DNA from: a virus
Reading direction: 5' to 3' (one strand)
Virus record (IMG/VR): IMGVR_UViG_3300044675_004706
Coordinates: 21,653-85,652 of that record
Length of the DNA stretch: 64,000 nucleotides
In this document: in pieces, positions 1-64,000 of the stretch
Position numbering within the stretch: position 1 is the stretch's first letter
Layout: each line of letters begins with the position of its first letter
Made by a program: the position numbers and the translations under genes
Notes under the pieces: generated by a model
Told to the model about the DNA's origin: nothing
Seen by the model: only the letters and a program-made list of their open reading frames with translations
Database searches by the model: none

Positions 1-735
1 AACTCAAGTACACAAGTGGGATATCACCACACCGTAAGTACCGAGGATAACTTCGTAGGGAAAATGGTTGGGTGACTTGGGAAAGTAGATTCTCAAGTTG
101 AGTTCGGAAGAACGATAAGAATAACCCATAGGAACTCTGTAAGAAATGTGACCATCCAGTTACACTATTGCGGGTCCCAATATGATAGAGGACTTAAAAC
201 CGAAAGGTAAGATGGAGAACGAGTGGTGTCGCTACTATCCCTAAGGAAGACCTACCAAGGTCTCTTTATGAAGTAATCTTGAAATATGGAGGTGGGGACA
301 CTTCACGGAGTAGTTTAGTATTCTGTCGCTCAAAAGGAGACAGAGCTTATGTTGGACCACTACTCTGACACATCTACAACACAACCCTAAAATTATTACA
401 AAATAACAAAGGAAAAGTGTCCATCAGGTTTGAGTGAAAGGTGACTACATAGTAATGAGCCGTTCATTGCATACAGAGACCCCAAGTCAATGTGTATTGT
501 TAAGAAAAACCTTTAGTCCCGCAAGGACGAACTGGGGTGGCAACCTCGGAAAGAGTTAAGTACTGATAGAGTAATTCAAACCTCAAGGAGTGGTACACCT
601 AAAATACCGTCACTAAGAAATACTACCCAAAAGGTGGTGGATACGAAGGGAAACAATAATCCTTCAAAAGTTTCTTAACATAAGCTGTAATCTCAGGCTT
701 TTCTAATCTGACCTGTCAATTGACGGGTTTTTTTA
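1..735 (+). ncRNA. large structured non-coding RNA (5' end outside window)
   Basis: No credible reading frame runs through these 735 bases, which are less AT-rich than the genes around them and full of short perfect helices. AGACCT/AGGTCT closes a four-base loop at 248-263, GTCC/GGAC lies at 516-528, and CTCAA/TTGAG near 93-104. The stretch ends in a terminator hairpin with a T-run at 712-735. Size, ornate structure and a tRNA-rich phage context recall the large phage RNAs GOLLD and ROOL, but I cannot match a consensus by eye, so the class is open. The strand is inferred from the terminator. Confidence 0.6.
712..735 (+). terminator. intrinsic terminator of the large RNA
   Basis: CCTGTCA pairs with TGACGGG and is followed by seven T residues. 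Confidence 0.75.
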
Positions 736-755
736 TTTATAGATACTTATAAACT

Positions 756-980
756 ATGACAATATTAGAAAATCTTAAAGAGGTATTACCATCATGGGCG
801 GTGGTAACACAAAAGGAACTACCATATAAGATGGAGTATGAGATTAGACTTCAACCTACTTTGGATGAAGATGAACATTTTGCTTTAACACCAAAACTTA
901 AAGAAGCTTGTCAGGGTAAGTTTATGGAAAGATACACTGTAGATATTGGTGAACACTTTTATATTTATACAAAAAAGTAA
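756..980 (+). CDS. hypothetical protein, 74 aa
   Basis: A small acidic, soluble-looking protein that I do not recognise. It starts shortly after the terminator of the upstream RNA and is followed two bases later by the next gene, so the two are probably co-transcribed. There is no signal peptide or membrane segment. Confidence 0.6.
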   Translation: MTILENLKEVLPSWAVVTQKELPYKMEYEIRLQPTLDEDEHFALTPKLKEACQGKFMERYTVDIGEHFYIYTKK

Positions 981-982
981 TC

Positions 983-1168
983 ATGATACCTAAAGAGATT
1001 AAAGAATTAGTTAACAAATACCCAAACAATTACGAGTTAGGTGAAGAAGTTAGAAAATATTATCACAAAAATAAACAGAAAGAAAATTTTAATTCTGGTG
1101 TTCTGTGGATTGGGGTTTTATTCTTTTTTATATTTGCTTCACTCTTGACTTGGATTATAACCGTTTAA
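983..1168 (+). CDS. small single-pass membrane protein, 61 aa
   Basis: The first 38 residues are charged and soluble. Residues about 39-61 form one hydrophobic helix (WIGVLFFFIFASLLTWIITV) reaching the C-terminus. Its position just upstream of the endolysin could suit a lysis accessory such as a holin or spanin-like protein, but that rests only on context. Confidence 0.6.
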   Translation: MIPKEIKELVNKYPNNYELGEEVRKYYHKNKQKENFNSGVLWIGVLFFFIFASLLTWIITV

Positions 1169-1208
1169 TTTCCTGACTTTAAACATATTTATAATAAAAT
1201 TATAAATT

Positions 1209-2054
1209 ATGTTACTAAAAGTTGGGTCTAAAGGAGAAGACGTTAAACAACTCCAAGCAAAATTAGGATTAACTGCCGATGGTTCATTCGGTCCTAACAC
1301 AGAGAAAAAAGTTAAAGAATGGCAAGCGGCTAACGGAATAACCGCTGACGGAATCGTTGGGCCAGGAACTTGGTCTAAAATGTTCGGAGCGACAACTCAA
1401 CCTGTTCAACCAGCACAAGTGGTTAAAGAAGATGTTGTTATTCCAACAAGTTCTGAGTTCAAATTACAAAATCTAAAAGGACATATTCCTGACGCAGTGA
1501 TTGCTCAAATCCCTGAAACTGCTAAAAAATTCAATATCACTAACCCATTAAGATTAGCTCATTTCTTGGCTCAGTGTGGACACGAGTCAGGTGGGTTTAA
1601 AGCTGTTTCTGAGAACCTTAACTATTCTGCTGACGGACTTAAGAAAATCTTTGGTAAGTATTTCCCTGGTAACTTAAACGAGTCATATGCTCGTCAACCT
1701 GAAAAGATTGCTTCACGTGTTTATGGAAGTAGAATGGGTAATGGTGATGAGTCAACAGGTGAAGGTTTTAAATTCCGTGGAAGAGGATATATCCAGTTGA
1801 CTGGTAAACAAAACTATACAAACTTCGCTAAGTTCATTGGTGAAGATACTGTGTCTAATCCTGATTTAGTTGCTACCAAATATCCTTTAGCCTCTGCGGC
1901 GTTCTTCTTTGATTCAAACAAACTTTGGTCAATCTGTGATAAGGGTTCTGATGTTGCAACTGTCACGGCAGTTACAAAACGAGTTAATGGCGGGGTTATA
2001 GGGCTCACTGACAGAATAAAACACTTCAACGAGTATTACAACCTACTTAAATAA
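1209..2054 (+). CDS. endolysin: peptidoglycan-binding domain plus GH19 chitinase/lysozyme-like domain
   Basis: The 281-aa protein has two parts. Residues 1-60 form a PG_binding_1 repeat (GSKGEDVKQLQAKLGL ... ADGIVGPGTW). Residues about 90-281 form a glycoside hydrolase 19-type domain with the catalytic glutamate in CGHESGGF and the conserved GRGYIQLTG segment. It should cleave the glycan strand of host peptidoglycan at lysis. No signal peptide is seen, so it would need a holin; the 61-aa membrane protein upstream is the nearest candidate. Its own terminator follows. Confidence 0.9.
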   Translation: MLLKVGSKGEDVKQLQAKLGLTADGSFGPNTEKKVKEWQAANGITADGIVGPGTWSKMFGATTQPVQPAQVVKEDVVIPTSSEFKLQNLKGHIPDAVIAQIPETAKKFNITNPLRLAHFLAQCGHESGGFKAVSENLNYSADGLKKIFGKYFPGNLNESYARQPEKIASRVYGSRMGNGDESTGEGFKFRGRGYIQLTGKQNYTNFAKFIGEDTVSNPDLVATKYPLASAAFFFDSNKLWSICDKGSDVATVTAVTKRVNGGVIGLTDRIKHFNEYYNLLK

Positions 2055-2060
2055 TCTAAG

Positions 2061-2084
2061 CCCCCTTGAAAAAGGGGGTTTTTG
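2061..2084 (+). terminator. intrinsic terminator after endolysin
   Basis: CCCCCTT/AAGGGGG hairpin with a GAAA-type loop and a T-run. Confidence 0.85.
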
Positions 2085-2146
2085 ATTAATGTGTTGATTA
2101 TGTAATTCAATTATTCTATTATTACCTAAACATAAAAAAACAAACT

Positions 2147-3199
2147 ATGAAAAAAATTAAATTATTTCTTTTAACCCTTTTCGCATTCATTGGAATGAGT
2201 GCATCATCACAAGTATTAACGTCTTTTAACGTTGATATAATTAACCTCGGAGGATGTCCATACACATTGTTCGGAAACTATTATGGAGGTGGTATTCAAG
2301 GTAGTATTACTTTAACACAACAACCTACAGGAAGTTATGTTGCAGTTGTACCAGCAATTGATAGTCTAAATGTTAGTATCTGTGCAATTTATACTTCACC
2401 ATGTTTAGGTGAGACTTGTATAAATGAAACAATATATCTTGGGTCAGGACAAGGTGTTCAGACATTTACGATAGTACTTCAAAACCAAGACTCAGATTTT
2501 GATGGGTTCATGGATAACATTGACTGTAATCCATTTGACCCATATATCTATCCAGGGGCACCTGAACTATGTTATGACGGTATTGATAACAACTGTGATG
2601 GTTTAATTGAGGCAATGCCGACAATTGATACTCTGTACTTTGTTCCTGATTCACTTGTATCTGAACCAAACACTATTTACGTGGTTTACCAAGGTTCAAA
2701 TACTGTAGAATGGGAATGGTTTTTTGGAAATGGAGGAAATGGGACGAGTTCAAACGAACAATACCCAACCATTACATTCCCTACCTCAACGTTTACTTCA
2801 CAAATGCTCCCGATTAACTTATACGCAATTTCCATTAATGGTTGTCAGGTTTATACTTCAATAAACTTTTCAATTGATAGTAATGGAGTTTGGACACCGG
2901 GTGGAATTTTAAATGATTATACCTTAAACGTTGTTCCTGAATTTATAATTGGGGTTGAAGAAACAATGACTAATAACGTTAAAGTTTGGCCAAACCCTGT
3001 GTTAGGTATTGTTAATATTAACACACCATCAAATAGTGGAACGTTAAGAGTTATGTCTATCGACGGAAGATGTGTTCACCAAGAAAAATATTTTACTAAC
3101 AACATTCAGTTTGATTCTGAAACATTAAGTAATGGAACTTATGTTATTACTCTTACTGACGATAGTGGTAAGTTTTACACAACAAGAATTATTAAATAA
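2147..3199 (+). CDS. secreted protein with MopE-type metal-binding motif and T9SS type A sorting domain
   Basis: The 350-aa protein starts with a Sec signal peptide (residues 1-22, ending SASSQ). At about 120-155 it has a calcium-type acidic repeat (DSDFDGFMDNIDCNPFD) followed by YPGAPELCYDGIDNNCDG, the MopE-like putative metal-binding signature. The last 75 residues (VWPNP ... GTYVITLTDDSGKFYTTRIIK) match the Por secretion-system C-terminal sorting domain. The protein is therefore predicted to cross the host outer membrane through T9SS. It is monocistronic and flanked by terminators. Its role is unknown; cell-surface modification or adhesion are options. Confidence 0.85.
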   Translation: MKKIKLFLLTLFAFIGMSASSQVLTSFNVDIINLGGCPYTLFGNYYGGGIQGSITLTQQPTGSYVAVVPAIDSLNVSICAIYTSPCLGETCINETIYLGSGQGVQTFTIVLQNQDSDFDGFMDNIDCNPFDPYIYPGAPELCYDGIDNNCDGLIEAMPTIDTLYFVPDSLVSEPNTIYVVYQGSNTVEWEWFFGNGGNGTSSNEQYPTITFPTSTFTSQMLPINLYAISINGCQVYTSINFSIDSNGVWTPGGILNDYTLNVVPEFIIGVEETMTNNVKVWPNPVLGIVNINTPSNSGTLRVMSIDGRCVHQEKYFTNNIQFDSETLSNGTYVITLTDDSGKFYTTRIIK

Positions 3200-3202
3200 T
3201 AA

Positions 3203-3230
3203 AATCCCCCTGAAACATGGGGGATTATAA
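3203..3230 (+). terminator. intrinsic terminator after T9SS cargo gene
   Basis: ATCCCCC/GGGGGAT stem followed by a short T-rich stretch. Confidence 0.7.
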
Positions 3231-3244
3231 TTTTTATATCGGAT

Positions 3245-3508
3245 ATGAAAATTAAAATGGGTGTGGTTGAAAAACACCAATACGAAGGTGTTAGAGAATT
3301 TGAGGAAATTGACTTGGACAAATTTCCGATTATTAAACAATTTATGGATGTTAATCCAGATTGCACCGAACAGGAATTACTTTCTTATATTAAGAAAATC
3401 AAAGACGAAGAGTTCAAAAAATTCATAACAGAATTGAGTTGGAACTCTATCATTAAAGAAAACTTCAGTAAGAACAAAACTGAATTTAAAATAGAAATAG
3501 AGAAATGA
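3245..3508 (+). CDS. hypothetical protein, 87 aa
   Basis: A charged, mostly helical protein with no recognised motif. Its stop overlaps the start of rmlB (ATGA-type overlap), which indicates translational coupling with that gene. Confidence 0.65.
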   Translation: MKIKMGVVEKHQYEGVREFEEIDLDKFPIIKQFMDVNPDCTEQELLSYIKKIKDEEFKKFITELSWNSIIKENFSKNKTEFKIEIEK

Positions 3509-4473
3509 ATGTATTAATAACTGGTGGATTAGGTTTTATTGGTTCTAATTTTTATAATACCTTTAAAAAGAAATATCCTGACTATAATTTAGTCATCCTT
3601 GATAGTGGGACATATGCAGCGGATGAAGATAACATTGATGATGTTAGAAGCTCTAGAATAATCAAATTTAGTATTACTGAACGAGAAAGATTATTTAAGT
3701 TATTTGAAAATTACAAGTTTGACTCGGTAATACACTTCGCGGCTGAATCACATGTTGATAACTCAATATTAAATCCGATGGAGTTTGTTCAAACAAATAT
3801 TATTGGAACGTTGAATCTGTTGGACGCTTCAATTAAGTATGGTATTAAATTATTCTATCACATATCAACTGATGAGGTTTTTGGACATTTAGGTGCGGTG
3901 GGTTCTTTTGATGAGAAGACTGCTTATGACCCAAGAAGTCCTTACTCAGCATCAAAGGCATCATCCGACCACTTTGTTAGAGCTTACTACCACACTTATG
4001 GATTACCTGTTGTGATATCAAATTGTTCAAATAACTTTGGACCAAACCAACATCAAGAAAAATTAATTCCAACAATCATTAAAAGTATCCTTAATGGGAA
4101 ACCAATACCAGTTTATGGTAACGGACAGAATGTGAGGGACTGGTTATATGTTCAGGACCATGTGGATGCGATTGATATGATATTTCACAAAGGTAAGGTA
4201 GGCGAAACCTATTGTATCGGTGGACGTAATGAACTAAATAATTTAAGACTGGTTAGATTGATTTGTGATAAGATTGATAATATTAAACAATGGGAACAGA
4301 ACTCACAAGACTTAATTACATTTGTTGAAGATAGAAAAGGACATGACTTTAGATACTCTATTGATTCAACCAAGGTGAAAGAACAAATTGGGTGGGAACC
4401 TAAAGTTAATTTTGATGAAGGGTTAGATAAAACTATTGATTTTTATTTCAAAAAGTTTGGAAGTAAGGAATAG
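3505..4473 (+). CDS. rmlB: dTDP-glucose 4,6-dehydratase
   Basis: An extended short-chain dehydrogenase of 322 aa. The Rossmann dinucleotide motif is GGLGFIGSN at the N-terminus. Other RmlB hallmarks are HFAAESHVDNSI, STDEVFGHLG and the catalytic YSASK. It converts dTDP-glucose to dTDP-4-keto-6-deoxyglucose, the second step of dTDP-rhamnose-type sugar synthesis. The first-step enzyme RmlA is encoded about 48 kb away (52912-53778); RmlC and RmlD are not in the window. The sugar may feed glycosylation of phage or host surface structures, which is an inference. Confidence 0.93.
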   Translation: MNVLITGGLGFIGSNFYNTFKKKYPDYNLVILDSGTYAADEDNIDDVRSSRIIKFSITERERLFKLFENYKFDSVIHFAAESHVDNSILNPMEFVQTNIIGTLNLLDASIKYGIKLFYHISTDEVFGHLGAVGSFDEKTAYDPRSPYSASKASSDHFVRAYYHTYGLPVVISNCSNNFGPNQHQEKLIPTIIKSILNGKPIPVYGNGQNVRDWLYVQDHVDAIDMIFHKGKVGETYCIGGRNELNNLRLVRLICDKIDNIKQWEQNSQDLITFVEDRKGHDFRYSIDSTKVKEQIGWEPKVNFDEGLDKTIDFYFKKFGSKE

Positions 4474-4479
4474 TTTATC

Positions 4480-4487
4480 TATATTTG
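4480..4487 (+). promoter_or_regulatory. -7 promoter element TATATTTG
   Basis: The Bacteroidota -7 consensus TAnnTTTG ends four bases before the ATG at 4492, implying a near-leaderless transcript. Confidence 0.65.
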
Positions 4488-4491
4488 TGTT

Positions 4492-4752
4492 ATGAAAGTA
4501 ACATTAAACATCCAACACGAAAAATTCGGTAAAGTATTAACAATGTCTTTTGTTGACGCAATACAGACAAAATTATTTTTAAAACTTGTGAATGACGCTA
4601 TTGATAACGGAGTTGCGTTTAGATACTACAACGTGACTGATACATTAGTACATATTCCTAACAAGATTTTAGTTGAATCTTTAATCACAACTGAAATGGA
4701 GTTTGTTACATTTTCTGAACAAGTATTGGCTAAAGTAGGTGAGGTTAAATAG
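4492..4752 (+). CDS. hypothetical protein, 86 aa
   Basis: A small soluble protein without a recognised domain. It has its own promoter directly upstream and is followed by a strong terminator, so it is probably a monocistronic unit. Confidence 0.7.
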   Translation: MKVTLNIQHEKFGKVLTMSFVDAIQTKLFLKLVNDAIDNGVAFRYYNVTDTLVHIPNKILVESLITTEMEFVTFSEQVLAKVGEVK

Positions 4753-4796
4753 TCTTTGTTAAACAAAGTGGTGGACCAACTTCCGGGTTGGGCTCA

Positions 4797-4822
4797 AAAG
4801 GGAACATTAGTGTTCCCTTTTT
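4797..4822 (+). terminator. intrinsic terminator
   Basis: GGGAAC/GTTCCC stem with flanking A and T runs; it separates the 86-aa gene from the next unit. Confidence 0.85.
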
Positions 4823-4857
4823 TCGTTTTATTTGTATTTATATATAAAACTATAGTT

Positions 4858-5175
4858 ATGTCTAAAATTATAATCACAGAAGAACAACTTGAAAAATTAA
4901 AAAAAGCTTTATCTGAAAATACTGAACTTATTAATGAAGATAAAGATGGTAATTATATGGCTAAGCAACAACTTTTTGCCCTTGGTACCTTAGCATTACA
5001 AATGTGGGAGATTATGGAAGATGATGAACAGTTGGATGATTGGATGGAATCTAAGATTGCTCAAGCGGAACAATCAATTGTTTCAGTGGTTAAAGCTTAC
5101 ATGTATGACGAAGTGGTTGATGATATGAAAGGTATGGAAACCTTAAACTATAGTGATATTGTTATTGGTAAGTAA
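4858..5175 (+). CDS. hypothetical protein with (I/L)xE-type N-terminal tag, 105 aa
   Basis: I place the start at the ATG at 4858 because any upstream start would read through the terminator at 4797-4822. The N-terminus (MSKIIITEEQLEKLKKALSE) belongs to the recurrent short amphipathic tag seen in this window and contains LSE and INE sites. The remainder is acidic and helical. The stop overlaps the next start by one base (TAATG). This and the following tagged gene probably form one operon. Confidence 0.7.
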   Translation: MSKIIITEEQLEKLKKALSENTELINEDKDGNYMAKQQLFALGTLALQMWEIMEDDEQLDDWMESKIAQAEQSIVSVVKAYMYDEVVDDMKGMETLNYSDIVIGK

Positions 5176-6062
5176 TGAAAAAGAAAAAACTTATAACTGA
5201 AGAGGTTAAAAATAAATTTTACCTATACAATCCTATTCCTATTGTTAAACAGGAGGCGACATTTGTTATTCAAGAAATTTTAGAAGCTTACGGGTTAAAT
5301 TATGATTGGGGTCAAGATGTTGATTTGAATAGTTTAAATGTTGTTAACCGATTAAGATTTGAAGATTATATTAATCGTATTGTTAAGTATAAAGAGATTA
5401 GAGGACATGCTATTGAAGGATTGATGGCTGGTTTATTTAATGGTACACTTAATGAAAGTAAAAGTGGGATTTGGGATTATAAAGTAAGTCAAGGAGAAGT
5501 TGAACAGAAATTTTTAAATGATACTACTGAAAGTCCATCAATAGGAGGTTTCACAAATGCTTTAAATAGTTTAGGTGGAGATGCTATTGCAACAATTAAA
5601 AATGCTTTATTAAACAACCGACCTGAAATAACAGGTACTAATCTATTTTTGGTTAATGACAATGAGATTACGGAGTATAAAAAAGAAATTTTAAGAAAAA
5701 TACTTGTTGATATTACGTGTATAACAATTGATTCTGGTGATAGATTAACAACATATTATCTAACAAAAGAAAATGCTGTTGAATTGTTTTCAGATGCTAA
5801 CAACATAAGAAAACCAAGAAAAGTAAATTCTAATGAGTTAAGAGTATCGTCAGATGTTTTTATTAAAAAAGGAAATTCTTTTGATATCATTAAACCAATT
5901 GTAACCGATGAAGAACGTAAAGAATATTTGGAGGTAAGTCAAAGAGATGAAGAAGTTGCCAAGATTTTTGGACCTTATGGTGGTAAGATTAGACCTGATA
6001 TTTTAAATTGGATAGAACAAAATAAAGAAGAATTTAAAAATTTAGTTAATACATTGTTATAA
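5175..6062 (+). CDS. hypothetical tagged protein, 295 aa
   Basis: It begins MKKKKLITEEVKNKFYLYNP, a variant of the ITEE tag shared by its neighbours. The body has no domain I recognise. It overlaps the upstream and downstream genes by one base each, so all three should be co-translated. If the tag is a capsid-targeting signal, this is a candidate internal head protein. Confidence 0.7.
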   Translation: MKKKKLITEEVKNKFYLYNPIPIVKQEATFVIQEILEAYGLNYDWGQDVDLNSLNVVNRLRFEDYINRIVKYKEIRGHAIEGLMAGLFNGTLNESKSGIWDYKVSQGEVEQKFLNDTTESPSIGGFTNALNSLGGDAIATIKNALLNNRPEITGTNLFLVNDNEITEYKKEILRKILVDITCITIDSGDRLTTYYLTKENAVELFSDANNIRKPRKVNSNELRVSSDVFIKKGNSFDIIKPIVTDEERKEYLEVSQRDEEVAKIFGPYGGKIRPDILNWIEQNKEEFKNLVNTLL

Positions 6063-7105
6063 TGAAAGTTGTTATTACAGAAGAACAATATAAGAGATTA
6101 CTGAATGAAGATTTAGGTGTTAGTCGTGCAACAATTCCTTTTATTAATATTGTCCTTAATGAGGTTACACCAATTGTTGAAGACATGACATTCAATAAAA
6201 AAAATGATTCGGAGTCAATTAATTTAGACTACAATACAATGAAACAAGTTGTTAAGTCAGACCCTGATTCATTTATTGAGTTTCCTGTTGAAGGAATGGA
6301 TATTGAGATTAAATTTGGTTATGTAAAAAAACCTGGTGGCGATGCTAAGTTTAAAACAGGTGGTGCTATGTATCAGATTAAAAAAGAATCTGAAGGGGAA
6401 TCTTACATGAAACTTCCATCACTTGAAATACCTGAAAAAATACTGAAAGAAATTAATAAAACTATCATAGGTAAAATGGAAGTTGAAGTTTTAATAACAC
6501 CTACATTTGAACCTGAAGATATTGATGATTTGATTGATGACTTAAGAGATAGTATTACTCACGAATTATTACATCTATATGAGTTCTATAAAAGATGGGA
6601 GTCAACAGGTAAGGGTGAAGTTGATTTAATTAAAACATTCGCCGGTGGAATTAATCCGAATGTTCCTAAAAAGATTTTCAAATATTATAGTGAATTTTTA
6701 GATTTAGTTTATTATTCAGAACCATATGAATTGAATGCTATGTCACAAGAAGCTTATTCAAAATCATTTAAAATGACACCTGAAGAGTTTACAAAATCAC
6801 CATATTGGTTTATTGCTGATAAAATGGAAAAGTTTAATGCTGACAACTTCTTTGATGGGTTGGTAGATGTTATTAAACAAAGAAGTGGTGAGGACACTCT
6901 TGTTTTTCATTTAAGTAATTTACATAAGTTCTATATGAAACAATATAGACAAATTGCTAAACAAACTAATAAAACAGTACCAAGGGACATAGAGAAAACA
7001 AATAGTATCTACGATTTGTTTAAAATGTATGAACCAAGAATTAACAAAGCTGGTAAAAAATTAAAAAGAAATCTAGGACGTGTCTATGGAATTGAAAAAT
7101 CTTAA
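6062..7105 (+). CDS. putative zinc metallopeptidase with N-terminal tag (HELLH)
   Basis: A 347-aa protein. Its N-terminus, MKVVITEEQYKRLLNED, is the recurrent tag with an LNE site. At about residues 166-178 it carries SITHELLHLYEFYKRW, a canonical HExxH zinc-protease helix. It resembles the protein at 26939-28033, which has HELLHAYQLYKRY in a similar place and its own tag, so the two look like paralogues. Substrate unknown. If packaged, it could be injected to cleave host proteins early in infection. Confidence 0.75.
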   Translation: MKVVITEEQYKRLLNEDLGVSRATIPFINIVLNEVTPIVEDMTFNKKNDSESINLDYNTMKQVVKSDPDSFIEFPVEGMDIEIKFGYVKKPGGDAKFKTGGAMYQIKKESEGESYMKLPSLEIPEKILKEINKTIIGKMEVEVLITPTFEPEDIDDLIDDLRDSITHELLHLYEFYKRWESTGKGEVDLIKTFAGGINPNVPKKIFKYYSEFLDLVYYSEPYELNAMSQEAYSKSFKMTPEEFTKSPYWFIADKMEKFNADNFFDGLVDVIKQRSGEDTLVFHLSNLHKFYMKQYRQIAKQTNKTVPRDIEKTNSIYDLFKMYEPRINKAGKKLKRNLGRVYGIEKS

Positions 7106-7514
7106 CATATTATTTTTTATATTACTATTCACATCTTGTACTAGTTTTGAAAATCTAACTGACGACAGAACAAGACCCGAAGATGATGAGATGTATTGGA
7201 ACAGGACTGAAGAGTTTTGGGTGACACATCACGAACCTAAAGCAAGACCAGTATCAAGTGAGGATTACTACGGTAATAGAGTTGTATTACCTGTAACTTA
7301 TTACAACAACTATCCTGACTATAACTACTATGATAGAAACAACAATTATTATCCAACGTATAACTATCAACAAACTACACTACCGTTACCACCACCTCCA
7401 CCACAACACAACAATCCTTCACCGACTATTAACACTCCTAAACCAAATGTAACTCATTATAAAAGAAATAATGAACCACAGAGAGGTAATTCTAAACCTG
7501 GTGTTAGACGATGA
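7086..7514 (+). CDS. lipoprotein, 142 aa
   Basis: I use the ATG at 7086, giving MELKNLNILFFILLFTSCTS with a lipobox FTSC. The mature part is rich in Asn, Tyr and Pro (YYNNYPDYNYYDRNNNYY, then a PLPPPPPQ run), so it is probably an extended, low-complexity envelope protein. It overlaps the end of the metallopeptidase gene by 20 bases in another frame. Confidence 0.7.
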   Translation: MELKNLNILFFILLFTSCTSFENLTDDRTRPEDDEMYWNRTEEFWVTHHEPKARPVSSEDYYGNRVVLPVTYYNNYPDYNYYDRNNNYYPTYNYQQTTLPLPPPPPQHNNPSPTINTPKPNVTHYKRNNEPQRGNSKPGVRR

Positions 7515-7924
7515 ATAAAGAACTTAACGGGATAAATAAATTTCTTGAGGGTAAAACTTTTGGTTATGACCATCGTGTTAGTTTCAGTGAAAAACCTCAA
7601 AAGGGTTATTATCAATTTCATATAGATAAAGTTGCTCAGTTAATAAGTATTGGTGAAATGAAAGACCACCTTTTTGTATCGGTTAAATTGGTTAATGGTG
7701 AAGGTATGGTTAATTATTACTTATGTGCGTTTGGTAATAAAGAAAAGATAATTGGAAGAGACCGTGTTAATAAAGGATGGTATGAATTTTCAGTTCAAAT
7801 AGGTCATGACATTGAGGAATTCCTTAAATTCTTTAGTATTAATATGCCTGTCGTTGTTGATAACTTAGAATTTACCCCATCAAAAGATTTTGTTCCATTA
7901 ATTAATTTGGAAAATAAGGAATAA
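7511..7924 (+). CDS. hypothetical protein, 137 aa
   Basis: A soluble mixed alpha/beta protein with no recognised motif. Its ATG overlaps the stop of the lipoprotein gene (ATGA), and it is the last plus-strand gene before a convergent minus-strand gene whose end abuts its stop. Confidence 0.65.
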   Translation: MNKELNGINKFLEGKTFGYDHRVSFSEKPQKGYYQFHIDKVAQLISIGEMKDHLFVSVKLVNGEGMVNYYLCAFGNKEKIIGRDRVNKGWYEFSVQIGHDIEEFLKFFSINMPVVVDNLEFTPSKDFVPLINLENKE

Positions 7925-8197
7925 TTAACGTCCCATGTAAATTTTAAACTCGTCATATAGTTTAGTATCACTATATGCTCTAATTAATTCTTTGTCGGCA
8001 CATATATTATCGGGTTGTCCTGATACAACAGGTTTAATTTTATAACCACTATTTGTACATCTTTTTCCCATTGCACACCACACTCTAAACTCTTTAAACT
8101 CTATTTGATTATTATTACAATCAGATTCTGTTGATTCTGATATTAAACCATACATTTTACGTATTTGTTTGTTTTCTTGTTCTGTGATTCTAAACAT
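7925..8197 (-). CDS. small tagged protein, 90 aa
   Basis: The N-terminus MFRITEQENKQIRKMYGLIS is followed by ES, giving the ISE site of the recurrent tag. The rest is Cys-containing (CAMGKRCTNSGYK), perhaps disulfide-bonded or metal-binding. The gene diverges from the one at 8239, sharing a 40-base intergenic region. Confidence 0.7.
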   Translation of the reverse strand: MFRITEQENKQIRKMYGLISESTESDCNNNQIEFKEFRVWCAMGKRCTNSGYKIKPVVSGQPDNICADKELIRAYSDTKLYDEFKIYMGR

Positions 8198-8223
8198 AAT
8201 TTTGTTTTTATTATAAATATTCG

Positions 8224-8231
8224 TATATTTG
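8224..8231 (+). promoter_or_regulatory. -7 promoter element TATATTTG
   Basis: Matches TAnnTTTG, seven bases before the ATG at 8239. Confidence 0.6.
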
Positions 8232-8238
8232 TAAAATT

Positions 8239-8409
8239 ATGAGCGACAAAACTAAATTTACAAGAACCTACGAAACGGACGAGACCATTGCTGTTTGGAC
8301 TTATGATTTGGATAAGTTCAAGAACGGCCCGATTTCTGTTGACATCAAATACAAATACGACCCTGACAGGAAACTTTCCAACAGGGAAAAATACTCAAAG
8401 AAAAAATGA
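8239..8409 (+). CDS. hypothetical protein, 56 aa
   Basis: A short frame starting MSDKTKFTRTYETDE with a strong promoter just upstream. Its stop overlaps the next ATG (ATGA), indicating translational coupling to the HAD gene. The C-terminus is very basic (KYSKKK). No known family. Confidence 0.75.
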   Translation: MSDKTKFTRTYETDETIAVWTYDLDKFKNGPISVDIKYKYDPDRKLSNREKYSKKK

Positions 8410-8978
8410 AAGTAATATTTTTAGACCACGATGGAGTTATCTGTTTATCTGATAACTGGGGGTCACGATTTAAGAAACAAAAAAAGTATAGAAAAAAATT
8501 GAGTCAATCAGTAATGACAATGCCTCTTGATGCTCGTTTTGATAACTTTGATAAGAAGGCAATCAAGGTATTGAATGAAATCTTGGAACAGACTGGTGCT
8601 GAAATCGTTGTATCTTCTGATTGGAAAGTTTGGTGTTCAGTTGAGGAGATGGGTGATTACTATGAGAAACAAGGTATCATCAAACGACCAATTGATTTTA
8701 CAACCAATACAATTGATGGTGAAAAAGTAACTTGGTTCCGAAATTGGGATTTGGAAGGAACAAGAAGTGTTCAGATTCAAGAATGGTTAAAAGAACATCC
8801 CGAAGTTACACATTGGGTGGCGATTGATGATTTGGAGATGGGAAAGACTGGACTACATTACTCAATGGAATATGAACACAAATGGGGACTTGATAACTTT
8901 GTCTTAACACCTTTGAACAATGAGGGTATCAAACAACTTGGAGTTAAAGAAAAGGTGTTATCCTTTTTGGAAGGGTAA
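8406..8978 (+). CDS. HAD-type phosphatase, RNA-repair-associated class
   Basis: A 190-aa protein with HAD motif I FLDHDGVI (nucleophile Asp and acid/base Asp), motif II IVVSSDWK and an acidic IDDLEMG near the C-terminus. Its shape matches the HAD domain associated with Swiss-army-knife RNA repair proteins. It probably removes a phosphate from nucleic-acid ends or nucleotides. The window also encodes an RNA ligase (41668) and a P-loop kinase (40272), which supports an end-healing role. Family placement is by motif reading only. Confidence 0.75.
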   Translation: MKVIFLDHDGVICLSDNWGSRFKKQKKYRKKLSQSVMTMPLDARFDNFDKKAIKVLNEILEQTGAEIVVSSDWKVWCSVEEMGDYYEKQGIIKRPIDFTTNTIDGEKVTWFRNWDLEGTRSVQIQEWLKEHPEVTHWVAIDDLEMGKTGLHYSMEYEHKWGLDNFVLTPLNNEGIKQLGVKEKVLSFLEG

Positions 8979-8990
8979 TATTTATGTAAT

Positions 8991-9548
8991 ATGAAATACC
9001 TAATATCAGAGGAACAAAATAAATTTTTGAAGGAAGAGTTGGATAAACCAAATTTTAAAAATTTGATTAAGAAATTGTTTGAGAAACAAGTTAGGAAAGG
9101 TGAACAACCACATATTGATAATATGATTATGGATTTCTTTGAAGTTGATGTGTGGGAAAGAGACTTTAATATCCTGATTGAATTGTTAAGGGATTTCTTG
9201 GGTAGGGAACAATCGGTTAAATTGACTGAAGAACTATTACAGAAAACCTTTAAAACAGACCGATATAACTTTTCAGGTGGATACAGTTTTGATTTCAAAG
9301 CTAAAATAATAGACCAAGAAGATGGGGAATATTTTAAAGTAGATGTTTATATTTTACCGGGTGGTGAGGTGGATTTAGTAATGACAGATGAAGGAGTTCG
9401 TGATTTAAAACAAGCTCTTAACGACCAATCTATTGGATTTGAAATTGAAAGTGAAGTGAAGGAAATTATTGATGAAATTTTCACAGAAGAAATTACCTAT
9501 AAGACTGGTGTTGTTGTGGATTTAGAAACACTTATTATTCAGGATTGA
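8991..9548 (+). CDS. tagged hypothetical protein, 185 aa
   Basis: Begins MKYLISEEQNKFLKEELDK, the recurrent tag with an LKE site. The body is acidic with alternating helices and strands and no identified domain. It ends convergently against, and overlaps by 10 bases, the minus-strand gene at 9539-10204. Confidence 0.75.
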   Translation: MKYLISEEQNKFLKEELDKPNFKNLIKKLFEKQVRKGEQPHIDNMIMDFFEVDVWERDFNILIELLRDFLGREQSVKLTEELLQKTFKTDRYNFSGGYSFDFKAKIIDQEDGEYFKVDVYILPGGEVDLVMTDEGVRDLKQALNDQSIGFEIESEVKEIIDEIFTEEITYKTGVVVDLETLIIQD

Positions 9549-10204
9549 GGTAACATATAGTTAGTATTCACCATCCATCCCATCCAGTTAAAATCAACAA
9601 AAGATTTGTTGTTTCTTATATCATCGGTCAGACATTCCCACATTAGCTCATCAATATGGTGGTCAAACTTATCGTGAATTATGTCAAGTATTTCATCTTC
9701 ATCAAATCCATAGTAAACTTCACCATCTAATGTTATTTCCATAGATTTAACTAATAAATTAACGTCTATAACAATCATTTCGGCATCAACTTCAAAATAA
9801 AAATTTTTAGAAAAACGACCTTCAATCGTTATTTTTTTACGTTCATATTGGGAATCTAATTTAAATGGTTTTCCCACAAGACAACTATTAATTTCATTTA
9901 AACTTTTTTGTGGGATATATAAACTATCGCAATCTAAATAATATAAAAATTGTGGAGCGATGTTAACCTCAGGAAAAAATTTTCTTAACGAATGTATTTC
10001 TTCATCAATGTAACCTGAGAGAGCTTCATGGGTGTATGGTAAGTTTTTAGGGTTATCTATTGTATAGACAGGTACTTTTTTGTAATGAAATGATTTTTTT
10101 TCTTCACCTGTTAAACGCAATGTTATACCATCCGCATCAATTACAGATAACATTTTAACAACAGTGTCCATTAATCTTTTTAGTTGTAATTCACTAGTGT
10201 TCAT
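9539..10204 (-). CDS. hypothetical protein, 221 aa
   Basis: A soluble acidic protein without a motif I can name. It is transcribed away from the tRNA island; its upstream region is shared with the divergent tRNA promoter. Confidence 0.65.
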   Translation of the reverse strand: MNTSELQLKRLMDTVVKMLSVIDADGITLRLTGEEKKSFHYKKVPVYTIDNPKNLPYTHEALSGYIDEEIHSLRKFFPEVNIAPQFLYYLDCDSLYIPQKSLNEINSCLVGKPFKLDSQYERKKITIEGRFSKNFYFEVDAEMIVIDVNLLVKSMEITLDGEVYYGFDEDEILDIIHDKFDHHIDELMWECLTDDIRNNKSFVDFNWMGWMVNTNYMLPQS

Positions 10205-10259
10205 ATTATGTAAATAGTAATAATTTTATTTAAAATTTAAAACTAAAATGAAAAAAAAC

Positions 10260-10290
10260 TTGACATAAGAAGAAATTTATATTACTTTTG
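10260..10290 (+). promoter_or_regulatory. promoter of the tRNA operon leader
   Basis: TTGACA at 10260-10265 and TACTTTTG at 10283-10290 are separated by the spacing of the Bacteroidota promoter (TTG, about 20 bases, TAnnTTTG). It reads into the leader peptide and attenuator upstream of the tRNA genes. Confidence 0.75.
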
Positions 10291-10319
10291 TAAAACAATT
10301 GATATTTAATAAGAAAACA

Positions 10320-10433
10320 ATGAAACAGAACTCAACACATAACGTAAGTAATCTCCCGACAAACGTGGGCCAATCATGGTTTACGATTAAGGGGCAGGAT
10401 TGCCGTAAGTTCAGGGTTCTTAATAAGATGTAA
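10320..10433 (+). CDS. 37-aa leader peptide of the tRNA operon (attenuator ORF)
   Basis: A short ATG-to-TAA frame 30 bases after the promoter. It uses 17 of the 20 amino acids, including Trp, Cys, His, Met, Pro and Phe; Ala, Glu and Tyr are absent. Its 3' end (10409-10418, GTTCAGGGTT) is identical to the descending arm of the terminator at 10476-10485. That segment could therefore form an antiterminator with 10457-10466 when ribosomes stall upstream. This is the arrangement of amino-acid-biosynthesis leader peptides. Translation is inferred. Confidence 0.65.
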   Translation: MKQNSTHNVSNLPTNVGQSWFTIKGQDCRKFRVLNKM

Positions 10434-10466
10434 TCGTATCATCAAATATATAAGGAAACCCTGGAC
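10409..10466 (+). promoter_or_regulatory. candidate antiterminator helix
   Basis: GTTCAGGGTT at 10409-10418 is complementary to AACCCTGGAC at 10457-10466, the latter also being the ascending arm of the terminator. The two structures are mutually exclusive. A ribosome completing the leader peptide would cover the first arm and favour termination. Confidence 0.65.
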
Positions 10467-10492
10467 TACAAAAAAGTTCAGGGTTTTTTTTT
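10456..10492 (+). terminator. attenuator terminator upstream of the tRNA genes
   Basis: AAACCCTGGAC (10456-10466) pairs with GTTCAGGGTTT (10476-10486) over 11 base pairs with one G-T pair. A nine-base loop lies between, and the T-run continues to 10492. It lies between the leader peptide and the first tRNA. Confidence 0.85.
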
Positions 10493-10509
10493 GGTTCTTT
10501 GACATATTG
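10493..10509 (+). promoter_or_regulatory. boxA-like sequence before the tRNA cluster
   Basis: GGTTCTTTGACATATTG resembles the boxA antitermination element (TGCTCTTTAACA-type) that precedes stable RNA genes. It sits directly before tRNA-Asn. Confidence 0.4.
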
Positions 10510-10516
10510 GGAAAAT

Positions 10517-10588
10517 GGTGATGTAGCTCAGAGGTGGAGCATCTGACTGTTAATCAGAGGGTCGGGATTTCGAAATTCCCCATCACCG
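10517..10588 (+). tRNA. tRNA-Asn(GTT)
   Basis: Acceptor GGTGATG/CATCACC; anticodon arm CTGACTGTTAATCAG with loop CTGTTAA. First tRNA of the island. Confidence 0.92.
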
Positions 10589-10598
10589 CAAAAATAAT

Positions 10599-10673
10599 GA
10601 CTTCGTAGCTCAGCAGGTTTAGAGCACCTCACTTTTAATGAGGGAGTCGTGGGTTCGAGTCCCACCGGGGTCA
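10599..10673 (+). tRNA. tRNA-Lys(TTT)
   Basis: Acceptor GACTTCG/CGGGGTC with two G-T pairs; anticodon loop CTTTTAA; T arm TGGGTTCGAGTCCCA. Confidence 0.92.
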
Positions 10674-10680
10674 CTTAAAC

Positions 10681-10751
10681 ACGTCAGTGGTGAAATGGTA
10701 TCATCACGGTCTCCAAAACCGTTGTTTGGGGTTCGAGTCCCTACTGTCGTG
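10681..10751 (+). tRNA. tRNA-Trp(CCA)
   Basis: Anticodon arm ACGGT-CTCCAAA-ACCGT; T arm GGGGTTCGAGTCCC. The acceptor ACGTCAG/CTGTCGT has one T-T mismatch. Confidence 0.88.
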
Positions 10752-10757
10752 CAACAA

Positions 10758-10831
10758 GCCTCCATAGCTCAGCAGGTCAGAGCGACTGATTTGTAATCAG
10801 TAGGTCGTTGGTTCGATTCCGACTGGAGGCT
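10758..10831 (+). tRNA. tRNA-Thr(TGT)
   Basis: Acceptor GCCTCCA/TGGAGGC; anticodon loop TTTGTAA on stem ACTGA/TCAGT. Confidence 0.92.
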
Positions 10832-10838
10832 CTAATAT

Positions 10839-10913
10839 TCTCACGTAGCTCAGTTGGCTTAGAGCATTTGTCTGATACACAAAAGGTCGTTGGTTCGATT
10901 CCAACCGTGAGAA
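10839..10913 (+). tRNA. tRNA-Ile(GAT)
   Basis: Acceptor TCTCACG/CGTGAGA; anticodon arm TTTGT-CTGATAC-ACAAA. Confidence 0.92.
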
Positions 10914-10920
10914 CTTAATT

Positions 10921-10995
<75 letters not shown>

Positions 10996-11002
10996 CTATA
11001 AT

Positions 11003-11075
11003 GGTACCATAGCTCAGTTGGTAGAGCAAAGGACTGAAAATCCTTGTGTCGGTGGTTCGAATCCACCTGGTACCA
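11003..11075 (+). tRNA. tRNA-Phe(GAA), first copy
   Basis: Acceptor GGTACCA/TGGTACC; anticodon arm AAGGA-CTGAAAA-TCCTT. A second Phe(GAA) gene is at 15964-16039. Confidence 0.92.
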
Positions 11076-11159
11076 CGAGGTTCTGAATTAACAGGACAAC
11101 CCCCCACCTCCGATATGGCAGTCGGTCCGTTAATCCGACGAAGATGGGGTTTTTTATAA
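11076..11159 (+). other. structured spacer, terminator-like hairpin between tRNAs
   Basis: AACCCC near 11098 can pair with GGGGTT at about 11146-11152, just before a T-run. Two smaller hairpins (CCGATATGGCAGTCGG and GTCCGTTAATCCGAC) lie inside. It may terminate or process the upstream tRNA transcript. Confidence 0.45.
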
Positions 11160-11232
11160 GCGGGTTTCGTATAACGGCTCATTATGTCACTCTTCCAAAG
11201 TGAAGACGGGGTTTCGATTACCCCAACCCGCT
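11160..11232 (+). tRNA. tRNA-Gly(TCC)
   Basis: Acceptor GCGGGTT/AACCCGC; anticodon arm TCACT-CTTCCAA-AGTGA; T arm GGGGTTTCGATTACCCC. Confidence 0.9.
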
Positions 11233-11310
11233 CCTGGTGTCTCGGTAAGCTCTGACGAAAGTCAACTACGAGGTCTCGGTGGACAGAAGGCCTCTGATTC
11301 CACCCACTTT
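11233..11310 (+). other. structured spacer between tRNA-Gly and tRNA-Asp
   Basis: About 78 bases with a TGAC-GAAA-GTCA tetraloop hairpin and a CAGA/TCTG hairpin. No complete tRNA cloverleaf can be drawn; it could be a decayed tRNA or a processing element. Confidence 0.35.
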
Positions 11311-11386
11311 GGCTCCATGGTTGAATGGCTACAATGCCGGCTTGTCACGCCGTGTGGTACGGGTTCGAATCCCGTTGGAGCCGCCA
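11311..11386 (+). tRNA. tRNA-Asp(GTC) with encoded CCA
   Basis: Acceptor GGCTCCA/TGGAGCC; anticodon arm CGGC-TTGTCAC-GCCG. CCA follows the discriminator directly, unlike most tRNAs here. Confidence 0.88.
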
Positions 11387-11389
11387 AAG

Positions 11390-11441
11390 AGGAGTAACTT
11401 GCGTAGGTGCCTCAGGGGACTGCAGCCCCACTACGCTCCAT
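11390..11441 (+). other. tRNA-like hairpin element
   Basis: GGAG/CTCC encloses GCGTAG (11401-11406)/CTACGC (11431-11436), which encloses GGGG/CCCC around ACTGCAG. It resembles an acceptor plus anticodon arm without a T arm. A decayed tRNA or a regulatory hairpin is possible. Confidence 0.35.
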
Positions 11442-11443
11442 AT

Positions 11444-11514
11444 TGTCCTGTAGTGAAATGGCATCACACAACACTTTGACTGTTGTATTTCTGGTTCGAG
11501 TCCAGACGGGACAA
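11444..11514 (+). tRNA. tRNA-Gln(TTG)
   Basis: Acceptor TGTCCTG/CGGGACA; anticodon arm CAACA-CTTTGAC-TGTTG; T arm CTGGTTCGAGTCCAG. Confidence 0.9.
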
Positions 11515-11543
11515 CTTTTTTTGTTTTATTAATAAACTTGTCT

Positions 11544-11551
11544 TATCTTTG
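11544..11551 (+). promoter_or_regulatory. -7 promoter element TATCTTTG
   Basis: Four bases before the ATG at 11556, with a TTTG about 20 bases upstream. Confidence 0.65.
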
Positions 11552-11555
11552 TATT

Positions 11556-11975
11556 ATGGAAAAAGAATTTGTTACATACGAAATTGCTTCGGAACTCAAG
11601 AATCTTGGATTTAACGAGCGTTGTTATGGATGTTTCAGTCATTTGGACAACAGGGAGTTACGGACAAGTAGAGTATACACCAACGGAGTGTCTGAAAATA
11701 TTGCAGCGCCAATCTTCTCACAGGCATTTAGATGGTTTGAAGAGAATTATTCATATTTTGTGGATATTAAAACTGACACCACACCAAATGAGATTTTGGG
11801 ATTTGACTATACGATTAAGAGTTGGAAGTTTCCACCGATGTATTTTGATTTCTTCAAAGATAAGAGAGAAGGAAACATTGCGGTAATCAAGAAGATGATT
11901 GAGATGGTGAAGAAAGAGAAACAAAAGGAAGCTCTTATTGAGTTGATGGATAATGATAAAGATTTAGATAAATAA
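11556..11975 (+). CDS. conserved phage-type hypothetical protein, 139 aa
   Basis: The ATG at 11556 (MEKEFVTYEIASELKNLGF) follows a promoter and is preferred over the upstream non-ATG extension. Proteins with this type of start are common hypotheticals in Bacteroidota phages and prophages. The basic C-terminal helix is followed by an acidic tail. Function unknown; probably cotranscribed with the next gene one base downstream. Confidence 0.8.
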   Translation: MEKEFVTYEIASELKNLGFNERCYGCFSHLDNRELRTSRVYTNGVSENIAAPIFSQAFRWFEENYSYFVDIKTDTTPNEILGFDYTIKSWKFPPMYFDFFKDKREGNIAVIKKMIEMVKKEKQKEALIELMDNDKDLDK

Positions 11976-11976
11976 T

Positions 11977-12282
11977 ATGACACAGAAACAACAAGATGCT
12001 ATTGATAGCATAATGGACTACTTCAAGTTTGAACAAGTCCGAAAAGTAATGGAAGTATTGAATTGGGAGTGGGCGGCTTCTGACGAAGGTATTCCAACTG
12101 TTCCTGAATTGAGACAAGAAGCGAGACGATTATTAAAGATGGCGTTTAAAGAAAAAACAGATGTATCAACAGGTGGGTTCCACGTAAGATATGAATCGGA
12201 CGATGATGGTTGCGAGTTTATTCAATTAATCTTTGCGGTTGAAGAATGGTATGAAGATGTGGAAAAAGATTTGGTAGATTGA
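11977..12282 (+). CDS. hypothetical protein, 101 aa
   Basis: A soluble acidic protein starting MTQKQQDAIDSIMDYFKFEQ with Trp-rich segments (NWEWAASDEG). No named domain. It lies between two halves of the tRNA island. Confidence 0.75.
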   Translation: MTQKQQDAIDSIMDYFKFEQVRKVMEVLNWEWAASDEGIPTVPELRQEARRLLKMAFKEKTDVSTGGFHVRYESDDDGCEFIQLIFAVEEWYEDVEKDLVD

Positions 12283-12293
12283 AAAACTTACCA

Positions 12294-12301
12294 TATCTTT
12301 G
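12294..12301 (+). promoter_or_regulatory. -7 promoter element TATCTTTG before a tRNA-like element
   Basis: It ends four bases before the first base of the tRNA-like element at 12306, so that element should be the 5' end of a transcript. Confidence 0.6.
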
Positions 12302-12305
12302 TCGG

Positions 12306-12420
12306 AGTCAGGTGGGTGTAATGAGGGACGGTCCCAAATCCATAGAGCTAGTGGTTCTCGACACTTGGAGATTCCATTAGAAGTAAGGTTACTTATCCGG
12401 TTCGAGTCCGGCCCTGACTA
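12306..12420 (+). tRNA. hairpin-enlarged tRNA-like element, possibly Arg(TCT)
   Basis: 115 bases. The acceptor AGTCAGG/CCTGACT and T arm CCGG-TTCGAGT-CCGG are intact. Between them lie extra hairpins: GGGAC/GTCCC, TGGA/TCCA and AAGTAA/TTACTT. AGTG-GTTCTCGA-CACT could be an anticodon arm with an 8-base loop holding TCT. It may be a functional tRNA with insertions or a decayed one. Confidence 0.5.
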
Positions 12421-12616
12421 CAAACGTGTTGTTCCCTTGAGAAAGGAGGTATTGATAAAAAAGGAAGTTGTTAAAAGTAACAATATGCTTACAACACAGA
12501 GGACTTCTCATCCTCAACTATTAGTGAACTTTGGTACCCGTACTGAGGACGTGGGGCTAAGTAAGATACAATTCCGTCATGCAGGGAGTAGAATGCTAAA
12601 GAGCTAATAGTAAAAT
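12421..12616 (+). ncRNA. hairpin-rich non-coding spacer
   Basis: No frame is credible. GTGTTGT near 12425 can pair with ACAACAC near 12493, enclosing TTGTT/AACAA. Its texture matches the structured RNA at 1-735. It probably sits within the same transcript as the flanking tRNA-like elements. Confidence 0.4.
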
Positions 12617-12683
12617 AGTCAGGTAACTCAATTGGCAGAGCTCCTAACAAGGAAGATTGCAGGTTCGAATCCTGTTCTGACTA
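12617..12683 (+). tRNA. tRNA-like element with short anticodon arm
   Basis: 67 bases. Acceptor AGTCAGG/TCTGACT, normal D arm (ACTCAATTGGCAGAGC) and T arm GCAGGTTCGAATCCTGT. The anticodon arm is only TCCT-AACA-AGGA, about five bases short of canonical, so no anticodon can be assigned. Confidence 0.5.
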
Positions 12684-12901
12684 CACGTTCTGACTAATCA
12701 TCAGATAGTATGTCCCATACGATGAGAAATGGTATGATAACCATAGGGAAGAGTTGAAGGTTTGTATATATATTACCTTCTAGTTGACTACTAAGGTCGG
12801 TAAAACCCATCACGAAGGGGAGCAAGACAGTTTATTCCTAACTCAGCAATGAGGACAGCCATAACACCTGTAAGTTGGATAGATAAGGGTGTTTTAACAT
12901 A
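12684..12901 (+). ncRNA. hairpin-rich non-coding spacer
   Basis: Contains GTATG/CATAC, ATGGT/ACCAT, AAGGT/ACCTT and AACACC/GGTGTT hairpins in about 215 bases and no coding frame. Either an unrecognised structured RNA or expanded inter-tRNA spacer. Confidence 0.4.
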
Positions 12902-12982
12902 GGTCAGGTGGCGAATGGTAACGCAGCTCGCGGTGTACACTATAAAGGGGTGACAATGCAGGTTCAAATCCTGTCCTGACTG
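12902..12982 (+). tRNA. tRNA-like element, anticodon uncertain
   Basis: 81 bases with acceptor GGTCAGG/CCTGACT, D arm GCG/CGC around AATGGTAA, and T arm GCAGG-TTCAAAT-CCTGT. The central 33 bases contain GTGTACAC and do not form a standard anticodon arm. Confidence 0.5.
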
Positions 12983-12997
12983 CAAGATTAAATAAGA

Positions 12998-13102
12998 ATG
13001 ACACAGGAACAAATAAAGAATTGGATAGATAGGTGGTCGAAACTAAAACCATCTCCACAAAGAGATATGGTAATTAAGATTTGGTCTAGATTATTGAAAT
13101 AA
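12998..13102 (+). CDS. small basic ORF, 34 aa
   Basis: MTQEQIKNWIDRW followed by a basic tail ending WSRLLK. It lies between two tRNA-like elements and begins like the 101-aa protein at 11977. Whether it is translated is unknown. Confidence 0.4.
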   Translation: MTQEQIKNWIDRWSKLKPSPQRDMVIKIWSRLLK

Positions 13103-13107
13103 AATAT

Positions 13108-13296
13108 AGTCAGGTGGCGGAATGTTAACAACCCCGTTCTAGATGTAAAAACAATGTGGTTAGAATCCACTACGGGGTCAATGTTAACTTGGTAGACGCA
13201 ACAAGTAAGTTAGTAGGATTAAGTTGTTTCTATGATACTCTTAATTCCGAGATGTAAGGGAAATACATCATACAGGTTCGAATCCTGTTCTGATTG
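13108..13296 (+). tRNA. very large tRNA-Leu-like element (189 nt) with D-loop insertion
   Basis: Acceptor AGTCAGG/TCTGATT, a Leu-type D region (TGGCGGAAT ... TTGGTAGACGC) and T arm ACAGGTTCGAATCCTGT. The D loop is split by a 59-base insertion (separate entry). The candidate anticodon arm AACAA/TTGTT has a 19-base loop, and the variable region carries GATGTA/TACATC. Whether it matures to a tRNA is uncertain. Confidence 0.5.
13130..13188 (+). mobile_element. 59-bp hairpin insertion with 9-bp direct repeats
   Basis: AATGTTAAC at 13121-13129 is repeated exactly at 13180-13188. The intervening segment has terminal inverted repeats ACCCCGT/ACGGGGT and, inside, GTGG-TTAGAAT-CCAC, which looks like a T arm. 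It resembles a tiny MITE-like insertion with target duplication, or a nested mini-tRNA. Confidence 0.45.
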
Positions 13297-13560
13297 CAAT
13301 GAGTAAGAGATACTCGGCAAGATTGGCTACATTCTTTAAAAAAGTAGTGGTAGTAAAAAGCCCCCGACCTTAATGGGGAATCGATTCGGGTTAAAGTGAA
13401 GCATATCCGCAGCTCCGACGTATAGGATTGACAGGTTTTTATGTGGTAAGACACTAATGAAAAAGCTAGGTCTGGCGTCGAACCCAGAATAGTGATGGTT
13501 CTCGAAACAGTCAGAGTAACCCGTTAAAATCTACTCACTGTAATCTCAGGTGGGGAACTT
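13297..13560 (+). other. non-coding region with tRNA fragments
   Basis: Contains a T-arm-like TCTGG-CGTCGAAC-CCAGA flanked by CACTA/TAGTG, and a possible 24-codon frame at 13299-13373. No complete RNA gene can be drawn. Confidence 0.35.
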
Positions 13561-13647
13561 GGAAGAGTAAAGCGTAATTGGTATCGCCCCGGTCTTGAAA
13601 ACCGGTATCGGGAAACTGATGTGTAGGTTCGAGTCCTATCTCTTCCG
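13561..13647 (+). tRNA. tRNA-Ser(TGA)
   Basis: Acceptor GGAAGAG/CTCTTCC; anticodon arm CCGGT-CTTGAAA-ACCGG; long variable arm as expected for Ser. Confidence 0.9.
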
Positions 13648-13654
13648 CTTATTT

Positions 13655-13737
13655 ACCCCCTTGCTGGAACTGGTAGTCAGAGTTGTCTTAGAAACAATTG
13701 TCTTAAAGACGTGTAGGTTCGAGTCCTACAGGGGGTA
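13655..13737 (+). tRNA. tRNA-Leu(TAG)
   Basis: Acceptor ACCCCCT/AGGGGGT; anticodon arm GTTGT-CTTAGAA-ACAAT; variable arm TGTCTTAAAGACG. Confidence 0.9.
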
Positions 13738-13744
13738 CTACACG

Positions 13745-13818
13745 GTGTCTATTGACAAGAGGTTTAAGTCGCCTGATTGTGGTTCAGGTCATCGCGGGTT
13801 CGAATCCCGCTAGACACA
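13745..13818 (+). tRNA. tRNA-His(GTG)
   Basis: Acceptor GTGTCTA/TAGACAC; anticodon arm CCTGA-TTGTGGT-TCAGG; a G precedes position 1 as expected for His. Confidence 0.92.
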
Positions 13819-13822
13819 CATT

Positions 13823-13910
13823 GGAGAGTAAAGGAGGGAAATGGTGTCCCCGACTGTTTGCTAAACAGTAACCCATTAAGTTGGGCACAGTTCGAGTCTG
13901 TTGCTCTCCT
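13823..13910 (+). tRNA. tRNA-Ser(GCT)
   Basis: Acceptor GGAGAG/CTCTCC; anticodon arm ACTGT-TTGCTAA-ACAGT; variable arm CCCATTAAGTTGGG. Confidence 0.9.
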
Positions 13911-13937
13911 CTTGACTTTTTTGGTATTAAATTATAA

Positions 13938-14025
13938 GTGTTCGTGGGTGAGTGGTTGAAACCGCCAATCTGCAAAATTGGTTTTGTTAATAGCAACATC
14001 GTCAGTTCGAATCTGACCGAACACT
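13938..14025 (+). tRNA. tRNA-Cys(GCA) with long variable arm
   Basis: Acceptor GTGTTCG/CGAACAC; anticodon arm CCAAT-CTGCAAA-ATTGG. The variable region is long and can form TGTT/AACA, which is unusual for tRNA-Cys. Confidence 0.85.
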
Positions 14026-14073
14026 CAATTAAGTTCAACTATGAAAAAAACTCATTTTCATATATTTATAGAT

Positions 14074-14847
14074 ATGAAATGGACTAAACAAAATGATAAT
14101 ACCTTAAAGGAGTTAATCCAAGAAGGTAAAACACACAAAGAAATATCTATAATTTTTGGCGTGTCAAAAAAAACAATTAACAATCGTTGTTTTAGGTTAA
14201 AATTAAAATCACAATTACCATCTAAAAGTCATAAACAAAGTTGTAAGTATTGTGGTGATGAATTTGTTTCATATATTAGTGAAGAAAGATTTTTTTGTTC
14301 TTTAAATTGTTCAGCTTCTTATAATAATTTACAAAGAAATGGGTTGACAGAAGATGTTAAGAATAAAATAAGTCAATCATTAAAAAAACACTATGGGCCG
14401 GTAAAAGAAAAAAATAAAAAATGTCGTTCTTGTAATCTTGAAAAAAAAATACCAAAATATAAAATAACTTGTGATGATTGTAGATACCAATATTATAAGT
14501 TTTATAGACCGTCTTGTGAATTTGACTTTGACTTCAAAACTTTTGAAGCAGAATTTAACACCACTGATTTAAAAAAATTAGGATGGTATAGTCCTTCAAA
14601 TAAAGGTAATAATTTAAATGGGGTCAGTAAGGACCATATGTATTCAGTTAAAGAAGGTTTCATTAATAAAATAGACCCTGAAATAATAAAACATCCGGCA
14701 AACTGTCAATTATTAAAGTATTCTGAAAATAGTGTAAAAAAAACATCTTGCTCAATTACTATTGATGAACTTATTTCAAGGATAAAAGAATGGAATGATA
14801 AATTTAATAAAGATAATTCTTCCAACTCCGACCTCAATTTTTTTTGA
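14074..14847 (+). CDS. HNH homing endonuclease with N-terminal HTH
   Basis: I prefer the ATG at 14074 (MKWTKQNDNTLKELIQEGKT), which starts the helix-turn-helix; an in-frame ATG at 14041 would add 11 residues. After the HTH come two Cys-rich zinc knuckles (CKYCGDEF ... CSLNC and CRSCNLEKK ... CDDC). The C-terminal nuclease core has NGVSKDHMYSVKEGF and HPANCQLL, the H-N-N pattern of phage HNH enzymes. It lies directly after tRNA-Cys, a common homing location. Confidence 0.85.
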   Translation: MKWTKQNDNTLKELIQEGKTHKEISIIFGVSKKTINNRCFRLKLKSQLPSKSHKQSCKYCGDEFVSYISEERFFCSLNCSASYNNLQRNGLTEDVKNKISQSLKKHYGPVKEKNKKCRSCNLEKKIPKYKITCDDCRYQYYKFYRPSCEFDFDFKTFEAEFNTTDLKKLGWYSPSNKGNNLNGVSKDHMYSVKEGFINKIDPEIIKHPANCQLLKYSENSVKKTSCSITIDELISRIKEWNDKFNKDNSSNSDLNFF

Positions 14848-14881
14848 CTTTACAAAGTCTAATGTGTATTATTGATTTCGT

Positions 14882-15481
14882 ATGAAAAAACTTTTATTTG
14901 TATTATTATTTATTCCCTCACACTTCTTTGGACAGTGTGATACTTTACCACTAACGATAACACACGATGGTAATGTGCTTGATATGTGTTCAGAGTTTAA
15001 GACACATAACTATTCTGTTGAGAACATAGACAATGTTGTTTATTACTGGACGGTTGATAGTGTAGGTCAGGTTGAATCCGACAATGATATTTCATTGACT
15101 TGGGATGATACCACTGATAATTATTTGATTGAAGTGTATGGTGTGGATTTAAATGGGTGTAGTACTGATACTGCTTCTTTAACTATTACCACCACTGCCT
15201 GTCATAAACTTTATGTTCCCAATTCGTTTTCACCTAACAACGATGGGCTGAATGATATATTTTCCTTCAAGGGAACCAATGTGTTTAATCCACGATTAGA
15301 GATTTATACCCAATGGGGTCAACTGGTTTGTGTTATTGAATCACAATCACAATATTGGACAGGTAATGTGAATAACAGTGGATACTATTGTGAGTCGGGT
15401 ATATACACTTGGAAGATGTATTACCGTGATGAAAAAGGAACACCACATTACCAAAAAGGTTTTGTTAGTTTGGTAAGATAA
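14882..15481 (+). CDS. secreted protein with T9SS type B (gliding-motility-type) C-terminal domain
   Basis: A 199-aa protein with a Sec signal peptide (MKKLLFVLLFIPSHFFGQ) and a PKD-like region (YYWTVDSVGQVESDNDISLTWDD). The final 85 residues are typical of the gliding-motility-associated C-terminal domain: YVPNSFSPNNDGLNDIF ... LEIYTQWGQLV ... GIYTWKMYYRDEKGTPHYQKG. Predicted export is through the host T9SS. It is a second, independent T9SS cargo using the other sorting class from the protein at 2147. It may be an adhesion or shielding factor. Confidence 0.88.
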   Translation: MKKLLFVLLFIPSHFFGQCDTLPLTITHDGNVLDMCSEFKTHNYSVENIDNVVYYWTVDSVGQVESDNDISLTWDDTTDNYLIEVYGVDLNGCSTDTASLTITTTACHKLYVPNSFSPNNDGLNDIFSFKGTNVFNPRLEIYTQWGQLVCVIESQSQYWTGNVNNSGYYCESGIYTWKMYYRDEKGTPHYQKGFVSLVR

Positions 15482-15483
15482 TA

Positions 15484-15515
15484 TTTGATAGTATCAGAAA
15501 TACTTTATATATTTG
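15484..15515 (+). promoter_or_regulatory. promoter (TTTG, 20 bases, TATATTTG)
   Basis: TTTG at 15484-15487 and TATATTTG at 15508-15515 upstream of the gene at 15546. Confidence 0.7.
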
Positions 15516-15545
15516 TAAAAGAAATAAAAACAAAAAAATAATAAT

Positions 15546-15911
15546 ATGTCTAAGAAGAACAAAAAACAAAACGAAGAGTTAATTGAGAAATTAATTGAAA
15601 TCCAATCACAATTAAATGAAGTTAAATCTGAAGCGGGTATCGTAGTTGAAGAAGCGGATATCGTTTTCACAAGAGAACAATTAAAAGATTTCTTGATTGA
15701 ATACACCGGTAAAATTAATGAATGTATCTTTGATGAAATGATTAATTCATTAGAAGCTAATGATGTGGTAACATTTGAAGTTGATGGTCGTTTAATCATC
15801 CCAAGTATTGACGAAGATGTTTTGAGAGACACATTCGTAAGTGCTACAGGCGAAATTCACTCAGATATTATAATGGATTGTGCTGACGAGGCAATCTCTG
15901 AAGTAATCTAA
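15546..15911 (+). CDS. hypothetical acidic protein, 121 aa
   Basis: Begins MSKKNKKQNEELIEKLIEIQ, a short coiled coil, followed by an acidic globular-looking part. It has a strong promoter and 30-base leader. Codon choices such as frequent TTAATC and GAAGTTGAT do not stand out. Function unknown. Confidence 0.75.
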   Translation: MSKKNKKQNEELIEKLIEIQSQLNEVKSEAGIVVEEADIVFTREQLKDFLIEYTGKINECIFDEMINSLEANDVVTFEVDGRLIIPSIDEDVLRDTFVSATGEIHSDIIMDCADEAISEVI

Positions 15912-15963
15912 TTTAATTTATATATAAAGGTCGGATTGTGAAATACACCGGCCTTTAACTTAT

Positions 15964-16039
15964 ATGAAGAAGTAGCTCAGTCGGTAGAGCAAAGGTTTGA
16001 AACATCTTGTGCCACGTGGTTCGATTCCCGTCTTCTTCA
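15964..16039 (+). tRNA. tRNA-Phe(GAA), second copy
   Basis: Acceptor GAAGAAG/CTTCTTC; D arm TAGCTCAGTCGGTAGAGC; anticodon arm AAGGT-TTGAAAC-ATCTT. The T stem has an imperfect pair. Confidence 0.88.
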
Positions 16040-16053
16040 CAAATTTTAAAATT

Positions 16054-16263
16054 ATGGCGGCAAAAGGAAAAAATTGGTATGACACCCTATTATGGGTTGA
16101 GGAGGTAATAAAGTCCTGTAAGACACCCTTACAGGGAGTTGCTGCAAAGAAATTGGTAAAACTATATTTTGCGAAATATGAAAAAGAAAATGTAGGTATG
16201 AACCTTACCATCTATTACCAACTCATGGAAAAACTTGATAATATTAAATACGAAAAGATATAA
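16054..16263 (+). CDS. hypothetical protein, 69 aa
   Basis: The ATG at 16054 (MAAKGKNWYDTLLWVEEVIK) is used because the upstream extension runs through tRNA-Phe. Basic, helical, no known family. The next gene follows two bases later. Confidence 0.7.
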   Translation: MAAKGKNWYDTLLWVEEVIKSCKTPLQGVAAKKLVKLYFAKYEKENVGMNLTIYYQLMEKLDNIKYEKI

Positions 16264-16264
16264 T

Positions 16265-16426
16265 ATGTCTTGTTGTAAGGAATGTCCTTGGAAGGTTGAA
16301 AATAATCACAATAGTAAGTTAAAAAACTTTGTTCAACGAACAGGTAGAAAACACACCTGTCATATGGTTAATCCCAAACTATGGGACACATCAGACGATA
16401 AACAAATTTGTAAAGGAATAAAATAA
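16265..16426 (+). CDS. small Cys-rich zinc-binding protein, 53 aa
   Basis: Starts MSCCKECPWKVENNHNSKL and continues with GRKHTCHMVNP and a late Cys. The CCxxCPW ... HxCHM ... C pattern matches small phage and bacterial zinc-binding proteins of the DUF6283 type. Role unknown. It sits seven bases upstream of the clpP-like gene. Confidence 0.75.
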   Translation: MSCCKECPWKVENNHNSKLKNFVQRTGRKHTCHMVNPKLWDTSDDKQICKGIK

Positions 16427-16432
16427 TATAAT

Positions 16433-17152
16433 ATGAATTACGGAAAAGAATTTAGAAAGTTTGCGTTAAGTGAAGGGATTTCATCAACTAGCCTTGATGC
16501 GTTTGAGAACTCATTAACACCTTATGTGTTAGAGGAAAGAGAGATGAGAGCAACACAGATTGATATCTTCTCACGATTGATGAGAGAACGTATCTTGTGG
16601 GTATCAGGAGCGGTGAACCAACGTATGTCCGATATTGTTCAAGCTCAGATGTTATTCTTGGATTCGGTTGAACAGAAAGATATTACCTTATATATCAACT
16701 CACCAGGTGGTTCTGTATTGTGTGGTCTTGGTATTGTAGATTTGATGAACTACATTAAATCAGATGTTGTTACCACAAATATTGGTATGTGTGCATCTAT
16801 GGGTTCAGTGTTACTTTCATCAGGAACCAAAGGTAAACGTTCATCACTTGTATATTCAAAGGTTATGACTCACCAAGTTAGTCACGGAACAAGTGGTAAC
16901 ATTCAAGATACTCGTATCAACCAGATGGAAGCTGAGAAGTATAACTATATCTTATTTAAGATGTTGGCTGAGAATTGTGGTAAAACTATTGATGAGGTAT
17001 TGGAATTCTCTGCACGTGACAGATGGTTTAACTCAGATGAAGCGAAAGAGTTTGGATTGATTGATGAGGTTATTAAAACCGATGGAACTAAATCAATCAC
17101 CGAAATGCTTGATGGGTTTGATGACTACTACAAAAAAAGTCTTTTATTTTAA
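16433..17152 (+). CDS. clpP: ClpP-like serine protease
   Basis: A 239-aa ClpP-fold protein. INSPGGSV, the nucleophile serine in GMCASMGSVLLSSG, the histidine in MTHQVSHG and a downstream aspartate (SARDRWFNSDEA) make up the usual triad. Slightly longer than bacterial ClpP, with an N-terminal extension of about 35 residues. It should form a barrel protease that works with an unfoldase; none is encoded here, so it may pair with host ClpX or act alone. A bidirectional terminator follows. Confidence 0.9.
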   Translation: MNYGKEFRKFALSEGISSTSLDAFENSLTPYVLEEREMRATQIDIFSRLMRERILWVSGAVNQRMSDIVQAQMLFLDSVEQKDITLYINSPGGSVLCGLGIVDLMNYIKSDVVTTNIGMCASMGSVLLSSGTKGKRSSLVYSKVMTHQVSHGTSGNIQDTRINQMEAEKYNYILFKMLAENCGKTIDEVLEFSARDRWFNSDEAKEFGLIDEVIKTDGTKSITEMLDGFDDYYKKSLLF

Positions 17153-17175
17153 TAATTTAAATTTACTACTATAAA

Positions 17176-17199
17176 AAAACCCATCTTTTGATGGGTTTT
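17176..17199. terminator. bidirectional terminator between convergent genes
   Basis: AACCCATC/GATGGGTT stem with a TTTT loop, an A-run on the left and a T-run on the right; it serves clpP (+) and the 571-aa gene (-). Confidence 0.8.
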
Positions 17200-17202
17200 T
17201 TG

Positions 17203-18918
17203 TTAGTCTATCATATATTGTTTTAGGTTTTTAATATTATTTAATATCTTATTACCATCCAATTCACCCGATGAATTTCTAATTCCATTAGAAAATACTT
17301 TTTTGCTTTTAACAAACACCGCATTAAATCCTTCGTAAAATTGTTCTAAATCTTGTCTAACATCACCAAACAGTTTATCATTGGCAATAGTTTCATCGTG
17401 AAATGTACCATCGGACTTATATAATTGTGGTTGAGGATTTTCGTCTGTTCCTGTATCTGTTAATAGGCTCTCGAAGAGCTCGTAATTCTTAGTGATTTCC
17501 GCCTCTATTTCAGGTGTTCCATATCGTGATTCAGATGGTTGTAATTTTAATTTTAAATATTGTAATAAATTAGTCATTTTATCGACCAATTCAGTACACC
17601 TCTCTAAAATTAATGCTTTAGTATCCATCTTCTGTTGTTTCTTTTTACTACCTCCTTTAATTTCATATGTTTTTTGTAAAGCACTTCTTTCGTCTCTAAT
17701 TTTATTAACATAACTTGCAACAGAAGGAACTGAAGCGTTATTTCCTTCAATTACTTTATAGGTACATCCATCTAAAGTTAACAATTTACCTTGTCTTATT
17801 TTAGGGGCTTTATTATAGATTACTGTACCATCTGATTTTGTGATTGTTACCTTTGGAATGTCTTTATGGGCTGCCGATGTTGTGGCAATCATCCAAAGAT
17901 TAATTTTACCATCAGATTTTTTTAATAATTCTAATGATTGCTCTTTAGTTATTGTAAAGGTGTCTGACCTACTTCCCTCTTTATCACCAGATAGTTTTTT
18001 TATACCATAACCGTATGAAAATGTACCGTCACCATTTTTTAACTCACCATAACCAGGGTTTAAGTATTCAGCATCAAATATTGGTGGAGCTGTTGGTTTT
18101 GGTATACCTCTAGACGTGCCGGCATTATTTAAATTTGCAGTCATACCTCCCTGTGTGTTATAAAGTAGTAAATCATTTGCAAAAATGAAAAATTCAGCAT
18201 TTTGACAATTATGAGACTCAACCCATACTCTAATTTTTAATTGAACCGCACATTTACCATAGTCAATAGTTGTCGTTGTTATTTTTGGTTCTTCTTTTAA
18301 CTTTACAGTAATTTCTAATTGACTTGATTGTTCTTTTTGGTATTTGTTAAAATAATCTTTATAAGTTGTTTTTTCACCGGCTTTATATTTCTTGTAACAT
18401 TCACCTCTTTGTTGTTCTTTGGTTGCATTTGCCGGACAAAAAGGTGTTCCTACCCAAGCGGTAACAATGGGTTTTCTTTCATACTCTATAGGAGGAACCT
18501 CAACTGTTTGTCCAATAACACCGTTAGCTTTTAAATTATCAAAATATTTTTTAATATGTGCTTCTAAGTATTGTTTTCTCAAATCACTCAACCCACCAAC
18601 TTCTAAATATCCACCACCGGCTTTCCCTTCATTATCTTTATTAGGTATTGCTGATTCTTGTGATATAAATTTAACACTCACTATGGAGTTAGGGTATTTT
18701 TTAGCAAATTCAGTTACTTGAACTAATATTTCATCTAATTGATTTTGTATGATTTTACCGGATTGAGTATCTTTATTTCCTAATGTATACCATCCTGATG
18801 GGTAATAATTGTTAATTGTAGTAGTACCACCTGAATTAGGGTCAATTGCCTCAGTTAAAAGACCATACAAGTTTAGTATGTGTTTTTTATCATCTTCAGT
18901 TATTAATAATTTTTTCAT
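17203..18918 (-). CDS. large tagged protein with OmpA-like segment, 571 aa
   Basis: The N-terminus MKKLLITEDDKKHILNLYG ends with GLLTE, the (L)xE site of the recurrent tag, followed by a linker. Residues about 75-130 resemble an OmpA-type peptidoglycan-binding fold (VSVKFISQES ... LSDLRKQYLEAHIKKYFDNL). The rest contains Ig-like strands and a C-terminal helical region. The size and tag make a virion or injected protein likely, but no enzymatic motif is visible. Confidence 0.7.
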   Translation of the reverse strand: MKKLLITEDDKKHILNLYGLLTEAIDPNSGGTTTINNYYPSGWYTLGNKDTQSGKIIQNQLDEILVQVTEFAKKYPNSIVSVKFISQESAIPNKDNEGKAGGGYLEVGGLSDLRKQYLEAHIKKYFDNLKANGVIGQTVEVPPIEYERKPIVTAWVGTPFCPANATKEQQRGECYKKYKAGEKTTYKDYFNKYQKEQSSQLEITVKLKEEPKITTTTIDYGKCAVQLKIRVWVESHNCQNAEFFIFANDLLLYNTQGGMTANLNNAGTSRGIPKPTAPPIFDAEYLNPGYGELKNGDGTFSYGYGIKKLSGDKEGSRSDTFTITKEQSLELLKKSDGKINLWMIATTSAAHKDIPKVTITKSDGTVIYNKAPKIRQGKLLTLDGCTYKVIEGNNASVPSVASYVNKIRDERSALQKTYEIKGGSKKKQQKMDTKALILERCTELVDKMTNLLQYLKLKLQPSESRYGTPEIEAEITKNYELFESLLTDTGTDENPQPQLYKSDGTFHDETIANDKLFGDVRQDLEQFYEGFNAVFVKSKKVFSNGIRNSSGELDGNKILNNIKNLKQYMID

Positions 18919-18950
18919 GTAATATATTTTTTTATACGGGTAAAACCACG

Positions 18951-18958
18951 TATATTTG
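18951..18958 (+). promoter_or_regulatory. -7 promoter element TATATTTG
   Basis: 18 bases upstream of the lipoprotein ATG at 18976. Confidence 0.6.
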
Positions 18959-18975
18959 TATAAATATATAAAACT

Positions 18976-19227
18976 ATGAAAATGAATAAAGTTATCTCGA
19001 TGTTAGTTTTGATTATCTTGGTTTCGTCATGTACGAAACAACAAAAAACTGTGGAACTTGCTAATGGTACTACGGTTACTCAAAAACAATATGATAAAAT
19101 TTTGAACAATGCGTTTAAGTCAGCTGACAAGGCGGGTAGAGATGCGGTTAAAGGTAAATTGTCAAGAAAACAAATCCGTGAGTTTAATGATGAAATTACA
19201 GCTGAAGTAGATACTTTAGGTAATTAA
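18976..19227 (+). CDS. small lipoprotein, 83 aa
   Basis: Signal peptide MKMNKVISMLVLIILVSSCT with lipobox VSSC. The mature part is charged and helical. Directly followed by a tRNA-Leu-like gene and another lipoprotein. Possibly a superinfection-exclusion factor, by analogy only. Confidence 0.75.
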   Translation: MKMNKVISMLVLIILVSSCTKQQKTVELANGTTVTQKQYDKILNNAFKSADKAGRDAVKGKLSRKQIREFNDEITAEVDTLGN

Positions 19228-19231
19228 AAAT

Positions 19232-19336
19232 ACTCAGGTGGCGGAAGCGAGACTAATGCATTAGTCCGATGGATAGACGCTAGGGTAACCTACCCGAGTC
19301 AGAAATGACGTGAAGGTTCAAGTCCTTCTCTGAGTA
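19232..19336 (+). tRNA. tRNA-Leu-like gene with D-loop hairpin insertion
   Basis: 105 bases. Acceptor ACTCAGG/TCTGAGT, Leu-type D arm and T arm GAAGGTTCAAGTCCTTC are clear. The D loop contains the 16-base palindrome GACTAATGCATTAGTC as an extra hairpin. A variable hairpin GTCAGAAATGAC is present. The anticodon arm is atypical (GGGTA/TACCC), so the anticodon is not assigned. Confidence 0.65.
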
Positions 19337-19351
19337 CAAAAAATAAAAGAT

Positions 19352-19573
19352 ATGAAAAGAATAATTGTAATATTAGGTATCGGTATGTTTTTAACTGGTT
19401 GTTCAGATAAAACCACCTCATATCAAGACACAGAGATGCTACAAACAAAGTACCCTAATAGTGTTGTGTATCCGATAAATAACGAAAGATATATAGTTAT
19501 TGATTCGTTACACGCTTTAGATGTTCGTGTTAATTTATCTGGAGAGATTACATCAACTGTAAAGATAAAATAG
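19352..19573 (+). CDS. small lipoprotein, 73 aa
   Basis: Signal peptide MKRIIVILGIGMFLTGCSDK with lipobox LTGC; short beta-rich mature domain. Starts 15 bases after the tRNA-Leu-like gene. Confidence 0.75.
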   Translation: MKRIIVILGIGMFLTGCSDKTTSYQDTEMLQTKYPNSVVYPINNERYIVIDSLHALDVRVNLSGEITSTVKIK

Positions 19574-19611
19574 TTAGGTATTACGTAATGTGAAAGCGTA
19601 CTACAAAAAAA

Positions 19612-19643
19612 TTTGTGGGGTAAAGTATTTCGCCTTATATTTG
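19612..19643 (+). promoter_or_regulatory. promoter (TTTG, 20 bases, TATATTTG)
   Basis: TTTG at 19612-19615 and TATATTTG at 19636-19643; the ATG follows four bases later. Confidence 0.7.
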
Positions 19644-19647
19644 TGAT

Positions 19648-20130
19648 ATGAATAACGAAATAAAGTACATACCTACAAAAGACGCGATTATTGGATACAG
19701 TGATTCTAAAATCGCTCAAAGTGAAAGTAATGATTGTGTAGTTAGAGCGATTGCATCTTCGTTTGAAATGCATTACGATGAAGCTCACAAGTTCGTTGCG
19801 AAAAAATGGTTTCGTGGAAATCGTGAGGGAACAAGAAACTTCATTGGAGGTATGCGTGGTATGGTTAGTAGAGGAGTTTTGATTAATGGTAAGTCATTCT
19901 CCAACTTGGGTGACCAACACGGACATATGAAATATGATGTTAAAGTTAAAGGTCAGATTGTTAAACGTAACATGACCACAGGAACGTTCATTAAGAAATA
20001 CCCAAAAGGTAGATATCTTGTTGTTGTTCGTGGACACGCCTTCTCAATCATTGATGGTGTTGTTGTTGGAAACACAGAAGATTCTAAAATGAAAAAACGA
20101 GTTATTTTGTATTCTTGGGAAGTTAAATAA
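19648..20130 (+). CDS. papain/C39-like cysteine peptidase
   Basis: A 160-aa protein with a catalytic-type Cys near residue 30 (ESNDCVVRAIASSF), a His in RGHAFSIIDG and a following acidic/Asn segment. The order C ... H matches the phage papain-like cysteine peptidases. It has its own near-leaderless promoter. Substrate unknown. The lipoproteins upstream are in a separate transcription unit. Confidence 0.75.
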   Translation: MNNEIKYIPTKDAIIGYSDSKIAQSESNDCVVRAIASSFEMHYDEAHKFVAKKWFRGNREGTRNFIGGMRGMVSRGVLINGKSFSNLGDQHGHMKYDVKVKGQIVKRNMTTGTFIKKYPKGRYLVVVRGHAFSIIDGVVVGNTEDSKMKKRVILYSWEVK

Positions 20131-20138
20131 GATTTTTC

Positions 20139-20169
20139 TTGACACGAGAGTATTTATACCTTACATTTG
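20139..20169 (+). promoter_or_regulatory. promoter of the tRNA-Met/Glu unit
   Basis: TTGACA from 20139 and TACATTTG at 20162-20169 with 20 bases between TTG and TA. Confidence 0.7.
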
Positions 20170-20214
20170 TCAGACAATTCAGGAACGACTGAATGTTAAT
20201 TTGAAATATTATAA

Positions 20215-20289
20215 AGCAGGATGGAGAAGATGGTCTATCTCGTGACTCTCATAAGGTCAAGGTCGCAAGTTCGAATCTTGCTCCTGCTT
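20215..20289 (+). tRNA. tRNA-Met(CAT)
   Basis: Acceptor AGCAGGA/TCCTGCT; D stem GAGA/TCTC; anticodon arm TGACT-CTCATAA-GGTCA; T arm GCAAGTTCGAATCTTGC. Elongator versus initiator versus a lysidine-modified Ile2 was not resolved. Confidence 0.88.
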
Positions 20290-20290
20290 C

Positions 20291-20404
20291 TAAAGGATAG
20301 AAGTAAGTTACACCTGTTGCAGGCAACGTAAAGTAAGAATCACAACTTAACTGGTCGTTACTTCTTATAATGGTATAATGTGGACACTATAAGCTATCTT
20401 TTTT
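20291..20404 (+). ncRNA. multi-branched structured RNA ending in a T-run
   Basis: GATAG (20296-20300)/CTATC (20394-20398) closes the element and is followed by TTTTTT. Inside, AAGTAA/TTACTT, GTTGC/GCAAC and TTATA/TATAA form further helices. It sits between tRNA-Met and tRNA-Glu. It could be a terminator, a decayed tRNA or a small RNA. Confidence 0.45.
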
Positions 20405-20408
20405 ATTT

Positions 20409-20480
20409 GGCCCGTTCGTATAGAAGTAAGTACACTGCCCTTTCACGGCAGAGACGGCGGAGCGTTACCGCCACGGGCTA
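20409..20480 (+). tRNA. tRNA-Glu(TTC)
   Basis: Acceptor GGCCCGT/ACGGGCT; anticodon arm CTGCC-CTTTCAC-GGCAG; T arm GGCGG/CCGCC. Its last bases overlap the stop codon of the minus-strand endonuclease gene. Confidence 0.9.
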
Positions 20481-21377
20481 CAAATCTTTTTCATAAGATT
20501 TAATCCACTTTCGGATTGAGTTGTCAGAAACACCAAACATTTTTCCGGTCTTACTATATCCATTTGTTTTAATTAAATTAATTAATTCTTGATATGGGGG
20601 ACGAGTAACTCTTCTTTGTTTAATAGACCTTTCAATTTCACCTTTTGTTAAACCACAAGATTCTCTTTCTTTCATCTGTCTTTTCTTTGGAAACTTCACT
20701 ACCCCAAGTTTCATAGATTGTATTTTTGGTCTATCATTAATTATTGAGATTATTGTGTTAAATACTGAGTTAATATTTGTTTTAACTTCGTTTTCACTAA
20801 CACGTAAGATAAACCAACCATCTTTTTTTAATAACTCATCTTTTTTATCGTCTCTTTCTTTTCTTTCAGGCAATAAATGTTGGGACCCATCAATTTCAAC
20901 TGCGACCTTTTCATTAACAAATGCAAAATCTATAAAGAAAGGAAATACGGAATACTCCCTAACTATTGAATATTTTTTATCTAAACATAAATCATATACC
21001 TTTTCCAAAAATAGTTTTTCAGGGTAAGATAGATTCTTAGTCCTCCAAGCAGTTTGTTCAGGGTTTTCTTTCATAAACTTAATTCTCTTTTCTCTGATTT
21101 TTTGTTTTGTTTCATCAGAGTGTATAAATGATTCTGGAAATAATTTACGTGCAATCTTATTTGACTCACTTGCGGTCCTCAAATTATCTCCTAATATGTC
21201 TGTAATCGTTTGTGACCCTAAATTATATTTGTCTTTAATTCTTTTAATTGACCACAATTCATCAACATATAATTTTTTAATCTCTTCTTTTACATTATAA
21301 ACATACTCACAAGTAGTTTGATGAACCACTAGTGCCCCATTACCTTTAATTTCTTTACCACAAGTTTTACATTCCAT
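20478..21377 (-). CDS. Vsr/DUF559-like homing endonuclease
   Basis: A 299-aa protein with an N-terminal zinc knuckle (CKTCGKEIKGNG ... HQTTC) and an HTH region. A Vsr-like nuclease core carries FFIDFAFVNEKVAVEIDGSQH, then WFILRVSENE. The C-terminus has a second HTH with GKMFGVSDNSIRKWIKSYEK. This layout matches EDxHD-type phage homing endonucleases. The 3' end overlaps tRNA-Glu, consistent with insertion next to its target. Confidence 0.82.
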   Translation of the reverse strand: MECKTCGKEIKGNGALVVHQTTCEYVYNVKEEIKKLYVDELWSIKRIKDKYNLGSQTITDILGDNLRTASESNKIARKLFPESFIHSDETKQKIREKRIKFMKENPEQTAWRTKNLSYPEKLFLEKVYDLCLDKKYSIVREYSVFPFFIDFAFVNEKVAVEIDGSQHLLPERKERDDKKDELLKKDGWFILRVSENEVKTNINSVFNTIISIINDRPKIQSMKLGVVKFPKKRQMKERESCGLTKGEIERSIKQRRVTRPPYQELINLIKTNGYSKTGKMFGVSDNSIRKWIKSYEKDL

Positions 21378-21441
21378 AATGCTCTTTTATTATAAATATA
21401 CGAACTCTTATCAAAAGTTAGTTGTCCTAATCATTTTTTTC

Positions 21442-21471
21442 TTGTTTTTTTAAATATTTATAGTATCTTTG
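21442..21471 (+). promoter_or_regulatory. promoter of tRNA-Tyr
   Basis: TTG at 21442-21444 and TATCTTTG at 21464-21471 with 19 bases between. Confidence 0.65.
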
Positions 21472-21484
21472 TAAAAGAATTAAG

Positions 21485-21567
21485 GGGAGTATCGCATAGA
21501 GGCAATTGCAAAACACTGTAAATGTTTCACCATTTTGGTTTCGTAGGTTCGAGTCCTTCTACTCCCA
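21485..21567 (+). tRNA. tRNA-Tyr(GTA)
   Basis: Acceptor GGGAGTA/TACTCCC; anticodon arm AAACA-CTGTAAA-TGTTT; long variable arm as usual for bacterial Tyr. Confidence 0.9.
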
Positions 21568-21627
21568 CAAACCAACTTTAAAAAGGGCGCTTCCTGAAAT
21601 ATTGGCTCGCTGGGCCCGAGTTTGTTA

Positions 21628-21656
21628 AACCCCATCTCCAAAAGAGTGGGGTTTTT
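21628..21656 (+). terminator. intrinsic terminator after tRNA-Tyr
   Basis: AACCCCA/TGGGGTT hairpin followed by TTTTT. A second hairpin, CTCG/CGAG, lies just before. Confidence 0.8.
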
Positions 21657-21680
21657 ATATTAATATAATATTTATAAAGT

Positions 21681-21755
21681 ATGAAGAAATATATTTGCAA
21701 ATTAGTTCAAAAGATTACCTTTGGTAAGGTATGTCTTGGTTGGTGTGAATTATAA
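21681..21755 (+). CDS. very small ORF, 24 aa
   Basis: MKKYICKLVQKITF then GKVCLGWCEL, cysteine-containing. It is isolated between two terminators, which suggests a real transcription unit. Function unknown. Confidence 0.45.
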   Translation: MKKYICKLVQKITFGKVCLGWCEL

Positions 21756-21767
21756 CCGACAATCTTA

Positions 21768-21797
21768 AACCCCCATTCCAAAAGAGTGGGGTTTTTT
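21768..21797 (+). terminator. intrinsic terminator
   Basis: ACCCCCAT/GTGGGGTT stem with the same CCAAAAGAG loop as the terminator at 21628, then a T-run. Confidence 0.8.
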
Positions 21798-21937
21798 ATT
21801 TACAAAAAAAACAAATTACCTTATAGTTATTAATGAAACCTTGTTGATGAGGTCCACCTGTCCTGTGAGACAGTTGAGTTGGAGAAATACCAACGAAGTG
21901 GGGTTCAATAAACATAAAAAATAAAATAAGGAAAAAA
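21798..21937 (+). promoter_or_regulatory. structured 5' untranslated region
   Basis: 140 bases before the zinc-ribbon gene include a CTGT/ACAG hairpin and TCCA/TGGA pairing. No known riboswitch is recognised. Confidence 0.3.
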
Positions 21938-22963
21938 ATGTATTACACAAAACTCAAGAAGTTTCCGTCCGCTTATATTACGACAGGGAAACAAAGATTA
22001 AAACAAAACGGCTCAAACGTTTATCTTAACAACGGGGAAGAATTTGAGGTAGAAATCTTCAACCCAAAATCAAATTCAGTTTTAGCGAAAATAAAAATCA
22101 ACGGGAATTACCTATCAGGTGGTGGTATTATTATCAAACCTGGTCAAAGGGTATTCTTGGAAAGATATTTGAACGAAGCTAAGAAGTTCAAATTTGAGGT
22201 GTATGAGGTTAACTCATCATCAAAGGAAGTCCAAGAAGCCATCCAAAACAATGGTGAGGTTGTCGTTGAATTCTATGATGAGAATGTTTATTTGACTAAC
22301 CCAATTATGACGTTGGCGGGTGGTGCTAATAGTACTTGGACTAATGATAAATGGCATGGTGATATAAACACTATAACCACAGGTACGTATAGTATAAATT
22401 GGGGAGAAAATGCTAAGTATTATAACACAAACGTTAATTTAACATCTAACAGTAATACTTTTGCAGGTGACTCAAACGCTTTTTATACCAACGATTCGTA
22501 TAATACGAACAGTTCACAAAACTTAAAAAAGTCATTACAAACTGACAGGTTCAAAGAGACTGGTAGAATTGAGAAAGGTTCAGATTCAAAACAAGAGTTT
22601 GAATCAGTTGATATGAATTTTAATTCATTCCCATCAAACTATTCAACATGGAAAATATTACCTTTATCGGAAAAACCATTGACCGCAACCGAAGTGAATA
22701 TTACACATTGTTCAAATTGTGGAACCAAGATAAAAAAATCATCTTGGAAATTCTGTCCTCAATGTGGAAAACAAATGGTTAGAACCAAAACTGAAATTCA
22801 TTATACTATGGACACTAAAGTAAGTATTGATGGTAAACATTATGTTATGTTAACATATAATGACACTTTAGATAATTTCTTAAAGAGAAATGAAAATAAA
22901 CTAATTTACATAAAATCAGATTCATTGACATCCGACTCGTTGAGAGCTATTGTCATTGACTAA
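21938..22963 (+). CDS. virion-like protein with zinc ribbon, 341 aa
   Basis: The N-terminal half is beta-rich (NNGEEFEVEIFNPKSNSVLA ... GGGIIIKPGQRVFLERYL). The middle is Asn/Ser/Thr-rich and probably flexible. A two-CxxC zinc ribbon follows (HCSNCGTKI ... FCPQCGKQM). Proteins of this composition often accompany phage structural genes, but I cannot name the family. Confidence 0.7.
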   Translation: MYYTKLKKFPSAYITTGKQRLKQNGSNVYLNNGEEFEVEIFNPKSNSVLAKIKINGNYLSGGGIIIKPGQRVFLERYLNEAKKFKFEVYEVNSSSKEVQEAIQNNGEVVVEFYDENVYLTNPIMTLAGGANSTWTNDKWHGDINTITTGTYSINWGENAKYYNTNVNLTSNSNTFAGDSNAFYTNDSYNTNSSQNLKKSLQTDRFKETGRIEKGSDSKQEFESVDMNFNSFPSNYSTWKILPLSEKPLTATEVNITHCSNCGTKIKKSSWKFCPQCGKQMVRTKTEIHYTMDTKVSIDGKHYVMLTYNDTLDNFLKRNENKLIYIKSDSLTSDSLRAIVID

Positions 22964-22989
22964 AAAAATATCAACAAGGTTTCTTAAAG

Positions 22990-23013
22990 CCCCTCCGATG
23001 TGAGGGGTTTTTT
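22990..23013. terminator. terminator between convergent genes
   Basis: CCCCTC/GAGGGG stem followed by TTTTTT on the plus strand. Confidence 0.8.
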
Positions 23014-23014
23014 A

Positions 23015-23683
23015 TTATTCTTGATTTGATAAGACAAGTAGTTCATCAAAGGTTTTTGAAATTTCTTCAGACAGTGTTGAGTAATCAATGTCAAATGTCT
23101 TTGGCATCTTTGTGTATACAGATTTGATATTGTATGGTTCAAGACCAATCTTGTACCAAGTTCTATTTTTTCTCATCCATCGGTAGAACAAAACGTAAGC
23201 GTTTGACTTTTGAATATACTCATCAACTGATACTACAAACTCCAAACCGTATTGTTTAATCTTTTCAACGGTTCTTTTTTCACAATCCACCTCAACTGCG
23301 ATACCTGATTCAATCTCTCTATCAATTTTATTGAAATCAACATCCTCTGAACCTTCAGTCCATTTGAAAGTTTCATCTAATCCCAATGAATTATTAAATA
23401 CAGGGTCATTCTCAAGGAATTGGTCCATATGTGAGGATTCGTGAATTAAGATGGGTAACCATTGATTAAGTTCCTTACCTGTTGCACAAGCAAGAAGTCG
23501 GTTATCCGAGTCAAAATATCCATTTGTTAATGTATCATTAGAAGGATACTCAACACCTATGGTGTTTGGTGTAAGTGTGTCAATATTATGTTTTGAACAT
23601 TTTTCTTCCAAGTCAGAAATGAACTTATTAATCTTTGATTTTTGTTCATCTGTCAAATTGATGTTGTTTAGTTCCATAGTCAT
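23015..23683 (-). CDS. putative metallopeptidase (HESSH), 222 aa
   Basis: The zinc-binding helix LIHESSHMDQFL provides HExxH, with downstream glutamates (GSEDVDFNKIDREIE) that could supply the third ligand. Unlike the HELLH proteins at 6062 and 26939 it lacks the N-terminal tag, so it is likely cytoplasmic in infected cells. It is transcribed alone on the minus strand. Confidence 0.7.
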   Translation of the reverse strand: MTMELNNINLTDEQKSKINKFISDLEEKCSKHNIDTLTPNTIGVEYPSNDTLTNGYFDSDNRLLACATGKELNQWLPILIHESSHMDQFLENDPVFNNSLGLDETFKWTEGSEDVDFNKIDREIESGIAVEVDCEKRTVEKIKQYGLEFVVSVDEYIQKSNAYVLFYRWMRKNRTWYKIGLEPYNIKSVYTKMPKTFDIDYSTLSEEISKTFDELLVLSNQE

Positions 23684-23758
23684 ATTTTAAGCTAATATAC
23701 AAAAAATTACATGTTCTAATACTTTAAAAAAAGAAAAACAATGTGATATTTATTTGGT

Positions 23759-24658
23759 ATGAGGGATTTAATCAAAAAAATCATAAGAGAAGAAGCTGAA
23801 GTTAAAGAAATGGGACTCAGTATGAGAAAGGTAAGAGCTTCTCAGCCAAAGAACTATCTTGTCAAATCTCTTATCGATAAAGAAAAGAGTGAAGAATCAA
23901 GAAGTGAGTTAAAGAAGATGGTTAAAAAATGTAATAACCTTTACTCCGAAATTGATAGTGAACTCCGAAATATTAAATGGGAAGACATCAATTTTTATGA
24001 ACCAAATAAGTTTTTTTATGTTATGTTACCAAAAAACATAACTAATAAAATGAAAGAGATGACTGAGTTGTACGAAGAATTAAATAAGAATGGTTATACA
24101 AACGGATTAAATCCTCTTAGTAAGATTGCTCAAATGGCTGCTGATTACAGGGAGTTTATAGAAACAATATGGATTTACATGTACACTGACCAGCCAAGAA
24201 ATAGAACTCACTTCCCGGTAGGACTACCTAAATCATTACTTGGGTATAATCTCGGTGTTAAAATTTACAGGTCACTTCTTCATAAACTTGGATTTATACA
24301 ATCAGCTGAAAATGCAACTAATGCGGTTCAGGAAGTTTTTAGAAGATTATTAGAAATGCCGGATATTAACGCAGTTGTTTACGATGATTCGGTCTTATTA
24401 ATTGAAGACGGATTACCTAAAAGTAAAGTAATTGAAATTGTAACTGATAGTATCTATGAAAGATACTTAACCAAGAAAAACAGAAGAAAACTTGTTTTAA
24501 ACAGAAGTATTATTGTTAGTAGTAAGTTATTAAAACTTATTGGGGAGACAAGGTTACTCAATATGATGTATGAGTTATTTTATAGTGCTAAAAAAGAAAA
24601 TAGAGAACCATTTGAAAAAATTGGTTATAAGAGCCCCAAGAGTGACGAACCTGAGTAA
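23759..24658 (+). CDS. tagged hypothetical protein, 299 aa
   Basis: The N-terminus MRDLIKKIIREEAEVKEMG has the short basic amphipathic tag with an IRE site. The rest is helical and basic with no named domain. It is followed by two further tagged genes. Confidence 0.7.
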   Translation: MRDLIKKIIREEAEVKEMGLSMRKVRASQPKNYLVKSLIDKEKSEESRSELKKMVKKCNNLYSEIDSELRNIKWEDINFYEPNKFFYVMLPKNITNKMKEMTELYEELNKNGYTNGLNPLSKIAQMAADYREFIETIWIYMYTDQPRNRTHFPVGLPKSLLGYNLGVKIYRSLLHKLGFIQSAENATNAVQEVFRRLLEMPDINAVVYDDSVLLIEDGLPKSKVIEIVTDSIYERYLTKKNRRKLVLNRSIIVSSKLLKLIGETRLLNMMYELFYSAKKENREPFEKIGYKSPKSDEPE

Positions 24659-24667
24659 GTATTATAA

Positions 24668-24997
24668 ATGAAATATATAATCACAGAATCACAATTAGAT
24701 AGAGTAATCTTTAAATATTTGGATAACCAGGACTTCATTCAAATTGAAAAAGACGGTTATATATATTTTTTAAATTCAGAAAATGATACGTATTCTGAAA
24801 TTGTATTTGACATCACTAAACATTATTGTTTTATTTCGCCTGATTTGATTAGGGAGATATGTGATTTTTTCACTATTGATAAAACTGTATCAAAAGATAA
24901 TATAGGTATTTGGGTTGAAAACACACTTGGTGTCGATATATCTGAAATTAATCCTAATATTTTGATGAAAAAGTATCCTTTTAAATTTTCTGATTAA
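24668..24997 (+). CDS. tagged hypothetical protein, 109 aa
   Basis: Starts MKYIITESQLDRVIFKYLDN (ITE), the recurrent tag, then an aromatic and acidic body. Nine bases downstream of the preceding tagged gene. Confidence 0.7.
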   Translation: MKYIITESQLDRVIFKYLDNQDFIQIEKDGYIYFLNSENDTYSEIVFDITKHYCFISPDLIREICDFFTIDKTVSKDNIGIWVENTLGVDISEINPNILMKKYPFKFSD

Positions 24998-25012
24998 ATC
25001 TATTTATAAAGT

Positions 25013-25384
25013 ATGAAAAAAATTATTAACTTAACTGAGAGTGATTTGGTTAGAATTATAAAAAGAGTTATTGCCGAACAAACAAAGGATGGTCCTGTTG
25101 CAATTCCTAAAAATGCTGAAATTAATATTGATAATAATATTATTCAGGACGCTAAAAAGATGGGTATTAATTTACTAAATAAAGAAACACCTAAAACTTT
25201 TTTAGAAAAGTTAAACAAAAGTAAGGTTGGTATAAATGCGTTCCATGTTAAACAAGATTATGAGTTCCCAATTTATCCAGTGTATGCTAACATAGGTGAT
25301 TTTAGATTTAGTTTTGAACCATTTGACAAAGTTAATGGTCAGTATAGGTTAAAATGGACTAAAACAATTCCTTATAAAAAATAA
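25013..25384 (+). CDS. tagged hypothetical protein, 123 aa
   Basis: Starts MKKIINLTESDLVRIIKRVI followed by AEQ (IAE site). Nearly the same tag heads the protein at 36569, although their bodies differ, so the tag behaves as a portable module. Confidence 0.75.
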   Translation: MKKIINLTESDLVRIIKRVIAEQTKDGPVAIPKNAEINIDNNIIQDAKKMGINLLNKETPKTFLEKLNKSKVGINAFHVKQDYEFPIYPVYANIGDFRFSFEPFDKVNGQYRLKWTKTIPYKK

Positions 25385-25419
25385 TTGACAATCTAAAGTT
25401 TATATTCTATAATTGGAAT

Positions 25420-25773
25420 ATGAAAAAATATCTTACACTTAAAAATTTGGGATGGTTGCTAACGGCAATCGTTACCTTTATGCTTGGAATGAGCGGACTA
25501 ACAAAAATCACTAGTGCTGAACAACAAGTTACTAATTTCACGGCAATGAACTTACTACCTTACATGGCACTTGTTGGTGTGATGGAAGTTGCTGGTGTTA
25601 TAGCTCTTTGTATCCCAAGAACATCAATCTACGGAGCGGTTATCTTGTCTTCAGTAATGTCAGGAGCAGTTGCTCTTCACGTAGCCCTTATGGGTGGTTC
25701 AGGTTTCTTGGTACCAGTAATTCTTGGTTCTATGGCTTGGGCTTCACACTGTTTGAGAACTTATACCAAGTAA
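25420..25773 (+). CDS. DoxX-like four-helix membrane protein, 117 aa
   Basis: Four hydrophobic helices with GMSGLTKI near helix 1 and PYMALVGVMEVAGVIALCIP in helix 2, as in small DoxX-like proteins. It should sit in the inner membrane. Upstream is TTGACA with a weak -7; a terminator follows. Confidence 0.75.
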   Translation: MKKYLTLKNLGWLLTAIVTFMLGMSGLTKITSAEQQVTNFTAMNLLPYMALVGVMEVAGVIALCIPRTSIYGAVILSSVMSGAVALHVALMGGSGFLVPVILGSMAWASHCLRTYTK

Positions 25774-25792
25774 TCTTAAAACAAAAATTATT

Positions 25793-25821
25793 AAACCCTG
25801 TCGTAAATGATGGGGTTTTTT
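25793..25821 (+). terminator. intrinsic terminator
   Basis: AAACCC/GGGTTT stem with T-run, after the DoxX-like gene. Confidence 0.65.
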
Positions 25822-25824
25822 GTT

Positions 25825-25832
25825 TATATTTG
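25825..25832 (+). promoter_or_regulatory. -7 promoter element TATATTTG
   Basis: 15 bases before the ATG at 25847. Confidence 0.6.
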
Positions 25833-25846
25833 TATTTATAAATTAT

Positions 25847-26401
25847 ATGACAAAGAAAGAACAAATATTGAGTAGTTTTTTAAAGGCTAAACTGAACATC
25901 CCAAAAGATGTTAAATATGAGTTTGTTGATTTGGATGGTAGACGAGCATTGAAGGTTTATACTGATGTTGCCAAAACTGATAAAAACAGTGGACAATACG
26001 ATGAAGAATACACCAAGTTTTTTAGACCCTCAAGAAAAAAATTAACTGGAATTCCGTTGTTTACATATGATTGGTCAAAAAAGTTTGAAGGTGTGTTTAC
26101 TGAGTTTTTTAATTCAACAGGATTACCAAAAGAATATTATAAAGTTTTTGATGAATTCATTAATTATGATTACATATCAGATATCAATGATAAAATTGAA
26201 GAAGCAATTAAGAGAACAAACTATCCCAATACAGAATTAAGTTGGGATAGAAGTACCAATCCTGAAATAACAATTACATTTACTAATTTAACAAAGGAAC
26301 AATTTGCCGATTGGAAAGATTTTAAGATTGAGTTAGAAAATGAACTTAGAGGTTCCGTTGATTTAGATGAGTATAATCTTTCCTTTAGACAACCAAGATA
26401 A
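25847..26401 (+). CDS. hypothetical protein, 184 aa
   Basis: The ATG at 25847 (MTKKEQILSSFLKAKLNIP) lies after the promoter; the upstream extension would overlap it. The protein is soluble and acidic. No family recognised. Confidence 0.7.
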   Translation: MTKKEQILSSFLKAKLNIPKDVKYEFVDLDGRRALKVYTDVAKTDKNSGQYDEEYTKFFRPSRKKLTGIPLFTYDWSKKFEGVFTEFFNSTGLPKEYYKVFDEFINYDYISDINDKIEEAIKRTNYPNTELSWDRSTNPEITITFTNLTKEQFADWKDFKIELENELRGSVDLDEYNLSFRQPR

Positions 26402-26433
26402 TTTGATTATCTAAAAGTTTCACCTTATATTTG
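26402..26433 (+). promoter_or_regulatory. promoter (TTTG, 20 bases, TATATTTG)
   Basis: TTTG at 26402 and TATATTTG at 26426-26433, only three bases before the ATG at 26437. Confidence 0.7.
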
Positions 26434-26436
26434 TTA

Positions 26437-26775
26437 ATGAAATTATTACTGGCAATGTTAATCGGGTCACTCGCTCAAGTACTAACTTTCTTACAACTAC
26501 AGGGGAGATGGAAGTTTGAGTGGATGAAAAACCATCAGTGGTTGGTTGTGTTGATGGGTATCCCGATTTCAATATTGTTTATGACATCAGTTGGTTTAAT
26601 GGTTCAACATTTTGACGGTCAGTTGTGGCCATCAAGATTGATAGGGTTTGTTATTGGTACGATAATGTTTACAATTATGTCTGTCTCATTATTTGGTGAA
26701 CCGATAACGATTAAAACTGGTGTATGTTTGTTATTGAGTTTGATGATACTGATGGTTCAGTTGTTTTGGAAATGA
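26437..26775 (+). CDS. four-helix membrane protein, 112 aa
   Basis: Starts MKLLLAMLIGSLAQVLTFLQ at the ATG right after the promoter. Four hydrophobic segments separated by short loops (KFEWMKNHQW, FDGQLWPSRL). Inner-membrane protein of unknown role, with a terminator directly behind it. Confidence 0.72.
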   Translation: MKLLLAMLIGSLAQVLTFLQLQGRWKFEWMKNHQWLVVLMGIPISILFMTSVGLMVQHFDGQLWPSRLIGFVIGTIMFTIMSVSLFGEPITIKTGVCLLLSLMILMVQLFWK

Positions 26776-26803
26776 CCCTCTAATTTATTTAGGGGGTTTT
26801 TTG
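26775..26803 (+). terminator. intrinsic terminator
   Basis: CCCTCTAA/TTTAGGGGG stem followed by TTTTTT. Confidence 0.75.
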
Positions 26804-26835
26804 GTTTTATTAATATTTATCATTATATTCGTATT

Positions 26836-26982
26836 ATGAAAAATCCATTTGAAGGTTTAACGGAGGAACAGATTAAGAAACTGATGTTTACTACTGACTT
26901 ATCTTTATACGAAAGGAATAAAGAATTATTTGAGAAAAATGTCCGTATCAAACAAACTGAAAATAAGAAACCTACTACGTGA
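26836..26982 (+). CDS. small acidic/basic protein, 48 aa
   Basis: MKNPFEGLTEEQIKKLMF and onward, with a TATATTCG element just upstream. Its 3' end overlaps the next gene by 44 bases in another frame. Function unknown. Confidence 0.6.
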   Translation: MKNPFEGLTEEQIKKLMFTTDLSLYERNKELFEKNVRIKQTENKKPTT

Positions 26983-28033
26983 GGCGGTAGGTGTTCCTTC
27001 TGATATTGAAATGATGACTTCGGTATTCACTGAGGTCGTTAAAAAACTGCTCTATTCTTTTAAGTCTGCCAACGAACCTTTAGACGAGGTTGAGATTGAT
27101 GTTAAAACCGTTGGTGAAAGTGTTATGCGTTCTGGTGTAATAACTATTGGTGGGGAGAAGTCTTGGAATATGGTTAAGCAATCACAAAGCTTTGATGAAA
27201 ATGAGTGGAAAAAATTCCCTATGTATAAAAATCCTATTGGTATTAGGTTTGAAATATTTGAAGAGGATGTTTTACCGGCGGTTTATAAAAGTAATCTTAA
27301 TATTGATGCTTCACATAGTTTTGAGGCTAAGGATTTCAAGAGTGAAGATGTCTTTGATGTTAGTACGTTAGACTTCCATATCAGAATGGATGAAGAAACG
27401 TGGGATAATTTGGAATTGTTATCACCAAAGTTGGATTCGGTTATTTCACATGAGTTGTTACATGCTTATCAGTTGTATAAAAGATATGTTAATAAGGGTC
27501 AGGTAGGATTTGGTAAGGGACAGACAACTAATGTTTTGGTTAATGCTATTAACAATCAGTTTTTACCTGAGTGGAATAATTTTTTACATTTAATTTATGT
27601 GAGTTTAAAGTTTGAGCAAGATGCTCGTATTCCACAGGTTTCACAAATCTTAAGACGGACTAAGATAGATAGTTACGAAGATTTCATTGGTGCTTTAAAG
27701 GGTACACAGATTTTTGGTGAGATTGAGGAATTAAGAAATTTCTCGGCGGAAGAATTACTTAACTCGTTTGGTAAGATTAACAGTATCCAAGATATGATAG
27801 TTAAACAGACATCGGTTGAGAAGGCTTATGAATGGATTTTTGAATGGAATGATATTTTACAAAAGATTACAAACCATTTAATAACAACTGGTGTTAGTGC
27901 TTCAAAGATTGATGCCGTACCATTGGCCGTTAGAAAAGACCCAAAGAAGTTTTTTGAATACTTTGAGAAGAGATTCAAATTCACGGCAAACAATATGTTA
28001 AAAAGGGTTTCAAAACTTTATTCTTTAAGATGA
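26939..28033 (+). CDS. putative zinc metallopeptidase with N-terminal tag (HELLH), 364 aa
   Basis: I start at the ATG at 26939 (MSVSNKLKIRNLLREAVG), which makes the N-terminus a tag with an LRE site. At about residues 175-190 it has VISHELLHAYQLYKRY, an HExxH zinc helix like HELLHLYEFYKRW in the 6062 protein. Both share length, tag and motif position, so they are probable paralogues. Coupled by ATGA to the next gene. Confidence 0.75.
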   Translation: MSVSNKLKIRNLLREAVGVPSDIEMMTSVFTEVVKKLLYSFKSANEPLDEVEIDVKTVGESVMRSGVITIGGEKSWNMVKQSQSFDENEWKKFPMYKNPIGIRFEIFEEDVLPAVYKSNLNIDASHSFEAKDFKSEDVFDVSTLDFHIRMDEETWDNLELLSPKLDSVISHELLHAYQLYKRYVNKGQVGFGKGQTTNVLVNAINNQFLPEWNNFLHLIYVSLKFEQDARIPQVSQILRRTKIDSYEDFIGALKGTQIFGEIEELRNFSAEELLNSFGKINSIQDMIVKQTSVEKAYEWIFEWNDILQKITNHLITTGVSASKIDAVPLAVRKDPKKFFEYFEKRFKFTANNMLKRVSKLYSLR

Positions 28034-28416
28034 AAATCCAATTAAGTGCTCATCAATATCAGAAACTTCAGAACATGATTTATAATGTTATTGAGGATAT
28101 TATGCCTGAATATGTTAATGTTGAATTTATTGATGGTTTTGATGACTATGATGATTTGAATGAGGTACCTGATATAAATCAAATTGATTCGGTATCGTTT
28201 TATGATGCGGAAAGTTACGAGATGCTTTTTAAGATACGTATAAGAAATCCTTATAGGGGTGGAGATGTTCCTATGATAGTTGTTGAGTATTTTATTCAAG
28301 AAAAACTTGATGGTTTATTTGGTGAGGGTAGATGGCATGAACAGTTAATCAAATGGATTGAATATAATCACCCTGAGGTTACCACTTTATATGACAAAAT
28401 TAAATCTGTTGTATAA
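28030..28416 (+). CDS. hypothetical acidic protein, 128 aa
   Basis: Starts MKIQLSAHQYQKLQNMIYNV, tag-like but without a clear (I/L)xE site at the expected place. Acidic body. Translationally coupled to the metallopeptidase upstream, so possibly its partner or inhibitor (inference). Confidence 0.65.
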   Translation: MKIQLSAHQYQKLQNMIYNVIEDIMPEYVNVEFIDGFDDYDDLNEVPDINQIDSVSFYDAESYEMLFKIRIRNPYRGGDVPMIVVEYFIQEKLDGLFGEGRWHEQLIKWIEYNHPEVTTLYDKIKSVV

Positions 28417-28427
28417 TACTTATTAGT

Positions 28428-29570
28428 ATGGCTGAGATATACAACAGTATTGTTCCAAACAAAATCAAAATAGATTATACCTCAAACGGTAATAAAAATA
28501 ATCTTAATTACGATTCCAATTATTTAAATATTAATACTTGGTATTTTGGTATTGATGTTAATCGTCCTTATTATCCTTCTTCAGGTACTGGATGGTATCA
28601 GGGTATTGATAATCGTAGTATAGATGATTTGGTGTATACTATATATTATACTGGGAGTACAATAGGTAATACTGGGAACGCTAACGACAAATACAGGTGT
28701 GTTCAATTTGATGACCAGCAAGGTGTTATTGATTTTGTTAACAAATTTACAGCAACAACAACTATTGAAGCAGCGTTTAATTGGTTTAAGGAGGATGGTT
28801 CAGGTAATTCTGGTGGTGAAAAAGGTAAGAATGTTTGTGTTAATATGAATTATCCAAACATACCAACAAGTGGTTTGACATTTGCTTTGGATGCTGGACA
28901 TGTGGCTTCTTATCCTTGGATAGGTTCAACATGGTATGATTTTAGACGCTCAGCTATGAGCGGATTTTCTGGAACTTCTTCAGTAATTGCTAGATTTGAT
29001 AATGGTAGTTTACTTTATGATTTTAACAGTACAGGTCAATACTTTATTGACCCGAACACTCCACGAAGACAACTTGGGAATACTTTTACTTTGATGTTTT
29101 GGGCTTTCCCTTCATATGTTAACGAAGGTGATACACCAACTCTTTTCTCATGTACTCCAACTTTTAGTCAAAGGGTTGGTTTTTACAATACAGGTGGTTT
29201 CATCTATTTTTATTATAATATTACTGACACAACAAATTCTACACAATCAAGAATTGGTGTTAACGCTTTAGATGACAGAAGTTGGCATCTTTATACATAC
29301 GTTTTCGCCCCTGACGATTCCGCTGGTAAATCTAATATAAGTTTTTATGTTGATGGTGTATTGAATGAAACTAACCAAGAGGACTTTGAACCTTCTAATT
29401 GGAATCCAAACATTGAACCATTCACTTTAGGTAATTTGGTGATACCAAGTAACAGACAACAATACCGTGGTGGTTTACAAGTATTTCTGGCGTACAATAG
29501 GGTATTATCCAACAAAGAGATTGCTGACATATACCAAAATTATTACGACACAAGAAGTCTTTTCGCGTGA
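28428..29570 (+). CDS. LamG-type phage structural/adhesion protein, 380 aa
   Basis: Gly/Asn/Tyr-rich N-terminal part, then a concanavalin-like domain from about residue 150 (LTFALDAGHVASYPWIGSTW ... FTLMFWAFPS ... SWHLYTYVFAPDDS ... ISFYVDGVLNE ... FLAYNRVLSNKEIADIYQNY). Such LamG modules are frequent in tail fibre and virion decoration proteins and bind carbohydrate. Confidence 0.8.
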   Translation: MAEIYNSIVPNKIKIDYTSNGNKNNLNYDSNYLNINTWYFGIDVNRPYYPSSGTGWYQGIDNRSIDDLVYTIYYTGSTIGNTGNANDKYRCVQFDDQQGVIDFVNKFTATTTIEAAFNWFKEDGSGNSGGEKGKNVCVNMNYPNIPTSGLTFALDAGHVASYPWIGSTWYDFRRSAMSGFSGTSSVIARFDNGSLLYDFNSTGQYFIDPNTPRRQLGNTFTLMFWAFPSYVNEGDTPTLFSCTPTFSQRVGFYNTGGFIYFYYNITDTTNSTQSRIGVNALDDRSWHLYTYVFAPDDSAGKSNISFYVDGVLNETNQEDFEPSNWNPNIEPFTLGNLVIPSNRQQYRGGLQVFLAYNRVLSNKEIADIYQNYYDTRSLFA

Positions 29571-29672
29571 CAATTTGTCATACTTTTTTCTTTGGCACAT
29601 TGTTTAATAATGGGGGTCGGACTTGACTCCATAAAAAATAATCAATATTATTAAACAAAATTAAATTAAACT
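29571..29672 (+). promoter_or_regulatory. intergenic region upstream of dnaK
   Basis: 102 bases with no coding frame; CTTTGGCAC and TTTAATAATGG may form a promoter. A GTC/GAC-rich hairpin precedes the AT-rich leader. No CIRCE-like operator is seen. Confidence 0.35.
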
Positions 29673-31553
29673 ATGGGAAAAATTATAGGTATTGACCTTG
29701 GAACAACTAACTCATGTGTTGCCGTAATGGAAGGTAACGAACCAGTTGTAATTACAAACAGTGAAGGAAAAAGAACCACCCCTTCAATTGTGGGTTTCTT
29801 AAATGGTGGTGAAAGAAAGGTTGGTGACCCTGCTAAACGTCAGGCGGTTACTAATCCTGATAAGACTATCTCATCTATCAAACGTTTCATGGGAACAAGT
29901 TTTGATGAAAGTAAGGGTGAGGTTAAACGTGTTCCTTATAAAGTAGTTAAGGGTGATGGTGGAACTCCTCGTGTTGAGATTGAGGATAGAAAATATTCAC
30001 CACAAGAAATTTCGGCAATGGTTCTCCAAAAGATGAAACAAACTGCTGAGGACTATTTGGGTTCAGAGGTAACTGAGGCAGTTATCACGGTACCAGCATA
30101 CTTCAACGATGCTCAACGTCAAGCTACGAAAGAAGCTGGAGAGATTGCAGGTTTGAAAGTAATGAGAATTGTTAATGAACCAACTGCGGCGGCACTTGCT
30201 TACGGATTGGACAAACAATCTAAAGATATGAAGATTGTTGTGTTTGACTGTGGTGGTGGAACACATGACGTATCTGTCTTGGAACTTGGTGATGGTGTTT
30301 TTGAAGTATTGTCTACTGATGGTGATACACACCTTGGTGGTGATGACTTTGACCAAGCAATCATTGACTGGTTGGTTACAGAGTTCAAAGATGAAAACGG
30401 AATTGACTTGACCAAAGATGCTATGGCTCTTCAACGTCTTCGTGAAGGAGCTGAGAAGGCGAAGATTGAATTATCTTCTTCACCATCTACGGAGATTAAC
30501 TTACCATATATTATGCCTGTTGATGGTATACCGAAACACTTGGTAAGAACTTTAACTAAGGCTAAGTTTGAACAACTTGTTGATAGTTTGGTTGAAAGAA
30601 CTATTGCTCCTTGTAAGTCGGCATTGAAGAACGCAGGAATTAAGACAAGTGATATTGACGAAATCATTTTGGTTGGAGGAACAACACGTATTCCGGCAAT
30701 TCAGGAAGCAGTTAAGAAGTTCTTCGGTAAGGAACCATCAAAGGGTGTTAACCCTGATGAGGTTGTTGCTCTTGGAGCAGCAATTCAGGCAGGTGTATTA
30801 GCAGGTGATGTTAAAGATGTATTGTTATTAGATGTAACACCACTATCACTTGGTATTGAAACTATGGGTGGAGTATTCACAAAGTTAATTGAAGCGAACA
30901 CTACTATCCCGACCAAGAAGTCACAGGTATTCTCAACTGCAGTTGATAACCAACCAACCGTTGAAATCCATGTATTACAAGGTGAGAGAGCAATGGCGAA
31001 AGACAACCGAAGTATTGGACGTTTCCACCTGGATGGTATCCCACCGGCACAAAGAGGTATTCCACAGGTTGAGGTAACGTTTGATATTGATGCTAATGGT
31101 ATTATCAATGTATCGGCTCTTGACAAAGGAACTAACAAACAACAAAATATCCGTATTGAATCATCATCAGGACTTTCGAAAGAAGAGATTGAAACGATGA
31201 AGAAGGAAGCGGAGATGAACGCTGAATCAGATAAGAAAGCAAAAGAAGATGCTGAGGTTATCAACCAAGCTGACACAACAATCTTCCAAGTGGAAAAGTC
31301 TTTGAAAGATATTGAAGACAAGATTACGGAAGAACAAAAGTCAGAGGTAACTGTAGCTCTTGAAGAATTAAAGTCGGCTCATTCGTCAAAAGATATTGAG
31401 AAGATTAAGGAAGGTATTGATAACATCAACAAGGTGTTCCAAGAGATTACTGTAAATCTTTATAGTCAAACTTCTGAAATGAACAACATGAACGAAATGG
31501 AGAATAACGATTCTGAAGTATCTGATGTAGATTTTGAAGAAGTTGGTAAGTAG
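29673..31553 (+). CDS. dnaK: chaperone DnaK (Hsp70)
   Basis: A complete 626-aa Hsp70. ATPase domain motifs include [51 protein letters not shown] and [11 protein letters not shown]. The substrate-binding domain starts near residue 385 ([14 protein letters not shown]), followed by a helical lid and an acidic tail ending DVDFEEVGK. It refolds proteins with DnaJ and GrpE, neither of which is here, so host partners are probably used. Phage-encoded DnaK is uncommon; it could assist folding of virion proteins or replication complexes. A terminator follows. Confidence 0.96.
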
Positions 31554-31573
31554 TTCACAACCAACTAATGTTT

Positions 31574-31602
31574 AAACCCCTCTAATTTGAGGGGTTTTTT
31601 TA
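31574..31602 (+). terminator. intrinsic terminator after dnaK
   Basis: AAACCCCTC/GAGGGGTTT stem with T-run. Confidence 0.85.
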
Positions 31603-31625
31603 TTTAATAAAGGTATTTATGAAAT

Positions 31626-32897
31626 ATGACTAAAAAAACAAAAATCTATTTACTTTGTTCTATTTTAATAATGTCTGTATTCTTTTTGGTTAAAACATCG
31701 GTTTTACTTGAAATACAGGAATCAACAAGAGTTACACGTGGTATTGAATACATTTGTTTTATTTTGTTAATTCCTATATCAATATTAATGATTAAAGACT
31801 TTATCAAATCTAATAAAAATTCAATATCTAAAGAATCTGTAGATAAGTTAATTAAAATAGAAAATGAACTTACTAATAGAATGACCGCTATCAATAAATC
31901 TAATGCGGTAATTGAATTTGATTTAGAAGGTAATATTATTTTTGCCAATGATTTGTTTATAAAAACTATGGGATATCCATCACAGGATGAAATAGTTGGA
32001 AAACATCACAGAATTTTTGTGGAAGATGATTATGAGAAAAGTGAGGATTATTGTCTTTTTTGGGAAAAATTAAGAAGTGGTGTATTATTTTCAGGGGAAA
32101 TTGTTAGAGTTAAAAAAGATGGGTCTTTAGTTTATTTACAAGCGACCTACAATCCTATTTTTGATACTGATGGTAAGATTTATCGTGTTATGAAAATCGC
32201 TATTGATATCACGAATTCTTACGAACAGAAGAAAGAGATTGAAAGAAAGAATACATACTTGGAACATGCTGCTAAGATATTGAGACACGATATGCATTCA
32301 GGTATTAATACCTATATACCAAGAGGTGTTAACTCGTTGGAGAGAAGATTAACTCAAGAAGATATTGTTAAACTTAAAATTGAGGCACCACTTAAAATGA
32401 TTAAGGAAGGACTTAAGCATTCACAGAAAGTTTATAAAGGTGTTTATGAATTTACCAATCTGGTAAAGAAAGATGTTGTTCTTAATAAAACTGAATTTAA
32501 CATCAAGGACATTCTCAAGGACTATTTGTCCTCGACGGCATACATTAGTCAGGTTATGTTGGATGATAACCTACCAACGATTGAATTGAATGAACCATTG
32601 TTCTGTACTGCAGTTGATAATCTAATTAGGAATGGTTTAAAGTATAACGACTCTGAAACAAAGTTTGTTAAGATATACTCTGAAGGTGATATGATATTCA
32701 TACAGGATAATGGTAGAGGTATTACCCAAGAAGATTTTAATTATTTATCAAAACCATACACCAGAAAAGAAGGTCAAAAAGAATCGGGTACTGGTTTAGG
32801 ATTGAATATCTGTGTTGCCATTTTAGAAGAACACGGATTTAAAATAACCTGTGAAAAAAATGAAACAGGAACTAAAATGAAAATCAAATTTAAATGA
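31626..32897 (+). CDS. PAS-domain sensor histidine kinase, 423 aa
   Basis: Two membrane helices (about 9-26 and 42-60), then a PAS domain (IEFDLEGNIIFANDLFIKTM ... AIDITNSYEQ). The H-box is KILRHDMHSGINTY, and the ATP domain has an N box (DNLIRNGLKYND), G1 (DNGRGI) and G2 (GTGLGLNICVAILEEHG). It should autophosphorylate on the H-box histidine. The kinase core closely resembles that of the protein at 33511, indicating duplication. Overlaps the next gene by ATGA. Confidence 0.88.
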   Translation: MTKKTKIYLLCSILIMSVFFLVKTSVLLEIQESTRVTRGIEYICFILLIPISILMIKDFIKSNKNSISKESVDKLIKIENELTNRMTAINKSNAVIEFDLEGNIIFANDLFIKTMGYPSQDEIVGKHHRIFVEDDYEKSEDYCLFWEKLRSGVLFSGEIVRVKKDGSLVYLQATYNPIFDTDGKIYRVMKIAIDITNSYEQKKEIERKNTYLEHAAKILRHDMHSGINTYIPRGVNSLERRLTQEDIVKLKIEAPLKMIKEGLKHSQKVYKGVYEFTNLVKKDVVLNKTEFNIKDILKDYLSSTAYISQVMLDDNLPTIELNEPLFCTAVDNLIRNGLKYNDSETKFVKIYSEGDMIFIQDNGRGITQEDFNYLSKPYTRKEGQKESGTGLGLNICVAILEEHGFKITCEKNETGTKMKIKFK

Positions 32898-33511
32898 AAA
32901 CATTACTAACTTTTATTTTCTTAACAATTTCTTTGTTTGGGTTTAGTCAAATTAAATACCCAATTCAAACAATCTATAGAGGTGACTCTGTTGTTATCCT
33001 ATCTGTTAAACAATCTGTTGATATTAATAAAGCAATTGAAACACAAAGAAGGATTATTAGAGAACAAGGTAAAAAAATCACATCCTTAAATAATAAGATA
33101 GATAGTTTAAATAACATTGTTGAAAATATACCTAACATGTTAGATAGTATCAAATATGTAGCAGATACGACATATAAATGGGCTGATGAATTGAACATGA
33201 CTCTTTGGGAATACGCTACAAATGGAGCGTTCATATACACTATACCCCCATACAACAAGTTATATTTTGTGAATTTAGATGATTACAATCTTTACACTCA
33301 TGAATACGGAAAAATTCTTGTTTTTGAAAAAATGACTAAAAGTGAGTATGAAGAATATAAAAAATTCAGAGAAGAGTTTGATATGCAGTTCGCACCAGCA
33401 ACAAATTATTTTCACAATTTAAAGTTTCTTGATTTTAATGGTATAACTCGAAGATATGAATCATGGATTTGGAAAAATAAAAGTTTATTAAAAGAAGAAT
33501 TAAAAAAGTAA
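32894..33511 (+). CDS. exported coiled-coil protein, 205 aa
   Basis: Signal peptide MKTLLTFIFLTISLFGFSQ, a coiled coil at about 40-75 (SLNNKIDSLNNIVENI) and a soluble C-terminal part. It lies between two histidine kinase genes with overlapping ends, so it may be a periplasmic sensor component for them (inference). Confidence 0.75.
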   Translation: MKTLLTFIFLTISLFGFSQIKYPIQTIYRGDSVVILSVKQSVDINKAIETQRRIIREQGKKITSLNNKIDSLNNIVENIPNMLDSIKYVADTTYKWADELNMTLWEYATNGAFIYTIPPYNKLYFVNLDDYNLYTHEYGKILVFEKMTKSEYEEYKKFREEFDMQFAPATNYFHNLKFLDFNGITRRYESWIWKNKSLLKEELKK

Positions 33512-34839
33512 TGAAAAAGATAATATTATTGATTTTAGTAACACTCGTATCGACAGGTTTACACTCACAAAATTTGAATTACAACGATACATTAGTTGAC
33601 GGAATTGACGTTTCATGGTCTAACGATAATTTACAGATTGATGGTGATACTAGTCAAGTTGCGGCTATGGATATACAAGAAATCGTTACAACTTGGATTC
33701 CACCTGAACCTGAACCAGTTGATGAAACTAAATTGTCTGAAAGTGATTTAGCAAGTATTGCTGAAGACTTACAGTTTTTAACTGACTTACCAAAATCGTA
33801 TACTGATTTACCTAAAGAAGATTTAAAAAATGTATTAGTTCAAATTGATAACAAGATTAATAAACTTACCGCAGAACGAGATTTATTATTAGCTCAAGCT
33901 ATAAGAAATGAAGAACTTATAAAATCAAAAGAAAATACCATTACTTCGTTAAGTAAAGAAAAGAATATCATCGGTTTGACTTTGGAGACTGATGACTTAA
34001 TGGATGAGAATGGAAATTTGATGACTGAAAAAACTGATTTGGAAAAACAAAGAGAGACCTTGAAGAAATACCTTTATGGTGCTTTAGGTGTTGTTATACT
34101 GTTTGTTTTAATATTGGCGGTTGTCTTACAAAGAAAGAGAATACAAGTACAGGATGTTGAGATTGAACAACAGATTAGTGATATTGCTAAGAAGAATAGT
34201 TACTTGGAACACGCAGCAAGAATCATCAGACATGACATGCACTCAGGTATTAATACATACATGCCAAGAGGTATTACATCATTAGAAAAAAGATTAACCG
34301 TTGAGGACATCCAAAGATTGAAGATTGAAGGAGCACTTAAGATGGTTAAAGAAGGATTAAACCACACTCAAAAAGTTTATAAGAGTGTTTATGAGTTTAC
34401 CAATCTTGTTAAACAAAATGTTGTGTTAAATAAATCTGTGGTTAACGCTAAAGATTTGATTTGGAAATACATTTCACCAAATTCATATAGTTCACAGGTT
34501 GAGATATCTGACTTGGGTGATATGGAAGTGAATGAGACTTTATTCTGTAATGCGGTTGAGAACTTAATTAAGAATGGTTTATCATATAACGATAGTGAAG
34601 TTAAAAAAGTTAAGATATATAACGAAGAAGAATATTTAATAGTTGAGGACAATGGTAAAGGATTCTCACAAAAACAACTTGAAAAACATTTAACAAAGTA
34701 TTCAAAGAAGGCTGATGTCACTGGTGAAGAGAAGGGTCTTGGGTTGAATATATGTGTTGCGATATTAGAAGAACATGGTTTTAAATTGAGTTGTGAAAAA
34801 ATTGAAGGTGGAACCAAAATGAAAATAAAAATAAAATAA
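33511..34839 (+). CDS. membrane sensor histidine kinase, 442 aa
   Basis: Signal peptide (MKKIILLILVTLVSTGLHSQ), a periplasmic region with a coiled coil, one membrane helix near 188-206 (GALGVVILFVLILAVVL), then the kinase. It has H-box RIIRHDMHSGINTYMPRG, ENLIKNGLSYND, DNGKGFS and GLGLNICVAILEEHG. Same kinase core as the 31626 protein but a different sensor part. One-base overlap with the upstream gene. Confidence 0.88.
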   Translation: MKKIILLILVTLVSTGLHSQNLNYNDTLVDGIDVSWSNDNLQIDGDTSQVAAMDIQEIVTTWIPPEPEPVDETKLSESDLASIAEDLQFLTDLPKSYTDLPKEDLKNVLVQIDNKINKLTAERDLLLAQAIRNEELIKSKENTITSLSKEKNIIGLTLETDDLMDENGNLMTEKTDLEKQRETLKKYLYGALGVVILFVLILAVVLQRKRIQVQDVEIEQQISDIAKKNSYLEHAARIIRHDMHSGINTYMPRGITSLEKRLTVEDIQRLKIEGALKMVKEGLNHTQKVYKSVYEFTNLVKQNVVLNKSVVNAKDLIWKYISPNSYSSQVEISDLGDMEVNETLFCNAVENLIKNGLSYNDSEVKKVKIYNEEEYLIVEDNGKGFSQKQLEKHLTKYSKKADVTGEEKGLGLNICVAILEEHGFKLSCEKIEGGTKMKIKIK

Positions 34840-34853
34840 AGAGAAAGAAAAAA

Positions 34854-35285
34854 ATGATTGATTCAATTTTGTTAGTGGATGACGAGGATTTGTTCCACTT
34901 GGTATTTGAGGACTCTTGTTCATTACTTGACATTACATTGTCATTAAGAAGTTTGAACAGTTCGGATGAAGCTGCTAAATTATTTGCTGGATGGCAAAAA
35001 GATACATCACAAAAACCTGAATGTGTGTTTGTGGATTTAAACATTATAGGTTCATCCTTTGATGGTATTGAACTTATCCGTAAGATTAACTTTGAATATG
35101 GTAACCATGTAGTTATCGGTATCATATCTTCAAGTAACGAACCTGAAGAACAGGCTAAGGCAGTTCAGGCTGGTGCTCAGTTTTGGATTATCAAGTCGGA
35201 TGACATTGAACCAAGACTTGAAGAGTTTAAGAAAGACTACGACGGATATAAGAACAGAACAAACCCTTTCAAAGTTTATAAATGA
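34854..35285 (+). CDS. single-domain response regulator (receiver), 143 aa
   Basis: A CheY-like domain with the acidic pair LLVDDEDL, phospho-acceptor Asp in VFVDLNIIGSSFDG, switch Ser region IGIISSSNEP and Lys in WIIKSDD. No output domain, so it probably relays the signal by protein contact. It follows the second kinase by 14 bases and overlaps the next gene. Confidence 0.85.
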   Translation: MIDSILLVDDEDLFHLVFEDSCSLLDITLSLRSLNSSDEAAKLFAGWQKDTSQKPECVFVDLNIIGSSFDGIELIRKINFEYGNHVVIGIISSSNEPEEQAKAVQAGAQFWIIKSDDIEPRLEEFKKDYDGYKNRTNPFKVYK

Positions 35286-35965
35286 TTGTTTTAGATAAAA
35301 ATACAAAGAAGATATTAATGGAGACCTTTAAGACCAAGAACATTGGTCTTGAGGGTAACATTACTAAATTAATAGATGCTGAAGATGACCAAGAGTTTAA
35401 AGAGTATCTTAAAACTTGTATTGAAAAGGATACTACAACCAGACGTAAACGTTTAGAGATGACCAAACAGGTTCAGATTCAGAACAAAGACTTGACTGAA
35501 CTTAACGAAGAAAATCAAAGAATGATGGAGGAACTCCAAAATACTTTAACAAGTATGGAAGACCAAAACAATCAGATTGAAAGTCAAAACTCTGAACTTC
35601 TTGAATGGAAAATGGAGAACGAAAAGATTGGTGCCGAACTTGTTGAGGCAATGAAACAATCTGAACAAGCAAGAATAACTGCTGAAAACGCTAAGAACGA
35701 AGCTGAAAACAATTTGGATTTAATACAGAAGAAAACTCAATTTGAGTTGATTAATAATATTGTTAGAGTTGCACTTTATGTAATCATAGGTGTTGGATTT
35801 ATTACGACTGGTATATATGTTTATTCTATGTCAATAGGAATGGATACAGACATCATTGGCTCCACTTGGAGTAATATGTTTGGTATCCTGTTAACAAATA
35901 GTTTCAGTATCGTGGGAACAATACTTGGGGTAAAGTATGGGGCAAGTCCTAACAAAGATAAATAA
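35282..35965 (+). CDS. coiled-coil membrane protein, 227 aa
   Basis: A long coiled coil (about 55-150; LTELNEENQRMMEELQN and similar) is followed by two membrane helices (about 160-182 and 195-215). The N-terminus is charged. It is coupled to the receiver gene (ATGA), suggesting that it is the membrane effector or scaffold of the signalling cassette. Confidence 0.75.
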   Translation: MIVLDKNTKKILMETFKTKNIGLEGNITKLIDAEDDQEFKEYLKTCIEKDTTTRRKRLEMTKQVQIQNKDLTELNEENQRMMEELQNTLTSMEDQNNQIESQNSELLEWKMENEKIGAELVEAMKQSEQARITAENAKNEAENNLDLIQKKTQFELINNIVRVALYVIIGVGFITTGIYVYSMSIGMDTDIIGSTWSNMFGILLTNSFSIVGTILGVKYGASPNKDK

Positions 35966-35981
35966 ATAAAAAAATAAAAAA

Positions 35982-36506
35982 ATGAGTAGATTTAAAAGAA
36001 TGTTATTCGGTGAAACTCCGTATGTAAAGGTTGAAGATAAAAATCGTTTTTATTACATGCTTCAACAAATGCAGGCAAACAGATGGAAAATAACAATGAT
36101 TGTATTGTTTTTATTCTTCTTTATCATTGCTGGTATAAACTCCGCAATATTTTTCGGTGTGTCCATTGAAGAAAGTTGGAAAGAAATGTTATTGATATTA
36201 TTTGGAGCATTCGTTGGTAATCTTAACAAGGTTGTTGATTACTGGTTTAACTCTGAAGACAGAGACAAGATGTTAATTCAAAAGGTTGACGAGGAAGATG
36301 GAACATCACTATCAAGTGCTGTGGAATACCCAACAACTCCAAGACCACCACAACCACCAGTTGTTGTAGTTACACAAGTTAAAGAAGAAACTCCTGTGGT
36401 TGTTGAAGAACCAGTTGTATATACTGAACCTGAAGTATATGAGGAACCAATCGTTGAGGAATACCCAACAGAGGAACCGACACAAGAAGGTGAAGAAAAC
36501 ATTTAA
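35982..36506 (+). CDS. membrane protein with Pro/Glu/Val-rich tail, 174 aa
   Basis: Two membrane helices (about 38-58 and 68-85) followed by an acidic, Pro-rich tail (TPRPPQPPVVVVTQ ... EEPVVYTEPEVYEEP). Last gene of the signalling cassette, before a terminator. It may anchor a complex at the membrane. Confidence 0.75.
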   Translation: MSRFKRMLFGETPYVKVEDKNRFYYMLQQMQANRWKITMIVLFLFFFIIAGINSAIFFGVSIEESWKEMLLILFGAFVGNLNKVVDYWFNSEDRDKMLIQKVDEEDGTSLSSAVEYPTTPRPPQPPVVVVTQVKEETPVVVEEPVVYTEPEVYEEPIVEEYPTEEPTQEGEENI

Positions 36507-36513
36507 TAAAAAA

Positions 36514-36541
36514 AACCATCTGAGAGGGTGGTTTTTTTTTT
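36514..36541 (+). terminator. intrinsic terminator after signalling cassette
   Basis: ACCATCT/AGGGTGGT stem with a ten-T run. Confidence 0.8.
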
Positions 36542-36568
36542 GTGATATATTTATAGTAAAATATTAAT

Positions 36569-37207
36569 ATGAAAAAAGTTATAAGACTAACTGAATCTGA
36601 TTTGGTTAGAATAGTTAAAAGGGTTATTAGTGAACAAGAAGTATCAGAAGATAACTTCATTGACGATTTAATGAATAATAATTCATTGATTTCACAAGGT
36701 GTTAAAGGTGTTAAAGGGTTATTTGGTAAATCTGAAAAAGATGAAATGAAAAAAGATGAAAAACCTTATACTATTACAAAAGAAATTCAAAACGACTCAT
36801 TTGATTATCTGAACTCATTAAATTTTGATAAAGTTGAAAAGTATGGTAGAATATTCTATTATGAAAATGGTGAAAAAAGTCCTACAATTATTTTTGACCC
36901 AACTGACCAATTCGGATGTAATGTATACACTAAACCCAAATTAGCTCAGGAACTATCTAAAAAATATGATTTAATTCTACCAAAAGGTTTAAGTGATAAT
37001 ATAAGATATAAAGGTAGTTATGATGCTGGATACCGATTAGTAAGTTTTTGGATTAAGAATACTGAAGATTCACAATGTAAAGTAATTGTTCCAAACGCAT
37101 TAGATAGTTTAGAAGAAAAAATACTTTCATCCCCAACGGGATATACGAAAAGAGCGGTTGGTATGGGAGGTGCTGGCCAATTAGCAAAACGACCTATACC
37201 AAACTAA
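36569..37207 (+). CDS. tagged hypothetical protein, 212 aa
   Basis: The N-terminus MKKVIRLTESDLVRIVKRVI plus SEQ (ISE site) is nearly the same as that of the protein at 25013. The body contains Gly/Lys-rich linkers and an alpha/beta part with no named fold. Candidate packaged protein. Confidence 0.75.
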   Translation: MKKVIRLTESDLVRIVKRVISEQEVSEDNFIDDLMNNNSLISQGVKGVKGLFGKSEKDEMKKDEKPYTITKEIQNDSFDYLNSLNFDKVEKYGRIFYYENGEKSPTIIFDPTDQFGCNVYTKPKLAQELSKKYDLILPKGLSDNIRYKGSYDAGYRLVSFWIKNTEDSQCKVIVPNALDSLEEKILSSPTGYTKRAVGMGGAGQLAKRPIPN

Positions 37208-37224
37208 TGGTTTTTTAATCTATT

Positions 37225-37256
37225 AAACCCCACTTGAAAAGGTGGGGTTTTTGTTT
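37225..37256 (+). terminator. intrinsic terminator (copy 1 of a 32-bp repeat)
   Basis: AACCCCAC/GTGGGGTT stem with T-run. The same 32 bases recur at 37998-38029. Confidence 0.85.
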
Positions 37257-37290
37257 AACGGGATATTTATAAATAAAAAACCAAAAAATT

Positions 37291-37977
37291 ATGAAAAAAA
37301 TTATTTTAAGTATTATTATGTCAACTATGTTATTTAGTTGTAATACAAGTACAAAAACTGAAAATGCTGAAGACATTAAATCTGATAAAATTGTTAAGAT
37401 ACATGATGGGTCTTTTGCTTTTTGTGGTGCATCGGGAGCGATTCCAACCGGACGAAAGATTGTTGTTCAAGGTGTAGAATATGATGAGGGTTGTGCAATA
37501 TGTCCTGTATTATCAGGGCCATCAATCTCCAATTTGGCGATGGAAGGTTTTAGTGAAACCTACGGAAAGTTTAATGTTAATGAATACTTCCAAAGTCCTG
37601 ACGGAACCAATAATACTGTTTGGTCGTTATTTTGGTATTATGATTCAACTACGACTATTCCTCAATTTAACCCTTCAACTAAAGAATGGGAAATGATGAC
37701 ACCTGTGAATAGAGCTTTTGTTGTAAATACAGATGAACCAAGTACAAGTGAAAGTAATATGTTCGCAATGCCAGGTATTATCTTTGATACAACATCTACA
37801 GGTATTGTGTTGGCGAAAGTATATGGTCCACTTAACGAGGCGGCGGTTCCATTACGTAAAGCAATTCCTGTTAAAACAGGTATGACATCAATCACGGCAG
37901 CTAAGATTGGATTTCCTTATCCTGTGGGAACACCTGTACCTATTATTGAGTATAGTAAAGAACTTCAAAAAAAGTAA
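37291..37977 (+). CDS. lipoprotein, 228 aa
   Basis: Signal peptide MKKIILSIIMSTMLFSCNTS with lipobox FSC. The mature part has Cys residues (FCGASGAIP, EGCAICPVLSGPS). Flanked on both sides by identical 32-bp terminator repeats, giving it a cassette look. Function unknown. Confidence 0.75.
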   Translation: MKKIILSIIMSTMLFSCNTSTKTENAEDIKSDKIVKIHDGSFAFCGASGAIPTGRKIVVQGVEYDEGCAICPVLSGPSISNLAMEGFSETYGKFNVNEYFQSPDGTNNTVWSLFWYYDSTTTIPQFNPSTKEWEMMTPVNRAFVVNTDEPSTSESNMFAMPGIIFDTTSTGIVLAKVYGPLNEAAVPLRKAIPVKTGMTSITAAKIGFPYPVGTPVPIIEYSKELQKK

Positions 37978-37997
37978 AAACAAATAAATATTGTTGA

Positions 37998-38029
37998 AAA
38001 CCCCACTTGAAAAGGTGGGGTTTTTGTTT
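37998..38029 (+). terminator. intrinsic terminator (copy 2 of a 32-bp repeat)
   Basis: Identical to the copy at 37225-37256. Confidence 0.85.
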
Positions 38030-38037
38030 TACATTTG
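38030..38037 (+). promoter_or_regulatory. -7 promoter element TACATTTG
   Basis: Ends five bases before the inverted repeat arm at 38043, which would therefore be the 5' end of the mRNA. Confidence 0.6.
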
Positions 38038-38042
38038 TATCA

Positions 38043-38058
38043 GTTACAAGAGTTCTTT
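38043..38058 (+). repeat. 16-bp inverted repeat, left arm
   Basis: GTTACAAGAGTTCTTT; its exact reverse complement is at 38478-38493. The two flank the gene at 38082-38468. Confidence 0.9.
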
Positions 38059-38081
38059 GAAATAAATAAAGAGATAATATT

Positions 38082-38468
38082 ATGGAAACAACTTATTTTG
38101 TTTTAGGTATGCTCTCGGTTGTTGCTCTAATTTTCATTGGGGTAATTGCTTGGGGTATGTTTAAGATTAGTAAACAACAAACAGAAATTGGAAATCTGAA
38201 AGAAGATATCCAAGGATTAGTGAGAACAATCTCACAAGAAATAGAAGATACGACTCGTCGTATTGATTATGAAAGACAAAACATTCAATCTGAGGTTAGA
38301 GGATATAGCGACAGATTGGAAAGACAAATTACAGATATTTGGAGAGGTATAGATACCAGAATTATGGATTCTGTTAACGAGTCCAACTCATACACTGATA
38401 AACGTATTGATAAAATGATTGATACGTATTTTGATGTTAAAAAAAATAAAGACCTTTTAAAAGGATAA
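38082..38468 (+). CDS. single-pass coiled-coil membrane protein, 128 aa
   Basis: One N-terminal membrane helix (FVLGMLSVVALIFIGVIAWG) then a long charged coiled coil (IGNLKEDIQGLVRTISQEIE ...). Bracketed by perfect 16-bp inverted repeats. Unknown role. Confidence 0.75.
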   Translation: METTYFVLGMLSVVALIFIGVIAWGMFKISKQQTEIGNLKEDIQGLVRTISQEIEDTTRRIDYERQNIQSEVRGYSDRLERQITDIWRGIDTRIMDSVNESNSYTDKRIDKMIDTYFDVKKNKDLLKG

Positions 38469-38477
38469 AATAAACAT

Positions 38478-38498
38478 AAAGAACTCTTGTAACTTTTT
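38478..38498 (+). repeat. 16-bp inverted repeat, right arm plus T-run
   Basis: AAAGAACTCTTGTAAC followed by TTTTT; complementary to 38043-38058. Confidence 0.9.
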
Positions 38499-38511
38499 AA
38501 AAAAATATATT

Positions 38512-38703
38512 ATGAAAACTTTCAAAAAAATAATAGGAATACTTCCCTTAATCGTTGCTCTTTACCTTTTTGTGGTATTGTTGATTTCAGCATTTACAGG
38601 AACTAAAATTGAAGAATATGTTGATGTTAAGTGGTGGGGACTGTTCCTTTTAGTTGACCTTTGGGCTGAACAAAAAAATAAGAAGTTATATGAGGGTGAA
38701 TAG
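38512..38703 (+). CDS. small membrane protein, 63 aa
   Basis: One or two hydrophobic segments (IIGILPLIVALYLFVVLLI and WWGLFLLVDLWA), then a charged C-terminus. Unknown. Confidence 0.65.
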   Translation: MKTFKKIIGILPLIVALYLFVVLLISAFTGTKIEEYVDVKWWGLFLLVDLWAEQKNKKLYEGE

Positions 38704-38714
38704 AAAAAACGCAT

Positions 38715-38722
38715 TATCTTTG
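38715..38722 (+). promoter_or_regulatory. -7 promoter element TATCTTTG
   Basis: Four bases before the ATG at 38727. Confidence 0.65.
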
Positions 38723-38726
38723 TGGT

Positions 38727-39425
38727 ATGATTTTAAAGATTGAACAAGACATAAAAGGGGTATTCCCAAACATTTGGATATGTTCTGACCCGCACTACAA
38801 CCACAAGAACATTTGTAGAGGAACGACTAATTGGAGAACAACAGATAACGAAATCCCTGTTGACCAAACTCGTGACTTTGACACACTTGAACGAATGAAC
38901 CAATCTATCGTTGATGGTATCAATTGGAACGTTGGACAGGATGATGTATTGGTTTGTCTTGGTGACTGGTCCTTTGGTGGGTTTGAGTTCATTAAACAAT
39001 TCAGAGATAGAATTGTGTGTAAGAATGTTCACCTTGTATTAGGTAACCATGACCAACACGTTGAAAGAAACAAAGGGGACATACAATCAATCTTCAGTTC
39101 AGTATCCGAATACCTACGAATTGTTGTTATGGAACCTGTGAAGAAAGGTGTGACTAATCGTCACGAGTTCGTATGTATGCACTACCCAATCCAAAGTTGG
39201 GACGGGATGAATAAAGGTATTCCTCACCTTCACGGACACGTTCACTTACCAAACAATAAAAAGTTCGGTAATGGAAAGAAAATGGACGTTGGATTTGACG
39301 GACACCCTGAGTTCCGACCATACAACTTGTTGAGAGAAGTATTACCTTTGATGAAAAATCGTGAGCAGTTGTCAGATATGCCAAATGACCACCACCTTGA
39401 AAGATTATTAAACGCTGATAAATAA
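38727..39425 (+). CDS. calcineurin-like metallophosphoesterase, 232 aa
   Basis: Binuclear metal motifs in order: SDPHYNH, LGDWSFGG, LGNHDQH, MHYPI and HLHGHVH. Such phage enzymes hydrolyse phosphodiesters or phosphomonoesters, possibly on RNA ends. It heads an operon with the cPPR-like gene six bases downstream. Confidence 0.85.
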   Translation: MILKIEQDIKGVFPNIWICSDPHYNHKNICRGTTNWRTTDNEIPVDQTRDFDTLERMNQSIVDGINWNVGQDDVLVCLGDWSFGGFEFIKQFRDRIVCKNVHLVLGNHDQHVERNKGDIQSIFSSVSEYLRIVVMEPVKKGVTNRHEFVCMHYPIQSWDGMNKGIPHLHGHVHLPNNKKFGNGKKMDVGFDGHPEFRPYNLLREVLPLMKNREQLSDMPNDHHLERLLNADK

Positions 39426-39431
39426 AAATAC

Positions 39432-39881
39432 ATGAAAATCTACCTAGATGATATCCGAACTCCTGTTGAAAAGGACTGGCAGGTTGTTAGAACTTTTTAT
39501 GAACTATCTGACTTGGTTCAGAAGGTTGGATTGAATGCTATTGATGTTATATCATTAGACCACGACTTGGGTGATAGTGCTATGACTGAGTATCACACAA
39601 ATGTTTCACCTAACTATAAATTGAGTTATGAAAACATTGATGAGAAGACTGGCTACGATGCTGCGAAGTTCTTGGTTGATGAGTTCTATAAACTAAACCC
39701 TGAAAGATTGGAGATGGGTTATTCCAACCGAAAGAGAGAACCAATTAAGTTCCCTGATGTTTATACTCACTCAGCTAATCCTATTGGTAGTGCTAACATC
39801 ATGGGTTATATCAATAACTTCTTGATGAATGAGGGTAAACCACAAAATTGTATTAGAGTTCAAATACCACATACCGTATGA
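39432..39881 (+). CDS. cyclic-phosphate-processing receiver-like domain protein, 149 aa
   Basis: MKIYLDDIRTPVEKDW and VISLDHDLGD reproduce the receiver-like acidic pair and Asp of the cPPR family, which is linked to RNA 2',3'-cyclic phosphate processing. The neighbouring phosphoesterase, P-loop kinase and RNA ligase agree with an RNA-repair setting. Assignment is by motif only. Confidence 0.75.
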   Translation: MKIYLDDIRTPVEKDWQVVRTFYELSDLVQKVGLNAIDVISLDHDLGDSAMTEYHTNVSPNYKLSYENIDEKTGYDAAKFLVDEFYKLNPERLEMGYSNRKREPIKFPDVYTHSANPIGSANIMGYINNFLMNEGKPQNCIRVQIPHTV

Positions 39882-40096
39882 CACTAACAAGTAGAATAGA
39901 ATTAACTATCAATCTTACGATTGACCAACGTTTAGATATCATTAAAAAGATTGACCAACACTTTGACATCTTGGATTTTGGAATTGGCCCAATACCTGAT
40001 GATGTTGATGAACAGGACGAGAACATCCATCGTAGGATTGATAGTTTCTACCCAGGACTTCCAAGAACTACAAAAGTATATTATACAATTAATTAA
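39878..40096 (+). CDS. hypothetical protein, 72 aa
   Basis: Small acidic protein coupled (ATGA) to the cPPR-like gene. No recognised motif. Confidence 0.65.
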   Translation: MTLTSRIELTINLTIDQRLDIIKKIDQHFDILDFGIGPIPDDVDEQDENIHRRIDSFYPGLPRTTKVYYTIN

Positions 40097-40097
40097 T

Positions 40098-40268
40098 ATG
40101 GGACACGCAATCGTTATTATATTTTCTTGGGTATTTTTGATTAGTATTGGTGCCCTTTTAGTGGTAATTTTAGGAACTTATTTGGCGGACACGTTTAAAG
40201 GTAGTAAATTTGACAAATGGTGGAGACGCCATATTATTGATGATATACCTGAAGAATTAGAAGATTAA
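40098..40268 (+). CDS. small membrane protein, 56 aa
   Basis: I start at the ATG at 40098 (MGHAIVIIFSWVFLISIGAL), one base after the preceding stop; a longer upstream frame would overlap the 72-aa gene. One long membrane helix, then a basic-to-acidic tail. Confidence 0.65.
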   Translation: MGHAIVIIFSWVFLISIGALLVVILGTYLADTFKGSKFDKWWRRHIIDDIPEELED

Positions 40269-40271
40269 AAT

Positions 40272-40661
40272 ATGAAAACATTATATATCGTAAGAGGAAT
40301 ACCAGGAAGTGGTAAAAGCACATTTGCACAATCATTGGATTGTCCTGTATTTGAGGCTGACCAATATTTTATTGACTCTGAAACAGGTGAATACAAATTT
40401 GACGGGTCAAAAATAAAACTGGCTCATAACTGGTGTAAATTACGTGTTGAGCAAAGTATGGAAGATAGTTCCCAAAAGATTGCTGTTTCAAACACATTTA
40501 CTCAAGAATGGGAAATGGACGCTTACTATGAGTTAGCCAAACAATACGGATACAGAGTTTTTTCACTTATAGTGGAGAACAGACACGAAGGTGTAAATGA
40601 ACATGGTGTACCTGAAGACAAGTTAGAATTAATGAAAAACCGTTTTGAAGTAAAACTTTAA
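40272..40661 (+). CDS. P-loop kinase, polynucleotide-kinase-like, 129 aa
   Basis: Walker A RGIPGSGKST at residues 8-17 and the NTFTQEWEMD segment match small AAA/PNK-like kinases. Probably phosphorylates 5' ends or nucleotides. Short for a full T4 Pnkp, lacking the phosphatase half; HAD proteins at 8406 and 47687 could supply that activity. Confidence 0.78.
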   Translation: MKTLYIVRGIPGSGKSTFAQSLDCPVFEADQYFIDSETGEYKFDGSKIKLAHNWCKLRVEQSMEDSSQKIAVSNTFTQEWEMDAYYELAKQYGYRVFSLIVENRHEGVNEHGVPEDKLELMKNRFEVKL

Positions 40662-40667
40662 CAAACA

Positions 40668-41267
40668 ATGATTGATAATATTGAATTAATAAAACCATTA
40701 TTGAACTTTGAAAACGAGGGTGACTTCTATATGCTCTACGTATTCAAACGAAAGAAGGACCAACCTGAAGGTGAGAGAGACAATCACCAATCAGTTCGGA
40801 CTATCAAAACTTATTGTGTTGAAAGTATTGAATACTTGGAGAAACGATACGATGAGATTAAACAACTCTGTGAGATGTTTAAAGCTCGGGCATATATCCA
40901 CGTTCAAAAACAAAACCATAAGGATGTATCTTTGGAAATGATGATTGGACTAGCTGAAAAGATTAAGAACGGACAACATAACCAAAAACATTTGTTTGAC
41001 TCAGTTGTCGGACAGATTAAAACTCATGAGAGTAGATGGATTGTAGATTTGGATACTCAAGATGAAGGTGAAGTGGTTAGAATAACTAAAGTCATCAATA
41101 TTATCAGACCTGAGGGAGATAAGATTAAATGTATCATTCCAACCAAAAATGGTTATCATTTCATTACCGATAGATTTGATGCTATGGCGTTTAAAAATGT
41201 ATTTCCTGACGTTGATATTCAAAAGAAAAATCCAACTTTATTATTCTTACCTAATTCATTATGTTAA
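40668..41267 (+). CDS. hypothetical protein, 199 aa (primase-like at best)
   Basis: RAYIHVQKQNHKDVS, WIVDLDTQDEGEV and TKNGYHFITDRFD recall the layout of archaeo-eukaryotic primase-like proteins, but the match is loose. Otherwise unrecognised. Overlaps the next membrane gene by seven bases. Confidence 0.55.
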   Translation: MIDNIELIKPLLNFENEGDFYMLYVFKRKKDQPEGERDNHQSVRTIKTYCVESIEYLEKRYDEIKQLCEMFKARAYIHVQKQNHKDVSLEMMIGLAEKIKNGQHNQKHLFDSVVGQIKTHESRWIVDLDTQDEGEVVRITKVINIIRPEGDKIKCIIPTKNGYHFITDRFDAMAFKNVFPDVDIQKKNPTLLFLPNSLC

Positions 41268-41647
41268 TTTCATTTATCATTATTTTCATCCATTGGATTG
41301 CCGACTTTGTATTACAAACTGACTGGCAAGCCCAAAACAAAAGTAAGAACAACTTTGCTTTATTAAGTCACACATCAAATTATTCAATGGTGTGGTTGTT
41401 ACCTATGTGTTTTGTCTTTGGTATGATGAAAGAAGGTGCAACAACTGAATGGATTGTTTGGTCTACTTTATATTTTAGTGTAATTACTTTTGTTGTTCAC
41501 ACTATTACCGATTACTTTACTAGTCGTCTGAATAGTAAGTTGTGGGCGGCAGGTAAAGTTCATTACTTCTTTGTCAGTGTTGGTTTTGACCAAGTGTTAC
41601 ATTATGGTCAGTTATTTTTAACGTATCATTATTTGTTTAATCGTTAA
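41261..41647 (+). CDS. DUF3307-like membrane protein, 128 aa
   Basis: Starts at ATG 41261 with HWIADFVLQTDWQAQNKSKN, the hallmark of DUF3307, and three to four hydrophobic helices. Found in many phages and bacteria. Role unknown. Confidence 0.8.
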   Translation: MLISFIIIFIHWIADFVLQTDWQAQNKSKNNFALLSHTSNYSMVWLLPMCFVFGMMKEGATTEWIVWSTLYFSVITFVVHTITDYFTSRLNSKLWAAGKVHYFFVSVGFDQVLHYGQLFLTYHYLFNR

Positions 41648-41655
41648 TTGTTTTG

Positions 41656-41663
41656 TATCTTTG
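41656..41663 (+). promoter_or_regulatory. -7 promoter element TATCTTTG
   Basis: Four bases before the ATG of the RNA ligase gene at 41668. Confidence 0.65.
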
Positions 41664-41667
41664 TTAA

Positions 41668-42729
41668 ATGAACGAAGTACTAAACAAATATTTTGAGGAA
41701 GGGTTGGTGTATAAACAAGTACACCCAACTCTTCCTTTGACTATATGGAACTACACTGAAAAGGTTCAGTACGAAGGTTTATGGGATGATGTAACTTTAC
41801 AAACTCGTGGGTTAGTTACCGACGACAAAGGTAATGTTGTTGCTCGTCCATTTAGAAAGTTCTTCAACATAGAAGAGGAAAGACACACCCCAACTTCTGA
41901 GTTTGATGTATACGAAAAGATGGATGGTTCACTTGGTATATTGTTCAACTATGAAGGACAATGGGTGATAGCAACTCGTGGTTCATTTGCTTCTGACCAA
42001 TCATTAAAAGGTTTCTTCATGCTACAAAAGTATGACTTTAAGAAACTTCACAAAGATTACACTTACCTGTTTGAAATAATATATGATGATAACCGTATAG
42101 TTGTTAAGTATGACTATGAGGACTTGGTATTACTTGGTATGATAAATACTGAAACTGGGTATGAGGTTGATTTGTATGGTGAGGGAGTTGATGTTAGATT
42201 AAAGAACATGGTTAACAATCTTGGCTTCAAAGTTGTTAAAAAATACGATGGAATTCGGGATTATACCGAATTGAAGGGTAAAGTTGAACAAAACGCTGAA
42301 GGATTTGTTGTTCGTTTTACTAACGGAGATAGAATGAAAGTTAAGGGTGTGGAGTATCTTCGTCTTCATAAACTTATGACTAATGTATCTACCACTTCTG
42401 TTTGGGAAATGTTGAGTGAGGACAAAGATGTGTTGGAGATATTGAAGGATGTCCCTGACGAATTCTATAAGAAGATAAAGATGTATGTTCAGGAGTTAAG
42501 GTATAACCACTATCAGTTTGGAGAACGTGCTGGTAAGATATATCAGTATTTCAGATATGGTAAATATGGGGACAGAGACCCTGAACCATCAAAGAAAGAG
42601 TTTGCTTTACACTTACAAGAATGTGATACTCACCCAAAGATAAAGGCATTATGCTTTATGATGTGGGATGGAAAGAGTACTGATAAAGCAATATGGAATT
42701 ATTTAAAACCCGAATATAAAAAACTATAA
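41668..42729 (+). CDS. T4 Rnl1-like RNA ligase, 353 aa
   Basis: The nucleotidyl-transfer Lys is in motif I YEKMDGSLGIL (about residue 91). ATRGSF, YTYLFEIIYDDNRIVVKYDY, EGFVVRF and the Lys motif V GDRMKVKGVEYL follow in ligase order. It seals 5'-phosphate and 3'-OH RNA ends, probably repairing cleaved tRNAs. It has its own promoter and no terminator until the TACGTA promoter region. Confidence 0.88.
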   Translation: MNEVLNKYFEEGLVYKQVHPTLPLTIWNYTEKVQYEGLWDDVTLQTRGLVTDDKGNVVARPFRKFFNIEEERHTPTSEFDVYEKMDGSLGILFNYEGQWVIATRGSFASDQSLKGFFMLQKYDFKKLHKDYTYLFEIIYDDNRIVVKYDYEDLVLLGMINTETGYEVDLYGEGVDVRLKNMVNNLGFKVVKKYDGIRDYTELKGKVEQNAEGFVVRFTNGDRMKVKGVEYLRLHKLMTNVSTTSVWEMLSEDKDVLEILKDVPDEFYKKIKMYVQELRYNHYQFGERAGKIYQYFRYGKYGDRDPEPSKKEFALHLQECDTHPKIKALCFMMWDGKSTDKAIWNYLKPEYKKL

Positions 42730-42750
42730 ATTCAAAGGGGAGTATTCTAA

Positions 42751-42798
42751 ATACGTAGAAATACGTATGGGGAAATTATAAAAATGTTAATATATTTG
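42751..42798 (+). promoter_or_regulatory. extended promoter with two TACGTA sites, copy 1
   Basis: ATACGTA repeated with nine-base spacing, then a GGGGAAATTATA stretch and TATATTTG (42791-42798). A copy with the same 48-base layout lies at 48718-48765, so the TACGTA palindromes look like an operator. Confidence 0.7.
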
Positions 42799-42822
42799 TA
42801 AAAGATATAAAAACTAAAAGTT

Positions 42823-43125
42823 ATGAGTAAAAGAAAAGATAAAAAACAACGAGTAAAACAAAGATGGGAATCAATCCGAACAGAGATTGAGAATCTATTC
42901 CTTTCACTTAGTTTTGAACCATTTACAGAATGGAAGGATGTAATTGAGAATGAAATCATAAAAACCATTAAGAAGTATAATGTTTACTCTTGGTGTGGTA
43001 AAGAATGGAAAGTACTCACATCAATTCAGCCAGTCGATAATGAGTATACTTTTGACGTTAGAACAGTTAAAGGTAATTGGAGAATAATGAAAATTATCAT
43101 TGGGGCCAAAGCAGTGGAAAATTAA
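42823..43125 (+). CDS. hypothetical basic protein, 100 aa
   Basis: Starts MSKRKDKKQRVKQRWESIRT, strongly basic, with a 24-base leader after the TACGTA-type promoter. Possibly nucleic-acid binding. No family. Confidence 0.72.
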   Translation: MSKRKDKKQRVKQRWESIRTEIENLFLSLSFEPFTEWKDVIENEIIKTIKKYNVYSWCGKEWKVLTSIQPVDNEYTFDVRTVKGNWRIMKIIIGAKAVEN

Positions 43126-43136
43126 AAATAAAAGTT

Positions 43137-43694
43137 ATGAAAAACGTACATTTGTTACCAACAGACAAACCAAGCAGGTTATATAACAATAATGGTCAAT
43201 TGCATTTAGATAGTGTTTCAACAACTTCTAATGGACATACGATTAACCAAAACATCTACATCACTAATGATGAGGAGATTAAATTTGATGATTATTATTT
43301 AGGTGAAGATAATAATCTTTATTGTTTAGTATCTAAAGTTAATTCTAATGGTAAAAAAATCATTTTAACAACAGACCAAGAATTAATAAATGAGGGTGTT
43401 CAACCTATAGATGATGAGTTCTTAGAATGGTTTGTTACGAATCCAACTTGTGAGGAAGTTTTTATTACTTATGAGTACGAGCAATTCAACCAAAACAATC
43501 CAATATTAAAAGGTAGTACCAATGTATTACGAAAGTATAAAATCATCATTCTACAAGAAGAATTTAACGAAGAAACGATTATTACTGCGGCACAATCTTA
43601 TGCTGTAAATCAAACGAATAGAACTTCTCATTATATGGGGTTTATTCAAGGTGCTAAATGGATGGAAAGACAACTGAAAAATAAAACTAAATAA
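43137..43694 (+). CDS. conserved phage-type hypothetical protein, 185 aa
   Basis: The ATG at 43137 (MKNVHLLPTDKPSRLYNN) is preferred because the longer frame overlaps the preceding gene. LTTDQELINEGVQPIDDEFL and EWFVTNPTCEEV are recurrent in Bacteroidota phage hypotheticals. Function unknown. Confidence 0.78.
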   Translation: MKNVHLLPTDKPSRLYNNNGQLHLDSVSTTSNGHTINQNIYITNDEEIKFDDYYLGEDNNLYCLVSKVNSNGKKIILTTDQELINEGVQPIDDEFLEWFVTNPTCEEVFITYEYEQFNQNNPILKGSTNVLRKYKIIILQEEFNEETIITAAQSYAVNQTNRTSHYMGFIQGAKWMERQLKNKTK

Positions 43695-43698
43695 AACT

Positions 43699-43977
43699 AT
43701 GAAAAAAATTTTAACATCCCCTTGGACATTGTTCTTCGTGTTCGTCGCAACAGTAATGTCGTTAATTGTAATTGCGTCTTATGATAAACAAAATGGTTAT
43801 CATTATACTGAGGCTCATTATGTTATAAAGGTTGAAAGACACCGACCACAGAATGTTCATGAAGAGATGAACTTGTATTATGATATCACACTTGAAAATG
43901 GTGTGGAGATGAAGTCGTTAAGACAGGTATCTGTTGGTGATACTATCTATTTTGATATGTATAAAGTTGGAAAGTAA
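43699..43977 (+). CDS. membrane-anchored protein, 92 aa
   Basis: N-terminal hydrophobic helix (WTLFFVFVATVMSLIVIAS) then a beta-rich periplasmic domain. Resembles the 132-aa protein at 46546 in its final segment (GDTIYFDMYKVGK against GDTAMFVDDN). Confidence 0.7.
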   Translation: MKKILTSPWTLFFVFVATVMSLIVIASYDKQNGYHYTEAHYVIKVERHRPQNVHEEMNLYYDITLENGVEMKSLRQVSVGDTIYFDMYKVGK

Positions 43978-43989
43978 GTAATTTATTCG

Positions 43990-43997
43990 TATATTTG
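43990..43997 (+). promoter_or_regulatory. -7 promoter element TATATTTG
   Basis: Four bases before the ATG at 44002. Confidence 0.65.
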
Positions 43998-44001
43998 TTA
44001 A

Positions 44002-44682
44002 ATGTTGAAAGTAACCCTAATATCAGACACGCACACCAAAGAACGTAACGTTCTTGTGAATGGTGGTGATTTGATTTTACATAGCGGTGATGTTATGAAC
44101 TCAGGTTACAATTGGGAAGATTTGTATGACTTCTTAAAATGGTTCAGTGAACTACCATATAAGATGAAGGTATTCATTCCTGGTAATCACGACAGATACA
44201 TTGAGGACAAACCATTTGACGCTTGGAAGATGATTCGTGAATTTAACGACAAAGGTGTTGTTTGTTTGATTGATGACTTCGTTGAGTTTGAGGGATTGAA
44301 AATATATGGTAGTCCTTGGCAACCTGAGTTCTACAATTGGGCATTCAACCTACCACGTAATGGTGAGGAGTTGGAAGAGAAGTGGAACAACATCCCTGAC
44401 GATACCGACATCTTGTTAACACACGGACCGGCTTGGGGTATCTTGGATACCGTAGTCAATCGTCGTGATGTTAATCTTGGATGTGAAATGTTAACCAAAC
44501 GATTGGAGACATTACACCCACTAATCCATAGTTGCGGTCACATCCACACAGGTTATGGATATGTTGAGAAGAATGGAACACACTTCTTCAACGCATCTAT
44601 CTTGGATGAGCGTTACAGTCACAACCAAAAACCTTTTGATATCACCATTGATGTTGAAAATAAAAAAATAGAAATACTATGA
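44002..44682 (+). CDS. metallophosphoesterase (MPPED/UPF0046-like), 226 aa
   Basis: Motifs: ISDTHTK, HSGDVMNSG, PGNHDRY, LLTHGPAW and CGHIHTGYG. The order and the YGSPWQPEFYNWAFNL segment fit MPPED-type phosphodiesterases. Probably acts on a nucleotide or RNA phosphodiester. Coupled by ATGA to the next gene. Confidence 0.87.
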   Translation: MLKVTLISDTHTKERNVLVNGGDLILHSGDVMNSGYNWEDLYDFLKWFSELPYKMKVFIPGNHDRYIEDKPFDAWKMIREFNDKGVVCLIDDFVEFEGLKIYGSPWQPEFYNWAFNLPRNGEELEEKWNNIPDDTDILLTHGPAWGILDTVVNRRDVNLGCEMLTKRLETLHPLIHSCGHIHTGYGYVEKNGTHFFNASILDERYSHNQKPFDITIDVENKKIEIL

Positions 44683-45407
44683 TTGAAAAATTAGTTAAAA
44701 ACAGAACTCCATATCTTGGGAAAATGGTATTGAAGTTTGAGAGACATCCATACTACACAAGTGGTAAAGATGGTAAATTAAATAAGGTTCACCTTAATTT
44801 ATGGTTTACCAAATTGGTGACTAGGTTCAAACCAAAACAGGTTATGGAAGGTTACTCAAATATTGACCCCAAGAAAGTTGAGTTGATTGAGAAATATACT
44901 GGTGGTGTTATTGGAACTCACAAGTGGGATAATGATGAATTTGTTTTGGAGGATTCCTTCTTAACCAAAGATGGTAAATATATTGGTAATATTGAGACTG
45001 CTTGGTGGTATTTTCAAAACGGAATGACTGTTTGTGAAGAATATCCAAACGGAGTTGCTATTGTTTGGAATACTGTAAACTCTGATAAAACATTGATGAG
45101 TGGGTGGGGTGGTATTAAAGGTTACTATGGTTACACACATCGTGGTGGAGGTCTATTCAAAATTGGTGACCGATTGTTTGATGAAAAATATAATCCAGTT
45201 GTTGAGGATTATGATGAGAAGGAATTTACAAAGTGGTGGAAAACATATATCAAGTCATATAAAAAGGGTGATGATTTTGATAAAAAACACATTTATAATG
45301 ATGGAATCAAATCGGTAATACCATTCAACAAGAGAGGTAAACATACGATTAAAAATTGGGAAGACGCAAGAACTGCGGCGATTAATATGTCAAAATATCT
45401 ATCATAA
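44679..45407 (+). CDS. hypothetical protein, 242 aa
   Basis: A basic, aromatic-rich protein (AWWYFQNGMTVCEEYPNGVA; KWWKTYIKSYKKGDD). No recognised domain. Overlaps both neighbours, so part of a tightly coupled operon starting at 44002. Confidence 0.7.
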   Translation: MIEKLVKNRTPYLGKMVLKFERHPYYTSGKDGKLNKVHLNLWFTKLVTRFKPKQVMEGYSNIDPKKVELIEKYTGGVIGTHKWDNDEFVLEDSFLTKDGKYIGNIETAWWYFQNGMTVCEEYPNGVAIVWNTVNSDKTLMSGWGGIKGYYGYTHRGGGLFKIGDRLFDEKYNPVVEDYDEKEFTKWWKTYIKSYKKGDDFDKKHIYNDGIKSVIPFNKRGKHTIKNWEDARTAAINMSKYLS

Positions 45408-45607
45408 TGACGGGTAAAGTATATAAAACAACAAAAGGTTGGTTCGTTGAAACTAAAAACAATGAAATCATACCTGTACATCCAAATAGTGAATTGGATG
45501 AAATGAATAGTGGTAATAAAGTTGACTTTGATATTGTTGAAGAAGACAATAATGGAATGGGTTACACCGAGACATATGAACTAATCAAATATGCAAAAAT
45601 TGTATGA
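45407..45607 (+). CDS. hypothetical protein, 66 aa
   Basis: Small beta-type protein, coupled at both ends by overlapping start/stop codons. The composition is like an SH3-sized fold, but no motif is diagnostic. Confidence 0.68.
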   Translation: MTGKVYKTTKGWFVETKNNEIIPVHPNSELDEMNSGNKVDFDIVEEDNNGMGYTETYELIKYAKIV

Positions 45608-45765
45608 AAATAATACCATTTTTTGATATGACTTGGAGCAGTGACTTCAAACAGGTTGGACTAATCCCAACAATCTTCGTAACTAAAAGCTACGGAAATA
45701 GATATAACTTGTGTATAAACTTTTTATGTTTTGATTTTGGACTATGGGTAATAAAAAGAAAATGA
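45604..45765 (+). CDS. hypothetical protein, 53 aa
   Basis: MKIIPFFDMTWSSDFKQVGL and onward; aromatic and hydrophobic, ending FDFGLWVIKRK. ATGA overlaps on both sides support translation. Confidence 0.65.
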   Translation: MKIIPFFDMTWSSDFKQVGLIPTIFVTKSYGNRYNLCINFLCFDFGLWVIKRK

Positions 45766-45911
45766 CACAACAAGAAATCATTTCAAGGATTATTGTATTA
45801 GAATCAATTGTAACAGAGGCTGTGTCTAAAGGACACAAAGCACATACACAAGATGAGTTTCAACCATATAGGGAAGAACTTAAAGTATTAAGAAAAAAAT
45901 TAATTTTATGA
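45762..45911 (+). CDS. hypothetical protein, 49 aa
   Basis: MTQQEIISRIIVLESIVTEA and a basic helical C-terminus. ATGA overlap with genes on both sides. Confidence 0.65.
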   Translation: MTQQEIISRIIVLESIVTEAVSKGHKAHTQDEFQPYREELKVLRKKLIL

Positions 45912-46183
45912 GTAAAGTAAGAGTTATTGAAGATTTAAGTAAGTATGAAGATTACCTTACCGTTGGTAAACTTAAAAAGTTTTTAGAGGAACACTCCGAA
46001 CTACCTGATGATGCTTTGGTTCTAACACAACGAGTGGAAGACAAGTACTATGAGGAAAATGGTTGGGGGGTTGTGTTAAAAGAAAGTGCTTGGTATGAAA
46101 CAGAACAAGAACAATATCATCCAGCTTGGTGTTGTGTTAAATATAATAATGACAATAACCTTTACATAGATTTACACTATTGA
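45908..46183 (+). CDS. hypothetical protein, 91 aa
   Basis: Starts MSKVRVIEDLSKYEDYLTVG; acidic, with GKLKKFLEEHSELPDDALVL, a segment frequent in small phage proteins. Function unknown. Confidence 0.7.
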   Translation: MSKVRVIEDLSKYEDYLTVGKLKKFLEEHSELPDDALVLTQRVEDKYYEENGWGVVLKESAWYETEQEQYHPAWCCVKYNNDNNLYIDLHY

Positions 46184-46184
46184 T

Positions 46185-46526
46185 ATGAAGAAAATTAACG
46201 GAGAAGTATTGTCAACTCACCCATTTCCTGGTTCGGAGTTTGTTCAGGACATAATTTATTACGACGCACCAATCCTGTCGTTATATAAGTTTGAGGACAG
46301 GTTGTTCTTGTGGTATTGGATGGACACCAATGAAATTATGAACCGATGGAGTGTGATTGAAACCACCATGGACAAATTGAAAGAATGGAAAGAGAAAGAT
46401 TATGTTTGGGAATTTGTTGAAGATTGTATTTTGAATAATGAAGTTTACTTTATAAATTTGGATACTGAAAAGAAGTTTGTTGTTGGGTGGAAGTGTGATG
46501 TTAAAGAGTTAGTTAACTACGATTAA
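46185..46526 (+). CDS. hypothetical protein, 113 aa
   Basis: A soluble protein rich in Trp and acidic residues (LFLWYWMDTNEIMNRW). No family recognised. Confidence 0.68.
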   Translation: MKKINGEVLSTHPFPGSEFVQDIIYYDAPILSLYKFEDRLFLWYWMDTNEIMNRWSVIETTMDKLKEWKEKDYVWEFVEDCILNNEVYFINLDTEKKFVVGWKCDVKELVNYD

Positions 46527-46545
46527 TAATTAAATAAATAAATAT

Positions 46546-46944
46546 ATGTCAAAAAAATCAGTTATTTTATCAGTCCTTGCGTCTGTTGTTCTTGTGTTAT
46601 TCTTAGCGTCATTTGGATTTATGATATCCAAGATGTTGTATCAAGAAACCCCTGTTAGTAAAGAAACACCTAAGTTTGAAGCACCATCTTGTGAAGATGA
46701 ATGTGATGAAGATGAGGACAAAATTGAATTTCAAACATTGGATACCTGTTTGAGTAGTGAAGAGATGTATCCAGCGGTAGTCGTTGATATTCAAATTGAT
46801 GAGTATTATGGTAAAGGTAAATACTATGCGGTTACTACACAAAATGGTATTCTTTATTATACTAAAAAGAAACCAAAAATTGGTGATACTGCTATGTTCG
46901 TGGATGATAACCACAACATCATCAATTGTGATATGAATAAATAA
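46546..46944 (+). CDS. membrane-anchored acidic protein, 132 aa
   Basis: N-terminal helix (SVILSVLASVVLVLFLASFG), then a strongly acidic linker (CEDECDEDEDKIEF) and a small beta domain. Probably anchored in the inner membrane. Confidence 0.7.
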   Translation: MSKKSVILSVLASVVLVLFLASFGFMISKMLYQETPVSKETPKFEAPSCEDECDEDEDKIEFQTLDTCLSSEEMYPAVVVDIQIDEYYGKGKYYAVTTQNGILYYTKKKPKIGDTAMFVDDNHNIINCDMNK

Positions 46945-46952
46945 TAAGGATT

Positions 46953-47159
46953 ATGGATAATTGTTTTGAGGTTAAGAAAATTGCTTACGAAATTACAACG
47001 GCTCTAAAATATTTTGAGAAAGAAAGAACTGGATTTGAAAGTTGTAGTTTAACGGTTCTACCTGAGGTGGAACAATCAAATGATGAAATCATAATCCCTG
47101 TTATTACAAAAAATAATAAACAAATAAAAATATCTATATCAGTAAATGAAACTGTTTGA
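46953..47159 (+). CDS. hypothetical protein, 68 aa
   Basis: Small soluble protein. Its 3' end overlaps the next gene by 14 bases. Confidence 0.65.
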   Translation: MDNCFEVKKIAYEITTALKYFEKERTGFESCSLTVLPEVEQSNDEIIIPVITKNNKQIKISISVNETV

Positions 47160-47466
47160 TGTAAAATTAGGAAAATGTATTGTGGGGTTTTATTATAAAA
47201 CTCTATGGACGGATAATACTTTGAAACAAAGTAATTATCGTCATGTTGGTGTCTTTACCTCAAGACACTTGGCTTATGTGTGGTATAAAGATGAAAAGAC
47301 TGGTGAGAAGAAACGAGAGTCAACCTATAACTTTGGTTTGGACTTGGTCGTGACTCGTCTGTGGATTTCGTTTAACTTCAACAAGAAGAAAGCTGTTAAA
47401 CCAAAAGAAGACAAACGAAAATTCGTTGAACCACTTTCAACTGAAGAAGTTGTTTGGGAACAATGA
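47146..47466 (+). CDS. hypothetical protein, 106 aa
   Basis: MKLFDVKLGKCIVGFYYKTL with a basic C-terminus (FNFNKKKAVKPKEDKRK). No known domain; coupled to the next gene by ATGA. Confidence 0.68.
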   Translation: MKLFDVKLGKCIVGFYYKTLWTDNTLKQSNYRHVGVFTSRHLAYVWYKDEKTGEKKRESTYNFGLDLVVTRLWISFNFNKKKAVKPKEDKRKFVEPLSTEEVVWEQ

Positions 47467-47690
47467 AAAAGTATATCCACGTCAATCAACACAAGATAAG
47501 GTCCAACAAGAAGAATAACGAGTTAGAACCTGTTATAACCATTAAAGAAGGTAGGAAGAATACCTACTGTTCTGAAGTGGAAATCTTGGGACCTAGTCGT
47601 GTTGTGTATGGTGGTAATGAAAAGACATTGTTGTCCTGTGGGGCACGTGTGATAATTGAAACTGAATCGGAGATTAAGATTATAAGATGA
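47463..47690 (+). CDS. conserved phage-type small protein, 75 aa
   Basis: The ATG at 47463 (MKKYIHVNQHKIRSNKK) overlaps the preceding stop. PVITIKEGRKNTYCSEVEIL and SRVVYGGNEKTLLSCGARV form a beta-rich core commonly seen in phage hypotheticals. Confidence 0.75.
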   Translation: MKKYIHVNQHKIRSNKKNNELEPVITIKEGRKNTYCSEVEILGPSRVVYGGNEKTLLSCGARVIIETESEIKIIR

Positions 47691-48049
47691 ATAGAGTTTT
47701 TTTAATTGATATTGACGGGACAATATGTGATGATATAAAAAATGAGGAGTCACATTTATATCCAACGGCAAAGTGTTATCCTGACGCATTAAGGATAATT
47801 AATAAGTGGTATGATGAAGGAAACGTCATAACATTTTTCACTGCACGTGAGAGTAAAGATAGGGATGTTACTGAAACTTGGTTGGGTGATAATGGATTTA
47901 AATATCACGGGTTGGTTATGGATAAACCAAGAATCAAAGATGGACAGGAATACATTTGGATTGATAATCGTAAGGTAAGAGCGGTTACTTATTTGGGTAA
48001 TTGGACGGAACTAAAAGAAATTGAAACTAAAATACAAGTTTTTGAATAA
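47687..48049 (+). CDS. HAD-family phosphatase, 120 aa
   Basis: HAD motif I FLIDIDGTICDD near the N-terminus, motif II TFFTARESK, a Lys-containing DKPRIKDGQ and acidic IDNRKV. A small capless HAD. Possible 5' or 3' phosphatase in the RNA-repair set, or a nucleotide phosphatase. Coupled by ATGA to the gene before it. Confidence 0.82.
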   Translation: MNRVFLIDIDGTICDDIKNEESHLYPTAKCYPDALRIINKWYDEGNVITFFTARESKDRDVTETWLGDNGFKYHGLVMDKPRIKDGQEYIWIDNRKVRAVTYLGNWTELKEIETKIQVFE

Positions 48050-48050
48050 T

Positions 48051-48404
48051 ATGGCAACACTTGAATCACAATATTGGAAGTTTTTGGAAGACAACCCTGG
48101 CTCAACTCTTACCTTTGAAGAGTGGAATGTTGAATTGGCTAAACGAATTAAAATGGGTTTTGAAAACAGGAAAAATAATTTAGATGAACAACTTGAAGAG
48201 TTTGAAATGGTTCGTTATAGAATGGAGAATGAAGGTTTCCATTACTGTTTCAAACATTATTCATCATTCAAAGAAGTTCAGGATGAAAAGTTCCACGAAT
48301 TGAGAAGAAAGTATTTGGAGATATCTTACGAGCTTGAGGAGTATGTCCTTTCAAAGATTAACACATTAAGAAATGAAATTGATGGATTGGAAGACATCAT
48401 TTAA
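48051..48404 (+). CDS. hypothetical helical protein, 117 aa
   Basis: I use the ATG at 48051 (MATLESQYWKFLEDNPGSTL), just after the HAD stop. Mostly helical and charged, ending in a short coiled coil. Unknown. Confidence 0.7.
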   Translation: MATLESQYWKFLEDNPGSTLTFEEWNVELAKRIKMGFENRKNNLDEQLEEFEMVRYRMENEGFHYCFKHYSSFKEVQDEKFHELRRKYLEISYELEEYVLSKINTLRNEIDGLEDII

Positions 48405-48419
48405 ATAAGGAAAAATAAT

Positions 48420-48725
48420 ATGAAATTAGGAGAATTTATTAAGAACTTTAGTCACAACAACATCATTAGGTTACATTACAAGGAACCTGGTGGTCGTGGA
48501 CTTGTATTGAGAGATTGGAACGATGTTTCAATGGACCACGAAATACTAAAAGGTAAAGGTAAGAATAGACATTACATCAATAATGAAGTGGTAGGTCTTG
48601 CATCAATATATCTTAACTCTGAGAGAGGACATCATTATCCTGAGGCAATCAACATCGTAATTGAACCATTGGAAAATCAGCCTTATATTGAGGAAACTCC
48701 TGACGATACTGAATTTAATACGTAA
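48420..48725 (+). CDS. hypothetical protein, 101 aa
   Basis: Soluble protein starting MKLGEFIKNFSHNNIIRLHY; the motif VVGLASIYLNSERGHHYPEA and its opening resemble recurrent Bacteroidota phage hypotheticals. Its stop lies within the second TACGTA promoter region. Confidence 0.72.
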   Translation: MKLGEFIKNFSHNNIIRLHYKEPGGRGLVLRDWNDVSMDHEILKGKGKNRHYINNEVVGLASIYLNSERGHHYPEAINIVIEPLENQPYIEETPDDTEFNT

Positions 48726-48765
48726 AAATACGTATTGGGAAATTATAGAAGTAGTAATATATTTG
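48718..48765 (+). promoter_or_regulatory. extended promoter with two TACGTA sites, copy 2
   Basis: Same 48-base layout as 42751-42798: two ATACGTA boxes nine bases apart, GGGAAATTATA, then TATATTTG at 48758-48765. Confidence 0.7.
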
Positions 48766-48795
48766 TAAAAGAAATAAAAACAAATTTAAATAACT

Positions 48796-48921
48796 ATGGA
48801 AAAAAATAAGTATGATGATTACTCAAAAACTCAAGAAGACCCATCTCTTGGGCTAGAATTATCTATTGTTGCAATAGTAATAACATTTATAATTGTATTC
48901 GTTAAAATCTCAACATTATGA
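48796..48921 (+). CDS. small single-pass membrane protein, 41 aa
   Basis: MEKNKYDDYSKTQEDPS then a C-terminal helix (LSIVAIVITFIIVFVKI). Has the TACGTA promoter and a 30-base leader, and is coupled to the next gene by ATGA. Confidence 0.7.
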   Translation: MEKNKYDDYSKTQEDPSLGLELSIVAIVITFIIVFVKISTL

Positions 48922-49322
48922 AAAAACAAACTGCGGTTGATTGGTATGAGAATAGATTAATTGAACTCGATATTGATTTTGGAGGGCATAAAAATTATTG
49001 GATTGAAAGAAAGAAAATACGTGACCAAGCCAAGCAAATGGAGAAGGAGCAAGAGGCTGATATATTTAAAGAGGCACAGATATGTGCTGTTAAACACGAT
49101 GGTGTTTATTTTAAGTATGAGTCTATTGAAGATTATTACAAGAGTAAAGAAGTGGAAGTTGAATCTTCGGATAACAGTAAAGGTCAAGAGTATCAACACG
49201 CACTTACTTGGGTAAACGCGCTTAAGTATGCTATTGAAAAAATGAAAGGTTTAGACAATTCAGAATCTGAAGATGCTTTTAAGAAGTACTACAACGAAAA
49301 ATTTGGAGGTGACGATGAGTAA
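48918..49322 (+). CDS. hypothetical protein, 134 aa
   Basis: Starts MKKQTAVDWYENRLIELDID, an opening frequent in Bacteroidota phage proteins, followed by a charged helical body. Overlaps the next membrane gene. Confidence 0.72.
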   Translation: MKKQTAVDWYENRLIELDIDFGGHKNYWIERKKIRDQAKQMEKEQEADIFKEAQICAVKHDGVYFKYESIEDYYKSKEVEVESSDNSKGQEYQHALTWVNALKYAIEKMKGLDNSESEDAFKKYYNEKFGGDDE

Positions 49323-49506
49323 AGCAACAAAACTATATATAATGTTCGCACTAACATTAATTAGTTCATTAGTAGTACCAATTTTCACACAATGGTATGA
49401 ATCCCAAACAGGTGTATTTCCTTACGGATTCTGTTTTATTTTATTCATTGGAGGATTTCTATCTTATGTAGGTGTGGCAACTAATAATTTTAAAGATTTT
49501 GGATGA
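49315..49506 (+). CDS. two-helix membrane protein, 63 aa
   Basis: The ATG at 49315 (MSKATKLYIMFALTLISSL) gives two hydrophobic helices. The start overlaps the previous stop, and its stop overlaps the next ATG. Confidence 0.7.
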   Translation: MSKATKLYIMFALTLISSLVVPIFTQWYESQTGVFPYGFCFILFIGGFLSYVGVATNNFKDFG

Positions 49507-49568
49507 TGACACCCAAAGAACAGGCAGATAAGTGGTTCAACAAATTTGGACGTGATACTAAAAACTAA
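49506..49568 (+). CDS. 20-aa ORF related to the 49679 protein start
   Basis: MTPKEQADKWFNKFGRDTKN. The N-terminus resembles MTPKEKAEDLFTKFVFK of the 72-aa gene at 49679, so it may be a truncated duplicate. It overlaps the preceding stop by one base. Confidence 0.5.
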   Translation: MTPKEQADKWFNKFGRDTKN

Positions 49569-49574
49569 ATAACT

Positions 49575-49673
49575 ATGAATATTAAAAAAAAGATTTTAAC
49601 ATCAATTTTTAATTGGTTGGGAAAAAGATGGGATGACTATAATGAATCATTCAAAAACGGATTTAATTACTAA
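49575..49673 (+). CDS. small ORF, 32 aa
   Basis: MNIKKKILTSIFNWLGKRWD then an acidic/aromatic end. An amphipathic basic N-terminus. It fills the gap between two genes with the same strand and short spacing. Confidence 0.5.
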   Translation: MNIKKKILTSIFNWLGKRWDDYNESFKNGFNY

Positions 49674-49678
49674 AAATT

Positions 49679-49897
49679 ATGACACCAAAAGAAAAAGCTG
49701 AAGATTTATTTACGAAATTTGTATTTAAAGGTGCGGAAACTAAACAAATTGCCATAGAAAGCGCATTAATTGTAGTTGATGAAATAAATAATGATTATTC
49801 TTATATGCAAAATGTAAGGAATGCAAACAGTAATCAAATACATTCTCGAAGAGTTTATTGGCAAGAAGTTAAACAAGAAATAGAAAAACAAAACTAA
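49679..49897 (+). CDS. conserved phage-type small protein, 72 aa
   Basis: MTPKEKAEDLFTKFVFKGAE with ALIVVDEINNDY; this short helical family is common in Bacteroidota phages and prophages. Function unknown. Confidence 0.75.
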   Translation: MTPKEKAEDLFTKFVFKGAETKQIAIESALIVVDEINNDYSYMQNVRNANSNQIHSRRVYWQEVKQEIEKQN

Positions 49898-49903
49898 ATA
49901 ACT

Positions 49904-50098
49904 ATGAAAATTATAATTAACAACAACAACGCTGATTCAAGACAATCCGCCATTGTAGAAATTGACACTAAACATTGCAATTATCCTTACGCAATCAGAG
50001 AAGCTTTTGAATTGGCTTTAAAACTGGATGGTCATGCTGAAAGTGTGATAGATGACGTATTTAACCGAACAACAGGTGAAGTAGGGTGCGAAAACTAA
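49904..50098 (+). CDS. hypothetical protein, 64 aa
   Basis: Small soluble protein, MKIIINNNNADSRQSAIVEI and onward. Five bases before the next ATG. Confidence 0.68.
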   Translation: MKIIINNNNADSRQSAIVEIDTKHCNYPYAIREAFELALKLDGHAESVIDDVFNRTTGEVGCEN

Positions 50099-50103
50099 AA
50101 TTT

Positions 50104-50394
50104 ATGAATAACGAAATTGAAATAAAACCAGTATCCGAAATGGAGGCTGACACAAGACGACTTTGTGAAATACGATTTGATTGTATGGTAACAATGCATG
50201 ATGTTGCGTTTAAAAAGTATAAGGGAGTATTAGGACATGAACAACAATCCAAAACACCCCAATGGTTTAAGTCCAACACTGCTCTCACATTAGAGTTTAT
50301 TAAAGACGCTGAACCTCAACTTATAGGTGAACACATCAAACAAATGTTTCATCAATTAGAACAAACAATAGAACAATATGAACAACCTAGATAA
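50104..50394 (+). CDS. hypothetical protein, 96 aa
   Basis: ATG at 50104 (MNNEIEIKPVSEMEADTRRL); helical and acidic. The 3' end overlaps thyA by 17 bases. Confidence 0.7.
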   Translation: MNNEIEIKPVSEMEADTRRLCEIRFDCMVTMHDVAFKKYKGVLGHEQQSKTPQWFKSNTALTLEFIKDAEPQLIGEHIKQMFHQLEQTIEQYEQPR

Positions 50395-51478
50395 ACAATA
50401 TCAAACATTACTCCAAACCATTTTAGATTTTGGGGTGGAGAAGAAAGACCGAACTGGTACAGGAACCAAATCAATTTTTGGTTACACCATTCGTCATAAT
50501 ATGAAAGATGGATTTCCACTTCTTACAACCAAGAAGATGGCTTGGAAAACTATGGTAACTGAATTACTATGGTTTTTAACAGGTGATACCAACATCAAAT
50601 ACCTTGTTGATAACAATTGTCATATTTGGGATGGTGACTGCTTTGCCAATTACATTAGAAATTTTTCTAAATACGTAGATTCATTACCTGAAAATGGTGA
50701 AGCAGAATTTATTATCAATAAAGATAAATTCATCAACAAAATCAAAACAGATAATGAGTTTGCTAAGAAGTGGGGTGAGTTAGGTCCAATCTATGGTAAG
50801 CAATGGAGAAAGTGGAACTGTTTAGATGAAGGATTTGTTAACTTAAAAGAAGGTGAGGAAATTGAAGTTGACCTTAACTCTATAAATATTTCTCATCAAG
50901 TAGACCAAATTGCATACCTAATCTCCGAACTTAAAACAAACCCAGACTCAAGACGATTAATGGTTAATGCTTGGAATGTAGGTGAATTAGACCAAATGGT
51001 TCTTCCACCTTGTCATTATGGATTTCAAGTTTATACAAGAGAGTTGAGTTTGGAAGAACGGTATGTTTTATATTTTGAAAAATTAGACCCTACAATGGTT
51101 CCACTTGAACTTCAAGTTCCTAATATACAAGAGTACTTTGATAACTTAAATGTACCTAAACGAGCAATCTCTTTAATGTGGAATCAAAGGTCGGTAGATA
51201 CATTCTTAGGTTTACCATTCAACATTGCAAGTTATGGATTGTTATTGACTATGATTGCTGACGAAGTGAATATGGTTCCTGACGAATTGATTGGTAACTT
51301 GGGTGATACTCACATTTACCTAAATCATATTGAACAAGCGAAAGAACAGATTGGTAGAGAACCATACGACTTACCAAAGGTTAGTGTTAGAGATGGAATA
51401 TTCTGTAGTTCAGTCAATGATGTTATTTTGGAGAACTACCAATCACACCCAACAATTAAAGCACCATTAAGTAATTAA
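50378..51478 (+). CDS. thyA: thymidylate synthase
   Basis: DRTGTGTKSIFGYTIRHNM, PLLTTKKM and TELLWFLTGDTNIKYL open the enzyme. The nucleophile Cys is in VLPPCHYGFQVY, with PDSRRLMVNAWN and MWNQRSVDTFLGLPFNIASY around the active site. At 366 aa it is about 100 residues longer than bacterial ThyA, with extra segments at about 85-140 and in EERYVLYFEKLDPTMVPLEL. It makes dTMP for phage DNA synthesis. Confidence 0.95.
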   Translation: MNNLDKQYQTLLQTILDFGVEKKDRTGTGTKSIFGYTIRHNMKDGFPLLTTKKMAWKTMVTELLWFLTGDTNIKYLVDNNCHIWDGDCFANYIRNFSKYVDSLPENGEAEFIINKDKFINKIKTDNEFAKKWGELGPIYGKQWRKWNCLDEGFVNLKEGEEIEVDLNSINISHQVDQIAYLISELKTNPDSRRLMVNAWNVGELDQMVLPPCHYGFQVYTRELSLEERYVLYFEKLDPTMVPLELQVPNIQEYFDNLNVPKRAISLMWNQRSVDTFLGLPFNIASYGLLLTMIADEVNMVPDELIGNLGDTHIYLNHIEQAKEQIGREPYDLPKVSVRDGIFCSSVNDVILENYQSHPTIKAPLSN

Positions 51479-51481
51479 CCT

Positions 51482-51637
51482 ATGACCGCAACATTAGAAC
51501 CTGTAACTTATATTGACACATCAGATGTTTTATATGATACAAAAATGAAACATCTATGTGTTTATCCACAAGGTGTAGAGACCTTTGACGAGGAGTATAT
51601 TAAAAATAATTGTTTAAAGATTGTAATCACAGAATAA
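51482..51637 (+). CDS. hypothetical protein, 51 aa
   Basis: MTATLEPVTYIDTSDVLYDT, an acidic small protein three bases after thyA and one base before the next gene; spacing supports a real gene. Confidence 0.65.
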   Translation: MTATLEPVTYIDTSDVLYDTKMKHLCVYPQGVETFDEEYIKNNCLKIVITE

Positions 51638-51638
51638 T

Positions 51639-51833
51639 ATGGACAATTTCACACACATATTAAATCGTATCAAAACTCAATTGGATAATGTTAATTACGA
51701 CAACGGAGATGTCTCTGATGTTGGAAATGAGATAGGTATTGTGTTGGGTGATTTTATTCACACCGAAAGTGAATTACAAGATTTTATTACGGGACTAAAA
51801 CACGGAATATCATTAACAAATGGAACACACTGA
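51639..51833 (+). CDS. hypothetical protein, 64 aa
   Basis: Acidic helical protein; its 3' end overlaps the next gene by 14 bases. Confidence 0.68.
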   Translation: MDNFTHILNRIKTQLDNVNYDNGDVSDVGNEIGIVLGDFIHTESELQDFITGLKHGISLTNGTH

Positions 51834-52287
51834 CGATTTATGGTGTCAATATTCTGATTTACCAAGCGTAATGTCTTACGATATGCCAAAAGAAAAGAAA
51901 TACCCCGACAATGTTGTATGGAGTAAGGAACGTGGATACTACGCTCACCTGTTACCATACGCAACAAATGTTGGAGCACCAGTAATTACGCCCGACAACA
52001 TATCAACATGGAAGAATGAGAGGATATTAAAGACAAACCATTACTTCCAAAAGAAATATCAAGAAATCAAAGAACAATACGACGAATTACTCAAAGAGTT
52101 TGAATGGAATAGTGTTGTCTATGGTTCTAATTATAAATTTCAACCAATAATTGGTGAAATATATTACCTATACCGTAGACAAGATGGGGAATTATTCTTA
52201 TCAATTATCAAACCAACAGAATGGAAACAAGAATATGTTGGTGAGTTTGAGTTGGACTCAGAAAATAAATGGATTAAAAAAGATTAA
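51820..52287 (+). CDS. hypothetical protein, 155 aa
   Basis: Starts MEHTDDLWCQYSDLPSVMSY. Includes KYPDNVVWSKERGYYAHLLP and YATNVGAPVITPDNISTWKN, segments often seen in small phage proteins. Role unknown. Confidence 0.72.
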   Translation: MEHTDDLWCQYSDLPSVMSYDMPKEKKYPDNVVWSKERGYYAHLLPYATNVGAPVITPDNISTWKNERILKTNHYFQKKYQEIKEQYDELLKEFEWNSVVYGSNYKFQPIIGEIYYLYRRQDGELFLSIIKPTEWKQEYVGEFELDSENKWIKKD

Positions 52288-52911
52288 ATGTCAAAATTAA
52301 ACGAAAACATCGAATTATTTAAGTGTTATGTTAGAGCATCACACTTTACAAAAAATGAAGAAGATAAGGACACTTATCATAAAGCTTACGCATTTGCGGT
52401 TCAATCATTAGCTGGTAAGATATTAACATTCCACGTAATGACTGAGTATGGAATGTTGAGGTCAAGAGTTCCGATATCTGAAATTTTTATGGAAATACCT
52501 AAAAATGATATTCCATTTGATTTTAAACAATTATGGGATTGTTTCTCTGAAAATGTGAGTGTAATTACCTATGACTATCTTTATGAAAAAAGATGTCAAG
52601 TGGCGTTAAAAGATGGTTCAAAGATATGGGCAACATATCTTATGACAGTAGACTGGTATAAAAATCCATATTCTGATGAACCATCTGATTATAAGTGTGG
52701 GCATATCTTAATTGGTGATGATGGTTATTTACTTTGTCAACCTAACAACAGAATATATTGGAGGGATTCTAACTGGGTGACTAAACCATTCCCAATGGAA
52801 CCATCAACTTTAAAAGTTGATACACATATTGAATCAGTTGAAGCTCAGTCGGATAAATGGGTGTCTGAAGATTCAAATAACTATTACTACGAAATTAAAA
52901 AAATTGATTAA
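52288..52911 (+). CDS. hypothetical protein, 207 aa
   Basis: MSKLNENIELFKCYVRASHF and onward; contains LQSLAGK-like and VISEIFMEI-like segments of a beta-rich protein. Directly abuts rmlA, so probably the same operon. Confidence 0.7.
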   Translation: MSKLNENIELFKCYVRASHFTKNEEDKDTYHKAYAFAVQSLAGKILTFHVMTEYGMLRSRVPISEIFMEIPKNDIPFDFKQLWDCFSENVSVITYDYLYEKRCQVALKDGSKIWATYLMTVDWYKNPYSDEPSDYKCGHILIGDDGYLLCQPNNRIYWRDSNWVTKPFPMEPSTLKVDTHIESVEAQSDKWVSEDSNNYYYEIKKID

Positions 52912-53778
52912 ATGAAAGGAATAATTTTAGCAGGTGGTTCAGGAACAAGACTACACCCTTTAACTATTTCAGTAACAAAACAATTGTTACCAATTTACGA
53001 TAAGCCGATGATATACTATCCCTTATCAACCCTTATGTCTTTGGGTATCAAAGATATATTGATAATCTGCACACCAAACGATAAACATCTATTTGAACAA
53101 CTATTAGGTGATGGAACTCAGTTTGGTATTAACCTAACATATAGAATACAACCATCACCTGATGGACTAGCACAAGCGTTTATCATAGGTGAAGACTTCA
53201 TTGGTGATGATAGTGTTGCGTTGGTTCTTGGTGATAATATATTCTCAGGATTGGATATCAGGAAGATAAAGAAATCGATTAAGAACATCCATGGTTCAAT
53301 GATATTTGCATATCATGTTCATGACCCTGAAAGATATGGTGTGGTTGAGTTTGATGAGGAATGTAATGTAGTTAGTTTGGATGAGAAACCAACAATCCCA
53401 AAATCAAATTATGCTGTGCCAGGTTTATACTTCTACGACAATAGTGTGATACAGATTGCCAAGGAGATTAAACCATCTTGGAGAGGTGAACTTGAGATTA
53501 CAGATGTTAATAGAGATTATCTTGAAAGGAACATGTTAAAGGTTCATATCCTTGAAAGAGGAACCGCATGGCTTGACACAGGGACCTTTGAATCACTTAT
53601 GCAAGCGTCAAACTATGTTCAGAGTATTGAGGAGAGACAAGGGTTAAAGATTGGGTGTATTGAAGAGATTGCTTATCTAAACAAGTGGATTAACAAAGGT
53701 GAACTTATCTATTTTGCTGAGAAATACCACAAGAACAATTACGGAAAATATCTTAGAGGTTTAATTGATAGAATTTAA
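52912..53778 (+). CDS. rmlA: glucose-1-phosphate thymidylyltransferase
   Basis: A 288-aa RmlA. Signature [16 protein letters not shown] at the N-terminus, [30 protein letters not shown] and [10 protein letters not shown]. It makes dTDP-glucose from glucose-1-phosphate and dTTP, the substrate of RmlB (3505-4473). ThyA, just upstream, feeds the dTTP pool. Confidence 0.95.
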
Positions 53779-53822
53779 CATTAACCTTTGACAAAAATAA
53801 TACTTTATTTTATATTTTAACT

Positions 53823-54002
53823 ATGAGTGTAAACAGTTCTGATTTTATTGAAGAAATAATACATGAGGCATATTCTAAAGATATGTACAAGGAATTATTT
53901 GAACTTGCAAAAAAGTATAGAGATAACGAAGGAATTTTATTTTACGATTCTTTTGAGAAAGCGTATTATGAACTCGGAATACCTGAAATTGATACAATAT
54001 GA
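53823..54002 (+). CDS. hypothetical protein, 59 aa
   Basis: MSVNSSDFIEEIIHEAYSKD, acidic and helical. It has an upstream AT-rich promoter-like stretch (TTGACA at about 53788) and overlaps the glutamine synthetase ATG. Confidence 0.7.
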   Translation: MSVNSSDFIEEIIHEAYSKDMYKELFELAKKYRDNEGILFYDSFEKAYYELGIPEIDTI

Positions 54003-55024
54003 TATATAAGTTAGAATACATTTGGTTGGACGGATATACTCCTGAACCAAACTTAAGAAGTAAAACAAAAGTTTTAACATCAGAAACTGAACCAGAATTA
54101 GAATCACTCCCAATATGGAACTTTGATGGTTCATCAACAAATCAGGCGGAAGGTAACTATTCAGATTGTCTTTTAAAACCTGTAAAAATAATCAGAGACC
54201 CACAGAGAAAGAATGGTTATTTGGTATTGTGTGAGGTTCTTAACCCTGACATGACACCGCATAGTTCTAATACTCGTTCATTGATTAAAGACGACTCAAA
54301 CACTTGGGTTGGGTTTGAACAGGAGTATTTCCTTTGGAGTAACAAATTACCTTTAGGTCATACTAAAGATGTGACAATGAGACCACAAGGTGAGTATTAT
54401 TGTGGTATTGGTTATGAGAACGTTGTCGCTAGAGATATTGTTGAACATCACTTAGACGTTTGTTTATCCTCAGGACTTAATGTTACAGGTATTAACGCTG
54501 AGGTGGCACTTGGACAATGGGAGTTCCAAGTGATGGGTAAAGGTACGTTAGATTCTTGTGACCAACTTTGGTTGTGTAGATTTTTATTACAAAGACTTTG
54601 TGAAACATATAAAGTAGAAGTAGTATACGACCCAAAACCTTTGATGTATGGTGAATGGAATGGTTCAGGATTACATACAAACTTCTCAAACAAAAAGATG
54701 AGAGAAATTGGTGGGAAAGAATATTTTGAAACAATATTTAATTTCTTTGAAATGAACCACCAAAAACATATTGAAAACTATGGTTCAAACAATCATTTCA
54801 GGTTAACTGGTAAACACGAAACTCAGTCTATTAGTAAATTCAGTTACGGTATCTCTGATAGAGGTGCTTCCATAAGAGTTCCACAAACAACTGTGAATAG
54901 TAATTGGAAAGGTTATGTTGAGGATAGAAGACCTGCAGCAAACGCTGACCCGTACAAAATTATGAAAGTAATAACAGAATCAATCAATCAGGCTGAAGCC
55001 AATTTTTCAGTTCAAAATGTTTAA
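53999..55024 (+). CDS. glnA: glutamine synthetase, eukaryotic-like (GSII) type
   Basis: 341 aa, short as in GSII. EYIWLDGYTPEPNLRSKTKV, PIWNFDGSSTNQAEG, GFEQEYFLW (metal ligands), GINAEVALGQWEFQ and NGSGLHTNFSNKKMR are characteristic. It makes glutamine from glutamate, ammonia and ATP. Rare in phage; may raise glutamine for nucleotide synthesis (it sits near thyA). One-base overlap with the thioesterase gene. Confidence 0.93.
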   Translation: MIYKLEYIWLDGYTPEPNLRSKTKVLTSETEPELESLPIWNFDGSSTNQAEGNYSDCLLKPVKIIRDPQRKNGYLVLCEVLNPDMTPHSSNTRSLIKDDSNTWVGFEQEYFLWSNKLPLGHTKDVTMRPQGEYYCGIGYENVVARDIVEHHLDVCLSSGLNVTGINAEVALGQWEFQVMGKGTLDSCDQLWLCRFLLQRLCETYKVEVVYDPKPLMYGEWNGSGLHTNFSNKKMREIGGKEYFETIFNFFEMNHQKHIENYGSNNHFRLTGKHETQSISKFSYGISDRGASIRVPQTTVNSNWKGYVEDRRPAANADPYKIMKVITESINQAEANFSVQNV

Positions 55025-55467
55025 TGGAATTAATAACAACTTACATATGTAAAAAGAGTGATATCGGAGTTCACGACAACATGTTCGGTGGGACGATAAT
55101 GTCTCTAATTGACGACTCGGCAGCATCATACGCAGCACAGATATGTGATACATCAAGAATGGTCACGATTAAGATTGATGAGTTAATTTTCAAAAGTCCT
55201 GTTAAGATTGGAAGTCTATTAAAGATTTATGGTAAGGTAGAGAAGTTTGGAACGACATCAATCAAATTATATATTGAAGTTAGGAAACATAATGTTCATA
55301 CTGGTAAACAAGAAGCTGTTACACAAACATTCATAACATTTGTAAGAATAGATGGTGATGGTAAGGCAATCCCGATTCACCAATATGTTAAGGACAGATA
55401 CTACGAAAGATACGAAAAATATGGTAAGGGGTTACTTTCTTTAGACGAAAAACATAATAATGATTGA
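55024..55467 (+). CDS. acyl-CoA thioesterase (hotdog fold)
   Basis: 147 aa. HDNMFGGTIMSLIDDSAASY is the hotdog helix of YciA/BFIT-type thioesterases, followed by IDELIFKSPVKIGSLLKIYG and TQTFITFVRID. It would hydrolyse acyl-CoA and could alter host lipid metabolism. Translation is coupled to glnA. Confidence 0.87.
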   Translation: MELITTYICKKSDIGVHDNMFGGTIMSLIDDSAASYAAQICDTSRMVTIKIDELIFKSPVKIGSLLKIYGKVEKFGTTSIKLYIEVRKHNVHTGKQEAVTQTFITFVRIDGDGKAIPIHQYVKDRYYERYEKYGKGLLSLDEKHNND

Positions 55468-55768
55468 TTTGTTGAAGAAGAATGATTTATTCTTCCTCAA
55501 ACAAGTTAAAGAGAATATTCTTACTAAATACAATCTTCCATTTGAATGTCTGTCTATTGAATACATGGATGAGATTTACTTCAAGATTCATTTTATAATG
55601 AAAAAGATACCGTTTGAAGTTTATTTCCACAGATATGAAGTTTTAGAAGAGGTTGAAAATGATTTGAAAACCTTTTTAAAAATAATTAATCCTGAAAGAC
55701 AGATTCATCATTTAAGGGTTTATGTTGACTATAGACCACAAAATAAAAACTTGTTAAATTTTGTTTGA
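55460..55768 (+). CDS. hypothetical protein, 102 aa
   Basis: Mixed alpha/beta, basic at the C-terminus. Overlaps the thioesterase by eight bases. Unknown. Confidence 0.68.
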   Translation: MIDLLKKNDLFFLKQVKENILTKYNLPFECLSIEYMDEIYFKIHFIMKKIPFEVYFHRYEVLEEVENDLKTFLKIINPERQIHHLRVYVDYRPQNKNLLNFV

Positions 55769-55769
55769 T

Positions 55770-56093
55770 ATGAAGTATGATTATTATGGTTTGAAGTCCA
55801 AGTTGGATGATTTTTTGGATTTATATGATGAAGAAATTGTTAAACAAGGTTGGACAATAACATCTAAACCATGTAATGATTGTAAGGATTATGATATTAA
55901 TTTAAGGTATTCTGACCCTAAATATTATTATGAAACAACTAGTGGTGTTAAAAAATATAATCTAGATTATCTATTTGTTGAGAAGATAGATAAGAAGAAA
56001 CAGAACAAAACGGTTTATACTTCTGCTAAAAAATTTGGTATTGTGATTGATGATGATGGTTTAATTACTGATATAAAAAAATATTCTGAGTGA
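55770..56093 (+). CDS. hypothetical protein, 107 aa
   Basis: ATG at 55770 (MKYDYYGLKSKLDDFLDLYD), one base after the preceding stop. Contains KPCNDCKDYD, a CxxC. Unknown. Confidence 0.68.
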   Translation: MKYDYYGLKSKLDDFLDLYDEEIVKQGWTITSKPCNDCKDYDINLRYSDPKYYYETTSGVKKYNLDYLFVEKIDKKKQNKTVYTSAKKFGIVIDDDGLITDIKKYSE

Positions 56094-56242
56094 TAAATGT
56101 ATTATTGTGGGTAGTGATTGCAAGGTTTGTTAGGTTACTAACAACTAAAGAAAAACCAACATTCAAGGAAGAGTTGGGTGAGTTTGTATTTCATTACCTT
56201 TTTGCTTTGGTAATCTACTTTATTCTTATCTCAATTTTCTGA
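56090..56242 (+). CDS. small two-helix membrane protein with GTG start, 50 aa
   Basis: GTG at 56090 overlaps the previous stop (GTGA). Helices at about 2-16 (INVLLWVVIARFVRLL) and 33-50 (YLFALVIYFILISIF). Overlaps the convergent minus-strand gene by 17 bases. Confidence 0.55.
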   Translation: MINVLLWVVIARFVRLLTTKEKPTFKEELGEFVFHYLFALVIYFILISIF

Positions 56243-56582
56243 GTTCCTTTTTGATTGACTCTTCTATCAAATCATCTGATTGTTCTATATTAAGATATAT
56301 ATTGTCGTATTTGTAATTAAGTGAGTCCATTGCGTTGGAAATAAGATTGGTTAAAAAAGATTTAAGTTTACCCATTCTACCATCTTTAATATCAACACTT
56401 ACATCGACAAAGACACTTCCGAAAACAATATTACCTCTCATCCATTCTTGTTTAGACGGATAAGCTTCAATACGATTAATCCTAATATTAGGAAGATTAA
56501 AACCTTTATCCTGTTCAAACTTTGACAAGGCTTTAGGTAATATCCTTTCAATATGATTTTTTAAGTGTTCTCCGTATGTCAT
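56226..56582 (-). CDS. hypothetical protein, 118 aa
   Basis: I prefer the ATG at 56582 (MTYGEHLKNHIERILPKALS); an in-frame start at 56615 adds 11 residues. The N-terminus is tag-like (amphipathic, ERIL). No known domain. Confidence 0.65.
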   Translation of the reverse strand: MTYGEHLKNHIERILPKALSKFEQDKGFNLPNIRINRIEAYPSKQEWMRGNIVFGSVFVDVSVDIKDGRMGKLKSFLTNLISNAMDSLNYKYDNIYLNIEQSDDLIEESIKKELRKLR

Positions 56583-56622
56583 TTTCTTATTATATAAATA
56601 CTTATAGTAAAACAAATATACT

Positions 56623-57219
56623 ATGAGTTACACAAAAGAACAAATTGAAACTGCGGTAAAATCAAAAGGTTATGTATGGTTTGAAGATACTGCTAATAAA
56701 GGTTACGATGTTAACATCGTTGGAATCAGAAACACTGCAACAGGACAAAAGGTTACAAATGCTTTTGATGATTATTTAACTATTTCTTACAAAGAGAATG
56801 GACAATGGAAGTGTCACGTTTGGCCGGCAACGACTGACCCAGGTAAGAAGGGTGTAATGGAATACCACAACAAAGATGGTGTTGCTCGTTTGGTTGAAGG
56901 TCAATACCGTGGTTCACATATTATCAGATTACATCAGGGTAAGTACGAAGCTTTGGGACAGGATAGAGCGGTTAAAGTTTATCGTGATGCCAATAAAGAT
57001 ATGACTTATGATGAGAACAAAATCACTGAAGGTGTTTATGGTATTAACATTCACAAGGCAGGTGCTGATTCAACATATGTTGAGAATTGGTCTGAAGGAT
57101 GTCAGGTCTTTAAGAAGGCTGCGGACTTTGAAGAGTTTATGAAGATTTGTCGTAAGTCAAAAGACATTCACGGAAATCGTTTTACATATACATTGATTGA
57201 AACAAAAGATATTGTGTAA
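56623..57219 (+). CDS. L,D-transpeptidase-like catalytic domain protein, 198 aa
   Basis: YGINIHKAG about 15 residues before ENWSEGCQVF reproduces the H ... SxGC motif of YkuD-type enzymes found in phage lytic proteins. Preceded by a strand-rich domain with HIIRLHQGKYEALGQ. Probably acts on peptidoglycan stem peptides as an accessory lysin. Confidence 0.75.
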   Translation: MSYTKEQIETAVKSKGYVWFEDTANKGYDVNIVGIRNTATGQKVTNAFDDYLTISYKENGQWKCHVWPATTDPGKKGVMEYHNKDGVARLVEGQYRGSHIIRLHQGKYEALGQDRAVKVYRDANKDMTYDENKITEGVYGINIHKAGADSTYVENWSEGCQVFKKAADFEEFMKICRKSKDIHGNRFTYTLIETKDIV

Positions 57220-57260
57220 TAGATTTATCACAATTTAGGTTCATCCAAATATTTATTGGT

Positions 57261-57560
57261 ATGACAAAACTAACAGAACAACTTGGAAAAATTAGACAGA
57301 TGATGGGAGTTATCAGAGAGTCTAAAGATGTGTCAGAACCTTACGATGAGAAGGCTGATACTGATTACAACGACGATGTTCATGGGGATGATATGAAAGA
57401 CCACCCATCCTTCAAACAGAAGTTTGATTATATTGATGAGTTGGAACAAATCATGGAGAAGTGGACAGATGAATACAAGAGAAGTATTAACTGTAACGCT
57501 CCAAGAGGATTCAGTCAGAGAGCCCATTGTGATGGAAGAGCTAAAAAGAAAAGAAAATAA
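57261..57560 (+). CDS. tagged protein with Cys-type C-terminal motif, 99 aa
   Basis: N-terminal amphipathic tag MTKLTEQLGKIRQMMGVIRE (IRE). The C-terminus CNAPRGFSQRAHCDGRAKKK is a short Cys/His motif that recurs at the ends of phage and giant-virus proteins. Function unknown; a terminator follows. Confidence 0.78.
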   Translation: MTKLTEQLGKIRQMMGVIRESKDVSEPYDEKADTDYNDDVHGDDMKDHPSFKQKFDYIDELEQIMEKWTDEYKRSINCNAPRGFSQRAHCDGRAKKKRK

Positions 57561-57565
57561 ACATT

Positions 57566-57598
57566 AAAAAACCCCTTGAATTAGGGGTTTTTTATTTA
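57566..57598. terminator. terminator between convergent genes
   Basis: AACCCCT/AGGGGTT stem with an A-run upstream and T-run downstream. Confidence 0.8.
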
Positions 57599-57626
57599 TT
57601 GTTATCGTTTCAGGACGGATACGTTT

Positions 57627-57839
57627 TTATAGACCGTAGACTGATTTGTATTTTGCTCCAAGTAACGACAAACATTTTTCAACTGCTTCTTCTTTCTGTT
57701 TTAAACCTTTAGCCACTAATTTCTTTGAATGGTAAATAACGAATTCAACTGAACCACCTTTTGGACTTGGTAAAGTTTTGTAAATGTCGTAGAAACCTAC
57801 TTTAGAGGTGTAGATACCTTTTGATGAACCTTTTGCCAT
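57627..57839 (-). CDS. hypothetical basic protein, 70 aa
   Basis: MAKGSSKGIYTSKVGFYDIY; basic, small. Possible nucleic-acid contact but no motif. Transcribed alone on the minus strand. Confidence 0.68.
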   Translation of the reverse strand: MAKGSSKGIYTSKVGFYDIYKTLPSPKGGSVEFVIYHSKKLVAKGLKQKEEAVEKCLSLLGAKYKSVYGL

Positions 57840-57892
57840 TTTGTTTTATTTTTTATTTGTTTGTATAAGTTTAGTAGTAAAAATTGATATAA

Positions 57893-58210
57893 TCAATTGG
57901 GGAATGGTATTTCTAAATTAGCGATGAACTTATAAATTGGTGAACCTAAAAATATAACACTCTTCAATTCGTTATTAAATTGTGATTGTACCCATTCATT
58001 AAACACTTCAATTACCAATGCCTTTGGGACAGAGTGTAAGGTTGAAATTGTTTTAATGAATTCTTTATTACCATATGCGTATTTGGTTGAGTTTATCACA
58101 CAAATAGGTAATTCCAAAGATGAAACTTTTAAAAAATAGTAACTACCATCATTTAATATTTCAACATTTTGGGATTCAATAAATTTCTTTATTTGTTCTT
58201 TTATTAACAT
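57893..58210 (-). CDS. hypothetical tagged protein, 105 aa
   Basis: Begins MLIKEQIKKFIESQNVEIL, an amphipathic start similar to the tag with FIES. Body strand-rich. Overlaps the small membrane gene upstream by seven bases. Confidence 0.65.
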   Translation of the reverse strand: MLIKEQIKKFIESQNVEILNDGSYYFLKVSSLELPICVINSTKYAYGNKEFIKTISTLHSVPKALVIEVFNEWVQSQFNNELKSVIFLGSPIYKFIANLEIPFPN

Positions 58211-58290
58211 CCTATAAAAATCATTGATACAACTGCAACCAAGGCAACAAGTGTAAAGATTACGGATTCTATTTTGTCGCTCTTTTTCAT
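58204..58290 (-). CDS. very small membrane protein, 28 aa
   Basis: MKKSDKIESVIFTLVALVAV and FIGC; one membrane helix. Overlapping stop/start with the gene at 57893-58210 supports translation. Confidence 0.5.
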   Translation of the reverse strand: MKKSDKIESVIFTLVALVAVVSMIFIGC

Positions 58291-58327
58291 TACTACAAAT
58301 GTAATGATAAAAACTTATACTGACAAA

Positions 58328-58846
58328 TTATTTTCTTTTATCTGGTGAAAATTCTTTTATAGTTCCCCAAAGTACATTAACTTCTTGAATTTCAGAATCG
58401 GTAATAATATCACTAACTTCTTTTCCATAGTAATAATCAAAATTACCATCATTTTGTGAAAGTTCTATAATTGGTGTCACAGAATGTTTTGAATAACTGG
58501 TTATCGTATTTCTATATACCGTTTCAACATATTGAACACGATTTTCAGAAACATCATAAGTATATTCTTTAGGTTCAGGTATTGTTAAATCAGCAAAAGC
58601 TTTATTTGTGGTGATTTTATCAACATTTAATACATAAAGATTAAAAATGAAATCTATATCAATATAATCTAAATTTTTTCTTCCTGTTCCAATAGCAGAA
58701 TTAATTGCCGACTCAAAAGTTTCTACAATATATGAATGCTCTATATCGTTTAATACAATTTTTTCACCATCAAACGATGTTTTAGCGACATATAGGATTG
58801 TGTATAATAACTTTTGACTTAATGATTCTAAAAATGATTTTTCCAT
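58328..58846 (-). CDS. hypothetical protein, 172 aa
   Basis: Soluble, acidic. MEKSFLESLSQKLLYTILYV and onward; no family recognised. First gene of a three-gene minus-strand unit. Confidence 0.68.
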   Translation of the reverse strand: MEKSFLESLSQKLLYTILYVAKTSFDGEKIVLNDIEHSYIVETFESAINSAIGTGRKNLDYIDIDFIFNLYVLNVDKITTNKAFADLTIPEPKEYTYDVSENRVQYVETVYRNTITSYSKHSVTPIIELSQNDGNFDYYYGKEVSDIITDSEIQEVNVLWGTIKEFSPDKRK

Positions 58847-58930
58847 GTGATTAAATATATAACATAAATATATAAAATAAAAGTATTTATATTATAATGA
58901 ATTTGAAGGACAAATTCTATAAATTTGAAT

Positions 58931-59260
58931 ATGATTTTAACTGATAAAGTATTAAATAAACTTTTCAATTCGGAATATATTAAAAATATATATCCGATGA
59001 TTGATAATATTGATGTTAATGTTGATTGGGATGGTGACGATTCTTTTCCTTTTTATAAACTTCATGTTACTGTTAAGTTAAATGACCCAACGATTAATGA
59101 ATATAACATTTATGAAAAAGGATTTGACCCACATTATCTTTATGATTATCATCTGAAATACCTTCTTAATTTTTTAAATATTAATTTAAACACGGCACTT
59201 ATTGAACAAGTTTTTATTAAAGTGTTAAATCCTGATGGGGAAGAGATAGTTAAATATTAA
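58931..59260 (+). CDS. hypothetical protein, 109 aa
   Basis: ATG at 58931 (MILTDKVLNKLFNSEYIKNI) is chosen; the upstream TTG overlaps the TAAATTTG promoter. Followed four bases later by the first MNLQE gene. Unknown. Confidence 0.68.
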   Translation: MILTDKVLNKLFNSEYIKNIYPMIDNIDVNVDWDGDDSFPFYKLHVTVKLNDPTINEYNIYEKGFDPHYLYDYHLKYLLNFLNINLNTALIEQVFIKVLNPDGEEIVKY

Positions 59261-59264
59261 TTAT

Positions 59265-59573
59265 ATGAACCTACAAGAACACATAAAAAAAGTATTAAAA
59301 GAGGAGACTGAAAAGTTTGATAAGGTGGAGCATTTTGTAAAAACTGCTAATACATTATTCAGCAAACTAAAATTTAAGGCAGTTAAACGTGTTGAGTTTG
59401 ATTATGACGAAATGATGAATGGATTTCAAGTTAATATATTTTATGATAGACAATATGCGATAGATAATCCCAAAGGTTTTAATAAAGTAAAACAAGAAAC
59501 AATTAAAGAAATTGGTTCAATCATTACAAGGTTTTTCCCATTCAAATTTTATATTTATTTACATTACGACTAA
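59265..59573 (+). CDS. MNLQE-tag protein 1, 102 aa
   Basis: Starts MNLQEHIKKVLKEETE, with an LKE site. Body of mixed alpha/beta with no named fold. First of five consecutive genes with the same 14-residue opening. Confidence 0.75.
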   Translation: MNLQEHIKKVLKEETEKFDKVEHFVKTANTLFSKLKFKAVKRVEFDYDEMMNGFQVNIFYDRQYAIDNPKGFNKVKQETIKEIGSIITRFFPFKFYIYLHYD

Positions 59574-59582
59574 TTATATATT

Positions 59583-60218
59583 ATGAACTTACAGGAACAC
59601 ATAAAAAGAGTATTAAGAGAAGAGGTTAACAAGAAGTATTTGAAACCGAGTGAAAAATCCGAGAAATTTATTTTGGATAGATTGAATAGTATGGCTTCAG
59701 GTGCTGAAATATACCACGTTGAAAGTTATAAAACAAGACACGATTTTGAGTTTTGTAAGAATGGAAAACAAATAATGAATCTTGCATTGTTCTTTGAAGA
59801 AACTAACGATAAAACCCCAACGTCTAAAAGACAATTTGAATCTTCAACATTATCAGTACAAGAAGATTTTGTTGGTGGACTATTAGGGGCTTTTCCTGTT
59901 AGAAGAAATTATCTTTATTATATAATTGAAGAATGGTTTGAAGATACTTTTTTAAGTAAAATCTCAAATATGATGGGTAGAAATGATATATCTGTTGAAG
60001 AATTATCATTTAATGATAGGTCATATACGTGTGTTCCACCAATTAAAGAAGTACCTGAAGGAGTTACTCAAGACGAGATGATTAAGGTTATTATGAACAA
60101 TACACTATGGCGTAAAAAAGATTTATTGGCGTTAGAAGAAAGAGAGCCTGGGTCTTTAGAATGGATGTATTTGAATAAACTTCGTAATAATGAGGTTAAT
60201 AGATTAGATAATAGATAA
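59583..60218 (+). CDS. MNLQE-tag protein 2, 211 aa
   Basis: Starts MNLQEHIKRVLREEVN, with an LRE site. The rest is unrelated to its neighbours. Includes VPEGVTQDEMIKVIMNNTLW. Unknown function. Confidence 0.75.
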   Translation: MNLQEHIKRVLREEVNKKYLKPSEKSEKFILDRLNSMASGAEIYHVESYKTRHDFEFCKNGKQIMNLALFFEETNDKTPTSKRQFESSTLSVQEDFVGGLLGAFPVRRNYLYYIIEEWFEDTFLSKISNMMGRNDISVEELSFNDRSYTCVPPIKEVPEGVTQDEMIKVIMNNTLWRKKDLLALEEREPGSLEWMYLNKLRNNEVNRLDNR

Positions 60219-60219
60219 T

Positions 60220-60687
60220 ATGAACCTACAAGAACAAATAAGAAGATTATTGAGGAAATACTTGGTTGAGTCAGACCCCAAAGTTGGAACAGGTAAGAAA
60301 CCAAAAGATTCCGACAGAAGATTATATACTGATGAAAACCCAAAGGATACTGTATCGGTTAAGTTCAGAACAAAACAAGATATTGTAGATACTTTAAACA
60401 AAGAAAGTTTCAAATCTAAATCACACGCTCGTCAGTCTCAGATTATAAATCTAATTCATCAAAGATTACGAGTGGCTTTGGAAAGAGCGAAAGACCCTGA
60501 GGTTAAGAAAAGATTAAGAACTGCCTTTGAATATATTGAATCCAAAAAAGAACAATCTAAAAAGAAAACTCAGGAGATGAAAGAAGGTGAATTAACTGAA
60601 AGATGTTGGAAAGGATATACTCAAAAAGGAATGAAAACTATGTTTGGTAAGAGATACCCTAACTGTGTTAAAAATACAAAGAAATGA
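60220..60687 (+). CDS. MNLQE-tag protein 3, basic, with CWKGY motif, 155 aa
   Basis: Starts MNLQEQIRRLLRKYLVESD (LVE). Very basic central part (KKRLRTAFEYIESKKEQSKK), possibly DNA-binding. The C-terminal CWKGYTQKGMKTMFGKRYPN plus C is a short motif seen at the ends of phage proteins. Overlaps the next gene by four bases. Confidence 0.78.
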   Translation: MNLQEQIRRLLRKYLVESDPKVGTGKKPKDSDRRLYTDENPKDTVSVKFRTKQDIVDTLNKESFKSKSHARQSQIINLIHQRLRVALERAKDPEVKKRLRTAFEYIESKKEQSKKKTQEMKEGELTERCWKGYTQKGMKTMFGKRYPNCVKNTKK

Positions 60688-61112
60688 ACCTACAAGAAAC
60701 AATAAGACGAATATTAAGGGAAGAACTATATTCTCCATCAGGAGATGAATATACACCTAATAAGTTTGTGGTCCATAAATCAAATTCGGTATGGAGAAAG
60801 AATATACGACTTAATGGGTTGTTGACATCGGTAGGGGAATGTTATGAGAATCACGCAATGGATTTATATGGTGAATGGTATACGGAATGTCAACCAGCAA
60901 TTTTTGCCACAGATTCATTGGATAAAGAAGATATGTTTAGTGATGGTTATGATGATGACACATGGTTAATAGATACAGAATGTGCTGGGGTTACTTGGTA
61001 TAGAGATGCACATTTCGAAGGTGGAGATTATGAACATCATATTGTGACATTTGAGAATATATCATCTAACTGTATAAAATTAATCAATAAAGGAACAGGT
61101 AAAAGTAATTAA
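60684..61112 (+). CDS. MNLQE-tag protein 4, possible ADP-ribosyltransferase-like fold, 142 aa
   Basis: Starts MNLQETIRRILREELY (LRE). The body, with KFVVHKSNSVWRKNIRLNGL, AIFATDSLDKED and DYEHHIVTFENI, resembles the H ... GL ... pattern of ART/DarT-type proteins, but the similarity is weak. If real, it would echo T4 Alt, a packaged ADP-ribosyltransferase. Confidence 0.6.
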   Translation: MNLQETIRRILREELYSPSGDEYTPNKFVVHKSNSVWRKNIRLNGLLTSVGECYENHAMDLYGEWYTECQPAIFATDSLDKEDMFSDGYDDDTWLIDTECAGVTWYRDAHFEGGDYEHHIVTFENISSNCIKLINKGTGKSN

Positions 61113-61113
61113 T

Positions 61114-61734
61114 ATGAATCTACAGGAACACATAAGAAGAGTATTAAGGGAAGATAAAAAGAGTAAATTCATTATGGATACTGTTGGTAAACATGGTGTT
61201 TATAAGACGGCAAAAATGATGGGTGTGAGTCTTACCTATTTATACAAAATGTCTGATTTAAAAATTGATGAATTTGTTGCTAAAGAACTATTGGTTGAAA
61301 ATATTGAAAATGGTAATTTACCTGCAAAATATAAAGGATTTGAAATTGAAATAAGTAGTGATGATGTGTTTTATTGGACAAGGCAGTTTAAATCGGGACA
61401 CTATCCACCTAATGTATTAGAAAAAATATGGGTAATGGCAACACCTTTTTTTGCAACTGCTGATTATACACCCGTTGAACTTGATTGGTATGGATTAGAA
61501 GATGACTCAAAGAAACCTAATGTAGGAATATACGATACAAGTGGTGATGGTGATTATTTTGTGGAACTTACACATAATACACATAATGGTAATTATTTTT
61601 TTAATAGTGTTGATAATTTATTTGATTGGTATAATACGTTTTACTTACCAGAAGTGTATGAAATAATCTTGGATAGATTCATACCTGAAGTCCAAGAAGA
61701 AACAGATGAAAGACTTAGAGATAAAAATACTTAA
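61114..61734 (+). CDS. MNLQE-tag protein 5, 206 aa
   Basis: Starts MNLQEHIRRVLREDKK (LRE), followed by a small HTH-like segment (GVYKTAKMMGVSLTYLYKMS) and an acidic domain. Last of the five. A terminator follows. Confidence 0.75.
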   Translation: MNLQEHIRRVLREDKKSKFIMDTVGKHGVYKTAKMMGVSLTYLYKMSDLKIDEFVAKELLVENIENGNLPAKYKGFEIEISSDDVFYWTRQFKSGHYPPNVLEKIWVMATPFFATADYTPVELDWYGLEDDSKKPNVGIYDTSGDGDYFVELTHNTHNGNYFFNSVDNLFDWYNTFYLPEVYEIILDRFIPEVQEETDERLRDKNT

Positions 61735-61772
61735 GATACGGACTTAGGACCGTTGTAGTTTAGGCTACATTA

Positions 61773-61804
61773 ACCCCATTGAATTCGCTACTCAGTGGGG
61801 TTTT
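61773..61804. terminator. terminator between the MNLQE operon and the array genes
   Basis: AACCCCATTG/CAGTGGGGTT hairpin followed by TT on the plus strand; it can serve both convergent units. Confidence 0.65.
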
Positions 61805-62522
61805 CATTTAATACCTCTTCCACCACTGGTGAATTACATGTACGTGATGTGTGTGTTGTAGTTACCTTATGATTTAGGACTTCTTTCACCTCACTGGGAA
61901 CAATAGTGGGTCTACAATAGGTTTTAGACACCTTATGATTTAATACCTTCTCCACCATATTCGGAAACGGCGGTGTATTGAATGATATTGTAGACACCTT
62001 ATGATTTAATGCCTTTTCCACCAAAACCACTTGTTCCGCATTCGTCGTTTGTGTTGTAGATACCTTATGATTTAATACATCTTCCACCAAGAAACCTTCT
62101 TTACCGATATCGTTTTGCGTTGTGGATACCTTATGATTTAATACCTCTTCCATCTTCACACTTGCCTTCATGCCCATGTAAACAGTTGTAGATACCTTAT
62201 GATTTAATACCTCTTCCACCTCATCATACTTTTTCTCCGCACACAATTCAGTTGTGGGCACCTTATGATTTAATACCTCTTCCACCCAAGAAGAGAGTAT
62301 TGGTTCAAAATCTTTGGGTTCCAATGAGAAAATAGTAAAAAAACTATTAAAGAAATAATATCTCCACCACAAACGACCACTCTTTTCAAATTCAAAATAC
62401 CAATGCTCCTTTTCTCGGTCAATTAACCATATAGAATCTTTATATGGGATTATCTCCACATTACCTAATTCTTTGTATAGTTGTTTGAATACAACCTGTT
62501 TTAATCTATCAGTTACTTTCAT
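61788..62522 (-). CDS. array gene A: conserved N-domain plus 7-unit CRISPR-like repeat region, 244 aa
   Basis: Residues 1-79 are the conserved domain (MKVTDRLKQVVFKQLYKELG ... EIIPYKDSIWLIDRE ... IFSLEPKDFEPILSSW). From about residue 80 the protein is seven 12-residue units (VEEVLNHKVSTT and variants), each followed by 10 unrelated residues, ending in a partial unit. Downstream-most of three overlapping genes. Function unknown. Either a repeat scaffold with variable surfaces or a translated nucleic-acid array. Confidence 0.75.
   Translation of the reverse strand: MKVTDRLKQVVFKQLYKELGNVEIIPYKDSIWLIDREKEHWYFEFEKSGRLWWRYYFFNSFFTIFSLEPKDFEPILSSWVEEVLNHKVPTTELCAEKKYDEVEEVLNHKVSTTVYMGMKASVKMEEVLNHKVSTTQNDIGKEGFLVEDVLNHKVSTTQTTNAEQVVLVEKALNHKVSTISFNTPPFPNMVEKVLNHKVSKTYCRPTIVPSEVKEVLNHKVTTTHTSRTCNSPVVEEVLNENPTE
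61805..62286 (-). repeat. CRISPR-like array A: 36-bp repeats, 30-bp spacers
   Basis: Full repeats on the plus-strand scale at 61855, 61921, 61987, 62053, 62119, 62185 and 62251, each 36 bp, with a partial terminal copy at 61805-61824. Spacers between them are exactly 30 bp and mutually unrelated, so the period is 66 bp. Repeat ends are partly complementary (GTGGA/TCCAC). Degeneration increases away from the gene start. Confidence 0.9.
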
Positions 62523-63120
62523 TTTCTTTTTTGTTGTTTAATGCCTCATATACCGATTCCGCTCTTCTTGAGATGAATTCTTCCGTTTTGGATACCTTAC
62601 GATTCAATATATCTTCCACCAAAAAGTTTCCTTCACCTACGTCACGGACTGTTTTGGATACCTTACGATTCAATACCTGTTCCACCGCAATGGTTACAGT
62701 TCCTGCCTTTCCTGCAGTTGTGGATACCTTACTATTCAATACCTCTTCCATCATATCATTCGAAGTGAAACTGAATTGCTGAGTTGTGGATACCTTACTA
62801 TTCAATACCTCTTCCACCGAATCCTTCTTATGATGCATCTGCACAATTGTTGTGGATACTTTACTATTCAATACCTCTTCCACCCAAGATGAAATAATTG
62901 GTTCAAAATCTTTGGACTCCAAAGAGAAAAAAGAAAAGAAAGATTTGAAATAATCATATCTCCAATATAAACATCCACTTTCAGTTAGTTGGAAATACCA
63001 GTATTTTTCTTCTCTATTAATAAACCAATAACTGTATTGGGTAGGGATAATTTCCACATTACCTAATTCTTTGTATAGTTGTTTGAATATGAGTTGTCTT
63101 AATCTATCCGTTACTTTCAT
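62509..63120 (-). CDS. array gene B: conserved N-domain plus 5-unit repeat region, 203 aa
   Basis: N-domain MKVTDRLRQLIFKQLYKELG ... EIIPTQYSYWFINREE, paralogous to A and C. Then five VEEVLN(S/R)KV(S)(T/K)T units with 10-residue variable linkers, and a degenerate last unit. Overlaps gene A by 14 bases and gene C by 17 bases, so the three are one operon. Confidence 0.75.
   Translation of the reverse strand: MKVTDRLRQLIFKQLYKELGNVEIIPTQYSYWFINREEKYWYFQLTESGCLYWRYDYFKSFFSFFSLESKDFEPIISSWVEEVLNSKVSTTIVQMHHKKDSVEEVLNSKVSTTQQFSFTSNDMMEEVLNSKVSTTAGKAGTVTIAVEQVLNRKVSKTVRDVGEGNFLVEDILNRKVSKTEEFISRRAESVYEALNNKKENESN
62533..62884 (-). repeat. CRISPR-like array B: 36-bp repeats, 30-bp spacers
   Basis: Repeats at 62585, 62651, 62717, 62783 and 62849, each followed by a 30-bp unrelated spacer, with a partial copy ending at 62554. 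The repeat sequence differs from A and C at shared positions (CTTACGATTC or CTTACTATTC instead of CTTATGATTT), so B units homogenised separately. Confidence 0.9.
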
Positions 63121-63742
63121 TTTCTTTTTTATTGTTTAATGCCTTTTTCACCCAAGCACTATTTAATACTTCTTCCACTGACCTTTCGGAAAATAAGGAA
63201 TTATTTTTAGTTGTTGATACCCTACTATCTAATACTTTTTTTACCTTTCTTTTTTGGGCGGCGTCTACTTCAAAAGTTTCGGATACCTTATGATTTAAGA
63301 CCTCTTCCACCCACTTTGCTGTTACAGTAGTTTTCTCTTCAGTTGTGGATACCTTATGATTTAATACCTCTTCCACCAGAGGAAATTCGTCAATTACAAA
63401 CATTTTTGTTGTGGATACCTTATGATTTAATACCTCTTCCACCTTTCGCGAGAAGTAACCGAGCTTATTACCTGTCGTGGATACCTTATGATTTAATACC
63501 TCTTCCACCCAAGAAGATATTATTGGTTCAAACTCACTTTGCTCCAAAGAGAAAATACTGAAAAACGATGGGAAGAATGAGTATCTCCAAAATAAACATC
63601 CATCTTTAGACAACTGAAAATACCAATAACAATTTTCCCTATCAATGAACCATACAGAGTCTTTATACGGGATTATCTCCACATTACCTAACTCTTTGTA
63701 TAGGTGTTTGAATATGAGTTGTTTTAGCTTATCTGTAACCAT
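63104..63742 (-). CDS. array gene C: conserved N-domain plus 5-unit repeat region, 212 aa
   Basis: ATG at 63742 (MVTDKLKQLIFKHLYKELGN) follows a TATCTTTG promoter by five bases. N-domain as in A and B, then five units (VEEVLNHKVSTT, later VKKVLDSRVSTT), one truncated unit and a KALNNKKENESNG tail. First gene of the operon. Confidence 0.75.
   Translation of the reverse strand: MVTDKLKQLIFKHLYKELGNVEIIPYKDSVWFIDRENCYWYFQLSKDGCLFWRYSFFPSFFSIFSLEQSEFEPIISSWVEEVLNHKVSTTGNKLGYFSRKVEEVLNHKVSTTKMFVIDEFPLVEEVLNHKVSTTEEKTTVTAKWVEEVLNHKVSETFEVDAAQKRKVKKVLDSRVSTTKNNSLFSERSVEEVLNSAWVKKALNNKKENESNG
63131..63509 (-). repeat. CRISPR-like array C: 36-bp repeats, 30-bp spacers
   Basis: Repeats at 63210, 63276, 63342, 63408 and 63474 with 30-bp spacers, plus two partial copies between 63131 and 63179. 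Repeats at 63342 and 63408 are near-identical to those of array A; the distal ones are degenerate. Confidence 0.9.
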
Positions 63743-63747
63743 AAGCA

Positions 63748-63755
63748 CAAAGATA
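63748..63755 (-). promoter_or_regulatory. promoter of the three-gene array operon
   Basis: TATCTTTG on the minus strand, five bases before the ATG of gene C. Confidence 0.65.
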
Positions 63756-63778
63756 CAAAAAAACTTTGAAAATACAAA

Positions 63779-64000
63779 TTAATCTTCAGTTGGTAATTTT
63801 AACGACCATTGGGAGCTCATTATCTTGTTGGACATTTGACCCTCCAAATTCAGTTTTTTCTTAACCCATTGCCCAACAATTCTGGTGGATTGATAACTGT
63901 TAAGAGAAAAGAAGGAAGAAATTGCTTCAATTAAACCTTTATAGATAAAACACAATTCATTATTGGAATGATTACCACCATATTTAATCTGAGCAAAATC
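63779..64000 (-). CDS. partial hypothetical protein (5' end outside window)
   Basis: The open frame runs in from the window edge and stops at 63779 (73 residues visible: DFAQIKYGGNHSNNELCFIY ... SLKLPTED). Hydrophilic with basic helices; no motif visible. It lies just upstream of the array operon promoter on the same strand. Confidence 0.65.
   Translation of the reverse strand, partial: DFAQIKYGGNHSNNELCFIYKGLIEAISSFFSLNSYQSTRIVGQWVKKKLNLEGQMSNKIMSSQWSLKLPTED

What the first reader, a model, noticed from the sequence alone, without database searches (positions are those of the whole stretch)
12306..13296. tRNA-like genes enlarged by inserted hairpins
Elements at 12306 (115 nt), 12902 (81 nt) and 13108 (189 nt), plus a short one at 12617 (67 nt), keep an AGTCAGG- or GGTCAGG-type acceptor and a T arm, but D loop, anticodon arm or variable region are filled with perfect small hairpins or shortened. 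The nearly shared acceptor implies common ancestry. A promoter ends four bases before the first, so they are transcribed. They may be split or intron-bearing tRNAs, decoys for host anticodon nucleases, or a hairpin-element graveyard.
Basis: seen in the sequence. Interest (0 to 1): 0.75.

Follow-up and report, generated by a model that had tools for sequence, protein, structure and literature searches.

The report
Phage tRNA-shelled RNAs with swappable payloads
These are not damaged tRNAs: they belong to an apparently undescribed, widespread family of phage RNA genes that keep the outer shell of a tRNA but replace the anticodon part with a payload that differs from phage to phage and is swapped, whole, at fixed places in the genome.

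Summary
In detail: four tRNA-like elements (115, 67, 81, 189 nt) share an AGTCAGG acceptor, lack a normal anticodon arm, and the first has a Bacteroidota-type promoter 4 nt upstream. A fifth (105 nt, compensated acceptor ACTCAGG/TCTGAGT) lies at 19232-19336.

They are neither split tRNAs nor a graveyard. Shared: acceptor stem, U8, A14, R15-Y48, T arm, A73, encoded C74, usually a tRNA-Leu-like D arm. The anticodon arm and variable loop are replaced by 150-200 unrelated inserts. Insert families are conserved across phages; the best sampled shows compensatory pairs in shell and insert.

At one site, 54 complete elements carry 16 unrelated inserts between flanks about 91% identical; a second site repeats this. 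Junctions fall at the shell edge. Payloads recur elsewhere at up to 100% identity over 106 nt. The window's own array shows such exchanges.

Best reading: a constant tRNA shell (processing, stability) carrying variable payload RNAs under diversifying selection, probably counter-defence. Anatomy and exchange are shown; expression and function are inferred. I found no published description in the open-access library.

The parts
12294..12301 (+). Bacteroidota-type -7 promoter box TATCTTTG, ending 4 nt before E1; predicted transcription start at or next to nucleotide 1 of E1
   Evidence: sequence; same 4-nt spacing in 15 of 356 elements, in four unrelated upstream contexts, and 0 of 697 canonical tRNAs of the same contigs
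12306..12420 (+). E1: tRNA-shelled RNA, 115 nt, acceptor AGTCAGG/CCTGACT, A73; D-region hairpin GGGACGGTCCC plus long payload
   Evidence: found in 9 other contigs, always in the shell; D-region hairpin GGnn..nnCC varies by compensation across the wider family
12617..12683 (+). E2: tRNA-shelled RNA, 67 nt; anticodon arm reduced to UCCU-AACA-AGGA
   Evidence: RF00005 38 bits; insert core present in 24 contigs, each time in the AGTCAGG shell, with D-stem changes such as AACTC/GAGC to AGTTT/AAAC
12902..12982 (+). E3: tRNA-shelled RNA, 81 nt, acceptor GGTCAGG/CCTGACT, G73
   Evidence: RF00005 38 bits; at the same place relatives L026/L264 and L265 carry different elements of 76 and 90 nt
13108..13296 (+). 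E4: tRNA-shelled RNA, 189 nt, payload plus D-loop insertion
   Evidence: payload shared with 14 contigs; helices with both-sided changes among relatives
13121..13188 (+). D-loop insertion of E4: 50-nt hairpin (13130-13179) between two AATGTTAAC copies (13121-13129, 13180-13188); the hairpin itself looks like an acceptor/T-arm minihelix (ACCCCGT...GTGGTTAGAATCCAC TACGGGGT)
   Evidence: sequence; absent from E4 homologues L023, L072, L303-L306, L308-L311; present in L250
19232..19336 (+).
   Evidence: 24.9 bits with RF00005, below cut-off; sequence and pairing

Best explanation
The elements are members of a phage RNA family with a constant tRNA shell (acceptor stem, usually a tRNA-Leu-like D arm, T arm, elbow contacts, A73, encoded C74) and a variable structured payload in place of the anticodon arm and variable loop, with the D loop as a second insertion point. 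Inferred working: the RNA starts at nucleotide 1 from its own promoter or is cut out of a longer transcript by RNase P/RNase Z, receives CCA, and so becomes a stable RNA that uses the host tRNA maturation machinery but cannot decode. The payload is the working part: it binds a host or rival target, most likely a component of a defence system. Different payloads are therefore useful against different hosts, kept as discrete alleles, and traded between phages by recombination through the constant shell. Shown: anatomy, prevalence, conservation and covariation, discrete alleles at fixed sites, exchange at shell boundaries, sharing of payloads between genomes. Inferred: processing, CCA addition, stability, target, counter-defence role.
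For: Only 9 stretches in 84,980 prokaryote genomes, most from Bacteroidota MAGs. Up to 10 pattern hits per phage record, control pattern 0 in 40 records. Shell: U8 95%, A14 87%, pairs 15-48 A-U 248 and G-C 9 of 318, C74 encoded as in 98.6% of canonical tRNAs of the same phages. Functional structure: 10 pairs changed on both sides against 2.6 in shuffles (0 of 500 reach it), at most 3 in slid controls, in shell and insert helices of one family; further both-sided pairs in the E4 family. Exchange: 54 complete elements at one site fall into 16 unrelated alleles with flanks about 91% identical on both sides; L337 and L359 are 98.5% identical upstream, with different inserts between AGTCAGGTGGCGGAA and ACAGGTTCGAATCCTGTCCTGACTA. 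A second site gives at least 8 alleles in 23 contigs. Payloads recur in other contexts at up to 100% over 106 nt. In the window's own array, positions 3 and 4 hold other elements in relatives.
Against: No RNA data: expression, processing, CCA addition and charging are unproven. No target is known; window inserts show no antisense match to their own genome above chance, and no protein family lies next to most elements. The folding stability of inserts is only slightly above shuffles (mean z -0.6). Counter-defence is argued from the pattern of variation alone; superinfection immunity or a selfish cassette would look similar. The acceptor constancy is partly imposed by the search patterns, although insert-only searches confirm it, and elements with other acceptors exist. 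Sequences are mostly metagenomic contigs.
Confidence: 0.45

Rival explanations
1. Superinfection immunity or exclusion RNAs: each allele blocks co-infecting phages that carry a different or the same allele, comparable in logic to the P4 CI and P1 c4 immunity RNAs (own knowledge).
For: Discrete alleles at one site with conserved flanks are what an immunity-type locus would show; small processed RNAs are known to serve phage immunity (own knowledge).
Against: Antisense immunity needs a complementary target in the same genome; none above chance for the four window elements, although short loop-loop contacts would be missed. Several different elements sit in one genome.
Confidence: 0.15
2. Selfish cassettes: the payloads spread by recombination through the shell and do nothing for the phage.
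For: Exchange at shell boundaries and recurrence of identical payloads in unrelated contexts; E4 D-loop hairpin between 9-bp direct repeats.
Against: Compensatory changes keep payload helices; own promoters with exact spacing; no enzyme or mobility gene travels with them.
Confidence: 0.13
3. Translation-directed RNAs: leucylated or otherwise charged anticodon-less tRNAs (tmRNA-like logic) that act on ribosomes, EF-Tu or synthetases.
For: tRNA-Leu-like D arm TGGCGGAATTGGTAGACGC and A73 in 91%; bacterial LeuRS does not need the anticodon (own knowledge).
Against: A1-U72 acceptor unlike usual tRNA-Leu; no shared insert core across families; not found by tmRNA models.
Confidence: 0.09
4. Only the shell matters: processing punctuation or a decoy for nucleases that act on tRNA tails, such as Cas12a3, with neutral filler inside.
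For: The conserved part (tail, acceptor, T arm) is the part that Cas12a3 engages (PMC12851939); tRNA-like elements can mark cut sites.
Against: Filler would drift; instead payloads are conserved, covary and form discrete alleles shared between phages.
Confidence: 0.09
5. Degenerate tRNAs, intron-bearing tRNAs or a hairpin graveyard.
For: Odd sizes; nested T-arm-like hairpins in a few inserts (3 observed, 0.17 expected by a strict test).
Against: Conservation, covariation, promoters and hundreds of contigs; no exon pair restores an anticodon arm; relatives without the insertion are still not tRNAs.
Confidence: 0.03

Closest known systems
Canonical bacterial/phage tRNA-Leu
   Same: Acceptor/T arm, Leu-like D arm TGGCGGAATTGGTAGACGC, U8, A14, R15-Y48, A73, encoded C74
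   Different: No anticodon arm of 5 bp with 7-nt loop; AGTCAGG acceptor with A1-U72; 54 to about 240 nt; payload variable between phages
tmRNA (ssrA)
   Same: tRNA-like acceptor, D and T parts around a foreign middle in place of the anticodon arm (own knowledge)
   Different: No tmRNA call by ARAGORN or Rfam; no insert core shared by the family; many alleles per phage group
Plant virus 3' tRNA-like structures
   Same: tRNA mimicry by a virus, altered anticodon region (own knowledge)
   Different: Here separate small RNA genes in phages, several per genome, with exchangeable payloads
T4 species 1 and 2 (RNA C and D) stable RNAs
   Same: Stable non-tRNA RNAs in a phage tRNA cluster (own knowledge)
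   Different: Not compared by sequence here; no known constant-shell/variable-payload design or allelic exchange
GOLLD and ROOL RNAs
   Same: Phage RNAs near tRNA arrays, unknown function; GOLLD lies in this window (306-699) and in 10 of 40 element-bearing records; tRNAs can lie in the GOLLD linker (PMC12286853)
   Different: Giant, with a different architecture
Tenacibaculum phage pT24 tRNA-Undet genes
   Same: 79-nt tRNA-like genes with a hairpin in place of the anticodon arm
   Different: Annotated only as undetermined tRNAs; different acceptor and D arm; membership not established

Membership tests
Canonical tRNA | Acceptor stem and T arm with TTCRA loop | tested here: met
Canonical tRNA | Elbow contacts U8-A14, R15-Y48 | tested here: met
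   (family level); U8 in E1-E4
Canonical tRNA | Anticodon arm of 5 bp with 7-nt loop after the D arm | tested here: not met
   E1-E5 not reported by ARAGORN; most family members not, or with inconsistent anticodons
Intron-bearing or split tRNA | The form without the insert is a tRNA, or a known intron class is present | tested here: not met
   E4 homologues without the D-loop insertion still lack an anticodon arm; no intron family in Rfam scan
tmRNA | Recognised tmRNA gene with tag peptide | tested here: not met
   none in ARAGORN or Rfam scans
tRNA pseudogene | Free drift, loss of pairing in relatives | tested here: not met
   99.5% of cells paired and compensatory changes in one family; conserved E1 and E2 copies
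Anti-defence locus | Variable cargo at a fixed, conserved site | tested here: met
Anti-defence locus | Protects phage against a defence system | not testable with these tools
   needs infection assays
Leucine-accepting RNA | Aminoacylation by LeuRS | not testable with these tools
   A73 in 287 of 316 and Leu-like D arm only

The most novel reading that the evidence does not exclude
A new kind of phage RNA gene: a constant tRNA-derived shell that matures and stabilises a modular, allelically exchanged payload RNA, giving phages a shared, recombining repertoire of RNA effectors against hosts or rivals, analogous to variable anti-defence protein loci but made of RNA.
Probability: 0.5. Interest if true: 0.95.

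Novelty: categorically new. Interest (0 to 1): 0.87.

Why it matters
If the reading holds, phages carry a large repertoire of small structured RNAs delivered in a tRNA shell, the natural counterpart of the tRNA scaffold used in biotechnology to stabilise recombinant RNA. It would make RNA effectors as modular and exchangeable as anti-defence proteins, offer 150 or more unrelated structured RNA modules with unknown targets, and explain puzzling undetermined tRNAs in phage genomes. An isolated phage with a cultured host (Bacteroides phage BS-TP2) carries a solitary element with the same Leu-type shell and a different acceptor, so it can be tested directly.

Tried and rejected
(1) Homology of the whole array to isolated phages by blastn: none. 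(2) Chimeric shell query against INPHARED: many ordinary tRNAs, but led to BS-TP2, MW202828, the 735-kb phage LR756501 and pT24. (3) Antisense matches of window inserts to the phage's own 85.6 kb: none above shuffles. (4) A shared protein partner: only lineage-specific neighbours. (5) A common insert core: some enriched words (AGTAAGG, TAARTCC) and T-loop-like hairpins (11 of 158 families, 2.5 expected), no universal core. (6) Terminators just downstream: no clear excess of T runs. (7) Encoded C74 as a special feature: rejected, canonical tRNAs of the same phages have it too. (8) A match of the E2 hairpin to the 16S rRNA decoding region (UAACAAGG): judged chance-level from memory and not pursued. 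(9) Literature: nine searches of the open-access library found no description; most subscription papers are not held.

Full report
Observation. The window is bases 21653-85652 of an IMG/VR virus record of 85,652 bases. Each has a 7-bp acceptor AGTCAGG or GGTCAGG, a T arm with TTCRA, a purine at 73 and an encoded C74. ARAGORN reports 18 ordinary tRNAs in the window, among them the arrays on both sides, but none of these four; Rfam's tRNA model passes for E2 and E3. A T-arm/acceptor pattern finds exactly these four in the record, and its reversed control finds nothing. A fifth element, 19232-19336, has the compensated acceptor ACTCAGG/TCTGAGT and a hairpin in the D loop.

A family, not an oddity. 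A pattern of the T arm plus 3' acceptor gave the maximum of 120 stretches in IMG/VR, and a pattern of the 5' shell likewise. The same 3' pattern found only 9 stretches in 84,980 bacterial and archaeal genomes, most of them Bacteroidota MAG contigs. From the share of independently found matching contigs that one search had listed (19 of 81) I estimate about 500 contigs for that strict pattern alone. The 316 distinct elements first collected have a median length of 105 nt. Forty large records hold up to 10 pattern hits each, while the control pattern finds none. More than a third (55 of 155) have no canonical tRNA within 2 kb, and 306 of 315 are not spanned by a long reading frame.

The shell. 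U8 is kept in 95%, A14 in 87%, position 15-48 is A-U in 248 and G-C in 9 of 318 elements, with 9 of 15 G15 facing C48. A73 is present in 287 of 316. C74 is encoded in nearly all, as in 98.6% of canonical tRNAs of the same contigs. The usual D arm, TGGCGGAATTGGTAGACGC, is that of tRNA-Leu (own knowledge of tRNA-Leu sequences). Among elements in these loci that ARAGORN did not call, 263 of 326 with a paired acceptor are of the AGTCAGG class. Part of that excess is imposed by how the loci were found. Four searches with insert sequence only, containing no shell letters, are free of this bias: all tRNA-like hits lay in the shell, with acceptors AGTCAGG or compensated variants (AGTTAGG/CCTAACT, AGTCAGA/TCTGACT) and, in a circular phage from Manatee Spring, AGTGCAG/CTGCACT.

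The payload. Clustering of the middle parts of 320 elements gives about 212 groups; a stricter cut, taking only inserts after a Leu-type D arm, gives 158 families. Within families structure is kept. In the family of L050/L114/MW202828, 10 pairs have changes on both sides against 2.6 in shuffles, and at most 3 in slid controls. The insert helix contributes three of these and the acceptor four. The E4 family shows both-sided changes in two payload hairpins. In the E1 family the D-region hairpin appears as GGGA/TCCC, GGTA/TACC, GGAA/TTCC and GGCA/TGCC. Insert stability against shuffles is only modest (mean z -0.6).

Swapping at fixed sites. Seven contigs with the same upstream sequence and a promoter 4 nt before nucleotide 1 were seen to carry unrelated inserts. 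A search for that promoter junction gave 57 contigs. The 54 complete elements at this site fall into 16 unrelated alleles, several of them identical or nearly identical across 3 to 9 contigs. Flanks of different alleles are about 91% identical over the aligned parts of 400 bases on either side. L337 and L359 are 98.5% identical upstream and match again downstream, yet the middle differs completely, with junctions at AGTCAGGTGGCGGAA and ACAGGTTCGAATCCTGTCCTGACTA. A second element about 60 nt further on is also swapped. A second site, upstream sequence GCCCGTATCTTTG, gives at least 8 alleles in 23 contigs. Payloads from the first site recur in other genomic contexts at up to 100% over 106 nt. 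In the window's own lineage, position 3 holds 81, 76 or 90-nt elements and position 4 holds 189 or 113-nt elements in different relatives, while E2 is constant. The D-loop insertion of E4, absent from most homologues, is a 50-nt hairpin between 9-bp direct repeats.

Transcription. The -7 box TAnnTTTG stands exactly 4 nt before nucleotide 1 in 15 of 356 elements, in four unrelated upstream contexts, and in none of 697 canonical tRNAs of the same contigs. This places the start at or next to nucleotide 1, given the usual position of the Bacteroidota -7 box (own knowledge). It also points to Bacteroidota hosts, as do the MAG hits and the isolate BS-TP2 of Bacteroides salyersiae.

Interpretation. 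A constant shell with discrete, exchanged, structured payloads is what one expects if the shell provides maturation and stability and the payload meets different partners in different hosts or competitors. I favour counter-defence RNAs (0.45 for the whole chain; about 0.9 for the anatomy and exchange). Immunity between phages, selfish cassettes and a translation-directed role remain open. The anticodon-nuclease decoy, intron and graveyard ideas fit badly. A decoy for nucleases that act on tRNA tails, such as Cas12a3 (PMC12851939), would use the conserved part but would not explain conserved payloads.

Limits. There is no RNA evidence. The literature search covered an open-access library without preprints. 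Most sequences are metagenomic contigs without named hosts. The acceptor signature is partly a product of search design, and elements with other acceptors (BS-TP2, LR756501, E5) show the family is wider than AGTCAGG.

Noticed in passing
window 306-699: GOLLD RNA (322 bits); 10 of 40 element-bearing phage records also carry GOLLD, G036 two copies.
   Followed up: partly
window 12421-12616, 12684-12901: Spacers between E1-E2 and E2-E3 fold strongly (-49.7 and -47.7 kcal/mol) with long closing helices; the second is 97-100% conserved in most relatives and may be a further structured RNA.
   Followed up: partly
window 13297-13560: 263-nt G+C-richer region before tRNA-Ser folds to -64.8 kcal/mol; possibly another structured RNA.
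   Followed up: no
window 11077-11159 and 11235-11310: Structured spacers inside the canonical tRNA array.
   Followed up: no
window 13823-13910: Serine-type tRNA-like gene (GGAGAGT...GCTCTCC, 88 nt, GCT in the anticodon position) not reported by ARAGORN.
   Followed up: no
window 41668-42729: T4-type RNA ligase 1 (phrog_562), possibly for tRNA repair.
   Followed up: no
L243:2790-2868 and 3157-3235 (Tenacibaculum phage pT24): Two nearly identical 79-nt tRNA-like genes, annotated tRNA-Undet, with a hairpin in place of the anticodon arm.
   Followed up: partly
L242:2917-3027 (phage LR756501, 735 kb): A 111-nt element with Leu-type D arm, acceptor AGTTAAG/CTTAACT and T73 in a 735-kb phage genome.
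   Followed up: partly
L247:1920-2027 (Bacteroides phage BS-TP2): Solitary 108-nt element, acceptor GGTATCG/CGATACC, between a DUF2303 gene and ninG in an isolated phage with a cultured host.
   Followed up: partly
L378, L379, L382, L383 (second swapped site): An allele that keeps the acceptor but seems to have lost the T arm.
   Followed up: no
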